64,000 bases of DNA from Clostridia bacterium (GTDB lineage: Bacteria > Bacillota > Clostridia > UBA1381): contig JAFQJD010000018.1 in the NCBI GenBank assembly GCA_017415105.1, positions 1 to 64,000 of the forward strand. Reading direction: 5' to 3'. Positions 1 to 64,000 of this stretch are shown here, piece after piece. How positions within the stretch are numbered: the stretch's first letter is position 1; every line of letters begins with the position of its first letter. The notes under the pieces were generated by a model that was given only the letters and a program-made list of their open reading frames with translations, made no database searches and had not been told where the DNA came from. The position numbers and the translations under genes are program-made.

Positions 1-1
1 A

Positions 2-61
2 TTTGAAAAAGCTTGCAAAATGGAAATGGAAGAGGAACAATACCCCTTCCAAATTATTTGA
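2..61 (+). CDS. C-terminal tail of an upstream gene (partial)
   Basis: An open frame enters from the left edge and stops with TGA at 59-61. Only 19 codons are visible (ending EQYPFQII), too few to identify a product. This frame is chosen because its stop lies just before the hairpin and terminator at 89-167. A second open frame on the same strand runs into the hairpin and is less likely to be real. Confidence 0.35.
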   Translation, partial: FEKACKMEMEEEQYPFQII

Positions 62-88
62 TTTTGTCGAATTTTTAATAAAAACGAA

Positions 89-128
89 GAAGAACCCGAT
101 TTTTGCTTGATGCAAAGTCGGGTTCTTC
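89..128. other. Long perfect hairpin before the terminator
   Basis: GAAGAACCCGA (89-99) pairs exactly with TCGGGTTCTTC (118-128). The stem continues inward through TTTGC/GCAAA around a short loop. No T-run follows, so it is not itself a classical intrinsic terminator. It sits directly upstream of a canonical terminator and may protect the 3' end of the upstream mRNA or be part of a double terminator. Confidence 0.6.
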
Positions 129-137
129 GACAGTCTG

Positions 138-167
138 AAAATCACATCGAATGATGTGATTTTTTTT
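138..167 (+). terminator. Intrinsic terminator of the upstream gene
   Basis: AAAATCACATC (138-148), loop GAAT, then GATGTGATTTT (153-163) and further T residues. The stem is 11 bp with a T-tract. It ends the transcript entering from the left and separates it from the malic enzyme promoter. Confidence 0.85.
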
Positions 168-253
168 ATGAACCAGATAGATCACAATAAATCATAGTTG
201 TTTGTCTTTTTTTCTCAAAAAGTACACAAAAATTCATTTTTTGTATTTAGCGG

Positions 254-282
254 TTGCGTTTTTTTGAAGGGTATGGTATAAT
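254..282 (+). promoter_or_regulatory. Promoter of the malic enzyme gene
   Basis: TTGCGT (254-259) and TATAAT (277-282) are separated by 17 bp. The -10 is perfect and the -35 is partial. The distance to the start codon at 323 leaves a short leader of about 30 nt. Between the terminator at 167 and the -35 box I see only AT-rich sequence. Confidence 0.7.
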
Positions 283-322
283 TTAGAAAGATAACTATTT
301 ATATTTTGAAAGGATGACGGAA

Positions 323-1495
323 ATGGACATTAAAAAAAAGGCGCTAAACAAACACAAGGAGTGGCAGGGGAAGATTGAAGTAGTATCAAGAACACCCATA
401 AAGACACGTGAGGCATTATCATTGGCATATACTCCAGGTGTTGCAGAGCCGTGTCTTGAAATACATAAGGATATAAATAAGTCATATGAGCTTACACGCC
501 GTCACAATCTCGTTGCGGTTATAACTGATGGTTCGGCAGTTTTGGGACTAGGTGATATAGGTCCTGAGGCTGGAATGCCGGTTATGGAGGGTAAGTGTGC
601 ACTGTTTAAGGAATTTGCTGATGTAGACGCGTTTCCGCTTTGTATAAAGACGCAGGATGTTGATGAGCTTGTAAGAACAATATACCTTATCTCTGGAAGC
701 TTTGGCGGTATTAATCTTGAGGATATAGCTGCACCAAGATGCTTTGAGATAGAAAGAAAGCTAAAGGAAATATGCGATATTCCGGTATTCCACGATGACC
801 AGCACGGAACAGCAATAGTTGTTGCAGCTGCAATGCTTAACGCACTCAAGGTTGTAAAAAAGAACATTGAAAATGTGCGTGTTGTTATAAACGGTGCAGG
901 AAGTGCAGGCACTGCAATTGGTATGCATCTTATGAAGCTTGGCGTTAAAAACCTCGTTATGGTTGACCGTTTTGGTATAATCTGCGAGGAAATGGACGGC
1001 TTGAGTGAAGCACATAAAGAGCTTGCAAAGATAACAAACCGTGAGCATATAACAGGAACATTAGCTGATGCTATGAAGGGTTCTGATGTATTTATCGGTG
1101 TATCGGCTCCGAACATAGTAACTGAAGAAATGGTATGCTCAATGGCAGGCGGTGCAGTAGTCTTTGCTATGGCAAACCCGACACCTGAAATTATGCCTGA
1201 TAAAGCAATAGCAGGCGGTGCAGCAGTAGTAGGAACAGGTCGTTCGGATTTCCCGAACCAGATAAATAACGTGGTTGCATTCCCGGGAATTTTCAAGGGT
1301 GCATTGAGTGTGCGTGCAACTGATATAAATGACGAAATGAAAATGGCGGCATCATATGCTATTGCGAGCCTTGTTCCGAATGAAGAACTTAATGCAGAAT
1401 ACATACTCCCGATGGCATTTGATGAGAGAATAGGAGATACTGTTGCAAATGCAGTAGCAGAAGCTGCGAAAAAGAGCGGAGTAGCACGTATATAA
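323..1495 (+). CDS. NAD(P)-dependent malic enzyme
   Basis: This enzyme oxidatively decarboxylates malate to pyruvate and CO2 in the cytoplasm, producing NADH or NADPH. The 390-aa protein is the short bacterial form without a phosphotransacetylase domain. Seen: the catalytic tyrosine in AYTPGVAEPC (near residue 36), the lysine in MEGKCALF (near 91), metal ligands in NLEDIAAPRCFEIE and FHDDQHGTA, and a Rossmann GAGSAG near residue 190. An in-frame ATG at 314 lies immediately after the GAAAGG ribosome binding site; the ATG at 323 has proper spacing, so it is preferred. The next gene follows 18 bp later, so the two are probably one transcript. Whether it prefers NAD or NADP is not clear from the sequence. 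Confidence 0.92.
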   Translation: MDIKKKALNKHKEWQGKIEVVSRTPIKTREALSLAYTPGVAEPCLEIHKDINKSYELTRRHNLVAVITDGSAVLGLGDIGPEAGMPVMEGKCALFKEFADVDAFPLCIKTQDVDELVRTIYLISGSFGGINLEDIAAPRCFEIERKLKEICDIPVFHDDQHGTAIVVAAAMLNALKVVKKNIENVRVVINGAGSAGTAIGMHLMKLGVKNLVMVDRFGIICEEMDGLSEAHKELAKITNREHITGTLADAMKGSDVFIGVSAPNIVTEEMVCSMAGGAVVFAMANPTPEIMPDKAIAGGAAVVGTGRSDFPNQINNVVAFPGIFKGALSVRATDINDEMKMAASYAIASLVPNEELNAEYILPMAFDERIGDTVANAVAEAAKKSGVARI

Positions 1496-1513
1496 ATTAC
1501 AAGGAGAAAATAA

Positions 1514-2746
1514 ATGGCACTTCACGTACTTGATGAGGCAAACAGATGCCTTCTATGTAAAAACCCAAGCTGTCAGAAGGGCTGTCCTATAAGCACGCCT
1601 ATTCCGACAGTTATCAAGCTTCTTAAAGAAAACAAGCTTGATGAAGCAGGCGAGATTTTGTTCGAGAACAATCCGCTTACTACTATCTGCAGTCTTATCT
1701 GTAATCACGAAAATCAGTGCGAGGGACACTGTGTACTCGGTAAAAAAGGTATGCCGGTGCACTTTTCGGCGATTGAGAACTATATCTCCGATGCCTATGC
1801 ACCTAAAATGGTAAAAGGTCCTGCACTCTCAAACGGCAAAAAGGTTGCAATTATCGGCTCAGGCCCTGCAGGAATTACGATTGCTATAATTCTTGCACGT
1901 TACGGTTATCAGGTAACTATCTTTGAGGGTAAAGACAAAATTGGCGGTATTCTTCGTTACGGAATACCCGAGTTCAGGCTTCCTAAAAGTGTGCTTGATG
2001 ATTTACAGTATCGTCATATCGAGCTTAAGGGCATAAAAATACGTCCCAACACACGTATTGGCGATGCTATCGGCATTGATGATTTGTTCCGTGACGGATA
2101 TAAGGCAATATTTATCGGTACAGGTGTGTGGAAGCCCAACTCACTCCATATTAAGGGTGAAACATTCGGTAACGTACATTTTGCGATAAATTACCTCAAT
2201 AACCCCGATGTATATAAGCTTGGTGAGCGTGTTATAATCATAGGTGCAGGTAATGCGGCAATGGATGTTGCAAGAACAGTTCTTCGTAAGGGCAGCCGTA
2301 AAGCAACGTGTTTCTCAATAACCGAAAAGGTTGCGGCAAGTGATTATGAATACAGCTATGCACAGCTTGAGGGCGTGAAGTTCCGCTTCAATTACAGACC
2401 ACTTGAGATATTTGATGACGGTGTTGAGTTCATCAAGGTTAAGGAATATGAGGACGGAACCTTTGAGGATATAGAGGGAACAGAGGAGTTCTTTAAAGCT
2501 GATTCTGTTATTATATCTATCAGTCAGGGGCCGAGAAACGTAATTGCAAAAGCAACAAAGGGACTTGATGTAAATAACCGTGGGCTTTTAGTCGCAGACG
2601 AATCAGGACATACAAGTATGCCGGGCGTATTTGCATCGGGCGATGTTGTAAACGGCTCAAGAACGGTTGTTGAAGCTGTAGCACACAGTAAAATTGTTGC
2701 AGAAACAATGCATCAGTACATAGAAAGTCTTCAGGATGATGAATGA
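1514..2746 (+). CDS. GltD-like NADPH-dependent FAD/Fe-S oxidoreductase
   Basis: This is a 410-aa flavoprotein of the glutamate synthase small subunit family, which passes electrons from NAD(P)H through FAD to iron-sulfur clusters and a partner. Seen: an N-terminal cysteine cluster (C12, C15, C20, C24), a second set in the ICSLICNHENQCEGHC region (about residues 58-72), an FAD-binding IIGSGPAG near 115, and an NADPH-binding IIGAGNAAMD near 245. AAGGAG at 1501-1506 fits the ATG at 1514. No glutamate synthase large subunit is nearby. The family also includes PreT-, SudA- and NfnB-like proteins with other partners. Coupling to malic enzyme through NADPH is inference from adjacency. Confidence 0.8.
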   Translation: MALHVLDEANRCLLCKNPSCQKGCPISTPIPTVIKLLKENKLDEAGEILFENNPLTTICSLICNHENQCEGHCVLGKKGMPVHFSAIENYISDAYAPKMVKGPALSNGKKVAIIGSGPAGITIAIILARYGYQVTIFEGKDKIGGILRYGIPEFRLPKSVLDDLQYRHIELKGIKIRPNTRIGDAIGIDDLFRDGYKAIFIGTGVWKPNSLHIKGETFGNVHFAINYLNNPDVYKLGERVIIIGAGNAAMDVARTVLRKGSRKATCFSITEKVAASDYEYSYAQLEGVKFRFNYRPLEIFDDGVEFIKVKEYEDGTFEDIEGTEEFFKADSVIISISQGPRNVIAKATKGLDVNNRGLLVADESGHTSMPGVFASGDVVNGSRTVVEAVAHSKIVAETMHQYIESLQDDE

Positions 2747-2758
2747 GGTGAGAAAAAT

Positions 2759-3922
2759 ATGGACGAACTTTATAAAAAGGTTTCTGAATGTATTGATAAA
2801 AAAACTGACAAATATCTGAAATTTCTTGAGGATATATGTAATTTTGAAACAAACTCATACGATAAAGATGGCATAAACAAAATGGTCGATTTTATATGTG
2901 AGCATGAGAGGGAAAATGGCTACATAACCGAACGGAAATCCTTTGAAAAAGCCGGAGATGTAGTCTGTATGGATTATAACGCAGATAAAACGCCGCTAAT
3001 CACTATATCGGCTCATATGGACACTGTTTACGAAAAAGGTGTTTTTGGTTATCCTCCGGTCACAAAAGATGATACATATATATATGGTCCCGGAGTTGCT
3101 GACTGTAAAGGCGGAATTGCCGTAGGCTTTCTTGCTATGTCGGCACTAAAAGAATGTGGCTTTGACGCTGCAAATATCAGACTTCTGCTACAGTCTGATG
3201 AAGAGGTCAGCAGTGAACTTTCAAAAAAGGGCACAATTAAATATATGTGTGAAAAAGCGAAAGGCAGTATCGCGTTTCTTAATATGGAGCCTGCCCGTGA
3301 AAACGGTCTTGTAGTTTCAAGAAAGGGCATAATTAAAACGCGTTTTGATGTTACCGGAAAGGCGGCACATTCAAAAGATGTGACTCTCGGAATAAATGCA
3401 ATAAATGAAGCCGCTTTCAAAATTGCGGAAATCTCAAAGGCACAGCTTTCTGACAATATAAAATTCAACTGCGGTATTATAAATGGCGGAACAGCACCGA
3501 ATGTTGTGCCGGATAAATGCTCATTTACGGTTGAATGCAGAATATGCAAAGAAAGCGAATATGACATAGCAATAGACTTTTTGAAGAATATAGCAAACAA
3601 GACCTTTGTTGATGGTGCAAAAACCGAATTTACCGTAATGAGTGTAAGAGTGCCGATGGAATATAATGAAACAAACAAAGCACTGTTCAACAAGCTGAAC
3701 AAAATCAGCGAGGATTATGGCTTTGGAACCCTTGAGCCAAAATTCAGCCCCGGAGGTTCTGATGCGGCAGATGTAACCGCTGAAGGAATTCCTGCAATTG
3801 ATTCATTCGGAATATTGGGTGATTCTTTACATTCAATCAACGAGCGTGCAAAAATAAGTACACTCAACAAATCGGCAAAGTTTTTAGCTGCGGCAATTAT
3901 TGAACTCACAAAGGGGAATTGA
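2759..3922 (+). CDS. M20-family zinc peptidase/deacylase
   Basis: This is a 387-aa cytoplasmic metallohydrolase of the M20 clan (ArgE/DapE/carboxypeptidase G2/PepT-like). Members cleave a terminal amino acid or acyl group from small substrates. The two-metal centre can be traced: H86 in SAHMDT, D115 in GVADCKGG, the pair E148/E149 in SDEEVSS, a glutamate in NMEPAR near 177, and a late histidine in GDSLHSINERA. The middle contains the dimerisation-type sequence GKAAHSKDV. GAGGTGAG precedes the start. It lies 12 bp after the GltD-like gene and ends just before the deacetylase gene, so it is part of this operon. The exact substrate is not identifiable. Confidence 0.85.
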   Translation: MDELYKKVSECIDKKTDKYLKFLEDICNFETNSYDKDGINKMVDFICEHERENGYITERKSFEKAGDVVCMDYNADKTPLITISAHMDTVYEKGVFGYPPVTKDDTYIYGPGVADCKGGIAVGFLAMSALKECGFDAANIRLLLQSDEEVSSELSKKGTIKYMCEKAKGSIAFLNMEPARENGLVVSRKGIIKTRFDVTGKAAHSKDVTLGINAINEAAFKIAEISKAQLSDNIKFNCGIINGGTAPNVVPDKCSFTVECRICKESEYDIAIDFLKNIANKTFVDGAKTEFTVMSVRVPMEYNETNKALFNKLNKISEDYGFGTLEPKFSPGGSDAADVTAEGIPAIDSFGILGDSLHSINERAKISTLNKSAKFLAAAIIELTKGN

Positions 3923-3927
3923 AAGCT

Positions 3928-4734
3928 ATGAAAATGCTGTTAAAAGACGGAAAGAAAAAGGTTGTTACACTAAGCTATGATGACGGTGTAATACATGATA
4001 AACGAATGGTTGAAATCTGCGATAAAAACGGACTCAAATGTACGTTTAATATCAACAGTGGAAACTACGGTGACGATACATGGGTTATGTCAAGGGAAAG
4101 CTGTATAAAGCTTTATAAAGACACAGTGCACGAGGTTGCAATTCACGGACTTACTCATCCGTTCTTTGAAAGACTCTCGTCTACAGAGCTCATTCGTGAA
4201 GTTATTGAGGACAGAAGAAATCTTGAAAAGGACTATGGCAAGGTTATACGTGGTTGTGCTTATCCGTTTGGTACATATAATGATGCTGTTATGGATGTTC
4301 TTGGTAAATGCGGTATTGCATATGCAAGAACGGTAAACAGCACAGAGAGATTTGGCTTTCCGCAAAACTGGCTTGCACTTCATCCGACCTGCCATCATAA
4401 TAACCCGAAGCTGATGGAGCTTGCAAAGAAATTTGTTGAATTGGAGTCACCATTTGGACAGGTTTATATGTTCTATCTATGGGGACATACATATGAATTC
4501 GATAATGACAACAACTGGGAGGTTATTGAGGAGTTTGCTGAATACATTGGCGGACGCGAAGATATATGGTATGCTACAAACATCGAGATTTATGATTATG
4601 TCGCAGCATATAAACGCCTCCAGACAAGCTATGAGGGTGATATTATTCATAACCCGTCAGCAACGGATGTGTGGGTGGCTGTCAACGGCAACGAATACTC
4701 TATAAAATCCGGCGAAACCCTTGTTATAAAATAA
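3928..4734 (+). CDS. Polysaccharide deacetylase family protein (NodB fold)
   Basis: This is a 268-aa protein of carbohydrate esterase family 4, which removes acetyl groups from N-acetylated sugars using a metal. Seen: motif 1 as SYDDGV, motif 2 as HGLTH, and motif 3 as GCAYPFGTYND. No signal peptide or transmembrane segment is visible, so it may act in the cytoplasm or on soluble sugar derivatives. AAGGGG at 3911-3916 fits the ATG at 3928; an upstream TTG at 3919 is too close to it. A terminator follows. The C-terminal portion beyond the NodB domain (about 40 residues) has no motif I recognise. Confidence 0.83.
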   Translation: MKMLLKDGKKKVVTLSYDDGVIHDKRMVEICDKNGLKCTFNINSGNYGDDTWVMSRESCIKLYKDTVHEVAIHGLTHPFFERLSSTELIREVIEDRRNLEKDYGKVIRGCAYPFGTYNDAVMDVLGKCGIAYARTVNSTERFGFPQNWLALHPTCHHNNPKLMELAKKFVELESPFGQVYMFYLWGHTYEFDNDNNWEVIEEFAEYIGGREDIWYATNIEIYDYVAAYKRLQTSYEGDIIHNPSATDVWVAVNGNEYSIKSGETLVIK

Positions 4735-4741
4735 TACAATC

Positions 4742-4766
4742 AAATGCAGGCAGTGCCTGCATTTTT
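4742..4766 (+). terminator. Intrinsic terminator after the deacetylase gene
   Basis: AAATGCAGGC (4742-4751), loop AGT, GCCTGCATTT (4755-4764), then more T. It ends the operon that starts with malic enzyme. Confidence 0.85.
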
Positions 4767-4784
4767 GCTTTCCATATATTACAT

Positions 4785-4814
4785 TTGAAATCATATTAAC
4801 CTATATGTTAAAAT
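4785..4814 (+). promoter_or_regulatory. Promoter of the LysM-CAP gene
   Basis: TTGAAA (4785-4790) and TAAAAT (4809-4814) with an 18-bp spacer, followed by a GAGGAGG ribosome binding site before the ATG at 4838. Confidence 0.6.
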
Positions 4815-4837
4815 GTATACAGAGGAGGTAATGAAAA

Positions 4838-5434
4838 ATGAAAAAGATATTAGCAATGGCGTTATTGGTAACGTCGATAGGAATAACTGCAAACGCACAG
4901 AGTATACATACAGTAGTTGCAGGTGATAGTATGTGGAAAATCGCTGTTAAGTATGAGGTGGGCTTAAGTGAGCTAAAAACTGCAAATCCACAAATAGAAA
5001 ACCCCGAGCTTATTTATCCGGGGCAAACAATAAATATTCCCGGCAAGGATGCAACCGTAACAGAATATGAACAAGAGGTAATAAGGCTTGTAAACGAGGT
5101 ACGTAAACAAAACGGACTTTCTGAGCTCAAATATGACTGGGAGCTTGCACGTGTTGCAAGGTTCAAGTCGCAGGATATGAAAGACAACGGCTATTTTGCA
5201 CATAACAGTCCTGTTTACGGCTCACCGTTTGATATGATAAAGAACTTTGGTATCTCATACCGTGCCGCAGGTGAGAACATAGCACGTGGTCAGAGAACAC
5301 CTGAAGCCGTGATGAATGCGTGGATGAACTCATCCGGTCACCGTGCGAATATTCTGAACTCTACATACACAAAAATCGGTGTCGGTTATGTTGCAGACGG
5401 AAAATACTGGACACAGATGTTTATAAAACAGTAA
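4838..5434 (+). CDS. Secreted LysM and CAP/SCP-domain protein (YkwD-like)
   Basis: This 198-aa exported protein begins with a signal peptide (MKKILAMALLVTSIGITANA, cleavage probably after residue 20). Next comes one LysM peptidoglycan-binding domain (about residues 23-68, with VVAGDSMWKIA, and LIYPGQTINIP at its end). A CAP domain follows (about 75-198) with LVNEVRKQNGL, the histidine in YFAHNSP, the GENIARG motif and SGHRANIL. CAP proteins of bacteria are cell-wall associated; their biochemical activity is mostly unknown. The architecture resembles YkwD/SafA-type wall proteins. It has its own promoter and terminator, so it is monocistronic. Confidence 0.88.
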   Translation: MKKILAMALLVTSIGITANAQSIHTVVAGDSMWKIAVKYEVGLSELKTANPQIENPELIYPGQTINIPGKDATVTEYEQEVIRLVNEVRKQNGLSELKYDWELARVARFKSQDMKDNGYFAHNSPVYGSPFDMIKNFGISYRAAGENIARGQRTPEAVMNAWMNSSGHRANILNSTYTKIGVGYVADGKYWTQMFIKQ

Positions 5435-5440
5435 TATCAG

Positions 5441-5469
5441 GATGGCACTCGTGAGGGTGTCATCTTTTT
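5441..5469 (+). terminator. Intrinsic terminator after the LysM-CAP gene
   Basis: GATGGCACTC (5441-5450) pairs with GGGTGTCATC (5455-5464) over 10 bp including two G-T pairs, around loop GTGA, followed by TTTTT. Confidence 0.85.
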
Positions 5470-5479
5470 CTATATTCAT

Positions 5480-5508
5480 TTGACAAATCCTTTCATTTGT
5501 GGTAGAAT
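5480..5508 (+). promoter_or_regulatory. Promoter of the polysaccharide exporter operon
   Basis: TTGACA (5480-5485), 17-bp spacer, TAGAAT (5503-5508). This strong match overlaps the first codons of the longest reading frame. That argues for the downstream TTG start at 5537. Confidence 0.8.
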
Positions 5509-5536
5509 TGTATGGATAAGAAAGGAGGCGTCGGAA

Positions 5537-6388
5537 TTGGACAAGGAATGGAATGTCGTAATAAAACCTAAAACCGGCTGGTTTGATTTAAAACTCAAAG
5601 AGCTTTGGCAATACCGTGACCTTATATTTATGTTCTTAAAACGTAACTTCAACAGTGCGTATAAGCAGACTATACTCGGTCCGTTATGGTTTCTAATTAC
5701 ACCGCTTTTATCATCGTCAATGCACACACTTGTGTTTGGTACAATCGCAAACATTTCAACTGACGGCGTACCGCAGTTTCTGTTCTATCTTTGCTCAAAT
5801 ACTGCGTGGGCGTATTTTTCTGCGTGCCTGACCTCGACGTCATCCACATTTACCGGCAATGCCGGGCTGTTTGGAAAGGTGTATTTCCCAAGGCTTGTAA
5901 CGCCGGTTACGAGTGTTATATATTCGCTTTTGTCGTTTGTCATACATCTTATTCTGCTTGCAGTTGCAATGGCGATATTTGCTATGCGTGGCACTGTTAT
6001 AATTCCGGGGGTATCAGTTATCCTTTTGCCGGTTTTAGTGCTTCAGATGGCACTTTTAGGACTTGGAGTGGGTATTATAATATCATCAGTTACGACGAAG
6101 TACCGTGACTTATCAATTCTTGTAGGCTTTGGTGTACATCTTTGGATGTATATTACACCTGTTGTTTATCCCATATCACAGGCAGCATCAATCAGCGGCA
6201 CTATATCAAAGCTTGTAATGTTAAATCCCGTTGCACCTATTGTAAACAATTTCAGATACATAATACTCGGCTGTGGAGAGTTCAGCTACGGATACTGGGG
6301 AATAAGCTGGATTGTAACAGTTGTTGTTCTTTTTATCGGCATACTCATTTTCAACCGTGTTGAAAAGACGTTTATGGATACGGTTTAA
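5537..6388 (+). CDS. ABC-2 type polysaccharide/teichoic acid export permease (TagG/Wzm-like)
   Basis: This 283-aa integral membrane protein is the channel half of an exporter that moves lipid-linked cell-surface polymers across the membrane. Seen: the family's N-terminal LKLKELWQYRDLIFMFLKRNF followed by six hydrophobic stretches and YKQTILGPLW. A TTG at 5537 is chosen because AAGGAGG sits 8 bp upstream and because the longer frame would overlap the promoter. The ATPase gene follows 12 bp downstream, as is usual for TagGH and Wzm/Wzt pairs. No polymer synthesis genes are in the window, so the cargo (teichoic acid or other glycan) is unknown. Confidence 0.85.
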   Translation: MDKEWNVVIKPKTGWFDLKLKELWQYRDLIFMFLKRNFNSAYKQTILGPLWFLITPLLSSSMHTLVFGTIANISTDGVPQFLFYLCSNTAWAYFSACLTSTSSTFTGNAGLFGKVYFPRLVTPVTSVIYSLLSFVIHLILLAVAMAIFAMRGTVIIPGVSVILLPVLVLQMALLGLGVGIIISSVTTKYRDLSILVGFGVHLWMYITPVVYPISQAASISGTISKLVMLNPVAPIVNNFRYIILGCGEFSYGYWGISWIVTVVVLFIGILIFNRVEKTFMDTV

Positions 6389-6400
6389 GGGGGTGTCGGT

Positions 6401-7663
6401 ATGCGTGAAACTATGATTGAAATAGATAATGTTACAAAAACGTACCGGCTCGGTACTATCGGCGGCGGTACGCTTAAAGGCGATATACAAAGCTTTTGGG
6501 CAAGGGTGCGTCATAAGGATGACCCAAATCTTCGTATAGGTGAAAAGGCATATAAGAAAAACGAAAAGTTTACTGCACTTGACGGAGTTTCTTTTGATGT
6601 TAAAAAAGGCGAAACAATAGGTCTTATCGGCAGAAACGGTGCGGGAAAGTCTACACTTTTAAAGCTTTTATCACGTGTTACAGCGCCGACAGCGGGCGAA
6701 ATACGTATAAAGGGTAAAATATCGTCAATGCTTGAGGTGGGAACGGGATTTCATCCCGAGCTTACAGGCAGGGAAAACGTATATCTTAACGGTGCAATTT
6801 TAGGTATGAGCCGTAAAGAGGTAGACGAGCGAATTGAGGATATAATTGAGTTCTCGGAGTGCAGGCAGTTTATTGATACGCCTGTAAAACGTTATTCTTC
6901 GGGAATGTTTGTAAAGCTTGCGTTCTCGGTTGCTGCACATCTTAATTCGGATATAATGCTGATGGACGAGGTTCTTGCCGTAGGCGATATGGCATTTCAG
7001 AAAAAATGTATTGAAAAAATGGTTTCTGTTGCACGTGACGAGGGCAAGACTATAATATACGTTAGCCATAATATGCAGACAATACGTCAGCTTTGCAGCA
7101 GGTGTATTGTGCTTGATAAGGGTAAAGTTGTATTTAACGGCGAGGTCGAGGATGCAATAAACGTGTACCTCAAAAACGACGAGATAACAGCAAAGATTTT
7201 TAACGACTTTACAGATTGTCATAAATATGATTTTCTGACCGACAAGGTCATTATGGATTCACTTGAGGTTCTTGATAAAGAGACCTGCCATTTTAAGGAC
7301 GATGAAAAAATCCGGTTTAAGCTTAAGTTCCATGCAAATGAGGACGTCCCAAAGCTGTCGTTCAGAATGATGGTGCATAACAATGACCAGATGATAACCG
7401 CAACATCGGTATGCTATAACTTTATGAGCTGTAAAAAAGGCGAAAGCTATGAGAGGGTATTTGAAATGGATGTTTCAACACTCTCAAACGGACTTTATAA
7501 GGTTATACCGGTACTGTTTGAGCTTGACGAGCTTGGAAAGGTTGTTGATGCTGACGGAGTATATCCCGGACTCTTGTTTGAGTACGAGCATACAACACCG
7601 ATACTGTGGAGAACAAAGCTTTACGGTGACACTGTTTTGCCGGATATGATATGTGAGGAATAA
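6401..7663 (+). CDS. Polysaccharide exporter ATPase with Wzt-type C-terminal domain (TagH/Wzt-like)
   Basis: This 420-aa ATPase powers the adjacent permease. The nucleotide-binding domain spans about residues 1-250, with Walker A GRNGAGKST, signature YSSGM in place of LSGGQ, and Walker B LMDEVLAVGD, all typical of this subfamily. Residues about 285-415 form a beta-rich extension resembling the carbohydrate-recognising C-terminal domain of Wzt. There it selects polymers carrying a finished non-reducing end. That assignment is by position and general character and is less certain than the ATPase. GGGGG precedes the ATG by 8 bp. Confidence 0.85.
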   Translation: MRETMIEIDNVTKTYRLGTIGGGTLKGDIQSFWARVRHKDDPNLRIGEKAYKKNEKFTALDGVSFDVKKGETIGLIGRNGAGKSTLLKLLSRVTAPTAGEIRIKGKISSMLEVGTGFHPELTGRENVYLNGAILGMSRKEVDERIEDIIEFSECRQFIDTPVKRYSSGMFVKLAFSVAAHLNSDIMLMDEVLAVGDMAFQKKCIEKMVSVARDEGKTIIYVSHNMQTIRQLCSRCIVLDKGKVVFNGEVEDAINVYLKNDEITAKIFNDFTDCHKYDFLTDKVIMDSLEVLDKETCHFKDDEKIRFKLKFHANEDVPKLSFRMMVHNNDQMITATSVCYNFMSCKKGESYERVFEMDVSTLSNGLYKVIPVLFELDELGKVVDADGVYPGLLFEYEHTTPILWRTKLYGDTVLPDMICEE

Positions 7664-7668
7664 ATTTG

Positions 7669-7689
7669 TGGCGGCATCCTATGCCGCCA
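7669..7689 (+). terminator. GC-rich hairpin after the exporter operon
   Basis: TGGCGGCAT (7669-7677), loop CCT, ATGCCGCCA (7681-7689). The stem is perfect but the following sequence has only scattered T, so it may be a weak terminator or an mRNA-stabilising stem. The ABC-F ribosome binding site follows directly. Confidence 0.55.
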
Positions 7690-7710
7690 TATCTGTGAGA
7701 GGATTAGACT

Positions 7711-9621
7711 ATGGTATTATTGAACGGAACAAACTTAAAAAAGATGTTTTTTGACGAAACATTATTTTCTGATGTTTCGTTTAATATAGCAGATAAAGAC
7801 AAAATCGGCTTTGTTGGCATAAACGGAGCAGGAAAGTCTACACTTTTCAAGATAATCAACGGAATGTCAGACTACGACGATGGTGAGATTTATAAGAATA
7901 AACTCACTAAAATCGGTTACCTTGATCAGTATACCTGCATTGAGTCGGATAACACGGTTATGGGCGAAATGCTTACTGCATTTAGTGAGGTTATCTCAAT
8001 CGAAAACGAGCTTGAGGGGATACGTTACGATATTGAGAACAAAATCGGCGATATTGACGCACTTGTAAAACGTCAGACAGCTTTACAGGAACGGTTTGCG
8101 GAGCTTGACGGATACCGTTATAAGAGCCTTGTGCGTTCAACACTTATCGGACTTGGTTTTTCAGAAGATGATTTTGAACGACGTGTTGATACACTCTCGG
8201 GAGGTCAGAAAACACGTGTATCACTTGGCAGACTTCTGCTTTCTGACAGCAATCTGTTGCTCTTAGACGAGCCTACAAACCATCTTGATATAGCATCTGT
8301 TGAATGGCTTGAGGGCTTTTTGGAAAACTACAAGGGTGCATTTGTTATAATTTCGCACGACCGGTATTTTCTTGATAGGGTTACAAACAGAACATTTGAA
8401 ATGGAGAACGGCAAACTCCGTACCTATAACGGCTCATATAGTGAATATATAAAACAACGTGAGATAGAAAAAAAGACAGAAGAACGAAACTATGCCAATA
8501 CGCAACGTGAGATAGACAGACTCAATGCCGTTATTGAACAGCAACGCAGATGGAACAGAGAAAAGAATATAAAGACTGCCGAGAGTAAACAAAAAGTGGT
8601 AGACAAGCTTGAAAAAACACTTGTTAAACCTGTTTATGATACGGAGGATATACGTTTTTCGTTTAAGTCGTCACCCGGTGGCGGAAACGATGTTTTAATA
8701 ACCGAAAATCTCGGTATGAGCTTTGACGGAAAAAGGATTTTTAGCGGTTGTGACATCCATATAACAAAGGGCGAAAAGGTATTCCTGCTCGGACCTAACG
8801 GATGCGGAAAAACGACGCTTATTAAAAATATCACCGGTAAATATGAACCAACGGTGGGCGAGCTTAAAATCGGTGCAAATATACAGATAGGTTATTATGA
8901 TCAGATACAGGAAAACCTTAATCCGACAAAGGACGTTTTTTCTGAACTGCACGATGAGTATCCGTCATTTACACAGACCGAAATCAGAAATGCACTTGCA
9001 GTATTTCTTTTTAGAGATGACGACGTATTTAAAGAGATAAAGACACTTTCGGGTGGCGAGAGGGCGAGAGTAGAGCTTACAAAGCTGATGCTCAAGCCTG
9101 CCAATTTCCTTGTAATGGACGAGCCTACTAACCACCTTGATATTGAGTCAAGAGAGGCACTTGAGGAGGCACTTGCCGATTATGACGGCACAATGCTTAT
9201 GGTATCGCACGACCGTTATTTTATAAATAAGCTTGCAGACCGTATAATCTATATGGGTACTGACGGTATTAAGAGCTATATCGGAAACTATGACGATTTT
9301 TCGGCAAAGAAAACCGCCGATGCTTCTGTTGTCGAGGAAGCAGAGAAACCAAAAAATCTGGACTATCAGGAGCAAAAGCGGCTTCAGGCTGAAAAACGCA
9401 GAGTTTTAAATCGTTTTGCTAAGGTTGAGGAACTTATATCAGAGCTTGAAGGTGATGTAGAAAAGCTTGATTGTGAAATGATGAATCCGGCACTTTCTGC
9501 AGATTTTACAAAGCTTGCGGAGCTTTCTGATGAAAAAGAAGCGAAAGAGGCTGAAATTCTTGAACTTATGGAAGAATGGGAAGCACTTCAGACAGAGATT
9601 GAAGAGAAGGGGTATCAGTAA
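7711..9621 (+). CDS. ABC-F family ATPase (ribosome-associated)
   Basis: This 636-aa cytoplasmic protein has two ATP-binding cassettes and no transmembrane part. Domain 1 has GINGAGKST, LSGGQKTRVSLG and LLLLDEPTNHLD. A charged linker (about residues 245-300, rich in K/E/R with QQRRWNREKN) matches the ABC_tran_Xtn interdomain arm. Domain 2 has GPNGCGKTT, LSGGERARVEL and DEPTNHLD. A coiled-coil tail occupies about residues 555-636. This layout is that of the YdiF/Uup group, members of which act on the ribosomal E site. Some ABC-F proteins give antibiotic protection, but nothing here points to that. dtd starts directly after its stop codon. Confidence 0.88.
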   Translation: MVLLNGTNLKKMFFDETLFSDVSFNIADKDKIGFVGINGAGKSTLFKIINGMSDYDDGEIYKNKLTKIGYLDQYTCIESDNTVMGEMLTAFSEVISIENELEGIRYDIENKIGDIDALVKRQTALQERFAELDGYRYKSLVRSTLIGLGFSEDDFERRVDTLSGGQKTRVSLGRLLLSDSNLLLLDEPTNHLDIASVEWLEGFLENYKGAFVIISHDRYFLDRVTNRTFEMENGKLRTYNGSYSEYIKQREIEKKTEERNYANTQREIDRLNAVIEQQRRWNREKNIKTAESKQKVVDKLEKTLVKPVYDTEDIRFSFKSSPGGGNDVLITENLGMSFDGKRIFSGCDIHITKGEKVFLLGPNGCGKTTLIKNITGKYEPTVGELKIGANIQIGYYDQIQENLNPTKDVFSELHDEYPSFTQTEIRNALAVFLFRDDDVFKEIKTLSGGERARVELTKLMLKPANFLVMDEPTNHLDIESREALEEALADYDGTMLMVSHDRYFINKLADRIIYMGTDGIKSYIGNYDDFSAKKTADASVVEEAEKPKNLDYQEQKRLQAEKRRVLNRFAKVEELISELEGDVEKLDCEMMNPALSADFTKLAELSDEKEAKEAEILELMEEWEALQTEIEEKGYQ

Positions 9622-10071
9622 ATGCGAGCAGTTGTACAAAGGGTGAATAATGCTTCTGTTGAAGTTGACGGCAAAATTGTAGGTGAGATTGGCAAGGGTT
9701 TGCTTGTTTTCCTTGGAGTAGGTGACGGTGATACAGAGGCAGACTTAAACTATATAGCCGACAAAACCGCAGGGCTTCGGATATTCTCTGATGCGGATGA
9801 TAAAATGAATCTGTCAGTTACAGATATTGACGGTGAAATACTTGTTGTATCACAGTTTACACTCTACGGTGACTGCAGAAAGGGCAGACGCCCGAACTTC
9901 ACAGCATCAATGGAGCCCTTAACTGCAGAAAAAATGTATGAGGAATTTATAAAACTCATTGAAGCGAAGGGCATAAAAACTGCACACGGTGAGTTTGGGG
10001 CAGATATGCAGGTTTCTATATCAAATGACGGACCTGTAACGATACTTTTAGACAGCAGTAAAATTCTGTAA
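9622..10071 (+). CDS. dtd: D-aminoacyl-tRNA deacylase
   Basis: This 149-aa protein hydrolyses D-amino acids mischarged on tRNA. It has the full family length and both signature regions: SQFTLYGD near residue 78 and the NDGPVTI loop near 137. The start MRAVVQRV is typical of Dtd. The ATG directly follows the stop of the ABC-F gene with no gap, so translation is probably coupled. A bidirectional terminator follows. Confidence 0.95.
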
Positions 10072-10072
10072 C

Positions 10073-10104
10073 AAAAAATACACACATCACAGTGTGTATT
10101 TTTT
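10073..10104. terminator. Bidirectional terminator between dtd and a convergent gene
   Basis: AAAAAATACACAC (10073-10085) pairs with GTGTGTATTTTTT (10092-10104). It has an A-run on one side and a T-run on the other, so it can stop transcription from both directions. It touches the stop codon of the - strand gene. Confidence 0.88.
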
Positions 10105-10453
10105 ATTTCCCGAACAATGCACCTAAAAATGCTGCGGCAAATGCACCGCCGATAAGTGTGAGGGTGCGTGTGTGAATTGCAAAACCACCGTTTACTATAA
10201 GTGAAATCAGAAATATAACAAGGCTGAAAACTACTGCAATACCGAGTGCATTTAAAAGCAGGCGATGTTCGCTTGTTCTTGCAATACCATATGCACCGAT
10301 AAATACGCCGACGGCTGCGGCACAGAATACAATTATGCTGACGGTGGTTTCGGAAAGAACATTAAAATAAACGAGCAAAGCACCTGTAAAGAGTGCGGCT
10401 ATGACTATAATTAACGACAAAAGAGAGCCTTTCAGAACTGCTTTTAAATTCAT
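10103..10453 (-). CDS. TIGR04086-type small membrane protein
   Basis: This 116-aa protein has four predicted transmembrane segments (about residues 10-30, 37-57, 67-89 and 96-114) and very few charged residues. Length and layout match the TIGR04086 membrane proteins of Clostridia, whose function is unknown. On the - strand an AGGTGA lies just upstream of the ATG. It is one of only two - strand genes in the window and stands alone between two + strand operons. Confidence 0.75.
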   Translation of the reverse strand: MNLKAVLKGSLLSLIIVIAALFTGALLVYFNVLSETTVSIIVFCAAAVGVFIGAYGIARTSEHRLLLNALGIAVVFSLVIFLISLIVNGGFAIHTRTLTLIGGAFAAAFLGALFGK

Positions 10454-10576
10454 ATGTAATCACCTGTAAACCTTTCTCTGTAATATATATTTTCAGTATA
10501 TGTTTTAAAAACAATTAAAATTACGAAAAAAACACTGGTTTTTGCCGAAAAAAACTCAAAAACTTGAGAAAAACGG

Positions 10577-10605
10577 TTGAATTATTTTGATATTTATGAT
10601 ACAAT
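10577..10605 (+). promoter_or_regulatory. Promoter of the yicC-remA-gmk operon
   Basis: TTGAAT (10577-10582), 17-bp spacer, TACAAT (10600-10605). It lies in an AT-rich divergent gap about 40 bp upstream of the yicC start. Confidence 0.65.
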
Positions 10606-10644
10606 TATAAATAATATGCTTTTTTACAAAGGAAGTGACTTTTA

Positions 10645-11523
10645 ATGCTGAAAAGTATGACCGGATACGGTAGATGTGAACGTATAATAGGGTCTAAAAA
10701 GATTACGGCAGAGCTTAAGTCTGTGAACCACAGATTTTCAGATTACAATATAAAAGTACCGCGTCAGTACGGCTTTTTAGAAGACCGTGCACGTCAGCTT
10801 GTGAGCGAGGCTGTGGCAAGAGGTAAGATTGATGTATATATAAGCCTTGAAAGCTGCGGCGAAGCTGATAAGACGGTGACTGTCAATATGGAACTTGCAA
10901 AAAACTATGTTGAGATATTGCAGGACTTGCGAGATACATTTTCACTGAAGGATGATATATCTGTATCAACCATAGCATCGTTTGGCGACATATTCCGTGC
11001 CGAGCCAAAGCGAGATGATGAGGAAGAAATCTGGGCAGGTGTAAAAGCAGTTCTTTCTGATGCGGTTGATGCATTTATCGCAATGCGTGCACGGGAGGGC
11101 GAAAGAATAGAAAAGGATCTTCGGGCAAGAATCAACTATATGAAATCTCTTGCAGAGGAAATTGACGAGCGTTCACCGCAGGCTGTGGAGGAGTATAAGA
11201 ATAAACTTTACGCCAAAATCAAAGAGGTAATTGATGAGCGTGAGCCTGATGATGCAAGAATACTTACTGAGGTTGCAATATTTGCGGATAAGGTTGCCGT
11301 TAACGAAGAAACTGTACGTCTTGCGAGCCACTATGATGAATTCTTTGCAATTCTTGACGGTGACGAGCCGGCAGGCAGAAAACTTGATTTTCTTATCCAG
11401 GAAATCAACCGTGAAGTTAACACCATCGGTTCAAAAGCATCCGATTTAGAGATTGCAAAGCTTGTGGTTACCTTAAAAGGCGAGATTGAAAAACTAAGAG
11501 AACAGATACAGAACATTGAATAA
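10645..11523 (+). CDS. YicC/YloC family endoribonuclease
   Basis: This is a 292-aa protein of the YicC family, for which RNase activity has been reported. Seen: the diagnostic start LKSMTGYGR, the sequence [18 protein letters not shown], and the C-terminal [24 protein letters not shown] motif (DUF1732). GGAAGTGA precedes the ATG. In Firmicutes the gene is regularly followed by remA, gmk and rpoZ, exactly as here. Confidence 0.9.
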
Positions 11524-11534
11524 CGAGGTGGCAT

Positions 11535-11804
11535 ATGAAACTTATTAATGTAGGCTTTGGAAATATGATAAGTGCTAACCGTGCGGTGGCTGTTGTAAGC
11601 CCTGACAGTGCCCCTATCAAACGTCTTATACGTGAGGCGGAGGACAGAGGGATGCTTGTTAATGCAACATACGGCAGACGTACCCGTTCGGTGGTTGTTA
11701 TGGACTCAAAGCATATTATACTTTCAGCGATTCTGCCCGAAAAGCTTGCAACAAGACTTGACGGCGAATGTGATTGTACAGACACCGAAGATATAGACGA
11801 ATAA
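11535..11804 (+). CDS. remA: RemA/DUF370 family regulator
   Basis: This 89-aa protein begins [23 protein letters not shown], the conserved N-terminus of RemA. In Bacillus subtilis RemA is a DNA-binding activator of biofilm matrix and osmoprotection genes. The basic motif [23 protein letters not shown] fits the proposed DNA-contacting surface. The role in this organism is not known. It is coupled to yicC (12 bp) and gmk (10 bp). Confidence 0.9.
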
Positions 11805-11814
11805 GGAGGATAAA

Positions 11815-12411
11815 ATGCAGGGAATACTTTTTGTTTTATCCGGACCGTCAGGAACCGGAAAAGGAACTGTGTGTAAAGAAGTCCTTAACCGTGAAGATGA
11901 TCTCACACTGTCAGTTTCGGCTACAACACGGGAAAAACGTGTTGGTGAGGTGGACGGCGAGACGTATCATTATGTTACAAAGGATGCTTTTGAAGCAATG
12001 ATTGATAAAGGCGAAATGCTTGAGTACGCACAGTATAATGGTAACTACTACGGCACGCCTAAAGCCTCAATAGAGGAGCTTTTAAACAGCGGTCGCGATG
12101 TTTTGCTTGAAATTGAGCCACAGGGAGCACTACAGGTAAAGAAACTCTTTCCGGAGGCAGTTCTTGTGTTTCTCGTTCCGCCGTCAATGGCAGAGCTTAA
12201 AAACAGACTTATAACACGTGGCAGAGAAAGCGAGGCCGAGATAGCCGAGCGAATAGCGAACGCAAAATGGGAGCTTGAGCAGGCGGATAAGTATACGGTA
12301 CTTATCGAAAATGATGATTTTGAAGAATGTGTAACAGAAGTTCTTGCGTACTTCTATACCAAACGCAAGGAAAGAGCAAAAATTATCAGCTTAATCAACG
12401 AAAAAGTTTGA
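11815..12411 (+). CDS. gmk: Guanylate kinase
   Basis: This 198-aa enzyme phosphorylates GMP to GDP with ATP. Seen: P-loop GPSGTGKGT near residue 10, the GMP-binding segment SVSATTREKRVGEVDGETYHYV, YYGTPKASIEE, and the LEIEPQGALQVKK loop (usually LDIDVQGA). Length is normal. A strong AAGGAGG lies 5 bp before the ATG. It sits upstream of rpoZ as in most Firmicutes. Confidence 0.95.
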   Translation: MQGILFVLSGPSGTGKGTVCKEVLNREDDLTLSVSATTREKRVGEVDGETYHYVTKDAFEAMIDKGEMLEYAQYNGNYYGTPKASIEELLNSGRDVLLEIEPQGALQVKKLFPEAVLVFLVPPSMAELKNRLITRGRESEAEIAERIANAKWELEQADKYTVLIENDDFEECVTEVLAYFYTKRKERAKIISLINEKV

Positions 12412-12427
12412 TTATGCTTAATACATA

Positions 12428-12443
12428 CCCTGATACTTCAGGG
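12428..12443 (+). other. Small hairpin between gmk and rpoZ
   Basis: CCCTGA (12428-12433), loop TACT, TCAGGG (12438-12443). There is no T-tract. It may be an mRNA processing or stability element in the operon. Confidence 0.35.
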
Positions 12444-12475
12444 AAAACTCAAAAAACGAAAGGGAATGAATTATT

Positions 12476-12775
12476 ATGATGACAAAACCGGGAATTACAG
12501 AGCTTGACAAGTACGTTGACAGCAGATACACATTAGTATCAATGGTTGCAAAGCGTGCAAGAATGATAAGTATGGACAGACGTCAGAACGAAACTGTCGA
12601 GAATGCTGCAAAGAATGCGGCACTTGACAAGCCGGTAACACAGGCTGTTAATGAAATTACTGAAGGAACAGTGGGATACATTCGTTCAGAAGCAGTACAG
12701 AAGGCACGTCAGTATGAGCAGGAAAAGATAGAAGCTATTTCACAGCTTGATGCTGAAGCTTCAGATGCAGAATAA
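12476..12775 (+). CDS. rpoZ: RNA polymerase omega subunit
   Basis: This 99-aa protein is the small omega subunit that helps RNA polymerase assemble. Seen: the family pattern SRYTLVSMVAKRARMIS near residues 17-33, followed by an alanine-rich helix and the KPVTQAVNEI segment. Two consecutive ATG codons (12476 and 12479) could start it; AAAGGGA at 12459-12465 fits either. It lies between gmk and priA, the usual place. Confidence 0.88.
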   Translation: MMTKPGITELDKYVDSRYTLVSMVAKRARMISMDRRQNETVENAAKNAALDKPVTQAVNEITEGTVGYIRSEAVQKARQYEQEKIEAISQLDAEASDAE

Positions 12776-12780
12776 ATTTT

Positions 12781-15210
12781 ATGTATGCTGAAATTGTGGT
12801 CAACCACCCGTCACGGGCGGTTGACCGTGTGTTTGATTACAAAATACCGGATACGCTGGCAAAGAAAGTGCGTCCGGGCTCAAGAGTGATAATTCCGTTC
12901 TCGCAGAATAATGCTGAACGTGAGGGGTTTGTGCTCAGAGTAAAGGAACACACTGATGCAAAAAGGATAAAAAGCATTATAGGTATGGCATCGGATGAGG
13001 TGGCGTACAGACCTGATATGGTTGAGCTTATCGAATATATGCATACAAGATATCTGGCTACATATATTGAGCTTATACATACACTTATTCCGACAGGAAC
13101 AGGACTTAAGACCGTTGAATGGATATTGTTATCAGACACCACAAAATTCGGTAAAACAGACAAGGATATAAAAATCCTTGAGCTTTTATCAGATAATGGT
13201 GGAGGAATGGATATATATTCACTTCAGTCATATTTCAATACAGATATAAAGGCACGTTTGTCACGTCTTGAAAAGGCTGATGCCATAAAACGTGAATTTC
13301 ATCACAGCCGAAATATTAACAAGCATAAAATCCGTGCTGTACGACTTGCAGTGACGGACGAAGAAGCAGATATATATGCAGAAAAAACACGCTCAAAGAT
13401 ACAGAAGCGAATGATTTTAATGCTCAAAGACAATGAGTTTATATCTACTGCAGATATTGTTCGTTTTTCGATGGGAAACTACAGTGCTTTATCAGCACTT
13501 GACAAAAACGGTATTACAGAGTTTTTTGATTTGACTCTTGAGAGACAGGTTTATGAAACGACAGATACAGTATCAGCACCGCCTGAGCCTACAGAGGAGC
13601 AGAAAAAAGCTATATTTGTGATTTCAGATGCACTTAATTTGAAAAAGCATACAGATATTCTGCTCCACGGTGTAACAGGAAGCGGAAAGACCGAGGTTTT
13701 TCTGCGTGCGATTGAGCATACTGTGAATATGGGCAGAAGTGCACTTGTGCTTGTGCCTGAGATCTCACTCACACCGCAGATGGTATCAAGATTTGTAAGC
13801 CGTTTCGGGAAGAGGATTGCAATACTTCACAGCGGTTTATCACTTGGTGAAAGATACGACCAGTGGTCAAGAATAATGAACGGTGAAGCAGACATTGTAA
13901 TCGGTGCACGAAGTGCTGTTTTTGCGCCGTTATCGGATATCGGTATCATAATCATTGACGAGGAACATTCTGAAACCTATAAATCGGAAATGAGCCCGAG
14001 ATATCACGCACGTGAGGTTGCTATAAAGAGAGCTGAAATGAACGGTGCTGTAACACTTATGGCATCGGCAACTCCGTCAATTGAAAGCTATACAAATGCA
14101 CTCAGGGGTAACTATAAGCTTATAGAGATGCATAAACGCTATAACGAAGCATCAATGCCGGCAATTGAAATAGTTGATATGAGAGAGGAGCTTGAGAACG
14201 GCAACAAGAGTATGTTCTCAAAATCTCTTTATGAGGCAATTCAAAAGAATATAGAAAACGGCGAGCAGACCATTCTGTTTATGAACAGACGCGGTTTTTC
14301 TACGTTCGTTTCGTGCCGTAAATGCGGTTTTGTTCCGCAGTGCCCTAACTGCAACATATCTTTGACGTATCACAGCTATGACAATAGCCTGAAATGCCAT
14401 TATTGCGGACATAAACAACCAAACTATACGAAATGTCCGTTGTGTGGAAGTGAATACATCAGATACTTTGGCGGCGGCACACAAAGAATTGAGGATGAGG
14501 TTAAACGGTTGTTTCCGGGTGCTTCGGTTATACGACTCGATGCTGACGTAACAACACGCAAGAACTCGCACAAAAAAATCCTTGATTCGTTTGTGAACGA
14601 TAAAATAGATATTATGATAGGCACTCAGATGGTATCAAAGGGACTTGATTTTTCAAATGTTACTCTTGTTGGTGTAATGAGTGCCGATACAATGCTTCAC
14701 ATAAACGACTTCAGAAGCGGAGAGCGGACGTTTGATTTACTTGAGCAGGTTTCCGGCCGTGCAGGGCGTGGCGAGAAAACTGGACGTGCAATTATCCAGA
14801 CATATAATCCTGAAAATTATGCTATCGACCTTGTTAAAACTCACGATTACCGTGCTTTTTATAAAAAGACAATAACCGAACGGCATACAATGTGGTATCC
14901 GCCGTATTCGGAAATGATATGCATACGTTTTTCGGGTGACGATAACGAAACCACAAGAAAAGGTGCGTTTCTGTTCCGTGATGCTTTTGGTGATATAACA
15001 AAAATTCCGGAAAAGCTTGCAGTACTTGGCCCGATACCGTCAGGTGTTTCAAGAATTAAAGGCAAATATCGCTGGCAGATTCTCATTAAATGTGAGAACG
15101 CCGATTTATTTAATGACAGACTTGTTAATTCGGCAAATGCCGTTAAGAATGATGCTGTGCTAAACGAGGTGCAGATTCAGATTGACAAAAACCCGATAAA
15201 CATATATTAG
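12781..15210 (+). CDS. priA: Primosomal replication restart helicase
   Basis: This 809-aa superfamily 2 helicase reloads the replisome at stalled forks. The N-terminal DNA-binding domain begins [23 protein letters not shown]. The helicase core has Walker [14 protein letters not shown] (near residue 300), DEEH box IIDEEH (near 400) and SATPS. A zinc-binding insert carries [13 protein letters not shown] and [17 protein letters not shown] (near 515-560). The final motifs include QMVSKGLDF and SGRAGRG. Full length. The start lies 5 bp after rpoZ and no clear ribosome binding site is separate from the rpoZ end, suggesting coupling. Confidence 0.95.
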
Positions 15211-15221
15211 GAGGAATATCA

Positions 15222-15683
15222 ATGGCGTTAAGGGAAATCCGATACAGAGAAGATGAGGTTCTTTATAAGCGTTGCAAGGAGGTTGTAAAGTTTGATGAAA
15301 AGCTTGCAATATTACTTGACGATATGTATGAAACAATGCAGAAGGCTAACGGTGTAGGTCTTGCCGCACCGCAAGTCGGAATATTAAAAAGGGCTGTTGT
15401 TATTGACATAGGCGAGGGCAGAATAGAGCTTATAAACCCCGAAATAATTGAAACCTCAGGCTCACAAAACGGCAGTGAGGGTTGCCTTAGTTTCCCCGGA
15501 CTTTTCGGAGAAGTGGAACGCCCGAACTTTGTTAAAGTGAAAGCCTTTGACAGAAACGGCAAGGAATTTGAACTTGAGGGCGAGGAGCTTCTTGCACGTG
15601 CAATCTGTCACGAGTGTGACCATCTCGACGGAGTGGTATTTACAAGTCACGTTACTGAATATATAGATATGGACGGGGAATGA
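15222..15683 (+). CDS. def: Peptide deformylase
   Basis: This 153-aa metalloenzyme removes the formyl group from new proteins. All three motifs are present: [10 protein letters not shown] (near residue 41), EGCLSFPG (near 87) and HECDHLDG (near 130). The cysteine and two histidines bind the metal and the glutamate is catalytic. AGGAGG precedes the ATG. It is coupled with fmt, which adds the formyl group to initiator tRNA. Confidence 0.96.
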
Positions 15684-15684
15684 T

Positions 15685-16620
15685 ATGAGAATTCTTTTTA
15701 TGGGAACTCCTGATTTTGCATCTGAAATTCTTCGTGCAATAGCAGGAACACAAAATGAAATTGTGGGAGTGGTGTCACAGCCTGACAAACCAAAGGGCAG
15801 GGGACACAAATTTGTTCCGACAGATGTAAAGGTAACTGCAGAGTCGCTGGGACTTACTGTGTATCAGCCTGAAACATTAAAAGACGGGGCATTTGAAGGG
15901 ATACTTGATAATCTTAAACCGGATATGATAGTTGTTGCGGCATACGGAAAGATTTTGCCGGAGTATATTCTGAATTATCCGGAATACGGCTGTGTAAATG
16001 TTCACGCATCTCTGCTTCCGAAATACCGTGGTGCTGCACCCATTCAGTGGTCGATTATAAACGGTGATGAGGAAACCGGCGTATGTATTATGAAAATGGA
16101 AAAAGGACTTGACACGGGCGATATTATATCTGTCGAAAAGACACCGATTGGTGAGTATGAAACTGCAGGTGAGCTTTTTGACCGACTTGCAAAGCTTGGC
16201 GGCAAACTGCTTGTTCGTACTATAGCAGAAATGGAAAATTCTACTGCAATTTTATGCACAAAGCAGGATGGCAGCCAAAGCACATACGCTGAAAAGATAA
16301 CAAAAGAAACTGCAAAAATCGACTGGTCACAGAGCTGTGAAAAAATATCAAAGCTCATATGCGGTATGAGCCCGTTCCCGGGTGCATACACCACATACAA
16401 AAATGAGATGGTTAAAATTTATGAAGCTGTAAAAACTAACGGCGAGGGCAAAAACGGTGAAATTCTCGGAATTGAGAAAAACAAAGGCTTAAAAGTAGCC
16501 TGTGGCAGTGGTGCTCTCTACATTAAAACCGTTCAGTTCCCGGGACTAAAGCGAATGAATGTTGAAGATTACGCAAGAGGTCATGAGATAGAGAACGGCA
16601 TAGTATTAGGAGATGAATAA
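15685..16620 (+). CDS. fmt: Methionyl-tRNA formyltransferase
   Basis: This 311-aa enzyme formylates Met-tRNA(fMet) using 10-formyltetrahydrofolate. Seen: MRILFMGTPDFA, the folate/catalytic region VNVHASLLPKYRGAAPIQWSI (catalytic N-H-D set), and GLDTGDII. A C-terminal OB-type tRNA-binding part occupies about residues 210-311. It starts 1 bp after the def stop. Confidence 0.96.
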   Translation: MRILFMGTPDFASEILRAIAGTQNEIVGVVSQPDKPKGRGHKFVPTDVKVTAESLGLTVYQPETLKDGAFEGILDNLKPDMIVVAAYGKILPEYILNYPEYGCVNVHASLLPKYRGAAPIQWSIINGDEETGVCIMKMEKGLDTGDIISVEKTPIGEYETAGELFDRLAKLGGKLLVRTIAEMENSTAILCTKQDGSQSTYAEKITKETAKIDWSQSCEKISKLICGMSPFPGAYTTYKNEMVKIYEAVKTNGEGKNGEILGIEKNKGLKVACGSGALYIKTVQFPGLKRMNVEDYARGHEIENGIVLGDE

Positions 16621-16622
16621 AT

Positions 16623-17312
16623 ATGTATTGGTATTATGACCCGACATATATGCTTGTTGTTATCGGACTTATAATAACACTTATAGCATCAGCAAACGTA
16701 AACGGAACCTTCAGAAGGTATAACAAGGTTCTCTCAAGACGCGGAATTACAGCGGCACAGGCAGCAAGAAAAATTCTTGATGCAAACGGATTACAGAATA
16801 TCAGGATTGAAAGGGTGTCAGGTAACCTGACAGACCATTTCAGTCCGAAAGAAAATGTAATAAGACTTTCTGATTCTACCTACGATTCAACATCAATTGC
16901 GGCACTCGGTGTTGCGGCACACGAATGTGGCCACGCCGTTCAGCATCAGGTAGGCTATGCACCGATAAAGCTTCGTAACGGTATGGTACCGTTTGTGAAT
17001 ATATGCTCACATCTGTCAATACCTATAATCCTTATCGGATTATTCATTTCGGCAGAGCTTGCAATGTTTGGTGTAGTTCTTTATTGTGCCGTATTTGCAT
17101 TTCAGCTTGTGACATTGCCAACTGAAACAAACGCAAGTTCACGTGCGATTGATACACTATACAATATGGCTATACTTGACGAGGATGAGCTAAAAGGCAC
17201 TAAAAAGGTGTTAAGGGCAGCTGCTATGACATATTTTGCATCAGCGGCGGCAACTGCACTGCAGGTGTTAAGATTATTCCTTCTGGTAAGCGGAAACAGG
17301 AGAAGAGATTGA
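16623..17312 (+). CDS. YugP-type zinc metallopeptidase (membrane)
   Basis: This 229-aa membrane protein has the zinc motif HECGHAVQHQ near residue 100 (HExxH form) and hydrophobic segments near 8-25, 120-165 and 195-222. It matches the YugP-type family (PF04298), found in this same neighbourhood in many Firmicutes. Substrates are unknown. It starts 2 bp after fmt and its end overlaps rsmB by 4 bp. Confidence 0.85.
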   Translation: MYWYYDPTYMLVVIGLIITLIASANVNGTFRRYNKVLSRRGITAAQAARKILDANGLQNIRIERVSGNLTDHFSPKENVIRLSDSTYDSTSIAALGVAAHECGHAVQHQVGYAPIKLRNGMVPFVNICSHLSIPIILIGLFISAELAMFGVVLYCAVFAFQLVTLPTETNASSRAIDTLYNMAILDEDELKGTKKVLRAAAMTYFASAAATALQVLRLFLLVSGNRRRD

Positions 17313-18571
17313 TTAGTGCAAGGGAAGCGGCATTACTTACTCTTAACGACATTTTCTATAACGGTGCATATTCAAATCTTGCCGTTAAGGAAATGCTCGG
17401 AAAGTGCCGTGGTATGGATAAAAACGAAAAAGCATTTTTTACCGGTCTTGTTTACGGTGTTGTTTCACGTCATTTTACGCTTGAATATATTATCTCAAAA
17501 TACTCATCAATCAAGCTTAAAAAGCTTGCAAGGTATGTAAAAATAATACTTGAAATGGGCATTTATCAGCTTCTGTATTTTGACAAGGTTCCGCAGAGTG
17601 CGGCGGTGAATGAATGTGTGAAGCTTGCTAAAAAATACTGCAAAAAAGGGTCTGACAGATTTGTGAACGCAATTTTGCGTGCATTCTGCAAGGATGAATG
17701 TAAGGTTGAGTATCCCGATAATAATCTTGCAGTTAAATACTCATTCTCACCGGAAATGGCAGATATATTTATCGGGCAGTTCGGATACGAGTTTTCAGAA
17801 CAATTGATGGAAGCACTCAATACGACACCTGATTTTCTTATAAGACCTAATGCTTTAAAAACTGATGCCAAAACGCTTTCAGAGCTTCTGTTAAAAGAAG
17901 GAATCAGCAATACTGTCACTGATTACGGTATGATTAATGCCGATGGATTTGATGTAGGAGCGTCAAAACTGTATCTTGACGGATACTTTACCGTACAAGA
18001 CAGAGGTGCATACACAGCATCTGTAGTTCTTGACCCGAAGCCGGGTGATACCGTAATTGATATGTGTGCCGCACCGGGCGGAAAAACAACACACATTGCA
18101 GAGCTTATGAATGATAGCGGTAAAATAACCGCATTTGATATACACGAGCATAAGATTTCTCTTATAAACAATGCCGCAAAACGGCTTGGAATAAAAATAA
18201 TCGATGCACAGGTGGCAGACAGCACACAATTTCTGCCGGAATTTAAGGAAACTGCAGACAAAGTGCTCTGTGACGTACCGTGCTCCGGTTGGGGTATAAT
18301 CAGGCGTAAGCCTGATATAAAGCTTTCGCATACAGATTTATCAGAGCTTTATGAGATACAGCGTAAAATACTCCGAAACGGTGCAGAGTATGCTAAAAAA
18401 GGCGGAAGCCTTGTATATTCCACCTGCACGGTAAACAAGCACGAAAACGAGGAAATTATTTCGGAGTTTTTGCGTGAAAACAGTGAATTTGAAAAAGTAT
18501 ACGAAAAAACATTCTATCCGCATATTGACGGATGTGACGGATTTTTCATATGTAGGTTAAATAAAAAATGA
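17309..18571 (+). CDS. rsmB: 16S rRNA (cytosine-967-C5) methyltransferase
   Basis: This 420-aa protein has an N-terminal NusB-like RNA-binding domain (about 1-140) and a C-terminal SAM-dependent methyltransferase. Seen: SAM motif MCAAPGGKTTHIAELM (near residue 250), the catalytic pair as DVPCSGWG and STCTVNKHENE. The start is TTG at 17309, which overlaps the yugP stop and has AGGAGA upstream. It overlaps rlmN by 4 bp. Confidence 0.94.
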   Translation: MISAREAALLTLNDIFYNGAYSNLAVKEMLGKCRGMDKNEKAFFTGLVYGVVSRHFTLEYIISKYSSIKLKKLARYVKIILEMGIYQLLYFDKVPQSAAVNECVKLAKKYCKKGSDRFVNAILRAFCKDECKVEYPDNNLAVKYSFSPEMADIFIGQFGYEFSEQLMEALNTTPDFLIRPNALKTDAKTLSELLLKEGISNTVTDYGMINADGFDVGASKLYLDGYFTVQDRGAYTASVVLDPKPGDTVIDMCAAPGGKTTHIAELMNDSGKITAFDIHEHKISLINNAAKRLGIKIIDAQVADSTQFLPEFKETADKVLCDVPCSGWGIIRRKPDIKLSHTDLSELYEIQRKILRNGAEYAKKGGSLVYSTCTVNKHENEEIISEFLRENSEFEKVYEKTFYPHIDGCDGFFICRLNKK

Positions 18572-19599
18572 TAGATTTAAAAGATTTTGAATTTTACGAG
18601 CTTGAAGAATTTATTCTTGGACTTGGCGAAAAAAAGTTTCGTACAGCACAGATTTTCAAGTGGTTGCATCTTGGCGTTACAGACTATGACGAAATGACCG
18701 ATATTTCCAAAAGCTTTCGTGATAAGCTCAAAGAAATCAGCTGCGTTTCAACTCTTGAAATTGAACAGAAGCTTGTTTCAAAGCTCGACGGCACAGTAAA
18801 ATATCTGTTCAGACTGCCTGACGGGAATTGTATTGAGAGTGTGGTTATGCGATATCATCACGGACTTACAATCTGCATTTCATCACAGGTTGGATGCCGT
18901 ATGGGTTGCAGATTTTGTGCATCAACAATAGGCGGACTTTACCGTTCACTTACGGCAGGCGAGATATTGAATCAGGTAATATTCGCACAGAAGGATCTGG
19001 GCGAGCGAATTTCAAATATTGTACTTATGGGCATAGGAGAGCCACTTGATAACTATGACAATGTTATTAAATTTCTCCGTAACGTAAACCATGAAAAGGG
19101 AATAAATATAGGTTTAAGACACATAACGCTTTCTACCTGCGGTGTTGTGCCGGGTATATACAAGCTTGCAGAAGAGGATATGCCGATAACACTTACGATT
19201 TCACTGCACGCACCAAATGACAAAATACGTGACTCTATAATGCCTGTCAATCATAAGTATAAAATGGACGAGCTTTTAAAGGCTTGTGAGCATTATAAAA
19301 ATACTACCGGCAGACGTTTGAGCTTTGAGTATTCGCTTATAAGCGGTGTCAATGACAGCAAGGAAAATGCACAGGAGCTTGCCAAAAAGATAAAGCCTTT
19401 AGGTGCACACGTTAACCTTATACCTGTAAATAAGGTAGAAGAACGTGAATATAAAAAGGGTACAAAAGACGAGATAAACTCTTTTTTAAAGCATCTTACC
19501 AGTTACGGTGTAAACGCTACTATAAGGCGTGAATTAGGTGCTGATATATCCGCATCATGCGGACAATTGAGAAAGAAATCTGCAAATATTTCAGAATGA
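18568..19599 (+). CDS. rlmN: Dual-specificity 23S rRNA A2503/tRNA A37 C2-methyltransferase
   Basis: This 343-aa radical SAM enzyme has the CxxxCxxC cluster motif in GCRMGCRFCAST (near residue 110), the preceding QVG, the GIGEPLDNY motif, and the late catalytic cysteine in ADISASCGQL. These match RlmN. Cfr, a resistance relative, is also a member of the family, but the core-operon context between rsmB and stp supports RlmN. Confidence 0.95.
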   Translation: MIDLKDFEFYELEEFILGLGEKKFRTAQIFKWLHLGVTDYDEMTDISKSFRDKLKEISCVSTLEIEQKLVSKLDGTVKYLFRLPDGNCIESVVMRYHHGLTICISSQVGCRMGCRFCASTIGGLYRSLTAGEILNQVIFAQKDLGERISNIVLMGIGEPLDNYDNVIKFLRNVNHEKGINIGLRHITLSTCGVVPGIYKLAEEDMPITLTISLHAPNDKIRDSIMPVNHKYKMDELLKACEHYKNTTGRRLSFEYSLISGVNDSKENAQELAKKIKPLGAHVNLIPVNKVEEREYKKGTKDEINSFLKHLTSYGVNATIRRELGADISASCGQLRKKSANISE

Positions 19600-19613
19600 A
19601 AGGGGTGTAGAGC

Positions 19614-20348
19614 TTGAGAATAGAAGCATTAACCGATGTGGGAAAAGTGCGGAAAATAAACGAAGACAGCTTTGGAAAAGAAGTCTGTGACAGCTATTCA
19701 TATGCAATAGTTGCCGACGGTATGGGCGGCCATCTTGCAGGTGAAGTAGCAAGTAGAATGGCTGTTGAAATCATAAAGAAATACATTGAAGAAAATGTAA
19801 AAGACGGGCTTGACCACTTCCAGGTAAAAGAACAGTTAATACAGGCATTCAAGAAAGCGAATGAGGAGATATATAAATACTCCTGTGAAAACGAAAGTGT
19901 AATGGGAATGGGTACAACCGCCACGATATGTATGGTTCGTAAGGGATTTCTCATATACGCACACGTAGGTGATTCTCGTGCATATACAATCGGAAAAAAG
20001 ATAAAGCAGATAACAAACGACCATTCGTATGTACAGGAGCTTGTTAAGCTCGGACAGATAACTCCAGAGGAGGCAAAGGTACATCCGAGACGTAATTATA
20101 TAACACGTGCAATGGGTGTTGAGGAGTCTGTAAAGGCGGATGCCGGTATAAAAACATATAAAGGTGAGAAAATACTTATCTGTTCTGACGGTCTGCACGG
20201 AAAGATGGAGGATGCAGAACTGTTCGGACTGATTTCAAAAAAACCGGCAAAGAATTGTGTAGATGAACTGATAAAGCTTGCGAACAAACGCGGCGGTGAA
20301 GATAATATAACCGCAGTTATAATGGAAGGAGATACGAGTGATGCATAA
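19614..20348 (+). CDS. stp: PP2C-type Ser/Thr protein phosphatase
   Basis: This 244-aa metal-dependent phosphatase reverses phosphorylation by the adjacent kinase. Seen: TDVGKVRKINEDSF, VADGMGGHLAGEVAS, the HVGDSRAY motif, TNDHSYVQELV, LICSDGLHG and GGEDNITAVI, covering the conserved PP2C aspartates. The start is TTG at 19614 with AAAGGGG upstream. It overlaps prkC, the standard stp-prkC arrangement of Firmicutes. Confidence 0.94.
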   Translation: MRIEALTDVGKVRKINEDSFGKEVCDSYSYAIVADGMGGHLAGEVASRMAVEIIKKYIEENVKDGLDHFQVKEQLIQAFKKANEEIYKYSCENESVMGMGTTATICMVRKGFLIYAHVGDSRAYTIGKKIKQITNDHSYVQELVKLGQITPEEAKVHPRRNYITRAMGVEESVKADAGIKTYKGEKILICSDGLHGKMEDAELFGLISKKPAKNCVDELIKLANKRGGEDNITAVIMEGDTSDA

Positions 20349-22125
20349 TACTGAGAAGCTTATGGGTATGACCCTTAATGACAGATATGAAATCCTTGAA
20401 AAAATCGGTACGGGCGGTATGGCTCTTGTTTACAAGGCCCACGATAACGTGCTTGACCGTGATGTGGCTATCAAGGTACTGCGTGAAGCATTTGATAACG
20501 AAAGCAGTATAGTTTCAAACTTTATAAAAGAAGCACGTTCGTCTGCAAGTCTTGTGCATCCGAATGTTGTTTCGGTTTACGATGTATCCCAGCACGAAGA
20601 TTTCTATTATATGGTAATGGAGCTCGTTGACGGAAAAACACTAAAGGAATACATAAAGAAAAATCCGCGTCTGCCGTGGCAGGAGGCGTGTAATTATGCT
20701 ATACAGATAGGTCAGGGTATACAGGCGGCACACGAGCGTAATATAATCCACCGTGATATAAAGCCGCAGAATATTATTATGGACCCTGCAAACACCTTAA
20801 AAGTAACGGATTTTGGTATAGCAAAAGCAGTTGAGGGAGATAAAGCAATAGCCGGCGGAACTGCAATGGGCAGTGTGCATTACATCTCACCTGAGCAGGC
20901 ACGTGGCGGATTTACGGATTTCCGTTCGGATATATATTCACTGGGCGTTGTGCTTTACGAGATGCTTGCGGGCAGAGTTCCGTTTGACGGTGACAATCCG
21001 ACATCGGTAGCACTTATGCATATCGAAGAGGAAGCTGTAAATGTTAAGTGCGTTAATATGGACGTGCCTTCAGACCTTGCATATGTTACAATGAAGGCTA
21101 TGCACCGTGAACCGGGCAGACGTTATCAGTGTATGGACGAATTTCTAAACGACTTACGTGCAGTTCTTGCGGATGAAAATTTACCGTCGCTTGAACGTGA
21201 ACGCCGTATGGGCATTGAATTTGATACAGAACCCGATTGTGGAGAAAAAGCTGAAAAGACAGTAAACGAACGTGAAATGCGTGTCCGTGAAAAGGGAAAG
21301 GAAAAGGTTAAAAAGAAAAAGGCAGAGCGTAACGCAATACTGCTTGCTTTTGCTACAGCATTGGCACTTGTACTTATAATAGCCGGAGTGATTCTGCTTG
21401 TTGCAAATCCGTTCTCAAAAACAGTTCCTGATCTTGTAAATATGACGATAGACGCCGCAGAAAACGAGGCACAACGTCACGGCTACAGCATAGAGTATGA
21501 ATACACATATTCTGACACTGTTCCGAAGGACACTGTAATATCACAGCTTCCGTCTGCAGGTGAGGAGCTTGATAAGCACGAGAAAATAAAGATTTCCGTA
21601 TCAATGGGTGCAACCGGCGGAAAAATTGAGGTGCCGGATGTGAAAGGGCTTCCGCTTGAAGATGCAAAGGAAGAAATCGAAGCACTTATGCTTATATGTG
21701 ATGTTGAGTTTATTGAAAGTAATAAGGAAGCAGGTATAGTAGTGCGTCAGACACCGTCTAAGGGTACACATATGAATCCGGCAGGTAAGGTTAAATTGTA
21801 TGTAAGCTCCGGCCCGGAAGAAACACCGGCAGTAGAAACACAAAAGCCTCAGGAGGAAGAACCGGACGAGCCTGAAGCAACAGAAAATGTATCAGACAGT
21901 GGCTCATCCGCTACAGTAACGTCTAAAATGTATTCTGTAAAGATTCCTGACAAAACAGGTGAAATGGTACACATAAAGATTGTTGCAAACGGCAATGTCC
22001 TGCACGATAGTACACATTCAAAGAGTGAGGGCAAGGTTGTTCAGGAAATTTCCGGTTCCGGAAGTGTCAAAGTGCAAACCTATATTGACGGCGTTCTCAC
22101 AAACGAAGAAAGCCTGAGCTTCTGA
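20341..22125 (+). CDS. prkC: Membrane Ser/Thr protein kinase with PASTA repeats
   Basis: This 594-aa kinase senses cell-wall fragments or muropeptides and phosphorylates cytoplasmic targets. The kinase domain is about residues 15-275, with GTGGMALVY, AIKVL (K45), HRDIKPQNI, DFGIAKA and SPEQARGG. A juxtamembrane basic region and one transmembrane helix (about 330-352) follow. Outside are two PASTA repeats (about 357-425 and 428-495, VPDLVNMTIDAAENEA and VPDVKGLPLEDAKEE), an acidic linker, and a 75-residue C-terminal beta domain. Two PASTA units is low compared with the three or more common in relatives. An in-frame GTG at 20338 precedes the ATG; GGAAGGA spacing favours the ATG. Confidence 0.93.
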   Translation: MHNTEKLMGMTLNDRYEILEKIGTGGMALVYKAHDNVLDRDVAIKVLREAFDNESSIVSNFIKEARSSASLVHPNVVSVYDVSQHEDFYYMVMELVDGKTLKEYIKKNPRLPWQEACNYAIQIGQGIQAAHERNIIHRDIKPQNIIMDPANTLKVTDFGIAKAVEGDKAIAGGTAMGSVHYISPEQARGGFTDFRSDIYSLGVVLYEMLAGRVPFDGDNPTSVALMHIEEEAVNVKCVNMDVPSDLAYVTMKAMHREPGRRYQCMDEFLNDLRAVLADENLPSLERERRMGIEFDTEPDCGEKAEKTVNEREMRVREKGKEKVKKKKAERNAILLAFATALALVLIIAGVILLVANPFSKTVPDLVNMTIDAAENEAQRHGYSIEYEYTYSDTVPKDTVISQLPSAGEELDKHEKIKISVSMGATGGKIEVPDVKGLPLEDAKEEIEALMLICDVEFIESNKEAGIVVRQTPSKGTHMNPAGKVKLYVSSGPEETPAVETQKPQEEEPDEPEATENVSDSGSSATVTSKMYSVKIPDKTGEMVHIKIVANGNVLHDSTHSKSEGKVVQEISGSGSVKVQTYIDGVLTNEESLSF

Positions 22126-22126
22126 T

Positions 22127-22987
22127 ATGCGGGGAAAGATATATAAGGGTATAGGCGGTTTCTATTATGTTGCCACAGATACCGGTGAAATAATTGAGTG
22201 TAAGGCACGCGGTAAGTTCAGAAAGGAACATATTATTCCTATAATCGGTGATGATGTTGAAATTGAGGTCAAAAACGGTAAAGGTTCAATTACAGAGATT
22301 TATGAACGCAAGAACAGCCTTATACGACCGGCAGTAGCCAATATTGACATTATAGTTGTAGTGGTTGCGGCAAAGGATCCTGATCCTGCAACATTCGTAA
22401 CTGACAAGATGCTTGTTAATGCAGAAATAAACGGTATTGAGGCGGTTGTTTGCATTAACAAAACTGACCTTGCCCAAAATGCAGAGCTTAAAGGAATTTA
22501 TGAGAGGTCAGGCTATAAAACATTATGTGTTTCAGCTACGGAAAAAGACGGGCTTGATGAACTTTTTGAGATAATTAAAGGGAAAACTGCGGCATTTGCA
22601 GGTGTCAGCGGTGTCGGAAAATCAACACTGCTTTCGCATATAACCGGAATTGATCTTGAAACAGGCGAGGTATCAGACAAAATCAGCCGTGGCAGACATA
22701 CAACACGTCACGTTGAACTGTTTAAGGTCGCAGGTGGTGGATATGTACTTGACACCCCGGGATTTTCATCGGTGGAAACCGAGGATATAACTGCAGAAGA
22801 GCTTGAGGAATGTTTCCCTGAAATACGTGATATTTCAGGGGGTTGCAGATTCCGTGGATGTGCTCATCTTGAAGAGCCCGACTGTGCTGTGAAGATTGCA
22901 GTTGAAAATGGTACAATTCCGCAATCAAGATATGAATCATATAAAGAATTATACGAGATACAACGAGGTAAAAAACAATGGAAATAA
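22127..22987 (+). CDS. rsgA: Ribosome small subunit-dependent GTPase A
   Basis: This 286-aa circularly permuted GTPase helps mature the 30S subunit. It has an N-terminal OB fold, then the G4 motif CINKTDLA before G1 (GVSGVGKSTL) and G3 (LDTPGFSS), which is the permuted order. The C-terminal zinc knuckle is CRFRGCAHLEEPDC. It begins 1 bp after prkC and overlaps rpe by 10 bp. Confidence 0.95.
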   Translation: MRGKIYKGIGGFYYVATDTGEIIECKARGKFRKEHIIPIIGDDVEIEVKNGKGSITEIYERKNSLIRPAVANIDIIVVVVAAKDPDPATFVTDKMLVNAEINGIEAVVCINKTDLAQNAELKGIYERSGYKTLCVSATEKDGLDELFEIIKGKTAAFAGVSGVGKSTLLSHITGIDLETGEVSDKISRGRHTTRHVELFKVAGGGYVLDTPGFSSVETEDITAEELEECFPEIRDISGGCRFRGCAHLEEPDCAVKIAVENGTIPQSRYESYKELYEIQRGKKQWK

Positions 22988-23628
22988 TACTGTCACCGTC
23001 GCTTTTAGCGGCAGATTTCGGTAAGCTTGCCGAGCAAATCAAAGAAGCGGAAAAAGCAGGTGCAAAGTTCTTGCATCTTGATGTTATGGACGGAATCTTT
23101 GTGCCGAACATCAGCTTTGGTTTGCCCGTTATAGAAGCGCTTCGTAAATATACAGATATGGTTTTTGATGTTCATCTTATGATAACAGAGCCTGAGCGTT
23201 ACATTGAAAGGTTCATTGATGCAGGTGCGGATATTGTAACATTTCATGCCGAGGCGACGGAAAAAATTGATGAATGTATAGAAATTATCCATAACCGTAA
23301 AAAGAAGGCAGGTCTTGCAATAAGCCCGAAAACGCCGGCAGATGTGGTTTATCCGTATCTTAGTAAACTTGACATGGTGTTATGTATGACAGTTGAGCCG
23401 GGATATGGCGGACAGAAATATATGCCCGATATGGAACCTAAAATTGCGGCTGTAAGAGAAAAGGCAGGCAAGGATATGCTTCTTGAGGTTGACGGCGGAA
23501 TAGGTGCAAAGAACATAATGGCACCGGTTAATGCCGGAGCGAATGTGATTGTTGCGGGTACTGCTGTCTTTGGTGGAAAGATCAGCGAAAATGTTACGGA
23601 GATACTTAAAACATGCGGGCAGTTATAA
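22978..23628 (+). CDS. rpe: Ribulose-phosphate 3-epimerase
   Basis: This 216-aa TIM-barrel enzyme interconverts ribulose 5-phosphate and xylulose 5-phosphate. Seen: SPSLLAADFG, HLDVMDGIFVPNI, FDVHLMI, VEPGYGGQ and LEVDGGIG, covering the catalytic aspartates and metal-binding histidines. It overlaps both neighbours, so the rsgA-rpe-thiN genes are tightly coupled. Confidence 0.95.
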   Translation: MEIILSPSLLAADFGKLAEQIKEAEKAGAKFLHLDVMDGIFVPNISFGLPVIEALRKYTDMVFDVHLMITEPERYIERFIDAGADIVTFHAEATEKIDECIEIIHNRKKKAGLAISPKTPADVVYPYLSKLDMVLCMTVEPGYGGQKYMPDMEPKIAAVREKAGKDMLLEVDGGIGAKNIMAPVNAGANVIVAGTAVFGGKISENVTEILKTCGQL

Positions 23629-24218
23629 TCGGTAACGGCGAAATACGTGATTATACATATATTAAAACCTTCTTAAAGCCGGATGATTTTATAATCTGTG
23701 CTGACGGAGGGTTAAGACACGTTAAAGGCCTTGGTGTGGATGCAGATATTGCAATAGGTGATTTTGATTCCTGTGAAAAGTCGGAGGATGTTAAAAGCAT
23801 CACTTTTCCGACTCATAAAAATCTGACCGACGGCGAAATTGCAGTGGACTATGCAATTGAAAACGGATATACTGAAATATTGCTTCTTGCTATGACCGGA
23901 ACACGCCTTGACCATACCTTTACAAATATATTCCAGCTTGCAAAGCAGGGAAATATAACACTTATAGACGATAATAACGAGGTTTATGTTATTAAAGACA
24001 GCATAACATTAAAAGGAAAAAAAGGAAAAACAATGTCTGTTATTCCTGTGTTTTCTGACCTTTGCGGTGTGACTGCAACAGGTGTTTATTATCCGCTTAA
24101 TAATGATACACTCTCTTTTGGCGAGGGCAGGGGTAACAGTAATGTGATAACAGACGATTTATGTACCGTTTCAGTTAAAAGCGGAACAGGAATAATTTTT
24201 ATAAACAACGGAGATTAA
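23613..24218 (+). CDS. thiN: Thiamine pyrophosphokinase
   Basis: This 201-aa enzyme converts thiamine to thiamine pyrophosphate with ATP. Seen: ICADGGLRHV, ADIAIGDFDS, the THKNLTDGEIAVDYAI stretch, and TGTRLDHTFTNI. The C-terminal beta domain has the expected length. It overlaps rpe by 16 bp and precedes the cysteine desulfurase by 1 bp. Confidence 0.93.
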   Translation: MRAVIIGNGEIRDYTYIKTFLKPDDFIICADGGLRHVKGLGVDADIAIGDFDSCEKSEDVKSITFPTHKNLTDGEIAVDYAIENGYTEILLLAMTGTRLDHTFTNIFQLAKQGNITLIDDNNEVYVIKDSITLKGKKGKTMSVIPVFSDLCGVTATGVYYPLNNDTLSFGEGRGNSNVITDDLCTVSVKSGTGIIFINNGD

Positions 24219-24219
24219 A

Positions 24220-25347
24220 ATGGTATATTTGGATAATGCGGCAACAACTAAACCGTCCGAAAAAGCGGCAGAAGCTATGTTACAGGCAGTTACGGAGTAT
24301 GCAAATCCATCATCTTTACACTGTGCCGGACTTCGTGCAGAAAAGCTTATTACTGCATCACGTGATAATATAGCAAGAATACTTGGCGTAAACGGCAACG
24401 ATATCTATTTCACATCAGGCGGTACAGAGGCAAACAATCTTGCAATTTTCGGTACTGCAGATGCACTGAAAAAACGTGGCAGACGCATAATAACTTCAAA
24501 AATTGAACATCCGTCTGTGCTTGAGGCGTTTAAAAAGCTTGAAAAAGACGGATTTGATGTCGTATATACCGGCGTATTACCTGACGGAACAATTGACCTT
24601 GATGCTTTTTCGCAGGCTGTTTCTGAAGATACTATTCTTGTAAGCGTAATGCACGTTAACAACGAAACCGGTGTGATACAGCCCATTGAGAAAATTTCAA
24701 AAATTGTACGCGAAACGGCAAAAAACTGTATAATCCACTGCGACTGTGTGCAGTCTTTCGGAAAAATTCCGGTTAAGCCCGAGCAGATGGGTGTTGATAT
24801 GATAAGTATCAGTGCACATAAAATCCACGGCTTTAAAGGATGCGGTGCGTTATATACAAAAAACCGTCGCATAAACCCTGTATTTTACGGTGGTGAACAG
24901 CAAAATGAGCTCCGCCCCGGAACAGAAAATACAGGCGGGATACTTGCATTTTCTGCGGCGGCATCTGAATGTGTAATTGATATAAACGAAATGCAGAGAA
25001 AACGTCTGCTTATGGCTGATATACTTATTGATAAGATTGAAGATATTCTTATAAACGGCTCATCTGAACATAATTCGGGAAGTGTATTGAATGTTTCATT
25101 TTTAGGCTTAAAAGCTGAAATACTACTTCATTCGCTTGAAAGACACGAGATTTATGTGTCAACCGGTTCTGCGTGCTCATCACACAAACCGCAGCCAAGC
25201 CACGTGCTTATGGCGATGGGGCTGTCACAGCAGGCAGTAAACGGTGCAATACGCATCAGCTTTTCACAGTATACTACTGATGATGAAATACGTTTCGCAG
25301 CTGAAAAAATTGCAGATGAAGTTAAAACAATACGCAGATATATGTAG
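24220..25347 (+). CDS. Cysteine desulfurase (IscS/NifS family)
   Basis: This 375-aa PLP enzyme takes sulfur from cysteine as a persulfide. Seen: MVYLDNAATTKPS, HVNNETGVIQPI, the PLP lysine in SAHKIHGFKGCGALY (near residue 200), RPGTENTGG, and the catalytic cysteine in STGSACSSHK (near 320). The next gene is thiI, which needs persulfide sulfur for s4U in tRNA. Its most likely role here is a dedicated sulfur donor for ThiI (NifZ/IscS-like). A wider role in Fe-S assembly is possible. Confidence 0.9.
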   Translation: MVYLDNAATTKPSEKAAEAMLQAVTEYANPSSLHCAGLRAEKLITASRDNIARILGVNGNDIYFTSGGTEANNLAIFGTADALKKRGRRIITSKIEHPSVLEAFKKLEKDGFDVVYTGVLPDGTIDLDAFSQAVSEDTILVSVMHVNNETGVIQPIEKISKIVRETAKNCIIHCDCVQSFGKIPVKPEQMGVDMISISAHKIHGFKGCGALYTKNRRINPVFYGGEQQNELRPGTENTGGILAFSAAASECVIDINEMQRKRLLMADILIDKIEDILINGSSEHNSGSVLNVSFLGLKAEILLHSLERHEIYVSTGSACSSHKPQPSHVLMAMGLSQQAVNGAIRISFSQYTTDDEIRFAAEKIADEVKTIRRYM

Positions 25348-25366
25348 CACAGAAAGGGAAATAAAC

Positions 25367-26545
25367 GTGAAAGAGATAATTCTTGCAAAATACGGTGAAA
25401 TAATACTTAAAGGCGGTAACCGTCCGAAATTTGAAAAGCTTTTGATTGACAATATCAAAAATGCGTTAAAAAATGTTGCAGATTTTAAAATATCATTAAG
25501 ACAGGCGACAGTTTATGTTGAAGAATTCGACGAGGACAAGACAGATATTATAGTTGAGAGAATGTCAAAAATTTTCGGACTTGTGTCGGTTACCCGTGCA
25601 GCCGTTTGTGAAAAGTCAATGGATGCTATTAAAGAAACGGCACTTAACTATATAGGCAGTGACCTTGAAAAGCCTGCAAAGTTTAAGGTGGAAGCGAAGC
25701 GTTCAGATAAGGCATTTCCGTTAAACTCCGTCGAGATTTGTATGGAGCTTGGTGGATGGCTTGACGATAAGTTCCCCAACATTGTATGTGATGTCCATAA
25801 TCCCGATATAACCGTAAAGGTTGAAGTGCGTGATGTTGCGGCGTATGTGTATATAGAGCAGAAAAAGGTAAAGGGACAAGGCGGTATGCCAATAGGCTCA
25901 GGCTCAAAGGCGACACTTCTTTTATCAGGCGGTATTGACAGTCCTGTCGCGGGACATATGATTTCAAAACGTGGCGTAACGATTGATGCGGTTAACTTTT
26001 TCTCATTCCCGTATACATCAGACCGTGCAAAGGAAAAGGTTATTTCTCTTACAAAGATACTTGCACAGTATACATCAAAAATAAACCTGTATATTGTTCC
26101 GTTTACGGAAATTCAGTTACAGATACGTGACAATTGTCCGGAGGAACATATGACACTTATTATGCGTCGGTTTATGATGCGTATAACAGAGAAGCTTGCA
26201 CGCCGTAACGGCTCAAAGGCACTTGTTACGGGCGAGTGTGTAGGTCAGGTTGCAAGCCAGACACTTTCAGCCCTTGATGTAACAAATGCGGTTATTGATA
26301 TGCCGGTTCTTCAACCGCTTATTGGTATGGATAAGATTGAGGTTATAAACCGTGCAGAAAAAATCGGAACATATGAAACGTCAATATTGCCGTATGAGGA
26401 TTGCTGTACTGTATTTACTCCAAAGCATCCGACAATCAACCCAAAACGCTCGGCAATTGAAAAAACAGAGAGTGTTCTTGATATAGAAAAGCTTGAAGAA
26501 GAGGCACTTAACGGGGTAGAACTTATCGAGGTTTATCCTGATTAA
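25367..26545 (+). CDS. thiI: tRNA 4-thiouridine synthetase
   Basis: This 392-aa protein places sulfur at U8 of tRNA and can feed thiazole synthesis. It has an N-terminal ferredoxin-like and THUMP region (about 1-165) and a PP-loop ATPase with LLLSGGIDSPVAGHM (near residue 185). No rhodanese domain follows, which is normal for Firmicutes, where the neighbouring desulfurase supplies sulfur. The start is GTG at 25367, supported by AAAGGG at 25353-25358. Longer in-frame starts fall inside the desulfurase gene. Confidence 0.92.
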   Translation: MKEIILAKYGEIILKGGNRPKFEKLLIDNIKNALKNVADFKISLRQATVYVEEFDEDKTDIIVERMSKIFGLVSVTRAAVCEKSMDAIKETALNYIGSDLEKPAKFKVEAKRSDKAFPLNSVEICMELGGWLDDKFPNIVCDVHNPDITVKVEVRDVAAYVYIEQKKVKGQGGMPIGSGSKATLLLSGGIDSPVAGHMISKRGVTIDAVNFFSFPYTSDRAKEKVISLTKILAQYTSKINLYIVPFTEIQLQIRDNCPEEHMTLIMRRFMMRITEKLARRNGSKALVTGECVGQVASQTLSALDVTNAVIDMPVLQPLIGMDKIEVINRAEKIGTYETSILPYEDCCTVFTPKHPTINPKRSAIEKTESVLDIEKLEEEALNGVELIEVYPD

Positions 26546-26563
26546 AAATTTTTAAAAAAAGTA

Positions 26564-26592
26564 TTGACAAGTCATAATTTGTCTGTTATAAT
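26564..26592 (+). promoter_or_regulatory. Perfect sigma-A-type promoter of recA
   Basis: TTGACA (26564-26569), 17-bp spacer, TATAAT (26587-26592): both hexamers match consensus exactly. The predicted transcription start near 26599 lies beside the LexA-like box. Confidence 0.92.
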
Positions 26593-26600
26593 GAAAATAA

Positions 26601-26614
26601 CAAACAGATGTTCG
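26601..26614. promoter_or_regulatory. LexA (SOS) operator at the recA transcription start
   Basis: CAAACAGATGTTCG differs at one position from the Gram-positive SOS box form CGAAC-N4-GTTCG. It begins 8 bp after the -10 box, where LexA binding would block RNA polymerase. lexA itself is not in the window. Confidence 0.8.
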
Positions 26615-26637
26615 TATTAATTAAAGGAGAATTTACA

Positions 26638-27747
26638 ATGGCTAAATCTGATAAAATGTCAAAACCGCCGGTTGAGCGAGTAGTTAGTGAGGAAAAGAAG
26701 AAAGCACTTGATGCAGTGTTCAAGGTGATTGAAAAGGAATACGGCACCGGCTCAATAATGAAGCTTGGTGATACGCAGGTAGCAAGTGTTGATGCTATTC
26801 CGACAGGTTCAATGACACTTGATATGGCACTTGGCGTAGGCGGTATGCCACGTGGCAGAATTATTGAAATTTACGGACCTGAATCATCAGGTAAAACTAC
26901 TGTTGCACTTCACGTTGTAGCAGAAGCACAAAAACGTGGCGGCGAGGCGGCTTTTATAGATGCAGAGCACGCACTTGACCCCGTATATGCACAAAAGCTT
27001 GGCGTTGATATTGACAACTTAATCGTTGCACAGCCCGATACTGGTGAACAGGCTCTTGATATATGTGAGGCACTTGTAAGATCAGGTGCACTTGATGTTA
27101 TCGTAATTGACTCTGTTGCGGCCCTTGTTCCGAAGGCAGAAATTGAGGGCGAGATGGGTGATGCACACGTCGGTCTTTTGGCTCGTCTTATGTCGCAGGC
27201 GTTAAGAAAGCTTACAGCTATTATTTCAAAGTCGGGTACTGCTGTTATATTCATTAACCAGCTACGCGAAAAGGTTGGTGTGATGTACGGTAACCCCGAA
27301 ACAACTCCGGGCGGAAGAGCATTGAAGTTCTTCTCATCGGTACGTCTTGATGTACGCCGTCAGGAACAGCTTAAAAACGGTGCTGAGGTTATTGGTAACC
27401 ACACACGTGTAAAGGTTGTTAAGAACAAGGTTGCACCTCCGTTTAAAGAGGCAGAGTTTGATATCCTTTACGGCGAGGGTATTTCTAAAGAGGGAAATAT
27501 ACTTGACGTTGCAGTAGAGCTTGATATCATTAAGAAGAGCGGTGCATGGTTCAGCTATGACGGAATGAAGATCGGTCAGGGCAGAGATAACGCAAGAAAG
27601 TACCTCAAAGACAATCCGGAATTCTGTGATATGGTTGAAGAAATGGTGCGTAACGGTTTGTCATCAGACGCAGAAGATGGACTTGTTAAAAACAATGAAA
27701 ATACAGAAGTTTTGGAAAATCAATTTGTAAATTCAGACGAAAATTGA
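26638..27747 (+). CDS. recA: Recombinase A
   Basis: This 369-aa ATPase forms filaments on single-stranded DNA, drives homologous strand exchange and triggers LexA self-cleavage. Seen: [10 protein letters not shown], Walker [10 protein letters not shown] (near residue 80), EAALDPVYA-type EHALDPVYA, loop L2 region with [40 protein letters not shown], and [15 protein letters not shown]. The ATG at 26638 follows AAAGGAG; an upstream ATG at 26608 lies inside the operator and is not used. The C-terminal tail (about 350-369) is acidic and variable as usual. Confidence 0.97.
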
Positions 27748-27766
27748 ACAATTTATTAAAAAATCA

Positions 27767-27795
27767 TTGACCTTTAATGAATTTTGGAGTATTCT
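27767..27795 (+). promoter_or_regulatory. Possible promoter of the HPr gene
   Basis: TTGACC (27767-27772) and TATTCT (27790-27795) with a 17-bp spacer, in the gap between recA and the HPr gene. I see no intrinsic terminator after recA, so some read-through is likely. Confidence 0.5.
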
Positions 27796-27830
27796 ATTAT
27801 TAGAATATAATAATATTAGGGGGCGTAACA

Positions 27831-28094
27831 ATGGTTTCAGGTGAAGTAACTGTTAATAACGCGGTTGGACTACATGCAAGACCGGCAACATTTTTTATTC
27901 AGCGTGCCAATTCCTTCAAATCAAGTATTTGGGTTGAAAAAGATGATAGAAAAGTAAATGCAAAGAGTTTGTTGGGTGTTTTATCACTCGGCATAGTTAA
28001 GGGCACTACTATTACTATAATTGCCGACGGAACTGACGATGATGAGGCAGTAAAGACTCTTGTCAGTGTAATTGAGTCTAACTTTACTGAATAA
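27831..28094 (+). CDS. HPr-family phosphocarrier protein
   Basis: This 87-aa protein has the HPr phosphoacceptor histidine in GLHARPATFF (near residue 15) and the regulatory serine in NAKSLLGVLSLG (near 46). Having both sites argues for a working HPr that can be phosphorylated by PTS enzyme I and by HPr kinase, not a Crh, which lacks the histidine. No other PTS genes are in the window. AGGGGG precedes the ATG. A strong terminator separates it from uvrC. Confidence 0.9.
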   Translation: MVSGEVTVNNAVGLHARPATFFIQRANSFKSSIWVEKDDRKVNAKSLLGVLSLGIVKGTTITIIADGTDDDEAVKTLVSVIESNFTE

Positions 28095-28117
28095 TTTTGA
28101 AGATTTAAGCTTCGGAT

Positions 28118-28152
28118 AATAACTCTGCACAGGTTCTGCAGAGTTATTTTTT
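28118..28152 (+). terminator. Intrinsic terminator between the HPr gene and uvrC
   Basis: AATAACTCTGCA (28118-28129) pairs with TGCAGAGTTATT (28137-28148), followed by TTTT. It ends only about 20 bp before the uvrC start, leaving no space for a promoter after it. Confidence 0.9.
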
Positions 28153-28171
28153 CGATACAGGAAGTGATTAT

Positions 28172-30040
28172 ATGTTTGACTTTGAGGATGAAATTAAAAA
28201 ACTCCCGCAAAAACCGGGTGTTTATTTGATGTACAATAAAGACAGTGAGGTCATATATGTAGGCAAGGCAAAGATTCTCAAAAACCGTGTTACGCAGTAT
28301 TTCAGAAAAAACTCAAACCATACACCAAAGGTTCTTGCAATGGTTGCACAGGTGGCATATTTTGAGTATATAATAACTGATTCTGAACGTGAAGCCCTTG
28401 CTCTTGAGTGTAATTTGATTAAAAAGTACAGACCGAAATATAATATTCTCCTCAAGGATGACAAACAATATCCGTATATAAAAGTATCAATTAACGAAGC
28501 TTATCCGCGAGTGAGTATGGTACGCCGTACAGCTGATGACGGGGCGAAGTATTTCGGGCCGTATATGGGAAAGGGTACAATAAAGAACACACTCGAAATA
28601 ATACAACGGTTGTTTAAACCGCCTACCTGCAAGCGTCGTTTTCCGCAGGATATCAAAAAGGGCAGACCTTGTCTTAACTATCATATAAACAATTGTATAG
28701 CACCGTGTACCGGTAATGTTTCAAAGGACGAATACAGAAAGGTATTTTTTGAGATTTGCAGATTTTTAGAGGGAAAATATTCGGACCTTGTAAAAGAACT
28801 ATCTGAGGAAATGAAGCTTGCATCAGCATCCTTACAGTTTGAACGTGCCGCTGTTTTGCGTGACCGTATAAACTCAATAAAAGAGCTTTCAGACCGTCAG
28901 AAAATTACTGACGCTACGCATCAGAATGATACAGATGTGATTGCAGTCGCGAGTGATAATTCGGTTGCGTTTATAGAAGTGTTCTTTATACGTTCCGGTA
29001 ATGTAATCGGCAGAGAGTATTATAAAATTGAGAATGTAAAAGATGCATCAGGCGGCGAGATTATTACAGATTTTATAAAACAGTTCTACGCAGGCTGTGA
29101 TTTTATCCCGAGTGAAATCCTGACCGAGTATGAGCTTACTGAAACCGAGCTTCTTGCCGATTGGTTACGCAAGCTTAAAAATCGTCGTGTAACGCTTGCG
29201 TGCCCAAAACGTGGCGAGAAGGCAAAGCTTGTTGCGATGGTTAAAATCAATGCAGAAAAAGCACTTTCAAACTACAAAATCAATCAGCTCAAAATCAAAG
29301 AAAACAGCGGTGTACTTGAGCTTCTAAAAAACACATTGTCGCTTGATAAAATTCCTGCAAGGATTGAAAGTTACGATATATCGAATATCAGCGGTACAAA
29401 TAATGTTGCTGCAATGGCTGTTTTTGAATACGGTAGACCGGCAAAACGCAAGTACCGTCAGTTTAAAATAAAAACAGTTGAAGGTGCTGATGATTATGCA
29501 TCTATGAGTGAGGTTATATACCGCAGATTTCGTCATGGTATGGAGGAGGAAGAACAGATTGCAAGCGGACAGCTTAATATCCGTGATGCGAAGTTTCTGC
29601 CATATCCTGACCTGATACTGCTCGATGGCGGAAAAGGTCATTTATCAGTCATAGGAGAACTTATGGAAATGATGGATAATGACACACCTGTATTTGGTAT
29701 GGTAAAGAACAATCATCACAGAACACGTGCACTTGTCGGAACTAACGGTGAGGTGGATATAAGTGCAATACCGCCTGTGTTTAAGCTTATAACACACATT
29801 CAGGATGAGGTTCACGATGCTGCTATAACATATTTCCGCAAGCTTCACCAAAAGATTGATTCTGAGCTTGATAAAATTCCCGGAATCGGCGAAAAAAGAC
29901 GTTTAGCCCTATTGACTAAATACGGAAATATTGGTAAAATAAAAGAGGCAACAATTGAAGAGCTTGCCGACACCGAATCAATGGATTTAAGGGCGGCAGA
30001 AAATATATATAATTATTTCAGAACTAAAAGGGACTCGTAA
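28172..30040 (+). CDS. uvrC: Excinuclease ABC subunit C
   Basis: This 622-aa nuclease makes both incisions in nucleotide excision repair. Seen: the N-terminal GIY-YIG domain (PGVYLMYNKDSEVIYVGKAK, about residues 10-90), a cysteine-containing linker CKRRFP...PCLNYHINNCIAPC, a UVR segment near 200-235 and a C-terminal RNase H-like domain with ESYDISNISG and LLDGGKGHL. Last are helix-hairpin-helix motifs (IPGIGEKRRLALLTKYG). Full length. Expression must come through the preceding terminator or from a promoter I did not recognise. Confidence 0.96.
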   Translation: MFDFEDEIKKLPQKPGVYLMYNKDSEVIYVGKAKILKNRVTQYFRKNSNHTPKVLAMVAQVAYFEYIITDSEREALALECNLIKKYRPKYNILLKDDKQYPYIKVSINEAYPRVSMVRRTADDGAKYFGPYMGKGTIKNTLEIIQRLFKPPTCKRRFPQDIKKGRPCLNYHINNCIAPCTGNVSKDEYRKVFFEICRFLEGKYSDLVKELSEEMKLASASLQFERAAVLRDRINSIKELSDRQKITDATHQNDTDVIAVASDNSVAFIEVFFIRSGNVIGREYYKIENVKDASGGEIITDFIKQFYAGCDFIPSEILTEYELTETELLADWLRKLKNRRVTLACPKRGEKAKLVAMVKINAEKALSNYKINQLKIKENSGVLELLKNTLSLDKIPARIESYDISNISGTNNVAAMAVFEYGRPAKRKYRQFKIKTVEGADDYASMSEVIYRRFRHGMEEEEQIASGQLNIRDAKFLPYPDLILLDGGKGHLSVIGELMEMMDNDTPVFGMVKNNHHRTRALVGTNGEVDISAIPPVFKLITHIQDEVHDAAITYFRKLHQKIDSELDKIPGIGEKRRLALLTKYGNIGKIKEATIEELADTESMDLRAAENIYNYFRTKRDS

Positions 30041-30041
30041 A

Positions 30042-31604
30042 ATGGTCGTTTTCTTAAAAAAGGGTATTGCAATTCTGCTTTCACTTGTAATGCTGTTTGC
30101 GGTTTGCGGATGTTCGGTTATTGATAATTTCAAAAAGGCTTCAGAAACACCAAAACCGGAAAAAGAAACAAATGAGCAGGAAAGTATTAAAGACAACTCT
30201 ATAACAATTGGTGTTGTCGAGCTTGACACATATAATCCGCTTGTAACAAAATCGGTTACTATGAAAAATATGCTCGGTTTTATTTTCGAGCCATTATTTA
30301 CTCTTGATGAGAATCAGAATACGGTTGGTGTTCTTGCTGAGACTTGTGAGACATCTCCTGATGGAAAAAGCATAATAATCAAGCTGAAGCAAAACGTAAT
30401 ATGGCATGACGGAGCATTATTTACCGCAAACGATGTTGTTTATACTGTTAAAGCAATACTTAATAGTGAAACAAATTACGGACACTTGCTTGAAAATGTT
30501 GCGTCTGTTTCAGCATCAGACACACAGACCGTAAACGTCGCTTTTAAACGCAGTGTGCCGGAGCCTGCGTTACTTATGACATTTCCGGTTATAAAAAGCG
30601 GTTCACTTTCGGGAACATTCCGTGCAATCGGAACGGGCCCGTTTTACCTTGATTATGACAAACTCTCAAGATTTGATTCATACTACGGCAAAAAGGCAAA
30701 GCTTGATTGTGTAAAAGTAAAAAGCATACCCGATAATGATAAGTTCATTTCATTGTTTAACGCAAGCGTTGTTGACATTGCAGATTCTGAAATGATAGAT
30801 ATGACAGAATACACACCGAGAAGTAACGCAAATGTTCACGGTTATGTGTCTGACGAGATGGTTTTTGTGGGCTTTAATACAAATGATGATGTATTCAGAT
30901 ACCCTGAGGCACGCAGGAGTGTGTATGCTGTAATTGACAGACAAAACATAGCTTCACATATTTATTTTTCACGTGCAGAGGCTGCACACTATCCGATGAA
31001 TCCGACAAGACCGTTCTATCCCAAAACTACAGAGAATATGCATAGTGACCACGGTACCGCAGAGAAAGAACTCAGGGACGGGAAATGGCAGAAGGATAAA
31101 AGAGGAGTGTATTTTCGTTCAAATGCCGGAGGAGTAACATATTTTGGCGTCGAAATACTTGTTAATTCTGAAGACAAGGAGCGAATGAAAATAGCTGCAG
31201 AAATATCTGATACAATGACCGACCTCGGTATGAGAAATACAATCACCACGTGTTCCGAAGCCGAATTCAAAACACGTGTTCTTAACGGCAACTACGATAT
31301 GTTTGTTGGTAAAACAGAATTGTTACCTAATAATGATTTAACTGATTTTCTGTTAACAGATAACATATTCGGCTACTCTGATGAGGAGGCTGAAATATTA
31401 CTTTCACAATTGGGAACTCTCACAACGGATGAGGATAAAGAGAGTGTTTACGGGCAATTGTTTGAGTTACTCAAGGAAAAATGTCCTATTGCACCCGTTT
31501 GCTTTTTAAAGGACAGCCTTATAACGAGTGCAAAACTTAAGTCCGGCGTATCTCCGTCAGTAACAGGTGCGGTTGTAATGACCGGGAATTGGAGCGTAAA
31601 ATGA
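30042..31604 (+). CDS. Extracellular solute-binding lipoprotein (family 5)
   Basis: This 520-aa protein begins with a lipoprotein signal peptide (MVVFLKKGIAILLSLVMLFAVCGC, lipid-attached cysteine near residue 24). The mature part resembles peptide/nickel-type binding proteins (SBP_bac_5), with WHDGALFTANDVVYTVK, GTGPFYLD and VYAVIDRQNIASHIYF. No permease or ATPase genes are nearby, so it either serves transporters elsewhere or has another surface function. It starts 1 bp after uvrC and overlaps the next gene by 4 bp, an unexpected tight link with intracellular enzymes. Confidence 0.85.
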   Translation: MVVFLKKGIAILLSLVMLFAVCGCSVIDNFKKASETPKPEKETNEQESIKDNSITIGVVELDTYNPLVTKSVTMKNMLGFIFEPLFTLDENQNTVGVLAETCETSPDGKSIIIKLKQNVIWHDGALFTANDVVYTVKAILNSETNYGHLLENVASVSASDTQTVNVAFKRSVPEPALLMTFPVIKSGSLSGTFRAIGTGPFYLDYDKLSRFDSYYGKKAKLDCVKVKSIPDNDKFISLFNASVVDIADSEMIDMTEYTPRSNANVHGYVSDEMVFVGFNTNDDVFRYPEARRSVYAVIDRQNIASHIYFSRAEAAHYPMNPTRPFYPKTTENMHSDHGTAEKELRDGKWQKDKRGVYFRSNAGGVTYFGVEILVNSEDKERMKIAAEISDTMTDLGMRNTITTCSEAEFKTRVLNGNYDMFVGKTELLPNNDLTDFLLTDNIFGYSDEEAEILLSQLGTLTTDEDKESVYGQLFELLKEKCPIAPVCFLKDSLITSAKLKSGVSPSVTGAVVMTGNWSVK

Positions 31605-32830
31605 CAGTAATAGTATGTGGCGGCGGAGCTGCCGGCATGATTGCAGCAGGTACTGCGGCAGAGACAGCCGATAAGGTCATACTGATAGAAAAAAATGACG
31701 CACTCGGCAAAAAACTCCGTATAACCGGTAAAGGCAGATGCAATATAACCAATGCCTGCGAAATTGAGGATATGATAGGAATGTATCCGGTGAACGGCAA
31801 ATTTCTGTATTCTGCGTTATACACCTTTACAAACGACAGTATTGTAGAGCTTCTTGAAAGCTATGGAGTTAAAACAAAGGTTGAACGCGGCGGAAGAGTA
31901 TTTCCGGTAAGTGATGATGCACGTGATGTTGTATCAGCAATGAGAAAGTATGCATTAAAGTCTAATGTAAAACTCATAAAGGATGAAGTGAAATCCATTA
32001 TAACATCAAACGGCGAAATAAAGGGTGTTAAAACCGCTAATGGCGAATATATGGCAGACAGGGTGATTTTATGTAATGGCGGTGCTTCGTATCCGCAGAC
32101 CGGCTCTGACGGCTCAGGATACCGTATGGCAGAAAAAGTGGGACACACAGTTATAAAGCCCACACCTTCGCTTGTACCGTTATGTACTGCTGAAAAATGG
32201 TGTAAGGACATAATGGGGCTGTCACTGAAAAACGTGGAGGTCACGGCTTTTAACTCAAACAACAAAAAGCTGTATTCGGGATTTGGCGAAATGCTTTTCA
32301 CGCATTTCGGCGTTTCCGGACCGCTTATACTCTCACTTTCAGCTCATATTAAAAAAGACCTTGAAAAAGGTGTATCAATTAAGATCGATTTAAAGCCTGC
32401 ATTGTCAGAGGAACAGCTTGATGCAAGAATTTTAAGAGACTTTGAAAATCAGAAAAACAAGCATATAATAAACTCACTTGATGCGTTGTTACCCAAAAAG
32501 CTTATTCCGGTTGTTATAGAGCTTGCAGAAATCCAACCGCATAAAGCGGTATGCGAAATAACTCGTGAGGAGAGAAAGCGTTTGCTTGGAGTGCTTAAAG
32601 GACTGAAGCTGAATATTACAGGTTTTCGGCCGTTAAGTGAAGCGATTATTACATCCGGAGGAATAAAAACCTCAGAAATCAACTCATCAACGATGGAATC
32701 AAAAATAGTTAAAGGACTGTATTTTGCAGGCGAAATAATAGATGTTGATGGTTATACCGGCGGATTTAATCTTCAGGTTGCCTGGTCAACGGGGTATCTT
32801 GCAGGGCTAAGTGCCGGAAACAAAACTTAA
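31601..32830 (+). CDS. HI0933/BaiN-like FAD-dependent oxidoreductase
   Basis: This 409-aa flavoprotein starts with a dinucleotide-binding motif (VIVCGGGAAGMIAAGTAAE). It contains GKGRCNITNAC, LCNGGASYPQTGSDGSGYRMAE, and the C-terminal FAGEIIDVDGYTGGFNLQVAWSTGYLAG typical of the HI0933 family. Physiological substrates of the family are mostly unclear. The ATG at 31601 overlaps the stop of the binding-protein gene; the upstream TTG is not preferred. In Clostridia this gene commonly precedes cmk, as here. Confidence 0.88.
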   Translation: MTVIVCGGGAAGMIAAGTAAETADKVILIEKNDALGKKLRITGKGRCNITNACEIEDMIGMYPVNGKFLYSALYTFTNDSIVELLESYGVKTKVERGGRVFPVSDDARDVVSAMRKYALKSNVKLIKDEVKSIITSNGEIKGVKTANGEYMADRVILCNGGASYPQTGSDGSGYRMAEKVGHTVIKPTPSLVPLCTAEKWCKDIMGLSLKNVEVTAFNSNNKKLYSGFGEMLFTHFGVSGPLILSLSAHIKKDLEKGVSIKIDLKPALSEEQLDARILRDFENQKNKHIINSLDALLPKKLIPVVIELAEIQPHKAVCEITREERKRLLGVLKGLKLNITGFRPLSEAIITSGGIKTSEINSSTMESKIVKGLYFAGEIIDVDGYTGGFNLQVAWSTGYLAGLSAGNKT

Positions 32831-32900
32831 TGATAAATACGCCTTATCTGCTCACGGTAAGAATAAGCGTAAATATGTGAGCGGAAAGGCAAGAAACAAA

Positions 32901-33941
32901 ATGTCAATACGTGCAATAAGAGGAGCAACAACGGCAAGCGAAAACACACGTGAGGCCGTATTTGAAGCAACAATAGAAATGGTAAAGGAAATGATAGATG
33001 CCAATGGGATAAAAACCTCCGATATGGTAGACTTTATTTTTACTGTAACGCCTGATTTAACAGCAGTATTTCCTGCGGCAGCTGTAAGAAAAATGGGAAT
33101 AACAGATGTTCCGCTTCTTGATATGGCAGCACCTGATATAGACGGAGCACTTAAGATGTGCATACGTGTAATGCTTCATATAAATACAGACCTTGAAAAC
33201 AAGGACCTTAACCACGTTTACTCAAGAGGTGCAAAATCACTCCGTCCTGACCTTATTAAAACAAAAAAGATTTCTGTTGCCATTGACGGACCTGCAGGTG
33301 CAGGAAAAAGCTCGGTTGCAAAGCAGGTTGCAAAGGATATGGGTTATGTCTATATTGATACCGGTGCAATGTACCGTGCAGTTGCTGTATGGGCAATAGA
33401 AAACGGTATAGATGTAAAAAATGATACACAGAAGCTTATTAGCTCGCTTAATGAGATAAAAATTGATGTAAGCTATGACGAGAATGTTCAGCGTATGCAT
33501 CTGAACGGTAAAGACGTGACTGAACGCATTCGTGAAAATGATGCATCAATGGGTGCATCAGCCGTTGCAACTATTCCTGAGGTGCGGGTTTATCTTGTTG
33601 ATATGCAACGCAGGATGGGGGAAAAGGGCGGTGTAATTATGGACGGCAGAGATATAGGCACAGCAGTCTTGCCGGATGCAGAACTTAAGATATATCTTAC
33701 TGCATCTGTTGAAGAACGTGCAATGCGAAGATATAAAGAATATATCGAAAAGGGCATTGAATGTGATTATGAGAAGTTAAAGGCAGATGTAATAAGCCGT
33801 GATGCAAATGATATGAACCGTAAAGCATCACCGTTACGCCAGGCAGAGGATGCGATACTTCTTGATACAACCGACAAAACCTTTATAGAGGCTGTAGATA
33901 CTATTAAAGATTGGATAAAAAATACGGAGGCAAAGAACTGA
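32901..33941 (+). CDS. Fusion of AroH-type chorismate mutase and cytidylate kinase
   Basis: This 346-aa protein joins two domains. Residues about 1-120 align with the trimeric AroH chorismate mutase of Bacillus: IRAIRGATT (Arg7), TPDLTAVFPAAAVRKMG (Arg63), CIRVM (Arg90) and HVYSRG (Tyr108). The residue matching catalytic Glu78 is alanine (VPLLDMAAPDIDG) and that matching Cys75 is aspartate. Residues about 125-346 are a full cytidylate kinase (cmk): IDGPAGAGKSSVAKQ, IDTGAMYRA, MDGRDIGTAVLP and RKASPLRQAEDA. The kinase makes CDP from CMP and should be active; the mutase domain may not be. The ATG at 32901 follows GGAAAGG. The frame stays open to 32811, but that region overlaps the previous gene. 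The plsC start overlaps its stop. Confidence 0.9.
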   Translation: MSIRAIRGATTASENTREAVFEATIEMVKEMIDANGIKTSDMVDFIFTVTPDLTAVFPAAAVRKMGITDVPLLDMAAPDIDGALKMCIRVMLHINTDLENKDLNHVYSRGAKSLRPDLIKTKKISVAIDGPAGAGKSSVAKQVAKDMGYVYIDTGAMYRAVAVWAIENGIDVKNDTQKLISSLNEIKIDVSYDENVQRMHLNGKDVTERIRENDASMGASAVATIPEVRVYLVDMQRRMGEKGGVIMDGRDIGTAVLPDAELKIYLTASVEERAMRRYKEYIEKGIECDYEKLKADVISRDANDMNRKASPLRQAEDAILLDTTDKTFIEAVDTIKDWIKNTEAKN

Positions 33942-34525
33942 TGTTTTATTGGGTATGTGTAAAACTGGTGCAGTTTGCGATGCTGTTCTGCTTCAGAGTA
34001 AAAAGAATAGGAAAGGAAAATATTCCCAAAAAAGGTGGAGCAATACTTGCAATTAACCATAAGAGCTTTTTTGACCCTGTTATGGTAGGTATAACCTCAC
34101 CAAGACGCCTTAATTTTATGGCAAAGGCTGAATTGTTTAAAAATAAGCTTTTCGGTGGTCTGATAAAAAAGCTTGGTGCATTTCCGGTACACAGAGGTTC
34201 AGGTGATGTGGCTGCACTTAAAACTGCATTTAAAATACTTGATGCAGACGGAACAATGCTTATTTTTCCGGAGGGCGGACGTGTTAAGAACGGTGAGCGA
34301 CGCAAGGCAAAAACCGGTGTTGCGATGATTGCACAGAAAAAATGTGTTCCCGTAATTCCGGTTTATATTGACGGCAACTACAGATGGATGTCAAAAATGA
34401 CGGTTACATACGGTGAGGCTATTTCATTTGAAGAATATAAGGATAAAAAGCTTTCGGGCGATGAGGTTCAGGCACTTGCCGATAATGTTCTTGATAAAAT
34501 TTACAGCCTTGCACAGGGAGTGTGA
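33941..34525 (+). CDS. plsC: 1-acyl-glycerol-3-phosphate acyltransferase
   Basis: This 194-aa membrane-associated enzyme adds the second acyl chain in phosphatidic acid synthesis. Seen: the HX4D box as NHKSFFD (near residue 40), an N-terminal hydrophobic segment, and the FPEGGR motif (usually FPEGTR) near 108. The ATG at 33941 overlaps the preceding stop and has GGAGG upstream. It stands in the usual cmk-plsC-ispH order. The plsX gene needed earlier in the same pathway lies about 3 kb downstream. Confidence 0.92.
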   Translation: MFYWVCVKLVQFAMLFCFRVKRIGKENIPKKGGAILAINHKSFFDPVMVGITSPRRLNFMAKAELFKNKLFGGLIKKLGAFPVHRGSGDVAALKTAFKILDADGTMLIFPEGGRVKNGERRKAKTGVAMIAQKKCVPVIPVYIDGNYRWMSKMTVTYGEAISFEEYKDKKLSGDEVQALADNVLDKIYSLAQGV

Positions 34526-34529
34526 TTAA

Positions 34530-36587
34530 ATGCCGGTAAAGGTTGCAAAAACAGCCGGATTCTGTTTCGGTGTAAAACGTGCGGTTGATGCAGTTTATGA
34601 AGCAATAGAAAACGGTAAAAGAATAGCAACGCTTGGTGATGTTATTCATAACCGTCAGGTGATGGACGACCTTGCAAAAAAAGGTGTATATTCCTATGAT
34701 GATGTTATGGATATACCGGAGGATTGCGTTATAGTTATACGTGCACACGGCGTTGGTAAGGATGTTTATGAAAAAATCGGAGCGAGGGAGTATATCGACC
34801 TCACGTGTCCGTTTGTATCAAAAATCCATACGATTGTTGAAAAATATTATAATGACGGATACAAAATCGTAATTGTCGGGGATGAAAAGCATCCTGAGGT
34901 TATCGGCATAAACGGCTGGTGCAACTATGAAGCTACAGTAATCGACAGTGAAAAAACGGATTTTGTAGCGGATTTTGGAAATAAGCCGATATGTGTTGTA
35001 GCACAAACGACAATCAAGAAAGAATATTTTGTGCAAATCGTACAAAATTTAAAAAAGACTTGCAAAAGTACCCTTGAATTTGATACAATATGTAGTGCAA
35101 CTAGAAATAGGCAGGAGGAAGCAGCGACGCTTGCGGCGGAATCTGACTGTATGATTATAGTCGGAGGGCTCAAGAGCTCCAATACGAAAAAACTCTATGA
35201 GATTTCCAAAAAGCTGTGTCCCGAAACCTATCACGTTGAAACGGCGGATGAAATTCCGCAAAAACAATATTATAAAATAGGAATTACGGCAGGTGCATCA
35301 ACTCCTGCACGTATTATCCGGGAGGTAGTAAAGGCTATGAGTGAAAACTTGAAAAAAGAGGAGAGCTTCGCAGAGCTGTTTGAACAGTATGATCAGAAGA
35401 CTCTCACAAACGGGGACATTATTGATGGACAGGTTGTTGAAATCCGTAAGAACGAGGTTATCGTTGACCTTGGCGGTTTCAAATACAACGGACAGCTTGC
35501 TGTTGACCAGATAACAGATGACCCGTCACTTGAGCCGTCTGATGTTGTAAAGGAAGGCGACACAATCAGAGTTTACGTAGTAGGCGTAAACGATGCTGAA
35601 GGAAAGGTAGTTCTATCAAGAAAGAAATTGGTAGCTATGGAAAGCTGGAACAAAATCAAAGCGGCTTACGAATCAGAACAAATCATGGAGGGTAAGATCA
35701 TTAAGTCCGTTAAGGGTGGCCTCGTTGCTTTGGCTGATGACGCACAGGTATTTATTCCGGCAAGACAGGTTTCTGAAAAGTATGTGTCAGACCTTCAGAG
35801 TCTTGTAGGTGAAACTCTTACATTCAAGCTTATCGAGCTTGACGAGAGAAGAAAGAGAGTTGTTGGTTCAGCACGTGTACTTCTTGAAGCTGAGCGTAAG
35901 GCTAAAGAGGCAGAGTTCTGGGCTGATGCAGAAGAAGGAAAGCATTACAGCGGTACGGTTAAATCTCTTACATCATTCGGTGCATTCGTTGATATAGGAG
36001 GAGTAGACGGTCTTGTTCATATAAGTGAGCTTTCATGGAACAAGATTAAGCATCCGTCAGAGGTATGTGCTGTTGGCGATACAATGGATGTTTACATTAA
36101 GGATATCAATCCTGAAACAAAGAAGATTTCTTTGGGCTTCAAGAAACTTGAGGACAATCCGTGGACAATTGCCCAGAGCAAGGTCAATGTTGGTGATGTA
36201 ATCACTGTTAAGATTGTAAGAATGATGCCGTTTGGTGCATTTGCAGAGATTATTCCGTCAGTAGACGGCCTTATCCACATCTCGCAGATTGCTGATAAGC
36301 GTATCGGCAAGCCGGAAGATGTTCTTGAGATTGGACAGGAAGTTGAAGTTAAGGTAACAGAAGCTAACTGGGAAGCAAAGAAGATCAGTCTTTCAATCAG
36401 AGCTCTTATTGAAAAGGAAGAGCCGGAAGTAGTAGAGGAAGAGGTTGTTGAAGAGGACAAGCCGGAAGAAGCACTTGTATATTCAACAGATCCCGAGGTA
36501 GAGGTTGAAGAACCCATAGCTGTTGAACCTGCTGAGGAAGAAGCAGCTGAAGAGGTTACAGAAGCTCCTGCTGAAGATGCTGAATAA
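34530..36587 (+). CDS. Fusion of IspH and ribosomal protein S1
   Basis: This 685-aa protein begins with a complete 4-hydroxy-3-methylbut-2-enyl diphosphate reductase (IspH, residues about 1-275), the last step of the MEP isoprenoid pathway. The three cluster cysteines are in GFCFGV, DLTCPFV and TICSATRNRQ, with HGVGK and HPEV. Four S1 RNA-binding domains follow (about 295-375, 385-450, 470-540 and 555-630), for example GTVKSLTSFGAFVDIGGVDGLVHISEL. An acidic tail rich in Glu/Val ends the chain. The fusion is common in Clostridia. The C-terminal part would act in translation like RpsA. Domain junction is clean with no frameshift. Confidence 0.95.
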   Translation: MPVKVAKTAGFCFGVKRAVDAVYEAIENGKRIATLGDVIHNRQVMDDLAKKGVYSYDDVMDIPEDCVIVIRAHGVGKDVYEKIGAREYIDLTCPFVSKIHTIVEKYYNDGYKIVIVGDEKHPEVIGINGWCNYEATVIDSEKTDFVADFGNKPICVVAQTTIKKEYFVQIVQNLKKTCKSTLEFDTICSATRNRQEEAATLAAESDCMIIVGGLKSSNTKKLYEISKKLCPETYHVETADEIPQKQYYKIGITAGASTPARIIREVVKAMSENLKKEESFAELFEQYDQKTLTNGDIIDGQVVEIRKNEVIVDLGGFKYNGQLAVDQITDDPSLEPSDVVKEGDTIRVYVVGVNDAEGKVVLSRKKLVAMESWNKIKAAYESEQIMEGKIIKSVKGGLVALADDAQVFIPARQVSEKYVSDLQSLVGETLTFKLIELDERRKRVVGSARVLLEAERKAKEAEFWADAEEGKHYSGTVKSLTSFGAFVDIGGVDGLVHISELSWNKIKHPSEVCAVGDTMDVYIKDINPETKKISLGFKKLEDNPWTIAQSKVNVGDVITVKIVRMMPFGAFAEIIPSVDGLIHISQIADKRIGKPEDVLEIGQEVEVKVTEANWEAKKISLSIRALIEKEEPEVVEEEVVEEDKPEEALVYSTDPEVEVEEPIAVEPAEEEAAEEVTEAPAEDAE

Positions 36588-36601
36588 TTAAATATGTTTA
36601 C

Positions 36602-36633
36602 AAAAGACGCAGAAACTGATTCTGCGTCTTTTT
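36602..36633 (+). terminator. Intrinsic terminator after ispH-rpsA
   Basis: AAAAGACGCAGAA (36602-36614), loop ACTGA, TTCTGCGTCTTTT (36620-36632), then T. It is a 13-bp stem with T-run. Confidence 0.92.
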
Positions 36634-36649
36634 CTTTGACACACGAGAT

Positions 36650-36664
36650 GTTGTATAATACAAC
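36650..36664. repeat. Perfect 15-bp palindrome upstream of fapR
   Basis: GTTGTATAATACAAC is a perfect inverted repeat with a single central base. It contains a TATAAT and lies about 110 bp upstream of the fapR promoter. Its role is unknown; it could be an operator or chance in AT-rich sequence. Confidence 0.4.
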
Positions 36665-36756
36665 AACTTGCGTTGTATATCTTGTGGTTAAAATATACAA
36701 AAAAATAAATACTATTTGTAATTTTTTACAATATTTATAAAAAATCGTAAAAAGCA

Positions 36757-36785
36757 TTGCATTTAGTGTTTATATGGTTTATAAT
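36757..36785 (+). promoter_or_regulatory. Promoter of the fatty acid synthesis operon
   Basis: TTGCAT (36757-36762), 17-bp spacer, TATAAT (36780-36785). The FapR operator follows 15 bp downstream of the -10, beginning just past the predicted start of transcription. Confidence 0.8.
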
Positions 36786-36799
36786 ATCTATATGTGGTA

Positions 36800-36816
36800 T
36801 TGGTAGTAGGTACTAA
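36800..36816. promoter_or_regulatory. FapR operator
   Basis: The 17-bp site reads TTAGTACCTACTACCAA on the - strand. Its half-sites TTAGTA and TACCAA are near inverted copies, and it resembles the FapR box known from Bacillus. It lies between the promoter and the fapR gene, consistent with autoregulation and malonyl-CoA-responsive control of the operon. Confidence 0.8.
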
Positions 36817-36849
36817 TACGTGATAACAATTTTTTTGGAAAGGACGCTT

Positions 36850-37389
36850 ATGATTATGACAAAACAACAGCGGCACGCTTATATAATGTCTATTATAAGC
36901 GAGAATCCGTTTTTAAAAGATGATGAGCTTTCAAAGCAGTGCAAGGTAAGCATTTCAACAATACGAAATGACCGTGCAGAGCTTGGGATTGCAGAGTACC
37001 GCGAAAGGATTAAATCTGCGGCAGAAAACGAGTTCCATCACGGTGAAAGTAAAGAGGAACTGCTTGACCTTAAGCTTTATGAAACAGGTATTTCAGTTCT
37101 TAAAACCGATGCATCAATGCTTTTCAAAAGCACAAACATTGTAAAGAGTCAGTGTATATATGCACTTGCAGAAAACCTCGCTCTGAATGTTATTAATGCA
37201 AATGCGGCACTTGTCAAAGTCGCTAATGTTAAATACACAGCACAGGTACATTTAGGTGATAAGCTTGTTGCGAAATCTACAGTTAAAAGAGAAAAGAATA
37301 ACGAGTACATTGTCCATGTAATAATAAATGTGGATATGTCAGAGGTATTCAGAGGAAAATTCAATTTGGAAGTTGTGACAGAGGTATAA
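36850..37389 (+). CDS. fapR: Fatty acid and phospholipid synthesis repressor
   Basis: This protein of about 179 aa represses lipid genes and is released by malonyl-CoA. It has an N-terminal helix-turn-helix (about residues 18-50, LSKQCKVSISTIRNDRAELGI) and a C-terminal hot-dog effector domain (about 75-179). GGAAAGGA at 36837-36844 fits ATG at 36850 or 36856; an earlier GTG at 36820 overlaps the operator edge and is unlikely. It is the first gene of the operon, 3 bp before plsX. Confidence 0.88.
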   Translation: MIMTKQQRHAYIMSIISENPFLKDDELSKQCKVSISTIRNDRAELGIAEYRERIKSAAENEFHHGESKEELLDLKLYETGISVLKTDASMLFKSTNIVKSQCIYALAENLALNVINANAALVKVANVKYTAQVHLGDKLVAKSTVKREKNNEYIVHVIINVDMSEVFRGKFNLEVVTEV

Positions 37390-37392
37390 TAT

Positions 37393-38406
37393 ATGAAAAT
37401 TTTAATTGATGTTATGGGTGGCGACAATGCACCGCAGGTACCAGTTGAAGCGGCAGTAAAGGCTGCAAATGAGCTTGGTATTCATATGGTTCTTGTAGGA
37501 GATACGGAGGTTATTGAAAAGGAACTGAAAAAATACAAGTATCCTGAAGAGAATATCAGTATAGCTCATGCCCCTGATGTTATATCAAACCACGAGGAAC
37601 CGGCAAAGGCGGTACGTCAGAAAAAGACTGCATCAGTCGTTGTTGCTGCCAATATGCTTAAAAACGGTGAGGGTGATGCAATGCTTTCAATGGGAAGCAC
37701 GGGTGCACTGCTTACAGCAGGTCTTCTTATTGTAGGAAGAATTAAGGGTATTCTCCGTCCGGCACTTGCAACAACGCTGCCGACTGCAAAAGGACCAAAG
37801 CTTTTGATTGATGCAGGTGCAAACACCAATTGCCGACCTGCTAATCTTGTTCAGTTCGGCGTTATGGGCGATGCGTATATGAAGAATTTGTTTGGGATTG
37901 ATTCACCGAGGGTCGGACTCATTTCAAACGGTGAAGAAGAGGGTAAGGGTGACGAGCTTACCAAAAAGACTTATCCTGAAATGCAAAAAGCTCCTTTCAA
38001 TTTTATCGGCAACATTGAGGGCCGTGATATTATGGAGGGAAACACTGATGTTATGGTCTGTGACGGTTTCGTGGGCAATGTTGTTCTTAAGACCGTTGAG
38101 GGTATGGGCAGTGTCATAGGAAAGAAAGTCAAGGGTATATTCAAAAAGAACATTATAACAAAAATCGGTGCCTTGTTTGTTATGAACGGAATTTCAGAAT
38201 TCAAAAAGGCTATGGATTACCGTGAGTACGGTGGTGCACCGCTTCTTGGTTGTAAAAAACTTGTCCTTAAGGGACACGGTTCATCCGACTTAAAGGCGGC
38301 TTTTGCAGCTCTTAAACAAGCAAAGACATTTATTGATATGGATGTAAATAAAGAGATTGAGGAAAACCTCAAAAAGCTCAACACGGAGGAAATGGAAGAT
38401 GCCTAA
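37393..38406 (+). CDS. plsX: Phosphate acyltransferase
   Basis: This 337-aa enzyme makes acyl-phosphate from acyl-ACP for phospholipid synthesis. Seen: IDVMGGDNAPQVPVEAA, SMGSTGALLTAG, LLIDAGANTNCRP, ISNGEEEGKG and CDGFVGNVVLKTVEG. Full length. It is placed between fapR and fabH as in many Firmicutes. The fabH start overlaps its end by 8 bp. Confidence 0.95.
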   Translation: MKILIDVMGGDNAPQVPVEAAVKAANELGIHMVLVGDTEVIEKELKKYKYPEENISIAHAPDVISNHEEPAKAVRQKKTASVVVAANMLKNGEGDAMLSMGSTGALLTAGLLIVGRIKGILRPALATTLPTAKGPKLLIDAGANTNCRPANLVQFGVMGDAYMKNLFGIDSPRVGLISNGEEEGKGDELTKKTYPEMQKAPFNFIGNIEGRDIMEGNTDVMVCDGFVGNVVLKTVEGMGSVIGKKVKGIFKKNIITKIGALFVMNGISEFKKAMDYREYGGAPLLGCKKLVLKGHGSSDLKAAFAALKQAKTFIDMDVNKEIEENLKKLNTEEMEDA

Positions 38407-39379
38407 TATGGTAATAAAAGGATTGGGAAACTATATACCCGAAAAAGTATACGATAACGCATACTTTGAAAGTATTGTAGATACAAATGACGAATGGATA
38501 ACAAGACGTACCGGAATAAAGGAACGTCATATTGCGGCAGATAATGAATACACAACAGACCTTGCGACAAATGCTGCAAAGGCGGCAATTGCTGATGCAG
38601 GAATAACACCTGAGGAAATTGACCTTGTTCTTCTTGCTACTGTTACGCCGGACTATTTCACACCCTGCTGTGCGTGTGTTGTTCAGGACCGTGTAGGTGC
38701 AGTAAATGCTGCGGCATTTGATTTTAACGCGGCTTGCTCAAGCTTTATAACCGGAATGGTAATGGCAGAGCAGTTTATAAAGAACGGTACTTACAAGAAT
38801 ATACTCCTTGTTTGTGCAGATGTTCTTTCAAAAGTAGCAGACTATAAAGACCGTGCAACGTGTGTTCTTTTCGGTGATGCGGCAGGTGCGGCAGTGCTTT
38901 CTGCAGACGATAATGCAGCAGGTGTTCTTGCGTCAGAGCTTGGTGCTGACGGTACAGGCTCTATGTATATAACAAGCCTTGCAGTAAAAGAAGATCCGGA
39001 AGAAATTGAAAAGAGAGTTTCAGGCAGAAAAGAAACCGTATGGATGGCAGGTCAGGCAGTAATGAAGTTTGCTGTTAAGACAATGGCGGATGCGACCAAC
39101 AGAGTTCTTGAAAAAGCAGGGCTTACTTACGATGATATAAAGCTTGTTATACCTCATCAGGCAAACTACAGAATAGTTGACAGTGCACTAAACCGTATGG
39201 GTATTGAAAAGGACAAGGTAATGCTGACACTTGAAAAGTACGGTAATACTTCTGCTTCATGTATCCCATCAGCACTCACAGAGGCTGTAAGAGAGGGCAG
39301 AATAGAACGTGGTGACAAGGTCGCAATCGTTGGCTTTGGCGGCGGACTGACATGGGGTGCTGCCGTTTTCGAGTATTAA
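38399..39379 (+). CDS. fabH: 3-oxoacyl-ACP synthase III
   Basis: This 326-aa enzyme condenses acetyl-CoA (or a branched starter) with malonyl-ACP to begin fatty acid synthesis. The Cys-His-Asn triad is in FNAACSSFITG (near residue 112), PHQANYRI and GNTSASCIP. GGAGGA 8 bp upstream supports the ATG at 38399. Starter preference (straight or branched) cannot be read reliably. Confidence 0.95.
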   Translation: MPNMVIKGLGNYIPEKVYDNAYFESIVDTNDEWITRRTGIKERHIAADNEYTTDLATNAAKAAIADAGITPEEIDLVLLATVTPDYFTPCCACVVQDRVGAVNAAAFDFNAACSSFITGMVMAEQFIKNGTYKNILLVCADVLSKVADYKDRATCVLFGDAAGAAVLSADDNAAGVLASELGADGTGSMYITSLAVKEDPEEIEKRVSGRKETVWMAGQAVMKFAVKTMADATNRVLEKAGLTYDDIKLVIPHQANYRIVDSALNRMGIEKDKVMLTLEKYGNTSASCIPSALTEAVREGRIERGDKVAIVGFGGGLTWGAAVFEY

Positions 39380-39399
39380 GTTGAAAGGACATATCTAAA

Positions 39400-40344
39400 A
39401 TGAAAAACAGACTTTGCGAACTACTCGGAATAGAATATCCGATTATACAGGGCGGTATGGCATGGGTGGCAACCGCAGAGCTTGCGGCGGCTGTATCTAA
39501 CGGCGGCGGGCTTGGTCTTATCGCAGCAGGCGGTGCACCGGCAGATGTGGTGAGAGCCGAGATTAGAAAATGCCGTGAGCTTACGGATAAGCCGTTTGGT
39601 GTAAATGTAATGCTTATGTCACCGTTTGCAGAAGAAGTTATGCAGGTGATTATTGAGGAGAAACCGGCAGTTGTTGCAACGGGAGCCGGAAATCCCGGGA
39701 AATATATTGAACCGCTAAAAAATGCAGGTGTAAAGATACTTCCTGTTATTGCGAGTGTGGCAATGGCACAGAAGATGGAAAAACAGGGTGCTGATGCAGT
39801 TATAGCAGAGGGCACTGAAGCCGGCGGTCATATCGGTGAAATCACTACAATATGTCTTACACCGCAGGTTGTGGATGCTGTTAATATACCGGTGGTTTGT
39901 GCCGGCGGTATTGCCGATAAACGAGGTGCAGTTGCAGCATTTGCATTGGGTGCTGATGGTATTCAGGTAGGAACAAGATTTATATGCTCAGACGAATGTA
40001 TGGCACATGAGAACTATAAAGCCGCAGTAATAAAGGCAAAAGACCGTGATGCTGTAGTTACCGGCAGAAGCACAGGTGCTCCTGTAAGAGCATTGAAAAA
40101 TAAACTCACAAAAGAGTATCAGCGGCTTGAGAAAGAAAATGCGACAGCAGAAGAGATTGAACAGCTTGGTGTTGGTGGCTTAAAACGTGCGTTCCTTGAG
40201 GGTGACACGCAGATGGGTTCACTTATGGCAGGTCAGAGTGCGGCAATGGTGAAAGAGATTGAACCGTGTGCAGACATAATCAGAAGCTATTTTGCTGATA
40301 TTGACAGTATACTTACAAAAATAAAGGAAAACACAAATTTCTAA
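39400..40344 (+). CDS. fabK: Enoyl-ACP reductase II (FMN-dependent)
   Basis: This 314-aa flavoenzyme does the last reduction in each elongation cycle. Seen: IIQGGMAWVATAELAAAVSNGGGLG at the N-terminus, GVNVMLM, the central EGTEAGGHIGE motif and PVVCAGGIAD/GIQVGTRF phosphate-binding loops. FabK replaces FabI in many Clostridia and streptococci; no fabI is present here. Nitronate monooxygenases are relatives, but the operon context settles the call. Confidence 0.93.
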   Translation: MKNRLCELLGIEYPIIQGGMAWVATAELAAAVSNGGGLGLIAAGGAPADVVRAEIRKCRELTDKPFGVNVMLMSPFAEEVMQVIIEEKPAVVATGAGNPGKYIEPLKNAGVKILPVIASVAMAQKMEKQGADAVIAEGTEAGGHIGEITTICLTPQVVDAVNIPVVCAGGIADKRGAVAAFALGADGIQVGTRFICSDECMAHENYKAAVIKAKDRDAVVTGRSTGAPVRALKNKLTKEYQRLEKENATAEEIEQLGVGGLKRAFLEGDTQMGSLMAGQSAAMVKEIEPCADIIRSYFADIDSILTKIKENTNF

Positions 40345-40361
40345 AAGAGAGGGAATATACA

Positions 40362-41297
40362 ATGGGTAAAATTGCATTTCTGTTTGCCGGACAGGGCTCA
40401 CAGGCTCCGGGAATGGGAAAAGAACTTGCAGAAAACTACAAATGTGCGGATGCCGTTTTTAATGAAGCAACGGATGCGTTGGGATTTGATATAAAGGATA
40501 TGATTTTTAACGGTGATAAGGAAACGCTTATGATCACCGAAAATACTCAGCCGACAATAGTTACAATGAGTGTTGCTGCGTTGCGTGTTTTGCAGGAAAA
40601 AGGAATAAACCCTGATGTTGTTGCGGGACTTAGTCTTGGTGAGTACACAGCACACGTAGCATCCGGCTCACTTGATTTTAAGGATGCCGTAAAGCTTGTG
40701 CGTAAAAGAGGAAAGTTTATGCAGGAAGAAGTTCCTGTAGGTAAAGGTGCAATGGCGGCTATACTCGGTCTTGATGCTGATGAAGTGCGTGAAGCTACGA
40801 AAAAAGCATCAGAGTTTGGAGTATGTACAGGTGCAAACTTTAACTGTCCGGGACAGATTGTGGTTTCAGGTGAGGTTGATGCCGTTGCAAAATGCTGTGA
40901 AATAGCAAAGGAAATGGGTGCAAAACGTGCCATTATGCTTGATGTATCGGCACCGTTCCATTGTGCTCTTCTTAAGGGTGCAGGCGACAAGCTTGCAAAG
41001 GAAATGGAAAATGTGAATGTATACGATATGCAGATTCCCGTCATAACAAACGTAACTGCAGAATATATAAACAGCAAGGACGATATAAAGGGCTTACTTG
41101 AAAAGCAGGTTTCAAGCTCTGTTTTGTGGGAGGACTCAATACGTAAAATGATTGCTGACGGTGTAGATACGTTCATCGAAATCGGACCGGGCAAGGCATT
41201 GACAGGCTTTATGAAAAAGATTGATAAAGAAGTACGTGTATTCAATGTCGAGGATATAGCATCACTTGAACATACACTTGCAGGTCTTGCAGAATAA
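40362..41297 (+). CDS. fabD: Malonyl-CoA:ACP transacylase
   Basis: This 311-aa enzyme moves malonyl from CoA to ACP. Seen: FAGQGSQAPGMGKEL, the nucleophile serine in GLSLGEYTA (near residue 90), an arginine in KRGKFMQ, the catalytic histidine in SAPFHCALLKGAG (near 200) and EIGPGKALTGF. Full length. It sits between fabK and fabG. Confidence 0.95.
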   Translation: MGKIAFLFAGQGSQAPGMGKELAENYKCADAVFNEATDALGFDIKDMIFNGDKETLMITENTQPTIVTMSVAALRVLQEKGINPDVVAGLSLGEYTAHVASGSLDFKDAVKLVRKRGKFMQEEVPVGKGAMAAILGLDADEVREATKKASEFGVCTGANFNCPGQIVVSGEVDAVAKCCEIAKEMGAKRAIMLDVSAPFHCALLKGAGDKLAKEMENVNVYDMQIPVITNVTAEYINSKDDIKGLLEKQVSSSVLWEDSIRKMIADGVDTFIEIGPGKALTGFMKKIDKEVRVFNVEDIASLEHTLAGLAE

Positions 41298-41316
41298 GCG
41301 AAAAGAGGATATAAAA

Positions 41317-42057
41317 ATGCTTAAAGGAAAAACAGCAGTAATAACAGGCTCAGGCAGAGGAATAGGAAAGGCAATCGCAATGAAGCTTGCATCACTTGGT
41401 GCAAATGTTGTAATAAATGATATACCACAGTCAGAGGATGCAGAGAAAACTTGCGAAGAAATCAAAGCAATGGGCGTCGGCTCAATTTGCATAAAGGGTG
41501 ATGTAAGAAATATTGACGATGTAAAGGCATTGGTTGACGGAACTGTTAAGGAGTTTGGCGGAGTTGATATATTTGTAAACAACGCCGGAGTAACACGTGA
41601 CGGTCTTATGCTTCGTATGAGTGAAGAGGACTGGGACCTTGTTATGGATATAAACCTCAAGGGTGCGTTCAACTGTATAAAGACAGTTGCACGTCCTATG
41701 ATGAAATCAAAGGGCGGCTCAATCATAAACATTACATCAGTAGTTGGCGTTATGGGTAATGCCGGTCAGGCAAACTACAGTGCGTCAAAAGCAGGACTTA
41801 TCGGTCTTACTAAGACTACTGCAAAGGAGTTCTCATCAAGAGGCATACGCTGTAATGCAGTAGCTCCGGGATTCATTGAATCGGCAATGACCGACAAGCT
41901 CCCCGATGATGTTAAAAAACAGTATTTTGATGCTATTCCGCTTGGTAAGTTCGGTACTGTTGAGAACATTGCAGACACAGTGGCATTTCTGGCATCAGAT
42001 ATGTCAGCTTACATAACCGGTCAGGTGCTTTGCGTTGATGGCGGACTTATAATGTAA
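41317..42057 (+). CDS. fabG: 3-oxoacyl-ACP reductase
   Basis: This 246-aa short-chain dehydrogenase uses NADPH to reduce 3-oxoacyl-ACP. Seen: TGSGRGIGKAIA, NNAGVTRDG, the catalytic Ser-Tyr-Lys as NITSVVG and YSASKAG, and the C-terminal GQVLCVDGG. GAGG upstream supports ATG at 41317; the longer frame would overlap fabD. Confidence 0.95.
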   Translation: MLKGKTAVITGSGRGIGKAIAMKLASLGANVVINDIPQSEDAEKTCEEIKAMGVGSICIKGDVRNIDDVKALVDGTVKEFGGVDIFVNNAGVTRDGLMLRMSEEDWDLVMDINLKGAFNCIKTVARPMMKSKGGSIINITSVVGVMGNAGQANYSASKAGLIGLTKTTAKEFSSRGIRCNAVAPGFIESAMTDKLPDDVKKQYFDAIPLGKFGTVENIADTVAFLASDMSAYITGQVLCVDGGLIM

Positions 42058-42152
42058 CTTTGATATCTTACCCAATCGGGTTGATATATATTAAATGAAA
42101 ATTAAATGAATGCTATGCGTTCAATGCAACATGAAAGGAGGTGCACAAATCA

Positions 42153-42383
42153 ATGGAGGAATTTGAGAGAGTAAAAGCCGTTATCGTTGACCAGCTTGGT
42201 GCAGACGAGAGCGCAGTAACACCGGAGGCTTCATTTGTTGACGACCTTGGTGCTGATTCATTGGACATAGTTGAGCTTATCATGGGTCTTGAGACAGAGT
42301 TTGACCTTGAAATACCTGATGAGGAAGCTGAAAAGATTCGTACAGTAGGTGATGCTGTAAATTATATCAAGGAAAATGCGTAA
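42153..42383 (+). CDS. acpP: Acyl carrier protein
   Basis: This 76-aa acidic protein carries growing acyl chains. The 4'-phosphopantetheine serine is in [12 protein letters not shown] (near residue 36). AAAGGAGG at 42134-42141 supports the ATG at 42153; a GTG at 42141 overlaps that site. The 95-bp gap after fabG holds no clear promoter. A strong hairpin follows the gene. Confidence 0.95.
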
Positions 42384-42395
42384 GCAATAACTTGG

Positions 42396-42429
42396 ACGCG
42401 GGAGGAATCCTTGGTGATTCCTCTTGCGT
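42396..42429 (+). terminator. Strong 14-bp hairpin between acpP and fabF
   Basis: The arms at 42396-42409 and 42416-42429 pair over 14 bp with two G-T pairs, around loop CTTGGT. Only TAAATTT follows, so it is probably a partial terminator or a barrier to 3' exonucleases that would raise acpP mRNA over fabF mRNA. A smaller hairpin, CACGC/GCGTG at 42472-42486, lies before the fabF ribosome binding site. Confidence 0.65.
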
Positions 42430-42509
42430 TAAATTTCGATTATAATAACAATTTTTATATAAATATTAAAACACGCTTAATGCGTGGTGAGGAAGGTCAG
42501 GAGATTACA

Positions 42510-43748
42510 ATGAAAAGAGTTGTAGTAACAGGCGTCGGTGCCGTAACACCCATAGGTAATGATGCTAAAACTTTCTGGAGCAACATCAAAGCCGGGGTTA
42601 ACGGAATCGACTTGGTAACAGCATTTGATACAAGTGAATTAAAGACAAAGATTGCGGGCGAGGTCAGGGACTTTGACATAACAGAGTATGTTGAAAAGAA
42701 AGACGCACGTAAGATGGACAAGTTCACACAGTTCGCAATTGCTGCAGCAGACGAGGCTGTGAAGGATTCAGGTCTTGATATGGAAAAAGAGGACCCGTGG
42801 CGTGTGGGTTGTATCACAGGTTCAGGAATCGGCGGTATTCTTACATTTGAGGATCAGTGCAAGACGATGATGGAAAGAGGCCCGGGCAGAGTAAGTCCGT
42901 TTTTCATCCCGATGATGATCGGTAACATTGCGGCTTGCCAGATAGCTGTAAGATTTAATGCACGTGGTGTAAATGAAAACGTAGTAACTGCGTGTGCGTC
43001 AAGTACAAATGCATTGGGAACAGCATTCCGTCATATTCAGTACGGTGACAGTGATGTAATCATTGCAGGCGGATGTGAGGCAACAGTGTCACCGATTGCG
43101 TTTGCAGGCTTCTGTAATATGAAAGCAATGTCAACCAATAACGACGATCCGAAACGTGCTTCAAAGCCGTTTGATGCCAACCGTGACGGATTTGTATTGA
43201 GTGAAGGTGCTGCATTCCTTATTCTTGAGGAGCTTGAGCACGCAAAGGCAAGAGGAGCAAACATAATCTGTGAGATGGTAGGTTACGGTGCAACTGATGA
43301 CGCATATCATATCACAAGCCCGATACCCGGCGGTGAGGGCGGAGCAAAGGCTATGGAGTTTGCAATCAAGGATGCAGGCGTAGAGCCGAAGGACATAACA
43401 TATATAAACGCACACGGTACATCAACACCCTATAATGACCTGTTTGAAACACAGGCAATCAAGAAGGTGTTCGGTGATGCGGCATATGATGTAGCAGTAA
43501 GCTCAACAAAGTCTATGACCGGACATATGCTCGGTGCGGCAGGTGCAGCAGAGGCTGTTATCTGTGCATACGCAATTCAGGACGGATATATTCCGGCTAC
43601 AATCAACTATGAAACACCCGATCCGGAATGTGACCTTGACATAGTACCAAACGTAGGACGTAACCAGGAGGTTACTTACGCAATGTCAAACTCACTCGGT
43701 TTTGGCGGTCATAACGCAACGGTTGTGTTTAAAAAATATACTGACTAA
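42510..43748 (+). CDS. fabF: 3-oxoacyl-ACP synthase II
   Basis: This 412-aa elongation condensing enzyme has the Cys-His-His triad in TACASSTNALGTA (near residue 163), NAHGTSTPYND and STKSMTGHMLGAAGA. AGGAG 8 bp upstream supports the ATG at 42510. In many Clostridia accB, fabZ and accCDA follow fabF; here rnc follows, so those genes must be elsewhere. Confidence 0.95.
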   Translation: MKRVVVTGVGAVTPIGNDAKTFWSNIKAGVNGIDLVTAFDTSELKTKIAGEVRDFDITEYVEKKDARKMDKFTQFAIAAADEAVKDSGLDMEKEDPWRVGCITGSGIGGILTFEDQCKTMMERGPGRVSPFFIPMMIGNIAACQIAVRFNARGVNENVVTACASSTNALGTAFRHIQYGDSDVIIAGGCEATVSPIAFAGFCNMKAMSTNNDDPKRASKPFDANRDGFVLSEGAAFLILEELEHAKARGANIICEMVGYGATDDAYHITSPIPGGEGGAKAMEFAIKDAGVEPKDITYINAHGTSTPYNDLFETQAIKKVFGDAAYDVAVSSTKSMTGHMLGAAGAAEAVICAYAIQDGYIPATINYETPDPECDLDIVPNVGRNQEVTYAMSNSLGFGGHNATVVFKKYTD

Positions 43749-43752
43749 AATA

Positions 43753-43772
43753 AGGGGCTGGTTTCAGCCCCT
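43753..43772 (+). terminator. Hairpin after fabF
   Basis: AGGGGCTG (43753-43760), loop GTTT, CAGCCCCT (43765-43772). The stem is strong but no T-tract follows, so termination may be inefficient and rnc may be partly co-transcribed. Confidence 0.55.
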
Positions 43773-43801
43773 CATTCAGGTTAATGGAAAGGAGTAAAAA
43801 A

Positions 43802-44473
43802 ATGAAGGATGCAGAGAAAAAGATAGGCTATCAGTTCAAGGACAGTAATCTTTTAAAAACAGCATTAACTCACAGCTCCTATGCCAATGAAAATCATACT
43901 CGCAGTAACGAACGCCTTGAATTCCTTGGCGATTCGGTATTAAGTATAATAATAAGCGAATGTATCTTCAAAAAAATGCAGAACGTGAACGAGGGCGACC
44001 TTTCAAAGTTCCGTGCCGCACTTGTATGTGAGCAGTCACTTGCAGAAATAGCAAAACGGATACATCTTAGCGAATTGATTTTCCTGGGCAGAGGCGAAGA
44101 GAAAAACGGTGGCAGACGCAGACCGTCAATTGTGTCAGATGCATTTGAGGCAGTTCTCGGTGCAATATATTTAGACAGTGGGCTTGAGGCGGCACGTGAG
44201 TGGTTGCTTGGACTAATGTCTGACAAGGTAGACGAGGCAATTACCGGCAAGCTTTACAGTGACTATAAAACCGCATTGCAGGAGATTGTTCAGCGTGACG
44301 GCAGAAGTTTTGTAACGTATAAGACACTTGAAGAGAATGGCAGAGAACACGAACGGCTTTTTGTAGTTCAGGCGTTTGTTAACGGCGAGGCAAAATGTGT
44401 AGCTGAGGGACACAGTAAAAAAGAAGCCGAGCAGGCGGCTGCAAAGAAAACGATAGATAAATATTATGCGTAA
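43802..44473 (+). CDS. rnc: Ribonuclease III
   Basis: This 223-aa enzyme cleaves double-stranded RNA, including rRNA precursors. Seen: the signature NERLEFLGDSVL (near residue 40), the second acidic site in DAFEAVLGAIYLD (near 115), and a C-terminal dsRNA-binding domain (about 153-223, DYKTALQE to KEAEQAAAKKTID). AAAGGAG supports ATG at 43802. It overlaps the radical SAM gene by 8 bp. Confidence 0.95.
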   Translation: MKDAEKKIGYQFKDSNLLKTALTHSSYANENHTRSNERLEFLGDSVLSIIISECIFKKMQNVNEGDLSKFRAALVCEQSLAEIAKRIHLSELIFLGRGEEKNGGRRRPSIVSDAFEAVLGAIYLDSGLEAAREWLLGLMSDKVDEAITGKLYSDYKTALQEIVQRDGRSFVTYKTLEENGREHERLFVVQAFVNGEAKCVAEGHSKKEAEQAAAKKTIDKYYA

Positions 44474-45470
44474 GTTCAATATACCAATCTTTGTACCGCA
44501 CAAAGGATGTCCGTATGATTGTGTATTCTGCAATCAGAAACGCATAACAGGAAACCTGAAAGAAACTATGCCTGATGATGTTACTGACACAATTGAGGAA
44601 TATCTTAAAACATTACCTGAAACTGACAGGAATATTGAGGTTGCATTTTTCGGCGGAAGCTTTACGGGTATTCCGATAGAGGAACAGAGTGCACTGATGC
44701 ATCGGGTAGAGCCGTATATAAAATCGGGTGAGATAGACGGAATACGTCTTTCAACACGTCCTGACTATATTACCGATGAAATACTCGCTAATCTTAAAAA
44801 CTACGGTGTCACCACAATTGAGCTTGGTGTACAGTCAATGGTAGATGATGTTTTAAAAGCATCGAACCGTGGACACACCTCGCAGGATGTGTGTAATGCA
44901 GTTAAATTGATACGCAGTTACGGATTTTCGCTCGGGCTTCAGATGATGACAGGCTTGCCGGGTGATACAGACGAACACTCGATTGAAACTGCAAAACGTA
45001 TAATAGCCCTGAAACCGGATTTTGTGAGGATTTATCCTACTCTTACAATCAAGGATACATATCTTGAGAAAATGTATCATAAGGGCGAATACAAGCCACA
45101 AACCTTAACAGAAGCAGTTGAACTTTCAAAGGAACTGCTCTTAATGTTTGAGGATGCCGGAGTCGGTGTTATCCGTATCGGATTACAGCCAACAGACGAA
45201 ATTAACGAAGATGCATCTGTTGTCGCAGGACCTTTTCACAGCTCATTCGGTGAGCTTGTGGAAAGTGCAATATACTATGACATTATAGCTGATACTGTAT
45301 CGGGATTAACTGGTGATGTAACGGTTTATGTAAACCCGAAAGAAGTATCAAAGGCTACCGGCAATAAACGTGCTAATATAATAAAAATCAAAGAAAAAAC
45401 AGGAATAAATATAAAGATTGCAACAGATTGCAGTCTGAAAAGAAGAGAGGTGAGATACACTTGCTTTTAA
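44466..45470 (+). CDS. Elp3-like radical SAM protein
   Basis: This 334-aa protein has the radical SAM cysteine motif in GCPYDCVFCNQ (near residue 15), the GGSFTGIP glycine motif (near 65) and LGVQSMVDDVL. It resembles the radical SAM half of Elp3 but lacks the acetyltransferase domain. This short form is regularly found between rnc and smc in Clostridia; its substrate is unknown. It overlaps smc by 10 bp. Confidence 0.85.
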   Translation: MRKFNIPIFVPHKGCPYDCVFCNQKRITGNLKETMPDDVTDTIEEYLKTLPETDRNIEVAFFGGSFTGIPIEEQSALMHRVEPYIKSGEIDGIRLSTRPDYITDEILANLKNYGVTTIELGVQSMVDDVLKASNRGHTSQDVCNAVKLIRSYGFSLGLQMMTGLPGDTDEHSIETAKRIIALKPDFVRIYPTLTIKDTYLEKMYHKGEYKPQTLTEAVELSKELLLMFEDAGVGVIRIGLQPTDEINEDASVVAGPFHSSFGELVESAIYYDIIADTVSGLTGDVTVYVNPKEVSKATGNKRANIIKIKEKTGINIKIATDCSLKRREVRYTCF

Positions 45471-48400
45471 AACGACTTGAATTACAGGGTTTTAAATCAT
45501 TCGCTGATAAAACCGTACTTGACTTTATGGACGGTGCAACTGCGGTTGTAGGTCCTAACGGAAGCGGAAAGAGTAATATTTCTGACGCTATCCGCTGGGT
45601 TATCGGTGAAACAAGTGCAAAATCGTTACGTGGTTCAAATATGCAGGACGTTATATTTACAGGTACTGCAACCAGAAAGGGACTTAACTATGCTGAGGTA
45701 AGTCTTATTCTTGATAACTCAAACAAGGACTTTAACGTAGACTATGAAGAAATAAAAGTAACACGCCGACTGTTCAGAAGCGGTGAAAGTGTATATAAGA
45801 TTAATGATGCGGTATGCCGTCTTAAGGACGTACACGAGCTGTTTATGGACACAGGTCTTGGCCGTGACGGATATTCGATTATCGGTCAGGGCAACGTGTC
45901 GCAGATACTTTCAACAAAGGCAGAGGACAGACGAAATCTTTTTGAGGAAGCTGCAGGTGTTTCCAAATACAAATACAAAAAAGAAGAAGCAATAAGAAAG
46001 CTTGTAAAAGTAGACGAAAACCTTGTGCGTATAAGCGACATCTCAACGGAGCTTGAAGGACAGCTTGCACCGCTTGAGCGTCAGTCTGAAAAAGCACGTA
46101 AGTATCTTGGTCTTTACGGTGATATGAAACGGCTTGATATAAACCTGAGCGTTATATCGCTTGACAAGAACAAGGAAGAGGCAGACGAAGCTGATAAGCT
46201 TTATCGCGATGTTGAGGGACAGTTATCTGATGTACGTTCGCGTGAAACCGAGAACGAACGCTTAATGAACGACCTTTATGAGGAGAGCCATAAAGCAGAC
46301 GAGGAAAAGAACGATGCCAATGAACGTCTGACAGAGAATGAGTCACACATTGCTGCGTCAAAGAGCGAAATCACACTGACAGAGAACAACATTAAAAACA
46401 ATGATAGCAATATCGCAAGACTTTCTGATGAAATATCTGCAATTTGTGCCAGAAATGACGAGCGTACAGTATTGATTTCTGAAAAGGAAAAAGAGATTAC
46501 CGAAAAGACACTTGAGGTTGAAGAAATCTCAAAATCACTTGAGGGAACACGTACAGAAATTGATGCTATTGATAAAGAAGTAGAATCAATAGACGCAAAA
46601 ATTTCAGAGCTTCGCAATCAGTATTTTGCAAACGAGAACGAAATTGCATCAGAGAATGAACGTGTAAACGGTATCGAAACACTTCGTAACAGCTTTATAG
46701 AACGTCGTGAGGCGGTGTATGCTGAGATTAACACATATAAGACGGGTATAGAGAACACAAAAACACAGATAGCAGAAACTGAAAATGTCATTAAAACCCG
46801 TTCTGAAAAGCTTAAAGAGCTTTCAGAATCTCTTGATGAGATGACTGCATCTTATGATGAGAACGCCGACAAACTTGATGAGGCACAATCAGCACTCAAT
46901 CAGGCAAGAGTTGATTATGATTCAAAGACATCAAAGAAACGTATTCTTGAAGGACTTGAAAACGATTATGCAGGCTATTCAAAGAGTGTTAAAACAGTGC
47001 TTACATCGCAGGAACTGAAGAAACATTCAGTGTATGGAACAGTATCCGGTCTTACGAATGTTGACAAGAAATACGTTCTTGCAATCGAGGCGGCACTCGG
47101 TAATGCAATGCAGAATATTATAGTAGAAACAGAAGATGATGCAAAAGCGGCAATCGGATTTTTGCGTAAAACAGGTTCAGGCCGTGCAACTTTCCTTCCG
47201 GTTTCAAGTGTTAAGGGCAGACTTTTCGATAACGCAAACGAGATTTCAAAATGCGACGGGTATATAGGTGTAGCATCAGAGCTTGTGAGCTACGATAAGA
47301 AATATACAGGCATATTTGAATCGTTGCTCGGCCGTGTTGCTGTTGTTGATAATATCGACAACGCAATAGCAATGAGCAAGAAATTCGGTTACAAGTTCAA
47401 AACCGTAACTCTTGACGGTGATGTATTGAACGCCGGAGGTTCAATTTCGGGCGGTTCTGTTAATAAGCAGAGCGGATTTTTATCACGTGCGGCTGAAATA
47501 AAAACTCTTACCACTGAAATTTCAGCACTTATGCGTGATATTAAAAAGCTTGAAGAAGAAACAGAGCGTTACAAGTCTGATATGGAACTTTCTGAAAGTC
47601 AGATAAACACATTCCTGCCACTTGTGCGTGAGTATGAGGATGAAATCTTAAAGGCAGAGAATACGTTGAAGCTGTTGAATGACACACTTTCAAACTCAAC
47701 TGATTCTGCATATGAAACAGAGCTTGCACAGATAGAACAGCAGTTAAAGGATTCAGCAGACGAGGTTGCCAAGCTTATTGCACACGTATCTTCAATAAGA
47801 ACGAAGAATAGCAAGCTTGAAGAAGAAATTCAGGGCTTATTTGACAAACGCAATGAGTTTATTGAAAAGAAAACTGAGGTCAGCGAATCTTCAGGCGATG
47901 CAACGCAACGGATTTCTGAAATCAATCAGGATATTGCACTTTGCCGTCAGGCAATAGAGAACGCAAGAACAGAAATTGCTCAATCTGATGATGAGGTAAA
48001 GCAGAGAGAAACTGCAGCAGAAGAACTCAAAAACAATTCTTTAAAGCTTGCTGAATACATCAGTGAAAAAGAGGAAGAGTTAAAGAGTGCAGAGACGTTA
48101 TCAGAAACTATCCGTCAGTCAATCAAGAAAATTGATGAGAGAAAAGACGGAATTACCGAGCGAATGAAGCAGTATCAGGGTGATAATAAAGACATCACCA
48201 ATGAGATAATTGAACTACAGAAAGAACTATCACGAGTTGATAATAAGCGTATAAAGCTTCAGAATGACCGTGACAACCTCATAAACCGCTTGTGGGATGA
48301 TTATGAGATGAGCTATAATGATGCGGTTGAGAGCAAGACAGAGGTTGAAAATCTTAGAGAGGCAAGTGAAACACTTGCAGAGCTCAAGAAAAAGATTAAA

Positions 48401-49021
48401 GCACTCGGTAACGTCAATATGGATGCTATTGAGGAATACAAATCTGTTAAAGAACGCTATGAGTTTATGACAACGCAGAAAGCCGATCTTGAAAAGGCAA
48501 AGGATTCGCTTGTTAAGATTATAGACTCAATGGAAGAGCTTATGAAAGAGCATTTTGGTGAGCAGTTCACAGAAATCAACAAGGCGTTCTCCGAAGTATT
48601 TACAGAGCTGTTCGGCGGTGGTAAGGGACGTTTGTATCTTTCAGACCCCGATAATCTCTTGACAAGTGGTATAGAAATTGAAGTTCAGCTTCCGGGTAAA
48701 GGCTTGCAGAACATCAATCTGTATTCCGGCGGTGAAAAGTCGTTTATAGCAATAGCATTGCTTTTTGCAATACTAAAGGTAAAACCGACACCGTTCTGTA
48801 TCCTTGACGAGATAGATGCGGCACTTGATGACGTAAACGTATCAAGATTTGCGACATATCTTAAAAACTACATCGACCGTACACAGTTTATTGTAATCAC
48901 ACACCGTCGTGGTACAATGGAAGCTGCATCAATCCTTTACGGTGTTACAATGCAGGAGTCGGGAATATCAAAGCTTCTTTCGCTTAAGATTGACGATGTA
49001 GCAGAAGAACTCATTGAATAG
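45461..49021 (+). CDS. smc: Chromosome segregation SMC protein
   Basis: This 1186-aa ATPase organises and separates chromosomes with ScpA/ScpB. The N-terminal head has Walker A GPNGSGKSN (near residue 33). Two long coiled coils flank a hinge (about 505-640, SVYGTVSGLTNVDKKY to NAGGSISGGSVNKQSG). The C-terminal head has signature LYSGGEKSF and Walker B CILDEIDAALDD. The start is TTG at 45461, with GAGGTG upstream and the usual LLKRLELQGFKSF. A longer frame overlaps the radical SAM gene further and is not preferred. The coding sequence is rich in AAG/GAA codons as expected for coiled coil. Confidence 0.95.
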   Translation: MLLKRLELQGFKSFADKTVLDFMDGATAVVGPNGSGKSNISDAIRWVIGETSAKSLRGSNMQDVIFTGTATRKGLNYAEVSLILDNSNKDFNVDYEEIKVTRRLFRSGESVYKINDAVCRLKDVHELFMDTGLGRDGYSIIGQGNVSQILSTKAEDRRNLFEEAAGVSKYKYKKEEAIRKLVKVDENLVRISDISTELEGQLAPLERQSEKARKYLGLYGDMKRLDINLSVISLDKNKEEADEADKLYRDVEGQLSDVRSRETENERLMNDLYEESHKADEEKNDANERLTENESHIAASKSEITLTENNIKNNDSNIARLSDEISAICARNDERTVLISEKEKEITEKTLEVEEISKSLEGTRTEIDAIDKEVESIDAKISELRNQYFANENEIASENERVNGIETLRNSFIERREAVYAEINTYKTGIENTKTQIAETENVIKTRSEKLKELSESLDEMTASYDENADKLDEAQSALNQARVDYDSKTSKKRILEGLENDYAGYSKSVKTVLTSQELKKHSVYGTVSGLTNVDKKYVLAIEAALGNAMQNIIVETEDDAKAAIGFLRKTGSGRATFLPVSSVKGRLFDNANEISKCDGYIGVASELVSYDKKYTGIFESLLGRVAVVDNIDNAIAMSKKFGYKFKTVTLDGDVLNAGGSISGGSVNKQSGFLSRAAEIKTLTTEISALMRDIKKLEEETERYKSDMELSESQINTFLPLVREYEDEILKAENTLKLLNDTLSNSTDSAYETELAQIEQQLKDSADEVAKLIAHVSSIRTKNSKLEEEIQGLFDKRNEFIEKKTEVSESSGDATQRISEINQDIALCRQAIENARTEIAQSDDEVKQRETAAEELKNNSLKLAEYISEKEEELKSAETLSETIRQSIKKIDERKDGITERMKQYQGDNKDITNEIIELQKELSRVDNKRIKLQNDRDNLINRLWDDYEMSYNDAVESKTEVENLREASETLAELKKKIKALGNVNMDAIEEYKSVKERYEFMTTQKADLEKAKDSLVKIIDSMEELMKEHFGEQFTEINKAFSEVFTELFGGGKGRLYLSDPDNLLTSGIEIEVQLPGKGLQNINLYSGGEKSFIAIALLFAILKVKPTPFCILDEIDAALDDVNVSRFATYLKNYIDRTQFIVITHRRGTMEAASILYGVTMQESGISKLLSLKIDDVAEELIE

Positions 49022-49035
49022 TGAGGAGTGATATA

Positions 49036-49953
49036 ATGGGATTTTTTGACAAACTGAAAAAAGGTCTTACCAAAACCCGTGACGCGGTGTCTGAACAGGT
49101 TAATAATGTGTTCAGTGTATTTGTTAAGGTTGACGAGGAGTTGTTTGAAAGCCTTGAAGAAGCCCTTATTATGGCAGATCTGGGTATGGAAACTTCGGTC
49201 GAGCTTATAGACGAGCTTCGTGACAGGGTTAAGAAAAAGCACATCACTGACGGAAATCTCGTTAAAGAAGAACTTTACAGTGTTATAACAGATGCACTTT
49301 GTGAGATTGACAACAGTATGAAGCTTGATACAACTCCGGCTGTTATACTTGTAATTGGCGTAAACGGTGTGGGTAAGACCACAAGCATCGGTAAAATGGC
49401 ATCATTCTATAAGTCACAGGGCAAAAAGGTGATGCTTGCGGCGGCGGATACATTCCGTGCGGCGGCGATTGACCAGCTCGATATATGGGCACAAAGAAGC
49501 GGTTGTGATATTATAAAGCATAATGAGGGTTCTGACCCTGCCGCAGTTGTGTTTGATGCTTGTAATGCCGCAAAGGCAAGAGGTGCAGATATTCTTATCT
49601 GCGACACCGCAGGCAGACTTCATAACAAAAAGAACCTTATGGCAGAGCTTGAGAAGATAAACCGTGTAATTTCACGGGAACTGCCGGATGTATCACGTGA
49701 AAACCTGCTTGTTCTTGATGCAACAACCGGTCAGAATGCAGTAAGTCAGGCAAAACTGTTCTCAGAGGTTTCAGAGCTTACGGGAATAGTCCTTACAAAG
49801 CTTGACGGCACTGCAAAGGGCGGAATTGTAATATCAATTGCCAAAGAACAGAGCCTTCCGGTTAAATTTATCGGTGTAGGCGAGGGGATTGATGATTTAC
49901 AGACCTTCATTCCCGAAGATTTTGCAAAAGCTTTGTTTGACAGTGAAGAATAA
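49036..49953 (+). CDS. ftsY: Signal recognition particle receptor
   Basis: This 305-aa GTPase receives ribosomes bound by SRP at the membrane. It has a short N domain (about 1-95), then G1 [35 protein letters not shown] and [10 protein letters not shown]. It lacks the long acidic A domain of Escherichia coli, normal for Firmicutes. GAGGAGTGAT precedes the ATG at 49036. smc-ftsY adjacency is standard. Confidence 0.95.
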
Positions 49954-49960
49954 TATGTGA

Positions 49961-49990
49961 AAGTTGCAATAAGAAATTATTGCAACTTTT
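49961..49990 (+). terminator. Intrinsic terminator after ftsY
   Basis: AAGTTGCAATAA (49961-49972), loop GAAA, TTATTGCAACTT (49977-49988), then T. It has a 12-bp stem. Confidence 0.9.
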
Positions 49991-50026
49991 TGCATATTGT
50001 GTATGGAAAGCTAATGTAATTTATGT

Positions 50027-50032
50027 TATAAT
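50027..50032 (+). promoter_or_regulatory. Extended -10 promoter of the unknown membrane pair
   Basis: TGTTATAAT contains TATAAT at 50027-50032 preceded by TG at the extended -10 position. A poor -35 (TGGAAA, 50004-50009) lies 17 bp upstream. Confidence 0.55.
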
Positions 50033-50063
50033 TATTGTATATGAAATAAAAGGATGTGTTAAT

Positions 50064-50549
50064 TTGAAAAATCTGGTACTGACTATCGCAAAGACACCGC
50101 TGTTTTTTCTGCGTTGGGCAAATGCGGCAATAATGCGTTTTGTTCCGGCGACTATGATGCTGATTATCATATACAGTGGAATTTATAAGCTGATTTTCAA
50201 TATCAATGTAAGTGAAGCATATGATATTTACACACAACCGTTTCTTACGATTGGTGTTCTGATTTCTATTGTATGGGGATTTTTATTTACCATGACAAAA
50301 CCGCCGGTTTATAAAATTGCGTACATATTCAGAGGTAAACCGGTTTTCGGACGAAGTATTGCAGGCAGAGTTCTAATGGGCTTGCTTTATGCTGTCGCAC
50401 TGCAGTCAAGTGTTCTTTCTGTTCGTCTTTTAGTTCTGTTTTGTCTTGTTGAAACCGTAATAAATATTTTAATACTTAACAGTTCAAAAAAAATGCCGTA
50501 TAACGAAGCACTTGAGAAGGCGTGCTTCGGGGAAAAGGAGGATGAATAA
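50064..50549 (+). CDS. Unknown membrane protein
   Basis: I do not recognise this 161-aa protein. It has about four hydrophobic segments (near residues 8-45, 55-78, 105-122 and 122-140) and a basic loop with RGKPVFGRSIAGR. The start TTG at 50064 follows AAAGGATG by 9 bp; a longer frame reaches back over the promoter and ftsY terminator and is rejected. Its stop overlaps the next start by 1 bp, so the two are translationally coupled. Confidence 0.7.
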   Translation: MKNLVLTIAKTPLFFLRWANAAIMRFVPATMMLIIIYSGIYKLIFNINVSEAYDIYTQPFLTIGVLISIVWGFLFTMTKPPVYKIAYIFRGKPVFGRSIAGRVLMGLLYAVALQSSVLSVRLLVLFCLVETVINILILNSSKKMPYNEALEKACFGEKEDE

Positions 50550-50998
50550 TGGATATACCTGTAAATTCAATTATATTGATAATCTCAGCAGTAATTTTAC
50601 TTGTTGGTATTGCTGCTGTAAGCATAGCAAATAAAATTGCCTATAAAAAATCAAATCTGAAAAAAATGTTGTCGCAATATGAAACACAGAGAAGAGCAAA
50701 AAGCAGTACTCGTTCAAATGTGAGAAACAACTATAATTATTACCGTCCGGATAACGGAGGTTATGACCACGACCAGATGATGCAACAGCAAATGAATGAT
50801 GATTTTAACCGTCAGATGCAGCAACAGATGAACGATGAATTCAACCGTCAGGCGATGGAGCATACTATGAATGAGGGTTGGAAGTCCGTAACACCGTTTG
50901 ACCACGGCGGTTATGTTCAGGGTCCGGGCTTTAATCCGTCCGATACTGCGGCACAACAAATGAATGATATGAACAATATGAATATGGGAATGTTTTAG
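50549..50998 (+). CDS. Single-pass membrane protein with Met/Gln/Asn-rich repeats
   Basis: This 149-aa protein has an N-terminal transmembrane helix (about residues 8-28, IILIISAVILLVGIAAVSIA), then a basic juxtamembrane stretch. A low-complexity tail holds a 12-residue repeat MQQQMNDDFNRQ in two near-identical copies plus a degenerate third. The tail ends with MNDMNNMNMGMF. AAAGGAGG precedes the ATG. I do not recognise a family. Topology with the tail inside or outside cannot be decided. Confidence 0.75.
   Translation: MDIPVNSIILIISAVILLVGIAAVSIANKIAYKKSNLKKMLSQYETQRRAKSSTRSNVRNNYNYYRPDNGGYDHDQMMQQQMNDDFNRQMQQQMNDEFNRQAMEHTMNEGWKSVTPFDHGGYVQGPGFNPSDTAAQQMNDMNNMNMGMF
50780..50851 (+). repeat. 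Two 36-bp direct repeats in a coding sequence
   Basis: Units 50780-50815 and 50816-50851 encode MQQQMNDDFNRQ and MQQQMNDEFNRQ. The DNA copies differ mostly at third codon positions, so the repeat is old and kept at protein level. Confidence 0.8.
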
Positions 50999-51000
50999 GG

Positions 51001-51025
51001 GGCGTGTCTTTGACACGTCTTTTTT
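51001..51025 (+). terminator. Intrinsic terminator after the repeat protein gene
   Basis: GGCGTGTC (51001-51008), loop TTT, GACACGTC (51012-51019), then a run of T. Confidence 0.9.
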
Positions 51026-51036
51026 GTAAATAACTA

Positions 51037-51065
51037 TTGAAAGATGCAAATTTCTGTGATATAAT
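51037..51065 (+). promoter_or_regulatory. Strong promoter upstream of the SLH-protein leader
   Basis: TTGAAA (51037-51042), 17-bp spacer, TATAAT (51060-51065), with TG at the extended -10 position. The predicted start near 51071 coincides with the first base pairs of the large stem in the leader. Confidence 0.85.
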
Positions 51066-51069
51066 GTAA

Positions 51070-51235
51070 TTGTCACATTATTACATACAAATTTAATACT
51101 AAACATGGGGAAAATACTTGTGTAAAAAGTTTTTTCTCTCTATTTTGCGTATCCGTGTTTGGTATGTATGTAATTGTGTGACAACAATGAGGGAAACGCT
51201 TTTTCGGTGCGTTTCCACACAGGAACGCACTTTTT
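51070..51235 (+). ncRNA. Structured leader or small RNA with attenuator-like end
   Basis: This is most of the 326-bp gap before the SLH gene. The first part folds as a long hairpin. 51070-51088 pairs with 51166-51184 over 19 positions with one mismatch. After a 7-nt bulge, 51096-51108 pairs with 51153-51165 over 13 bp. Downstream, GGAAACGC (51192-51199) can pair with GCGTTTCC (51209-51216). The latter can instead pair with GGAACGCAC (51222-51230), followed by TTTTT, a terminator. The two downstream pairings exclude each other. It could be a cis attenuator of the SLH gene or a free small RNA ending at 51235 (a 6S-like RNA is one option). I found no match to riboswitch consensus sequences I know. 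Confidence 0.65.
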
Positions 51236-51324
51236 AGTTTGGAAAATCCGAAAGGAGGGCAGATACAGAAATTTCAAATTAAAGTGCACAATAACATTAA
51301 ACAAAAGAAACGAGGTAAAAAATT

Positions 51325-52026
51325 ATGAAAAAGAAAATTATTGCAACACTATTGACACTTACAACACTTTTATCGGCAGCACCGGTGCTTGCTTACCCTG
51401 ACTGCACTGATGAAAATGTTATGGCACTTACTGACCTTGGAATTTTAGAGGGTGACGAAAACGGTAATTTTAATCCTAATCAGAATCTCACAAGAGCAGA
51501 GTTTTCAAAGATGATAGCTCCGGCACTGCCAGGATATGAGGAAATAGATGAAATAGAATCAGCACCTCATTTGATTCTTTTTAAGGATATTAGCAATCAT
51601 TGGGGTTTTAAGTACATTGTTTTTTGCCAGAGAAATGGATTGATAGACGGTTTTGATGATGACACATTCCGTCCCGATGAAAGCCTCACATATGCACAGA
51701 CAATTAAAATGTGTCTTTCTGCTATAGGTTACAGCGGATTGGAAAAGGACACAGAGCCGTGGTATAAAAAATGGACTGAAATGGCACACAAGTATGGCTT
51801 GACAGAAACAGAAATAATAAATCCAAATGAATATATAAACCGTATTGATGCGGCAGAGCTTGTGTATAAGACAATACATATGCCGATTTGTAGAATTGAT
51901 GGATATACACAGATTGAAACAGAAGAAGGACCGGTATGGGGACCAACATTTATAATGATGGACGGTACAAACGGAGAGTTTCAATCAATATATACAACAC
52001 GTTTTGCACCAAAAACTGAAAAATAA
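51325..52026 (+). CDS. Small secreted protein of three SLH domains
   Basis: This 233-aa exported protein has a signal peptide (MKKKIIATLLTLTTLLSAAPVLA) and three S-layer homology domains. These lie at about residues 25-75 (LGILEGDENGNFNPNQNLTRAEFSKM), 88-145 (NHWGFKYIVFCQRNGLIDGFDDDTFRPDESLTYAQTIKM) and 150-200 (WTEMAHKYGLTE to RIDAAELVYKTI). SLH domains bind secondary cell-wall polymers. Only about 30 residues follow, so it has no enzymatic partner domain. GAGG lies before the ATG. A second AAAGGAGGG at about 51251-51259 has no start codon at proper distance. Confidence 0.85.
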   Translation: MKKKIIATLLTLTTLLSAAPVLAYPDCTDENVMALTDLGILEGDENGNFNPNQNLTRAEFSKMIAPALPGYEEIDEIESAPHLILFKDISNHWGFKYIVFCQRNGLIDGFDDDTFRPDESLTYAQTIKMCLSAIGYSGLEKDTEPWYKKWTEMAHKYGLTETEIINPNEYINRIDAAELVYKTIHMPICRIDGYTQIETEEGPVWGPTFIMMDGTNGEFQSIYTTRFAPKTEK

Positions 52027-52030
52027 ATTT

Positions 52031-52059
52031 AAAATGCCGTCGCAATGACGGCATTTTTT
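52031..52059. terminator. Bidirectional terminator between the SLH gene and smpB
   Basis: AAAATGCCGTC (52031-52041), loop GCAAT, GACGGCATTTT (52047-52057), T-run on the + side and A-run on the other. It serves both convergent genes. Confidence 0.9.
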
Positions 52060-52531
52060 AGTATCTTGAGTTATTTTTAACTGCACGGTCGATATTGCGT
52101 TTTGCATCACGCTTTGCAATATCCTCACGTTTATCATAGAGTTTTTTACCTTTAACGAGTGCAACCTCAACCTTTACAAGTGAGCCCTTAAGATATACCT
52201 TAAGTGGTACAAGCGACAATCCCTGCTCCTTTAACTGTTGCGAGAGTTTTAATATCTCACGTTTGTGCATCAGGAGCTTTCTCTCACGCAAAGGGTCACG
52301 GTTAAAAATATTACCTTTTTCAAAAGGGGATATATTCATACCTTTAAGCCATACCTCGCCGTTATTTATTCCGGCATAGGCGTCGGTGAGGTTTACTTTA
52401 CCGTCCCTTACAGACTTAACCTCTGTGCCGAAAAGCTCAATTCCGCATTCGTATGTTTCAAGAATGAAGTATTCATGTCTTGCTTTTTTGTTCTGTGAAA
52501 TAATCTTAATGTTCGATTTACTTTCCGCCAT
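52058..52531 (-). CDS. smpB: SsrA (tmRNA)-binding protein
   Basis: This 157-aa protein brings tmRNA to stalled ribosomes. Seen: [47 protein letters not shown]-type region as [35 protein letters not shown], and the basic C-terminal tail with [23 protein letters not shown]. The ssrA gene itself is not visible in the window. Confidence 0.96.
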
Positions 52532-52563
52532 AGCAATACCTCAATTCAAATAGTTCTTTTAGT

Positions 52564-52592
52564 AGTATAACATATTTTGTATTCTTTGTAAA
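52564..52592 (-). promoter_or_regulatory. Promoter of smpB
   Basis: Read on the - strand: TTTACA (52592-52587), 17-bp spacer, TATACT (52569-52564), with a TG extended -10. It lies about 33 bp upstream of the smpB start. Confidence 0.75.
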
Positions 52593-52629
52593 GTTTTTTT
52601 AAAAATATAAAGTTTTTTCGCAAAATAAC

Positions 52630-52658
52630 TTGATTTATTTGCCAAAATAGTGTAGAAT
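52630..52658 (+). promoter_or_regulatory. Promoter of pgi
   Basis: TTGATT (52630-52635), 17-bp spacer, TAGAAT (52653-52658). It is divergent from the smpB promoter. Confidence 0.65.
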
Positions 52659-52699
52659 ATAATTACACAAATATATTTGCAATTTTTTAGGAGGCAGAC

Positions 52700-54052
52700 A
52701 TGAGCGAAATCAAATTCGATTATGAAAAAGCAAAAGGCTTTGTATCTGATTCTGAAATCGAGGCATTAGCACCGTATATAAAGGTTGCACACGATACTGT
52801 GCAGAATAAGACAGGTGCGGGCAGCGATTTCCTGGGTTGGGTAGATTTGCCGGTTGATTACGATAAAGAAGAGTTTGCACGCATTAAAAAGGCTGCAGAA
52901 AAGATACGTAAAGATTCAGATGCACTTATAGTTATAGGCATTGGCGGTTCTTACCTTGGCGCAAGAGCGGCAATAGAGATGCTTTCACATTCGTTCTATA
53001 ACTCAGTGTCAAAGGATATGCGTAAAGGTCCGCAGATTTTCTATGCAGGCAACAGCATAAGCTCTACATATCTTTGTGAGCTTATAGAAGCTGTGAAAGA
53101 CATTGATTTTTCAGTTAATGTTATTTCAAAGTCCGGTACAACTACAGAGCCGGCAATTGCATTCAGAGTATTTAAGGAAATCCTTGAAGAAAAGTACGGC
53201 AAAGAGGGTGCAAAGGGAAGAATTTATTCTACTACCGATAAAGCACGTGGTGCACTAAAAACTCTTTCAGATGCTGAGGGTTATGAAACATTTGTAGTGC
53301 CTGATGATGTAGGTGGCAGATTCAGTGTTCTTACAGCCGTTGGTCTTTTGCCGATTGCAGCTGCAGGAATTGATATAGATGCAATGATGCAGGGTGCTGA
53401 GGACGGCAGAACGCTCTACACAAACCCCGAGATTTCAGAAAATCCGTGTTATCAGTATGCGGCAGTAAGAAACTGTCTTTTAAGAAAAGGCAAGAACATT
53501 GAAATGATGATAAACTTTGAACCGTCACTTCACTATTTCGGCGAATGGTGGAAACAGCTTTACGGCGAGAGTGAGGGTAAGGATAAAAAGGGTATATTCC
53601 CGGCAGCGGCTGATTTCTCAACCGATTTACATTCAATGGGACAATATATTCAGGACGGTCAGAGAATGCTGTTTGAAACAGCTATTCTTGTTGATGAGCC
53701 AAGAAAGAATATGTCAATCAAGGCAAATGATGATAACCTTGACGGACTTAACTTCTTAGCCGATAAAACAATTGACTTTGTCAACTTAAAGGCTGCTGAG
53801 GGAACAGCACTTGCTCACACAGACGGCGGTGTGCCTAACCTTGCAGTGCGTATACCGGAGCTTAACGCATACAACTTCGGTAAGCTTGTATACTTCTTTG
53901 AAATGGCTTGTGCAATTTCAGGTTACATCCTTGGTGTAAATCCATTTGACCAACCGGGTGTAGAAGCATACAAAAAGAATATGTTTGCTTTACTCGGAAA
54001 ACCGGGCTATCAGGATATGCAAGCAGAGCTTGAGGCAAGACTCGGCAACTAA
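52700..54052 (+). CDS. pgi: Glucose-6-phosphate isomerase
   Basis: This 450-aa glycolytic enzyme interconverts glucose 6-phosphate and fructose 6-phosphate. Seen: [61 protein letters not shown], the histidine in [12 protein letters not shown] and a late lysine in [16 protein letters not shown]. It is the short bacterial/archaeal-like form typical of Firmicutes. AGGAGG precedes the ATG. Confidence 0.96.
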
Positions 54053-54123
54053 ACTATGATTTTTATAACGGAGTGTGTTATCTTCGTTGTAATAATAAAA
54101 TAAACACATTGGAGGACAATATT

Positions 54124-54537
54124 ATGATTAAACTATTGATCGGAAAAAAGGGAACAGGTAAGACAAAGGCACTTATAGAGCAGGTTAATGCTGCGTCATC
54201 TGTTGCAAAGGGTAATGTTGTTTTTATTTCGAATAACACATCAAGTGCAATATTCGACATTTCAAGAAACGTAAGAATGACAGATACTACTGATTTTGAT
54301 ATCGTTAACTACAGCGAATTTGAAGGCTTCATCTGCGGTATCATCAGCGGTAACTATGACATAACAAATATATTCGTTGATGGTCTTTTCAAAATTGTAA
54401 ACGGTGATGACCTTGACGGTCTTGAGAACTTCCTTGCAAGACTTGAGAAGATAAGTGTTAAGTTCGATATTTCATTCGTTCTTACATTGAGTATAGATGC
54501 AGATACAGCTCCGGATTACGTTAAGAATCTTGCGTAA
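54124..54537 (+). CDS. Small P-loop protein of unknown function
   Basis: This 137-aa protein begins with a Walker A motif (LIGKKGTGKTKAL, residues about 5-17). It has a Walker B-like strand NIFVDGLFKIV (near 88) and a strand-helix pattern consistent with a small RecA/thymidine-kinase-like core, but lacks other signature motifs. GGAGG lies 8 bp before the ATG at 54124; an earlier in-frame start at 54073 lacks a good site. Similar short ATP-binding proteins in Clostridia are sometimes mislabelled PilT. I do not assign a function. Confidence 0.7.
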   Translation: MIKLLIGKKGTGKTKALIEQVNAASSVAKGNVVFISNNTSSAIFDISRNVRMTDTTDFDIVNYSEFEGFICGIISGNYDITNIFVDGLFKIVNGDDLDGLENFLARLEKISVKFDISFVLTLSIDADTAPDYVKNLA

Positions 54538-54573
54538 ATAAAGAGCAACACTTAAACTAAAACTGAACACACT

Positions 54574-54651
54574 AAAAGGGCGAGAAACGTGAGCCGAAAT
54601 ATCACCACTATGTTGGGATAACGGACAGCCTCTTGGGGCGTACGCCCTTTT
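54574..54651 (+). promoter_or_regulatory. Possible structured regulatory leader of thrC
   Basis: AAAAGGGCG (54574-54582) pairs exactly with CGCCCTTTT (54643-54651), enclosing a nested hairpin (GAG/CTC, CCG/CGG, TATC/GATA). Alternatively the end folds on itself as GGGC-GTAC-GCCC followed by TTTT, a small terminator-like stem. Mutually exclusive pairings are typical of attenuators and riboswitches. It lies 22 bp before the thrC start. No T-box sequence or known riboswitch core was recognised. Confidence 0.5.
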
Positions 54652-54673
54652 AAGCTGTTTTATGGAGGTTAAT

Positions 54674-56176
54674 ATGCAGTATAACAGTACGAGAAATAAT
54701 AACATAAAGGTAAGCTCTGCACAGGCAATAAAGCAGGGACTTTCAGAAGAGGGCGGTCTTTTTGTGCCGGAAAGCTTTCCGAAGGTAGAGCTTGCCGAAA
54801 TTGCCCAAATGAGCAAAAAATCATATAACGAGCGTGCATATTTTGTACTTAATAAGTTCCTTACAGATTTTTCAACAGAGGATTTGAAAAACTGTATTTC
54901 AAGTGCATATACCAAGGAAAAGTTCGGCACTGATGCAATAGCACCGGTATATAAGCTGAACGACTCTGTATATTTCCTTGAGCTGTGGCACGGGCCTACC
55001 TGTGCATTCAAGGATATGGCACTTCAGATTCTTCCGCATTTTCTTACAACATCAATGAAGATGACAAACGAGGAAAAGGAAATAATAATCCTTGTTGCAA
55101 CATCGGGTGATACGGGAAAAGCCGCACTTGAGGGCTTTAAGGACGTTAACGGAACAAGAATTATAGTATTCTATCCCGATAACGGTGTAAGTGAAATACA
55201 GAAGCTTCAGATGGTTACACAGCGTGGTAACAATGTATCAGTTGCGGCTGTTAAGGGTAACTTTGACGATGCACAGAGCGGCGTTAAGAAGATATTTACT
55301 GACAATGACTATAAATCACTTCTTGACAGAAACGGCTTCAAGCTTTCAAGTGCAAACTCAATCAACTGGGGACGTCTTGTTCCGCAGATTGTTTACTATT
55401 TCTCTGCATATGCTGATCTTTTGGCATCCGGTGAAATCGAATTGGGTGATGAGATAAACGTAGTTGTGCCGACAGGTAACTTTGGTAACATCCTTGCATC
55501 ATACTATGCAAAGAAGATGGGCTTGCCGATAAAGAAGTTTATTTGTGCATCAAATGAGAATAACGTACTTACCGACTTTATAAAGACAGGTGTATATGAT
55601 AAGACGAGACAGTTCCACACAACAATTTCGCCGTCTATGGATATTCTCATTTCTTCAAATCTTGAGAGATTTTTATATGACCTCTCAGACGGTAATGACA
55701 CATTGATTACTGAACTTATGACAAAGCTTGCGACAGATGGAAAGTATGAAGTTCCGGCGGAGATAAAAGCAAAGATGCAAGAGTTGTTTGATGCTGATTG
55801 TTGTGATGATAAGGAAACAATGGCTTCAATAAAAGCAACTTTTGTTGACGGTGGTTATGTAACAGACACTCACACTGCTGTTGGTAAGTGCGTGTATGAT
55901 AAGTATGTACAAAGAACAGGAGATACAACCAAGACTGTTATTGCATCAACAGCAAGTCCATTCAAGTTCAATCAGAGTGTTCTTATCGCACTTGAGGATT
56001 ACAATTTTGTAACCGGTAAGGACGAATTTGAGCTTCTTGATATGCTTGAGAAGAAAAGCGGTATGAAGATTCCTGAATCACTTGCAGAGCTTAAAAACCG
56101 TACTCCTATATTTGACACTGTTGTTGAAAAGGACGAAATGGCAAACACAGTAAGTGATTTTCTGAAGGTTGAATAA
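54674..56176 (+). CDS. thrC: Threonine synthase
   Basis: This 500-aa PLP enzyme converts O-phosphohomoserine to threonine. Seen: N-terminal segment with AIKQGLSEEGGLFVPESFP, the PLP lysine in GPTCAFKDMAL (near residue 110), ATSGDTGKAALEGF, NSINWGRLVPQIVYYF and VVPTGNFGNILA. It is the longer, yeast-like class. GGAGG supports the ATG at 54674 instead of an ATG at 54662, which lies upstream of that site. No other threonine genes adjoin; galK follows after 11 bp. Confidence 0.95.
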   Translation: MQYNSTRNNNIKVSSAQAIKQGLSEEGGLFVPESFPKVELAEIAQMSKKSYNERAYFVLNKFLTDFSTEDLKNCISSAYTKEKFGTDAIAPVYKLNDSVYFLELWHGPTCAFKDMALQILPHFLTTSMKMTNEEKEIIILVATSGDTGKAALEGFKDVNGTRIIVFYPDNGVSEIQKLQMVTQRGNNVSVAAVKGNFDDAQSGVKKIFTDNDYKSLLDRNGFKLSSANSINWGRLVPQIVYYFSAYADLLASGEIELGDEINVVVPTGNFGNILASYYAKKMGLPIKKFICASNENNVLTDFIKTGVYDKTRQFHTTISPSMDILISSNLERFLYDLSDGNDTLITELMTKLATDGKYEVPAEIKAKMQELFDADCCDDKETMASIKATFVDGGYVTDTHTAVGKCVYDKYVQRTGDTTKTVIASTASPFKFNQSVLIALEDYNFVTGKDEFELLDMLEKKSGMKIPESLAELKNRTPIFDTVVEKDEMANTVSDFLKVE

Positions 56177-56187
56177 GGGGTTTACAT

Positions 56188-57471
56188 ATGTTAAAAAAAC
56201 AGGATATAATAAATAAAATAACAGCCGGTGAGTTTGATGATTCACTCAAGTATTTGTATGTCACAGATGATGCAAATCCTCAGCGTGACAGATATATGTC
56301 AGTGATAAACGGATATGAAGAAGTGTTCGGTAAAGCAGATGAGCTTGCACTGTTTTCGGCTCCTGGCAGAACTGAAATCGGCGGTAACCATACAGACCAT
56401 CAGCACGGCTGTATAATTGCAGGCAGTGTTAATATTGATATTATTGCAGCAGTATCGTTTAATAATGAGAATGTTGTAAGAGTAAAATCAAAAGGCTATA
56501 AAATGGACGAGATATCGCTTGACGACCTTGAAATACACACAGAGGAGTATGACAAGGCGATATCACTTATTCGTGGCGTAATCAGAAAATTTACTGATAT
56601 GGGCTATGAAATTAAAGGCTTTAATGCATATACCGAGTCAAATGTAATGAAGGGTTCAGGCCTTTCGTCATCAGCTGCTTTTGAGGTACTGATAGGCACA
56701 ATTGTAAACCATTTGTTTGCAGATGCGGCTATCAGCCCGGTTGAGATAGCAAAAATCGGTCAGTATGCAGAGAATGTTTACTATGACAAGCCCTGCGGTT
56801 TGCTTGACCAGATGGCATCATCTGTAGGTGCAGTTGTTGCAGTTGACTTTAAGGATAACAGTAACCCTCAAGTTAAAAAGGTCGATTTTAATCTTGCTGA
56901 TTATGACCACTCATTATGTATCATAGATTCCGGTGCAGACCATGCCGACCTTACATATGAATATGCCGCAGTAACAGAGGAAATGCGTGCTGTTTCAGAA
57001 TATTTCGGTAAAAGCTTTCTGCGTGATGTTGACGAGACAGAGTTTATGGCAAACCTTAAAAATGTACGTGAAGCTGTTAAGAATGACCGTGCAATATTAA
57101 GAGCGATTCATTATTTTAACGACTCAAAGCGTGCAGTTGCCGAAACGGAAGCTGTTGAGAAAGGTGATTTTGCTGAATTCTGCAGAATTAACCGTGAATC
57201 GGGCCGTTCGTCATTTATGTATTTGCAGAATGTCTATTCATCGTCAATGGTAAAGGCACAGGCAGTATCACTTACACTTGCACTCTGTGATGAGTTTCTG
57301 GGCGACCGTGGTTCGTTCCGTGTACACGGCGGTGGCTTTGCGGGTACTGTTCAGGCGTTTGTGCCAAACGATATGGTAGACGAGTTCAAGTCAAAGATAG
57401 AAGCCGTTTTGGGTGAGGGAATGTGTCATATTCTCTCAATCAGACCTGTAGGCGGTTACAGATTAGTATGA
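56188..57471 (+). CDS. galK: Galactokinase (GHMP family)
   Basis: This 427-aa kinase phosphorylates galactose at C1. Seen: the sugar motif FSAPGRTEIGGNHTDHQHG (near residue 50), ATP motif NVMKGSGLSSSAAFEVLIG (near 150), DQMASSVGAVV and the C-terminal RVHGGGFAGTVQAFVP. It is slightly longer than the usual 390 residues. No galT or galE is nearby. Other GHMP sugar kinases are possible, but the three motifs fit galactokinase best. It probably shares the thrC transcript and ends at a strong terminator. Confidence 0.88.
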   Translation: MLKKQDIINKITAGEFDDSLKYLYVTDDANPQRDRYMSVINGYEEVFGKADELALFSAPGRTEIGGNHTDHQHGCIIAGSVNIDIIAAVSFNNENVVRVKSKGYKMDEISLDDLEIHTEEYDKAISLIRGVIRKFTDMGYEIKGFNAYTESNVMKGSGLSSSAAFEVLIGTIVNHLFADAAISPVEIAKIGQYAENVYYDKPCGLLDQMASSVGAVVAVDFKDNSNPQVKKVDFNLADYDHSLCIIDSGADHADLTYEYAAVTEEMRAVSEYFGKSFLRDVDETEFMANLKNVREAVKNDRAILRAIHYFNDSKRAVAETEAVEKGDFAEFCRINRESGRSSFMYLQNVYSSSMVKAQAVSLTLALCDEFLGDRGSFRVHGGGFAGTVQAFVPNDMVDEFKSKIEAVLGEGMCHILSIRPVGGYRLV

Positions 57472-57476
57472 TTTAT

Positions 57477-57505
57477 AAGAACCTCAGTTTTGAGGTTCTT
57501 TTTTT
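57477..57505 (+). terminator. Intrinsic terminator after galK
   Basis: AAGAACCTCA (57477-57486), loop GTTT, TGAGGTTCTT (57491-57500), then TTTTT. Confidence 0.92.
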
Positions 57506-57538
57506 GTGCAAATTTGCCATTATTTTGTGCGAATTTTC

Positions 57539-57568
57539 TTGATTTTTTATTTTTTAAAATGATACAAT
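57539..57568 (+). promoter_or_regulatory. Promoter of the first propeller-GLUG gene
   Basis: TTGATT (57539-57544), 18-bp spacer, TACAAT (57563-57568), about 31 bp before the ATG. Confidence 0.6.
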
Positions 57569-57598
57569 TATAAAAAATATTTAAAGTGAGGGCTTTTT

Positions 57599-60500
57599 AT
57601 GAAAATCTTCGGTATGCATATTCATATACGAAAAAAGGTAACAGCGTGCTTGCTTACGGTGACTTTTCTTATGTCACTGTTTCCGGCATATAATATTTCT
57701 TTTGCAGAAGATAGTGACGTAATAAAAGGAAATCCTATTTCTGTATATGATCCTGTGACAGGTTGTACATATAACTATGTGAATTTTAGTGGACAAGAAC
57801 TTGTACATCCGTATCAAGGTCACGAAGCGTGGACAGCTGACGGAAAAAGCTTTTTGTGCGGTGTACCGGACAAAAATTCCGATGGAAGCTATGCTCACAG
57901 CGGAATCATCTATCTCTATAACACTGAAACAAGCGAATTCACAAAAGTCGGAAAAGGTCTTGTAAATACGTCTGTTACAGGAGTTATAGGCACCGATAAC
58001 TGTGTATATTATTCAACAGGTATGGCTGTTAATAAATATGATATTGCAACAAAAAGGACAACAGTTATTATCCCGAGTTCTTATGGGTTTTATCCTAACG
58101 CTGTGACAGTGTCAAATGATTGCAACTATATTGCATTTTCATCCGATAACTCCAATAATCATTTGTGGTGTGAAGAGGGTGAAACAGCAATATTCAGATA
58201 TAATATTGCTGAAGATAAAATTGAACATCATACATATAAATTTGATTATTCCAACTGGATTAACCATCACCAGATGAACCCTGCTAATCCTGATATAGTA
58301 TTCTTTGCACATGACGGCCTTATAGGAGATGGCGCGGGAGAGATACCAAGCTATAATTATCTTTATGACCGTGAATGGACTGTTGATTTTAGCACCGGCG
58401 AAATAAAGAATGTATTTAAACAGGGAAAAACAGATGCAGATAAGTGTATTGTCTTTACATCGCACGAATCATGGAGTAGTTCAGGTAAATACTTATATCT
58501 GAATTGTTATTCCAATTCAGCAGAGACCGGAAAAGACAAATGTGTAGTTCGTTGTTATCCCGACGGCTCACACAGAGAATATCTGAGAGGTGCAGATACC
58601 GGAGATAGATCCGCTGACCACGCTATGGCAACAAGTGACGATAAGTTTACGGTTGTAGACACTGGTAAATGGGTGTATCTTTTGAGTAATGATACATATC
58701 AGCAGTTCCCGATATATTACAGTGAGACAAGTCGTTATGATCCTGAGACCGGAGCAGCGAGAAACCATCCTTATCATCCGCATCCGAATGTTGCAAGAAA
58801 TCACTATAAGGTGCTTTGGGGTATAGAGCACGGCGGTTGGGGTGCAGCGAACGGAGGCGTTGTTGGTGTTGCGTGGTATGATTTTACCGAGCTTGCAAAA
58901 TCATCTGCTAAAGGTGGCATATATAAAGTAAATAATACTATTGACCGTGTAAGCTATGAGGGCCTTGATTGCGAATCGACAGAGACAACGTATGCAAGTA
59001 AGGACTGTTACTATGCTGCGACAGATAAGTATCTGTACTTTGACATAAACGAAAATGTAGTGGACGGCACTAATGAAAGTGTAACACTTTCGTTTGATTA
59101 CTATGACAATTCAACAAACGATCTTGTGCTGACATACACCGCAGGTGCCAGAACTGAGGCGGAAGACCCATATGGTAATGACCTCGCAGCTTCGGAGAAT
59201 GCATCAATCACTATTGCACGTACAGGTACAAACAAGTGGATGCATAAAGAAATCGAAATCGAGAGCGGTAATTTTGAAAACATAAACCCGTACCGTACAG
59301 ACTTTAAGGTTGGCGGCGGCGATGTATACCTTGCAAACGTCGAGGTATCAAACGTAGCTGACGGTTATGCAGGCGGTGACGGAACAAAAGAAAATCCGTA
59401 TCAGATTTCAAATGCGGCAGAATTGAGATATTTCTCAAATCAGGTAAGAGAAACTACCGACAGAACAGAGGTAGATTCAAATCTTTCATATACTGCAACA
59501 AAGGTTTCAGACACAACGGTAACTGCTACATATACGCCGAAAAGATACCACGTCTTTACAGATAAGTATTTTGAGCTTACAGCAGATATTGATTTGTGCA
59601 ATGAGGACTTTATGCCGATAGGAAACCTCATATATAACTTTAACGGCCATTTTAACGGAAACGGACACGTTATTTCAAACGTGAATATTGACGGTACAAC
59701 ACCTCAAGCCTTTGAAAGATATGCATTCTTCGGTGCAACGGGTGCCAATGTTGAAATTAAAAACCTAGGCATTGAAAATCTGACTAATAAATTTAAAGGC
59801 AGTAAGAATAAGTTTGCTACAAGCATAGATGGTGAAGACTATAAATTTGAAGTAAGACTTGTTGGTGCTGCAGGCTTTGTATCATCGTATGCCGGCGGAA
59901 CATTTACAAACTGTTACCTGAAAGATGTAGAGGTACGTGATATTACCCAACAGATGAATAGTGGCGGAACAGGTGCATTTTTCGGTCTTGGATACGGTAC
60001 AGTAAAGGCAACTGAAGCAAACGGATATAATGCAATGACTGTGACAAATTGTTATGTCAACGGTGCAATTTTGCGCGCACATTCATCAGCAACTTATGGC
60101 TTTATTGGTAGCAATATGGTGCCCAACACCACAGCTGCACTTATTACCGGTGATTACATTGTAACAAAAACACTTAATAACTGCTATACTGCCAATATTT
60201 CAAGAGGATATTATAAAACTGACGGTACACTTGGCTCAAGTAGTGGAACTATATATGATAGTTATATGTATCCCTTCACTTGTACAGAAAAATGCACAAC
60301 CTACACTGATTGTTATACGGCCTCTGCAGGCGAGAAAACAACAAAAACAACAAACGATGATGGTACATATACATTCGCTATAGAAACAAACAATGATTTT
60401 GTCCTGACAACAACCGATATTGAAACACTTAATGCAGGTCTTGTTGATCATATTAACTACTATGCTGATGTTAAGTCGGTTAATGACGGATATCCGATAC

Positions 60501-61957
60501 TTACTGATATGTCAGACCCGATAATATGGGACGGTATAGCAGATAAAAAACCAAAGGGTAAAGGTACAGAGGAAAACCCATATCTTATTTCTACAAAGGA
60601 AGAACTTGTTTGGTTTGAAAAATCCGTAAATACAATTTCTGACGAAGGGGTAGATAGCGGATATACAAGTGAGGCAGAATCACACTTCAAGCTTATTTCT
60701 GATATCGACCTTGAGGGAAAAGACTGGGAGCCGATAGGAAACTCGCAAATCGCATTTAAAGGTACATTTGACGGCAACGGACACGTTATAAAGAACTTCA
60801 AAATAAGAAGCAAGACATCAAATTATGAGTATGCATATAAAACTGCAGATGCAACTGAAGAGACATCATACTGTACCGATAAAATATACAAATATAACGG
60901 CTTTTTCGGAAGAACAGGTAGTGGCTCGGTTGTAAAAAATCTTGGTATTGAGAATGCGGAAATCAAGTTCTACAATCATGACTATTACTATCAGTTTGAA
61001 ACTGATGAGTCGGGTGTTATAACCGAAACGGGCAAAACCTCGATAAGAGCATTATATAACGGAGGTATGGTCGGTTCTGCAGGTGGCAAGTTCATTAACT
61101 GCTATGTTAAGAATAGCGAAGTAAAGAATATGCAGAGAATGATCAGTGATTCCGGTATAGGTGCCTTTGTAGGCACTGCGAGTGCTTCTTCAAGTTTCGT
61201 AGGCTGCTATGTCAAGAATGTTGAGCTTTGCTCGAGTATCTATACTACCATGGGCGGATTTGCAGCTACAGCATTAAAGAATTCAACGTTTGAGGATTGT
61301 TATGTTGCGGATGTTGTTGAGGAAAGCGAATATGCCACAAATTCATCCCGCGAATCGAGTATATACGGTTTTGCAAAAGCCACAGAGGGTGCTAATGTAA
61401 CTAACTGTTTCTCAACACTGGCGGATTTTGAATCAACAACAGAAGAAAATACCCACTACAATTTAGCGTATTCTGTTGGTATTATATCAACTGCAAATGA
61501 TCAGGTTACAAAAGAAGAAATTACAAACGGTGTTACAGCAAACGGTAATCTCATACCTGACACATCGGATAATTTTAATGACGGATATCCGATATGTTTG
61601 TGGCAAAACGTACTGTTTAAAAACTATGTTTTCGGCACGATAAAAGATGGTGTGTCCGAACAGTGGTTTATTGCGGATAGTGTTATAGACGAGGTATCAT
61701 TCTACAAGAACAGAGCAACTTCGGATTGTTATATGTACACTGTTCTGTATGACAAAACAGATAATAACCGTATGGTTGGATGTTCAATTGATTTTATTGA
61801 TGATGAATTGTCAGAAAAATCAACACATACAATCAAATTGAGTACACCTATAACAGTGCCTGATGCAGACACAGCAAGGTACGCATTAAAGCTTATATTT
61901 ACAAACGGCGAAACTACTTTCACACCGATTTGTGATAATTTTGAATATTTTGAATAA
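57599..61957 (+). CDS. Large secreted protein: oligogalacturonate-lyase-like propeller plus GLUG repeats
   Basis: This 1452-aa exported protein has a signal peptide (about residues 1-37). Residues about 40-445 resemble the beta-propeller of oligogalacturonate lyase (PL22): NHHQMNPANPDIVFFAHD, TSHESWSSSGKYLYLN, ADHAMATSDDKF and HPYHPHPNVARNHYKV. Where the known enzyme has a metal-binding glutamine three residues before the HPH, this protein has histidine. Residues about 450-590 form a beta domain perhaps binding carbohydrate (TLSFDYYDNSTNDLVLTY to FENINPYRTDFKVGGGDVYL). About 595-960 and 980-1340 are two large GLUG-type beta-helix repeats, each opening with GTKENPYQIS or GTEENPYLIS followed by DIDL...PIGN and FNGNGHVI. 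The last 110 residues are another beta domain. No SLH or LPxTG anchor is visible. Pectin-fragment degradation is inference. Confidence 0.75.
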   Translation: MKIFGMHIHIRKKVTACLLTVTFLMSLFPAYNISFAEDSDVIKGNPISVYDPVTGCTYNYVNFSGQELVHPYQGHEAWTADGKSFLCGVPDKNSDGSYAHSGIIYLYNTETSEFTKVGKGLVNTSVTGVIGTDNCVYYSTGMAVNKYDIATKRTTVIIPSSYGFYPNAVTVSNDCNYIAFSSDNSNNHLWCEEGETAIFRYNIAEDKIEHHTYKFDYSNWINHHQMNPANPDIVFFAHDGLIGDGAGEIPSYNYLYDREWTVDFSTGEIKNVFKQGKTDADKCIVFTSHESWSSSGKYLYLNCYSNSAETGKDKCVVRCYPDGSHREYLRGADTGDRSADHAMATSDDKFTVVDTGKWVYLLSNDTYQQFPIYYSETSRYDPETGAARNHPYHPHPNVARNHYKVLWGIEHGGWGAANGGVVGVAWYDFTELAKSSAKGGIYKVNNTIDRVSYEGLDCESTETTYASKDCYYAATDKYLYFDINENVVDGTNESVTLSFDYYDNSTNDLVLTYTAGARTEAEDPYGNDLAASENASITIARTGTNKWMHKEIEIESGNFENINPYRTDFKVGGGDVYLANVEVSNVADGYAGGDGTKENPYQISNAAELRYFSNQVRETTDRTEVDSNLSYTATKVSDTTVTATYTPKRYHVFTDKYFELTADIDLCNEDFMPIGNLIYNFNGHFNGNGHVISNVNIDGTTPQAFERYAFFGATGANVEIKNLGIENLTNKFKGSKNKFATSIDGEDYKFEVRLVGAAGFVSSYAGGTFTNCYLKDVEVRDITQQMNSGGTGAFFGLGYGTVKATEANGYNAMTVTNCYVNGAILRAHSSATYGFIGSNMVPNTTAALITGDYIVTKTLNNCYTANISRGYYKTDGTLGSSSGTIYDSYMYPFTCTEKCTTYTDCYTASAGEKTTKTTNDDGTYTFAIETNNDFVLTTTDIETLNAGLVDHINYYADVKSVNDGYPILTDMSDPIIWDGIADKKPKGKGTEENPYLISTKEELVWFEKSVNTISDEGVDSGYTSEAESHFKLISDIDLEGKDWEPIGNSQIAFKGTFDGNGHVIKNFKIRSKTSNYEYAYKTADATEETSYCTDKIYKYNGFFGRTGSGSVVKNLGIENAEIKFYNHDYYYQFETDESGVITETGKTSIRALYNGGMVGSAGGKFINCYVKNSEVKNMQRMISDSGIGAFVGTASASSSFVGCYVKNVELCSSIYTTMGGFAATALKNSTFEDCYVADVVEESEYATNSSRESSIYGFAKATEGANVTNCFSTLADFESTTEENTHYNLAYSVGIISTANDQVTKEEITNGVTANGNLIPDTSDNFNDGYPICLWQNVLFKNYVFGTIKDGVSEQWFIADSVIDEVSFYKNRATSDCYMYTVLYDKTDNNRMVGCSIDFIDDELSEKSTHTIKLSTPITVPDADTARYALKLIFTNGETTFTPICDNFEYFE

Positions 61958-61964
61958 GCATAAG

Positions 61965-61995
61965 GAGCCGGAACGTTTTGTTCCGGTTCTTTTTG
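61965..61995 (+). terminator. Intrinsic terminator between the two propeller-GLUG genes
   Basis: GAGCCGGAAC (61965-61974), loop GTTTT, GTTCCGGTTC (61980-61989), then TTTTT. Confidence 0.92.
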
Positions 61996-62040
61996 TGGCT
62001 TAACTAAGAAAAAATAGGAAAAAAATAAGAATTATTGCCC

Positions 62041-62070
62041 GTGACAGTTTTTTGCTATATATGATATAAT
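62041..62070 (+). promoter_or_regulatory. Promoter of the second propeller-GLUG gene
   Basis: TATAAT (62065-62070) with TG extended -10; GTGACA (62041-62046) lies 18 bp upstream. So each paralogue has its own promoter and terminator. Confidence 0.7.
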
Positions 62071-62106
62071 TCAAAATGAATATATCAATAATTGGAGGGA
62101 ACCATT

Positions 62107-64000
62107 GTGAAGAGAACAATAATTTCTGTATTTTTGACGATTAGTTTAATTATGCCGTTTGCATCAGTATTTAATATTTCATTTGCAAAATCAGGCGACA
62201 CAATAAAGGGTAATCCGGTTTCAATATATGATTCCATTACCGGATGCACGTATAATTACATCAACTTCAACGGAGAGGAATTGTTACGCCCATATATGGG
62301 AATGCAGTCATGGACCACAGATGGAAAAGGCTTTGTTTGTGGTGTGCAGGGCAAGACAATGGAGACCGGAACAATTTATGTTTATAATACTGAAACAAAT
62401 GAATTTACTGTAGTAGGAACCGGTAATGTGTATACAACTCATATTGAAGCTGTTATCGGTACAGATAACTGTGTATATTACTCAAGTGATAGTGATATTT
62501 TCAGATACAATATCAAGACAAAAGAAACAACAGTAGTTTTACCGTCGACAATGGGCTTTGACCCGATTGCACTGACAATTTCAAACGATTGTCAGTATAT
62601 TTCATTTTCTTCAGGTATTAACAAAGATTATTGGTGTGATGAAGGAGAGACAGCTATATTCAGATATAATATTCCTAAAAAAGAAATAGAGTGTCTTACA
62701 CACAAATTTGAATATTCCAACTTTTTAACCCACCAGCAGATAAATCCGGACAACCCTGATATAGTGTTTTTTGCTCATGAGGCAGTTATAGGAGACGGTG
62801 AAGGTGAAGTGCCAAACTATTGGTCTATTTATGACCGTGAATGGTCTGCTGATTTTAACACAGGCGAGATTAAAAATGTGTTTAAGCAGGGCAAAACAGA
62901 TTCTGATACATGCATTCTTTTCACCACGCACGAATCTTGGAGTGCAAGCGGAAAGTATTTATATATCAACTGCTACAGTAATGAAAACGAAAACGGAAAA
63001 GGCAAATGTATAATCCGTTGCTATCCCGACGGCTCACACCGTGAGTTTTTGACGAATACTCATTCAAATCCGGATCTAAGTGTTGACCATGCTATGGCAA
63101 GCGGTGATGATAAGTTTACAGTAGTTGATTCAAATGGTGGCAGATATGTTTATGTGTTGAGTAATGACACATACGAGCAGTTCCCGATTTACTACAGTGC
63201 AACCGGACATATGGAAACAGATGAAAACGGCAATGCAACTTCAGTAGACAAAGGTCATCCATATCATCCGCATCCGAACGTTGCGAGAAATCATTATAAG
63301 GTGGATTGGGGCATGGAGCACGAAGGCGTAGTCGGTATTGCATGGTATGATTTTACTGAAATTGCACGCAACGATGTTGCAAGCGGAGGACGCTATCCGG
63401 TTAATGAATATATAGACAGAGTAAGCTATAGCGGTCTTGACTGTGCAACTGAAGATATAGTATATCATGGAAAAGAAGCAAACCACGCTGTAAGCGATAA
63501 GTATCTTTATTATGACATAAATGAAATAGTAGTTGACGGAGTGAATGAGGACATAACCTTGTCTTTTGACTATTTTGACAATACGACTAACGACCTTAAT
63601 TTGATTTATACAGACGGGGTTGTTACAGATAACGACTTTGCAGACTCTGAAGATGCAAAAATCACCATAAAACGTACAGGAACAAATGAATGGATACACA
63701 AAGAAATTAAAATTAATGGTAACTTCGAAAATATAAATCCATACCGTACAGATTTCAAGATAGGAGGTAGTGCAGATACATATATATCAAATCTTGAGGT
63801 AAAAGGTGCACCCGATGCATCAGAAATTTATGCAGGCGGTGACGGAACAAAAGAAAACCCATATCAGATTGCGAATGTAGAGCAGTTGAAATACTTTACC
63901 AATTCTGTAAGAACAACAACTGATAAAACAGAGGTAGATTCAAATATATCATATACTGCAACTAAAGTATCAGATACGAGTGTAACAGCAACTTATGCAC
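62107..64000 (+). CDS. Second secreted propeller-GLUG protein (3' end outside window)
   Basis: An open frame starts at GTG 62107, after GGAGGG, and runs without a stop to the end of the window: 631 codons. It is a close paralogue of the preceding protein. It has a signal peptide (MKRTIISVFLTISLIMPFASVFNISFA), a propeller with THQQINPDNPDIVFFAHE, TTHESWSASGKYLYIN, VDHAMASGDDKF and GHPYHPHPNVARNHYKV, a beta domain, and the beginning of a GLUG section (GGDGTKENPYQIA). The same glutamine-to-histidine change at the putative metal site occurs here. Key differences are small loop insertions near residues 318-322 and 355-370. The true length cannot be known. Confidence 0.8.
   Translation, partial: MKRTIISVFLTISLIMPFASVFNISFAKSGDTIKGNPVSIYDSITGCTYNYINFNGEELLRPYMGMQSWTTDGKGFVCGVQGKTMETGTIYVYNTETNEFTVVGTGNVYTTHIEAVIGTDNCVYYSSDSDIFRYNIKTKETTVVLPSTMGFDPIALTISNDCQYISFSSGINKDYWCDEGETAIFRYNIPKKEIECLTHKFEYSNFLTHQQINPDNPDIVFFAHEAVIGDGEGEVPNYWSIYDREWSADFNTGEIKNVFKQGKTDSDTCILFTTHESWSASGKYLYINCYSNENENGKGKCIIRCYPDGSHREFLTNTHSNPDLSVDHAMASGDDKFTVVDSNGGRYVYVLSNDTYEQFPIYYSATGHMETDENGNATSVDKGHPYHPHPNVARNHYKVDWGMEHEGVVGIAWYDFTEIARNDVASGGRYPVNEYIDRVSYSGLDCATEDIVYHGKEANHAVSDKYLYYDINEIVVDGVNEDITLSFDYFDNTTNDLNLIYTDGVVTDNDFADSEDAKITIKRTGTNEWIHKEIKINGNFENINPYRTDFKIGGSADTYISNLEVKGAPDASEIYAGGDGTKENPYQIANVEQLKYFTNSVRTTTDKTEVDSNISYTATKVSDTSVTATYA

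Follow-up and report, generated by a model that had tools for sequence, protein, structure and literature searches.

Within the 64,000-nt stretch of Clostridia DNA analysed here (hereafter the window), the RNA unit under study lies on the forward (+) strand, between a gene ending at position 50998 and an SLH gene at 51325–52026, also on this strand. The latter encodes a 233-aa protein with an apparent signal peptide and a PF00395 match in two stretches (E=1e-24), and is the likely regulated gene. The upstream Gln/Met-rich ORF of 149 aa (50549–50998) contains two tandem 36-nt repeats (50779–50850). The promoter of the unit (51037–51065) consists of a −35 box, TTGAAA (51037–51042), and, after a 17-nt spacer, a −10 box, TATAAT (51060–51065), preceded by TG (51057–51058), and matches the consensus at 11 of 12 positions. 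An extended −10 promoter directly ahead of a long stem, with transcription starting exactly at the stem base, had been proposed from the sequence; the placement of the promoter holds, but the usual +1, predicted 7 nt after the −10 box, would fall on G51072, two bases into the stem. At this position, the third of the element, all 147 family copies carry a purine (134 G, 13 A); the −10 box ends 4–5 nt before the stem base in 95 of 112 copies and the TG of the extended −10 is present in 97 of these 112. No promoter-like site was found on the + strand between 51236 and 51325.

The minimum free energy fold forms a stem of 31 bp at 51070–51184, made up of segments of 9 bp (51070–51078/51176–51184), 10 bp (51080–51089/51165–51174) and 12 bp (51097–51108/51153–51164), and interrupted by a U-U mismatch (51079/51175) and a 7-nt bulge on the 5′ side (51090–51096); the mismatch and bulge are as originally predicted, the length of 32 bp is not. 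The basal stem pairs 51070–51089 with 51165–51184, its 3′ strand being assigned by fold and covariation, and the upper stem (P2) pairs 51097–51108 with 51153–51164, assigned by fold and by the strand-exchange test described below. The family equivalent of the bulge carries a conserved AAUA, with column conservation of 0.78, 0.93, 0.94 and 0.90. On top of P2, the 5′ strand of the apical hairpin (5A, 51110–51118) pairs with 51128–51136, part of a longer A strand (51124–51140) that can pair either with 5A or with the tail, a segment downstream of the basal stem (51189–51204). The tail in turn has two alternative partners, the A strand, which would yield a pseudoknot, and strand D, the 5′ arm of the terminator, which yields an antiterminator hairpin (51192–51216; GGAAACGC/GCGTTTCC at 51192–51199/51209–51216). 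The intrinsic terminator (51207–51235) is formed by GTGCGTTTCC/GGAACGCAC at 51207–51216/51222–51230, followed by TTTTT at 51231–51235. The two mutually exclusive hairpins, the last with a T-run, that the original prediction described are thus both present and share a segment; the third competitor for the tail segment, the apical strand, had been missed. The folding z-score against shuffled sequences is −5.7 for 51070–51325 and −7.9 for the stem-loop alone, with no shuffle folding equally well, and the architecture is not a chance fold, because it recurs in more than 100 relatives.

These relatives came from DNA, pattern and covariance-model searches. A DNA search returned a partial relative in a sister species (94% over 110 nt), in a different gene context and interrupted by a contig end, and a paralogue in the window's own genome (L002) differs in stem sequence and is identical in plan. 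An exact apical-loop pattern, run over named genomes, matched 65 loci, nearly all in Clostridia MAGs, with some labelled Monoglobus and one Bacteroides; in the genus, an exact loop pattern had no match and proved too strict. The source organism itself may belong near Monoglobales. A covariance model built from three sequences (R1) recovers the element at nearly all of the 65 loci and, at E≤0.01, matches 65 of 95 genomes of the order, with 17 copies, the maximum detected, in one genome. A second model, built from 14 sequences (R2), finds the element, at E≤1e-4, in 97 of the 391 genomes searched in the class Clostridia, spread over 56 of 222 genera, whereas in a phylum sample of 398 genomes, some Clostridia included, only the window's own genome matched at E≤1e-6. 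Copy numbers in the class and phylum sweeps are lower bounds, because only seven candidates per genome were scored. Many carrier genomes hold several copies; in the window's genome eight pass E≤1e-4, and a further, ninth copy is weak (0.01). At L046, L064, L077, L107, L114, L128, L136, L157, L169 and L183, elements stand in tandem in twos or threes, spaced 207–496 nt.

The original prediction had staked its case on conservation and compensatory changes in relatives, and both were found. In an alignment of 109 distinct sequences, fitted to the basal stem, apical hairpin and terminator, all 14 pairs of the basal stem changed on both sides while 98.2% of its cells remained paired, and in the three fitted helices together 34 of 36 pairs carry double changes with 96.6% of cells paired, as opposed to 16–19 pairs in slid controls. 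The loop-tail (A:tail) helix, absent from the model that produced the alignment, is paired in 92.9% of cells and double-changed in 11 of 14 pairs, against 4–5 in slid controls. Support is weakest for the antiterminator (83.7% paired): its double-change cells number 55 versus 27 in shuffles, and its count of double-change pairs is no higher than in shuffles. In a test less dependent on the alignment, we set duplex energies within each element against those of strands exchanged between elements. Own strands were the better partners in 109 of 109 elements for the terminator (D:D′), 105 each for the apical hairpin (5A:A) and P2, 103 for A:tail, 91 for P2top, a helix between the base of the apical 5′ strand and the 3′ strand of the upper stem, and 88 for the antiterminator (tail:D), with no permutation as low for A:tail, tail:D, 5A:A and D:D′. 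The non-partner combinations 5A:tail (47/109) and A:D (57/109) showed nothing clear, which speaks against relatedness per se as the source of the signal. One control, which set the upper 3′ strand against the core of the apical 5′ strand, was matched by only 2 of 2000 permutations, yet favoured its own strands in just 56 of 109 rows, and the test is therefore not perfectly clean. Own-versus-swapped tests thus support five overlapping helices, namely P2top, the apical hairpin, the loop-tail pseudoknot, the antiterminator and the terminator.

That the family is real and conserved is virtually certain. The RNA is one copy of an uncatalogued family of ~165-nt structured RNAs in gut Clostridia, set apart from the published SLH motif (see below) by description only. 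The Rfam scan that had been suggested as a check, RF00013 included, returned no family: at the curated gathering scores of Rfam 15 the window RNA had no match, and 20 representative loci gave only tRNAs. Sub-threshold scores at the site for Phe_leader (29.1 bits, cut-off 55) and GibS (24.1 bits, cut-off 115) were taken as chance. No description of the family was found in the literature searched, the main texts of largely open-access papers.

Gene placement connects many copies to the gene that follows. A start codon with a ribosome-binding site lies 8–35 nt past the terminator in 61 of 142 copies (43%), compared with 2 of 107 (2%) in the control, start codons in the divergent direction from the promoter, and such spacing leaves no room for a further promoter behind the terminator in those genes. 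No gene starts within 60 nt in 66 of 142 copies whose flank is 120 nt or longer, the window copy included, where the SLH gene begins 89 nt from the terminator. In the window, a strong Shine–Dalgarno-like AAAGGAGG stands at 51252–51259. Its distance from the T-run, about 17 nt, is that at which genes start in many family members, but no ATG, GTG or TTG lies at the usual distance from it; the SLH gene begins roughly 66 nt downstream and has a weaker site. Among proteins starting within 100 nt of a copy, 44 of 92 carry an N-terminal hydrophobic, signal-like segment, as called by a simple rule, versus 50 of 364 other proteins at the same loci (p=2e-11). Domains in 81 scanned downstream proteins, counted as raw tallies and not as enrichments, include BspA-type LRR (18), the copper amine oxidase N-terminal domain (8), dockerin (5) and SLH (3), and no single common function points to an input. 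A small Cys-rich protein family also recurs behind the leader (L074, L076, L078, L106 and L136); the one member scanned had no Pfam match.

An intrinsic terminator between promoter and gene, together with a conserved competing antiterminator, is the arrangement expected of an attenuator leader, and in this family the five helices are conserved and mutually exclusive, the promoter position is fixed and genes are near. Judging from these sequence features, the gene-proximal copies probably act as cis-acting transcription attenuators, and conservation, covariation and gene placement favour this option among those originally put forward. Neighbouring helices among the five compete for a common strand, which divides them into two sets, from which we infer two states: an OFF state with P2top, pseudoknot and terminator, and an ON state with apical hairpin and antiterminator. 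RNA polymerase would initiate at the stem base. For the OFF state we picture an extended upper stem and an A strand released to pair with the tail downstream of the basal stem as a pseudoknot; the antiterminator would be blocked and transcription would stop near 51235. With the A strand held instead in the apical hairpin (ON), the tail would be left free for the 5′ arm of the terminator, and transcription would proceed into the SLH gene. The order in which the helices form during transcription and the direction of control are those suggested by the pairing, and the input that we favour is a small ligand or protein stabilizing one of the two folds. In the window copy, A:tail and tail:D have duplex energies of −9.6 and −14.0 kcal/mol, P2top is weak (−1.6 in the aligned register) and the summed duplex energies of the two helix sets are about equal (−24.1 vs −23.9), a crude estimate that ignores loops and the cost of the pseudoknot. 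The switch is kept equally well in copies without a near gene (p=0.76 and 0.73 for the ON and OFF sums), and may therefore serve something besides the downstream gene.

With transcription-attenuating riboswitches the family has in common a 5′ leader, an alternative antiterminator and terminator, an aptamer-like domain with a pseudoknot and many gene-proximal copies; it differs from them in the five-step chain of overlapping helices, in its own promoter fixed at the stem base and in the many copies without a close gene. We regard it as a candidate class of orphan riboswitches. Riboswitches for c-di-GMP often control surface-protein genes, and the genes behind the present family, too, often encode surface or secreted proteins, but the family has no Rfam match and the window's genome combines eight to nine copies with no GGDEF found. 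PF00990 (GGDEF) was likewise not found in two further carriers of the RNA, G004 (95% complete) and G063 (92%; the window's genome, G000, is 93.9% complete), and c-di-GMP is disfavoured as a general ligand on these grounds. Many relatives have several GGDEF domains. In LoaP-dependent antitermination, a structured leader governs read-through; the present RNA is a structured leader as well, but among 95 genomes of the order none has a protein above the LoaP cut-off, and LoaP is disfavoured as a general factor. The matches to the LoaP model, nearly all one per genome and with a top score of 98.6 bits (cut-off 125), are probably ordinary NusG. The nearest published candidate that we found, compared by text and not by sequence, is the SLH motif riboswitch candidate, with 80 examples, about 60% of them before SLH genes, reported in Clostridia and also in Synergistaceae and Negativicutes (Stav et al., 2019; PMC6429828). 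Both are leaders upstream of SLH-domain genes in Clostridia; judged by the text description only, they differ in reported distribution and in that SLH domains occur in 3 of 81 genes of the present family.

The nearly half of all copies that lack a close gene may be stand-alone RNAs, and this bears on the main competing readings. All copies could be independent small RNAs of ~165 nt, acting in trans or binding a protein, for which the terminator would be a mere 3′ end and gene proximity secondary. The promoter carried by nearly every copy, the tandem arrays of two to three units (spacing 207–496 nt) and four copies in the window's genome, L146–L149, which have no gene of their own and are separated by 78–85 nt from the stop codon of a convergent gene, are in line with this reading; we nonetheless consider it unlikely, given the excess of start codons 8–35 nt behind the terminator (43% vs 2%) and the conserved antiterminator, which a plain small RNA does not need.

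Somewhat less probable still is a mixed family, in which gene-proximal attenuators coexist with stand-alone trans partners whose 3′ extension pairs with the tails of other copies. L146, L147, L148 and L149 share a downstream palindrome, AAGCCTGACC..GGTCAGGCTT, that does not occur in the 64-kb window, and three of the four carry an extension that forms strong pairings with the 3′ halves of fellow copies. For the mixed reading speak the L149 extension, which pairs with L148 (−48.1, z −5.8) and with the L002 leader (−40.0, z −4.9), and the energies of stand-alone extensions against family 3′ halves (−23.8 vs −21.1 kcal/mol shuffled; for comparison, −20.8 vs −20.4 kcal/mol for sequence behind leaders). 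Across ten genomes, stand-alone extensions are more complementary to the family than shuffled sequences, with no clear preference for their own genome; just 9 of 43 best targets belong to the same genome (5.9 expected), and the extension may instead be a decayed copy in opposite orientation. No specific pairing was seen between the downstream extension and its own element. The more specific proposal of an RNA-only regulatory network of surface-protein genes, in which an antisense 3′ extension lets stand-alone copies act in trans on leader tails, is a speculation to which we give slightly less credence again.

The remaining identities fare worse. Dispersed and tandem copies with a terminal inverted repeat recall a MITE-like mobile repeat whose inverted ends resemble a stem, but the stem sequence varies among copies while pairing is kept (with four pair types at one position), promoter and terminator stay in register and the apical pattern has no match on viral contigs, so that this origin is very improbable. 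The exact apical pattern being unmatched in viral contigs, a viral origin was also rejected. A leader-peptide attenuator was discarded, a short ORF with a ribosome-binding site being present in 8 of 147 copies versus 12.3 in shuffled sequences; a looser count, which admitted GTG/TTG starts as well and set no limit on their position in the element, gave 84 of 147 with no shuffled sequences for comparison and was set aside because it also includes starts inside the tail and terminator. The 6S-type RNA that had been entertained at the outset shares a long, promoter-proximal hairpin and a similar length with the window RNA, and can practically be dismissed: RF00013 has no match at the site at the gathering score or even at E≤5, a genuine 6S RNA lies elsewhere in the same genome (C15:9593–9791, L185; 51.7 bits, above the Rfam cut-off), the element occurs in many copies per genome and its fold has no central bubble.

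Taken together, these observations describe an uncatalogued candidate switch RNA, present in 56 of 222 sampled Clostridia genera, many genomes holding from several up to 17 detected copies. Precise mutations can be designed in its loop-tail and antiterminator helices, so that the direction of control and the input are directly testable. If the proposed attenuation is true, these RNAs would constitute a sizeable regulatory layer for surface proteins in mostly uncultured gut bacteria.
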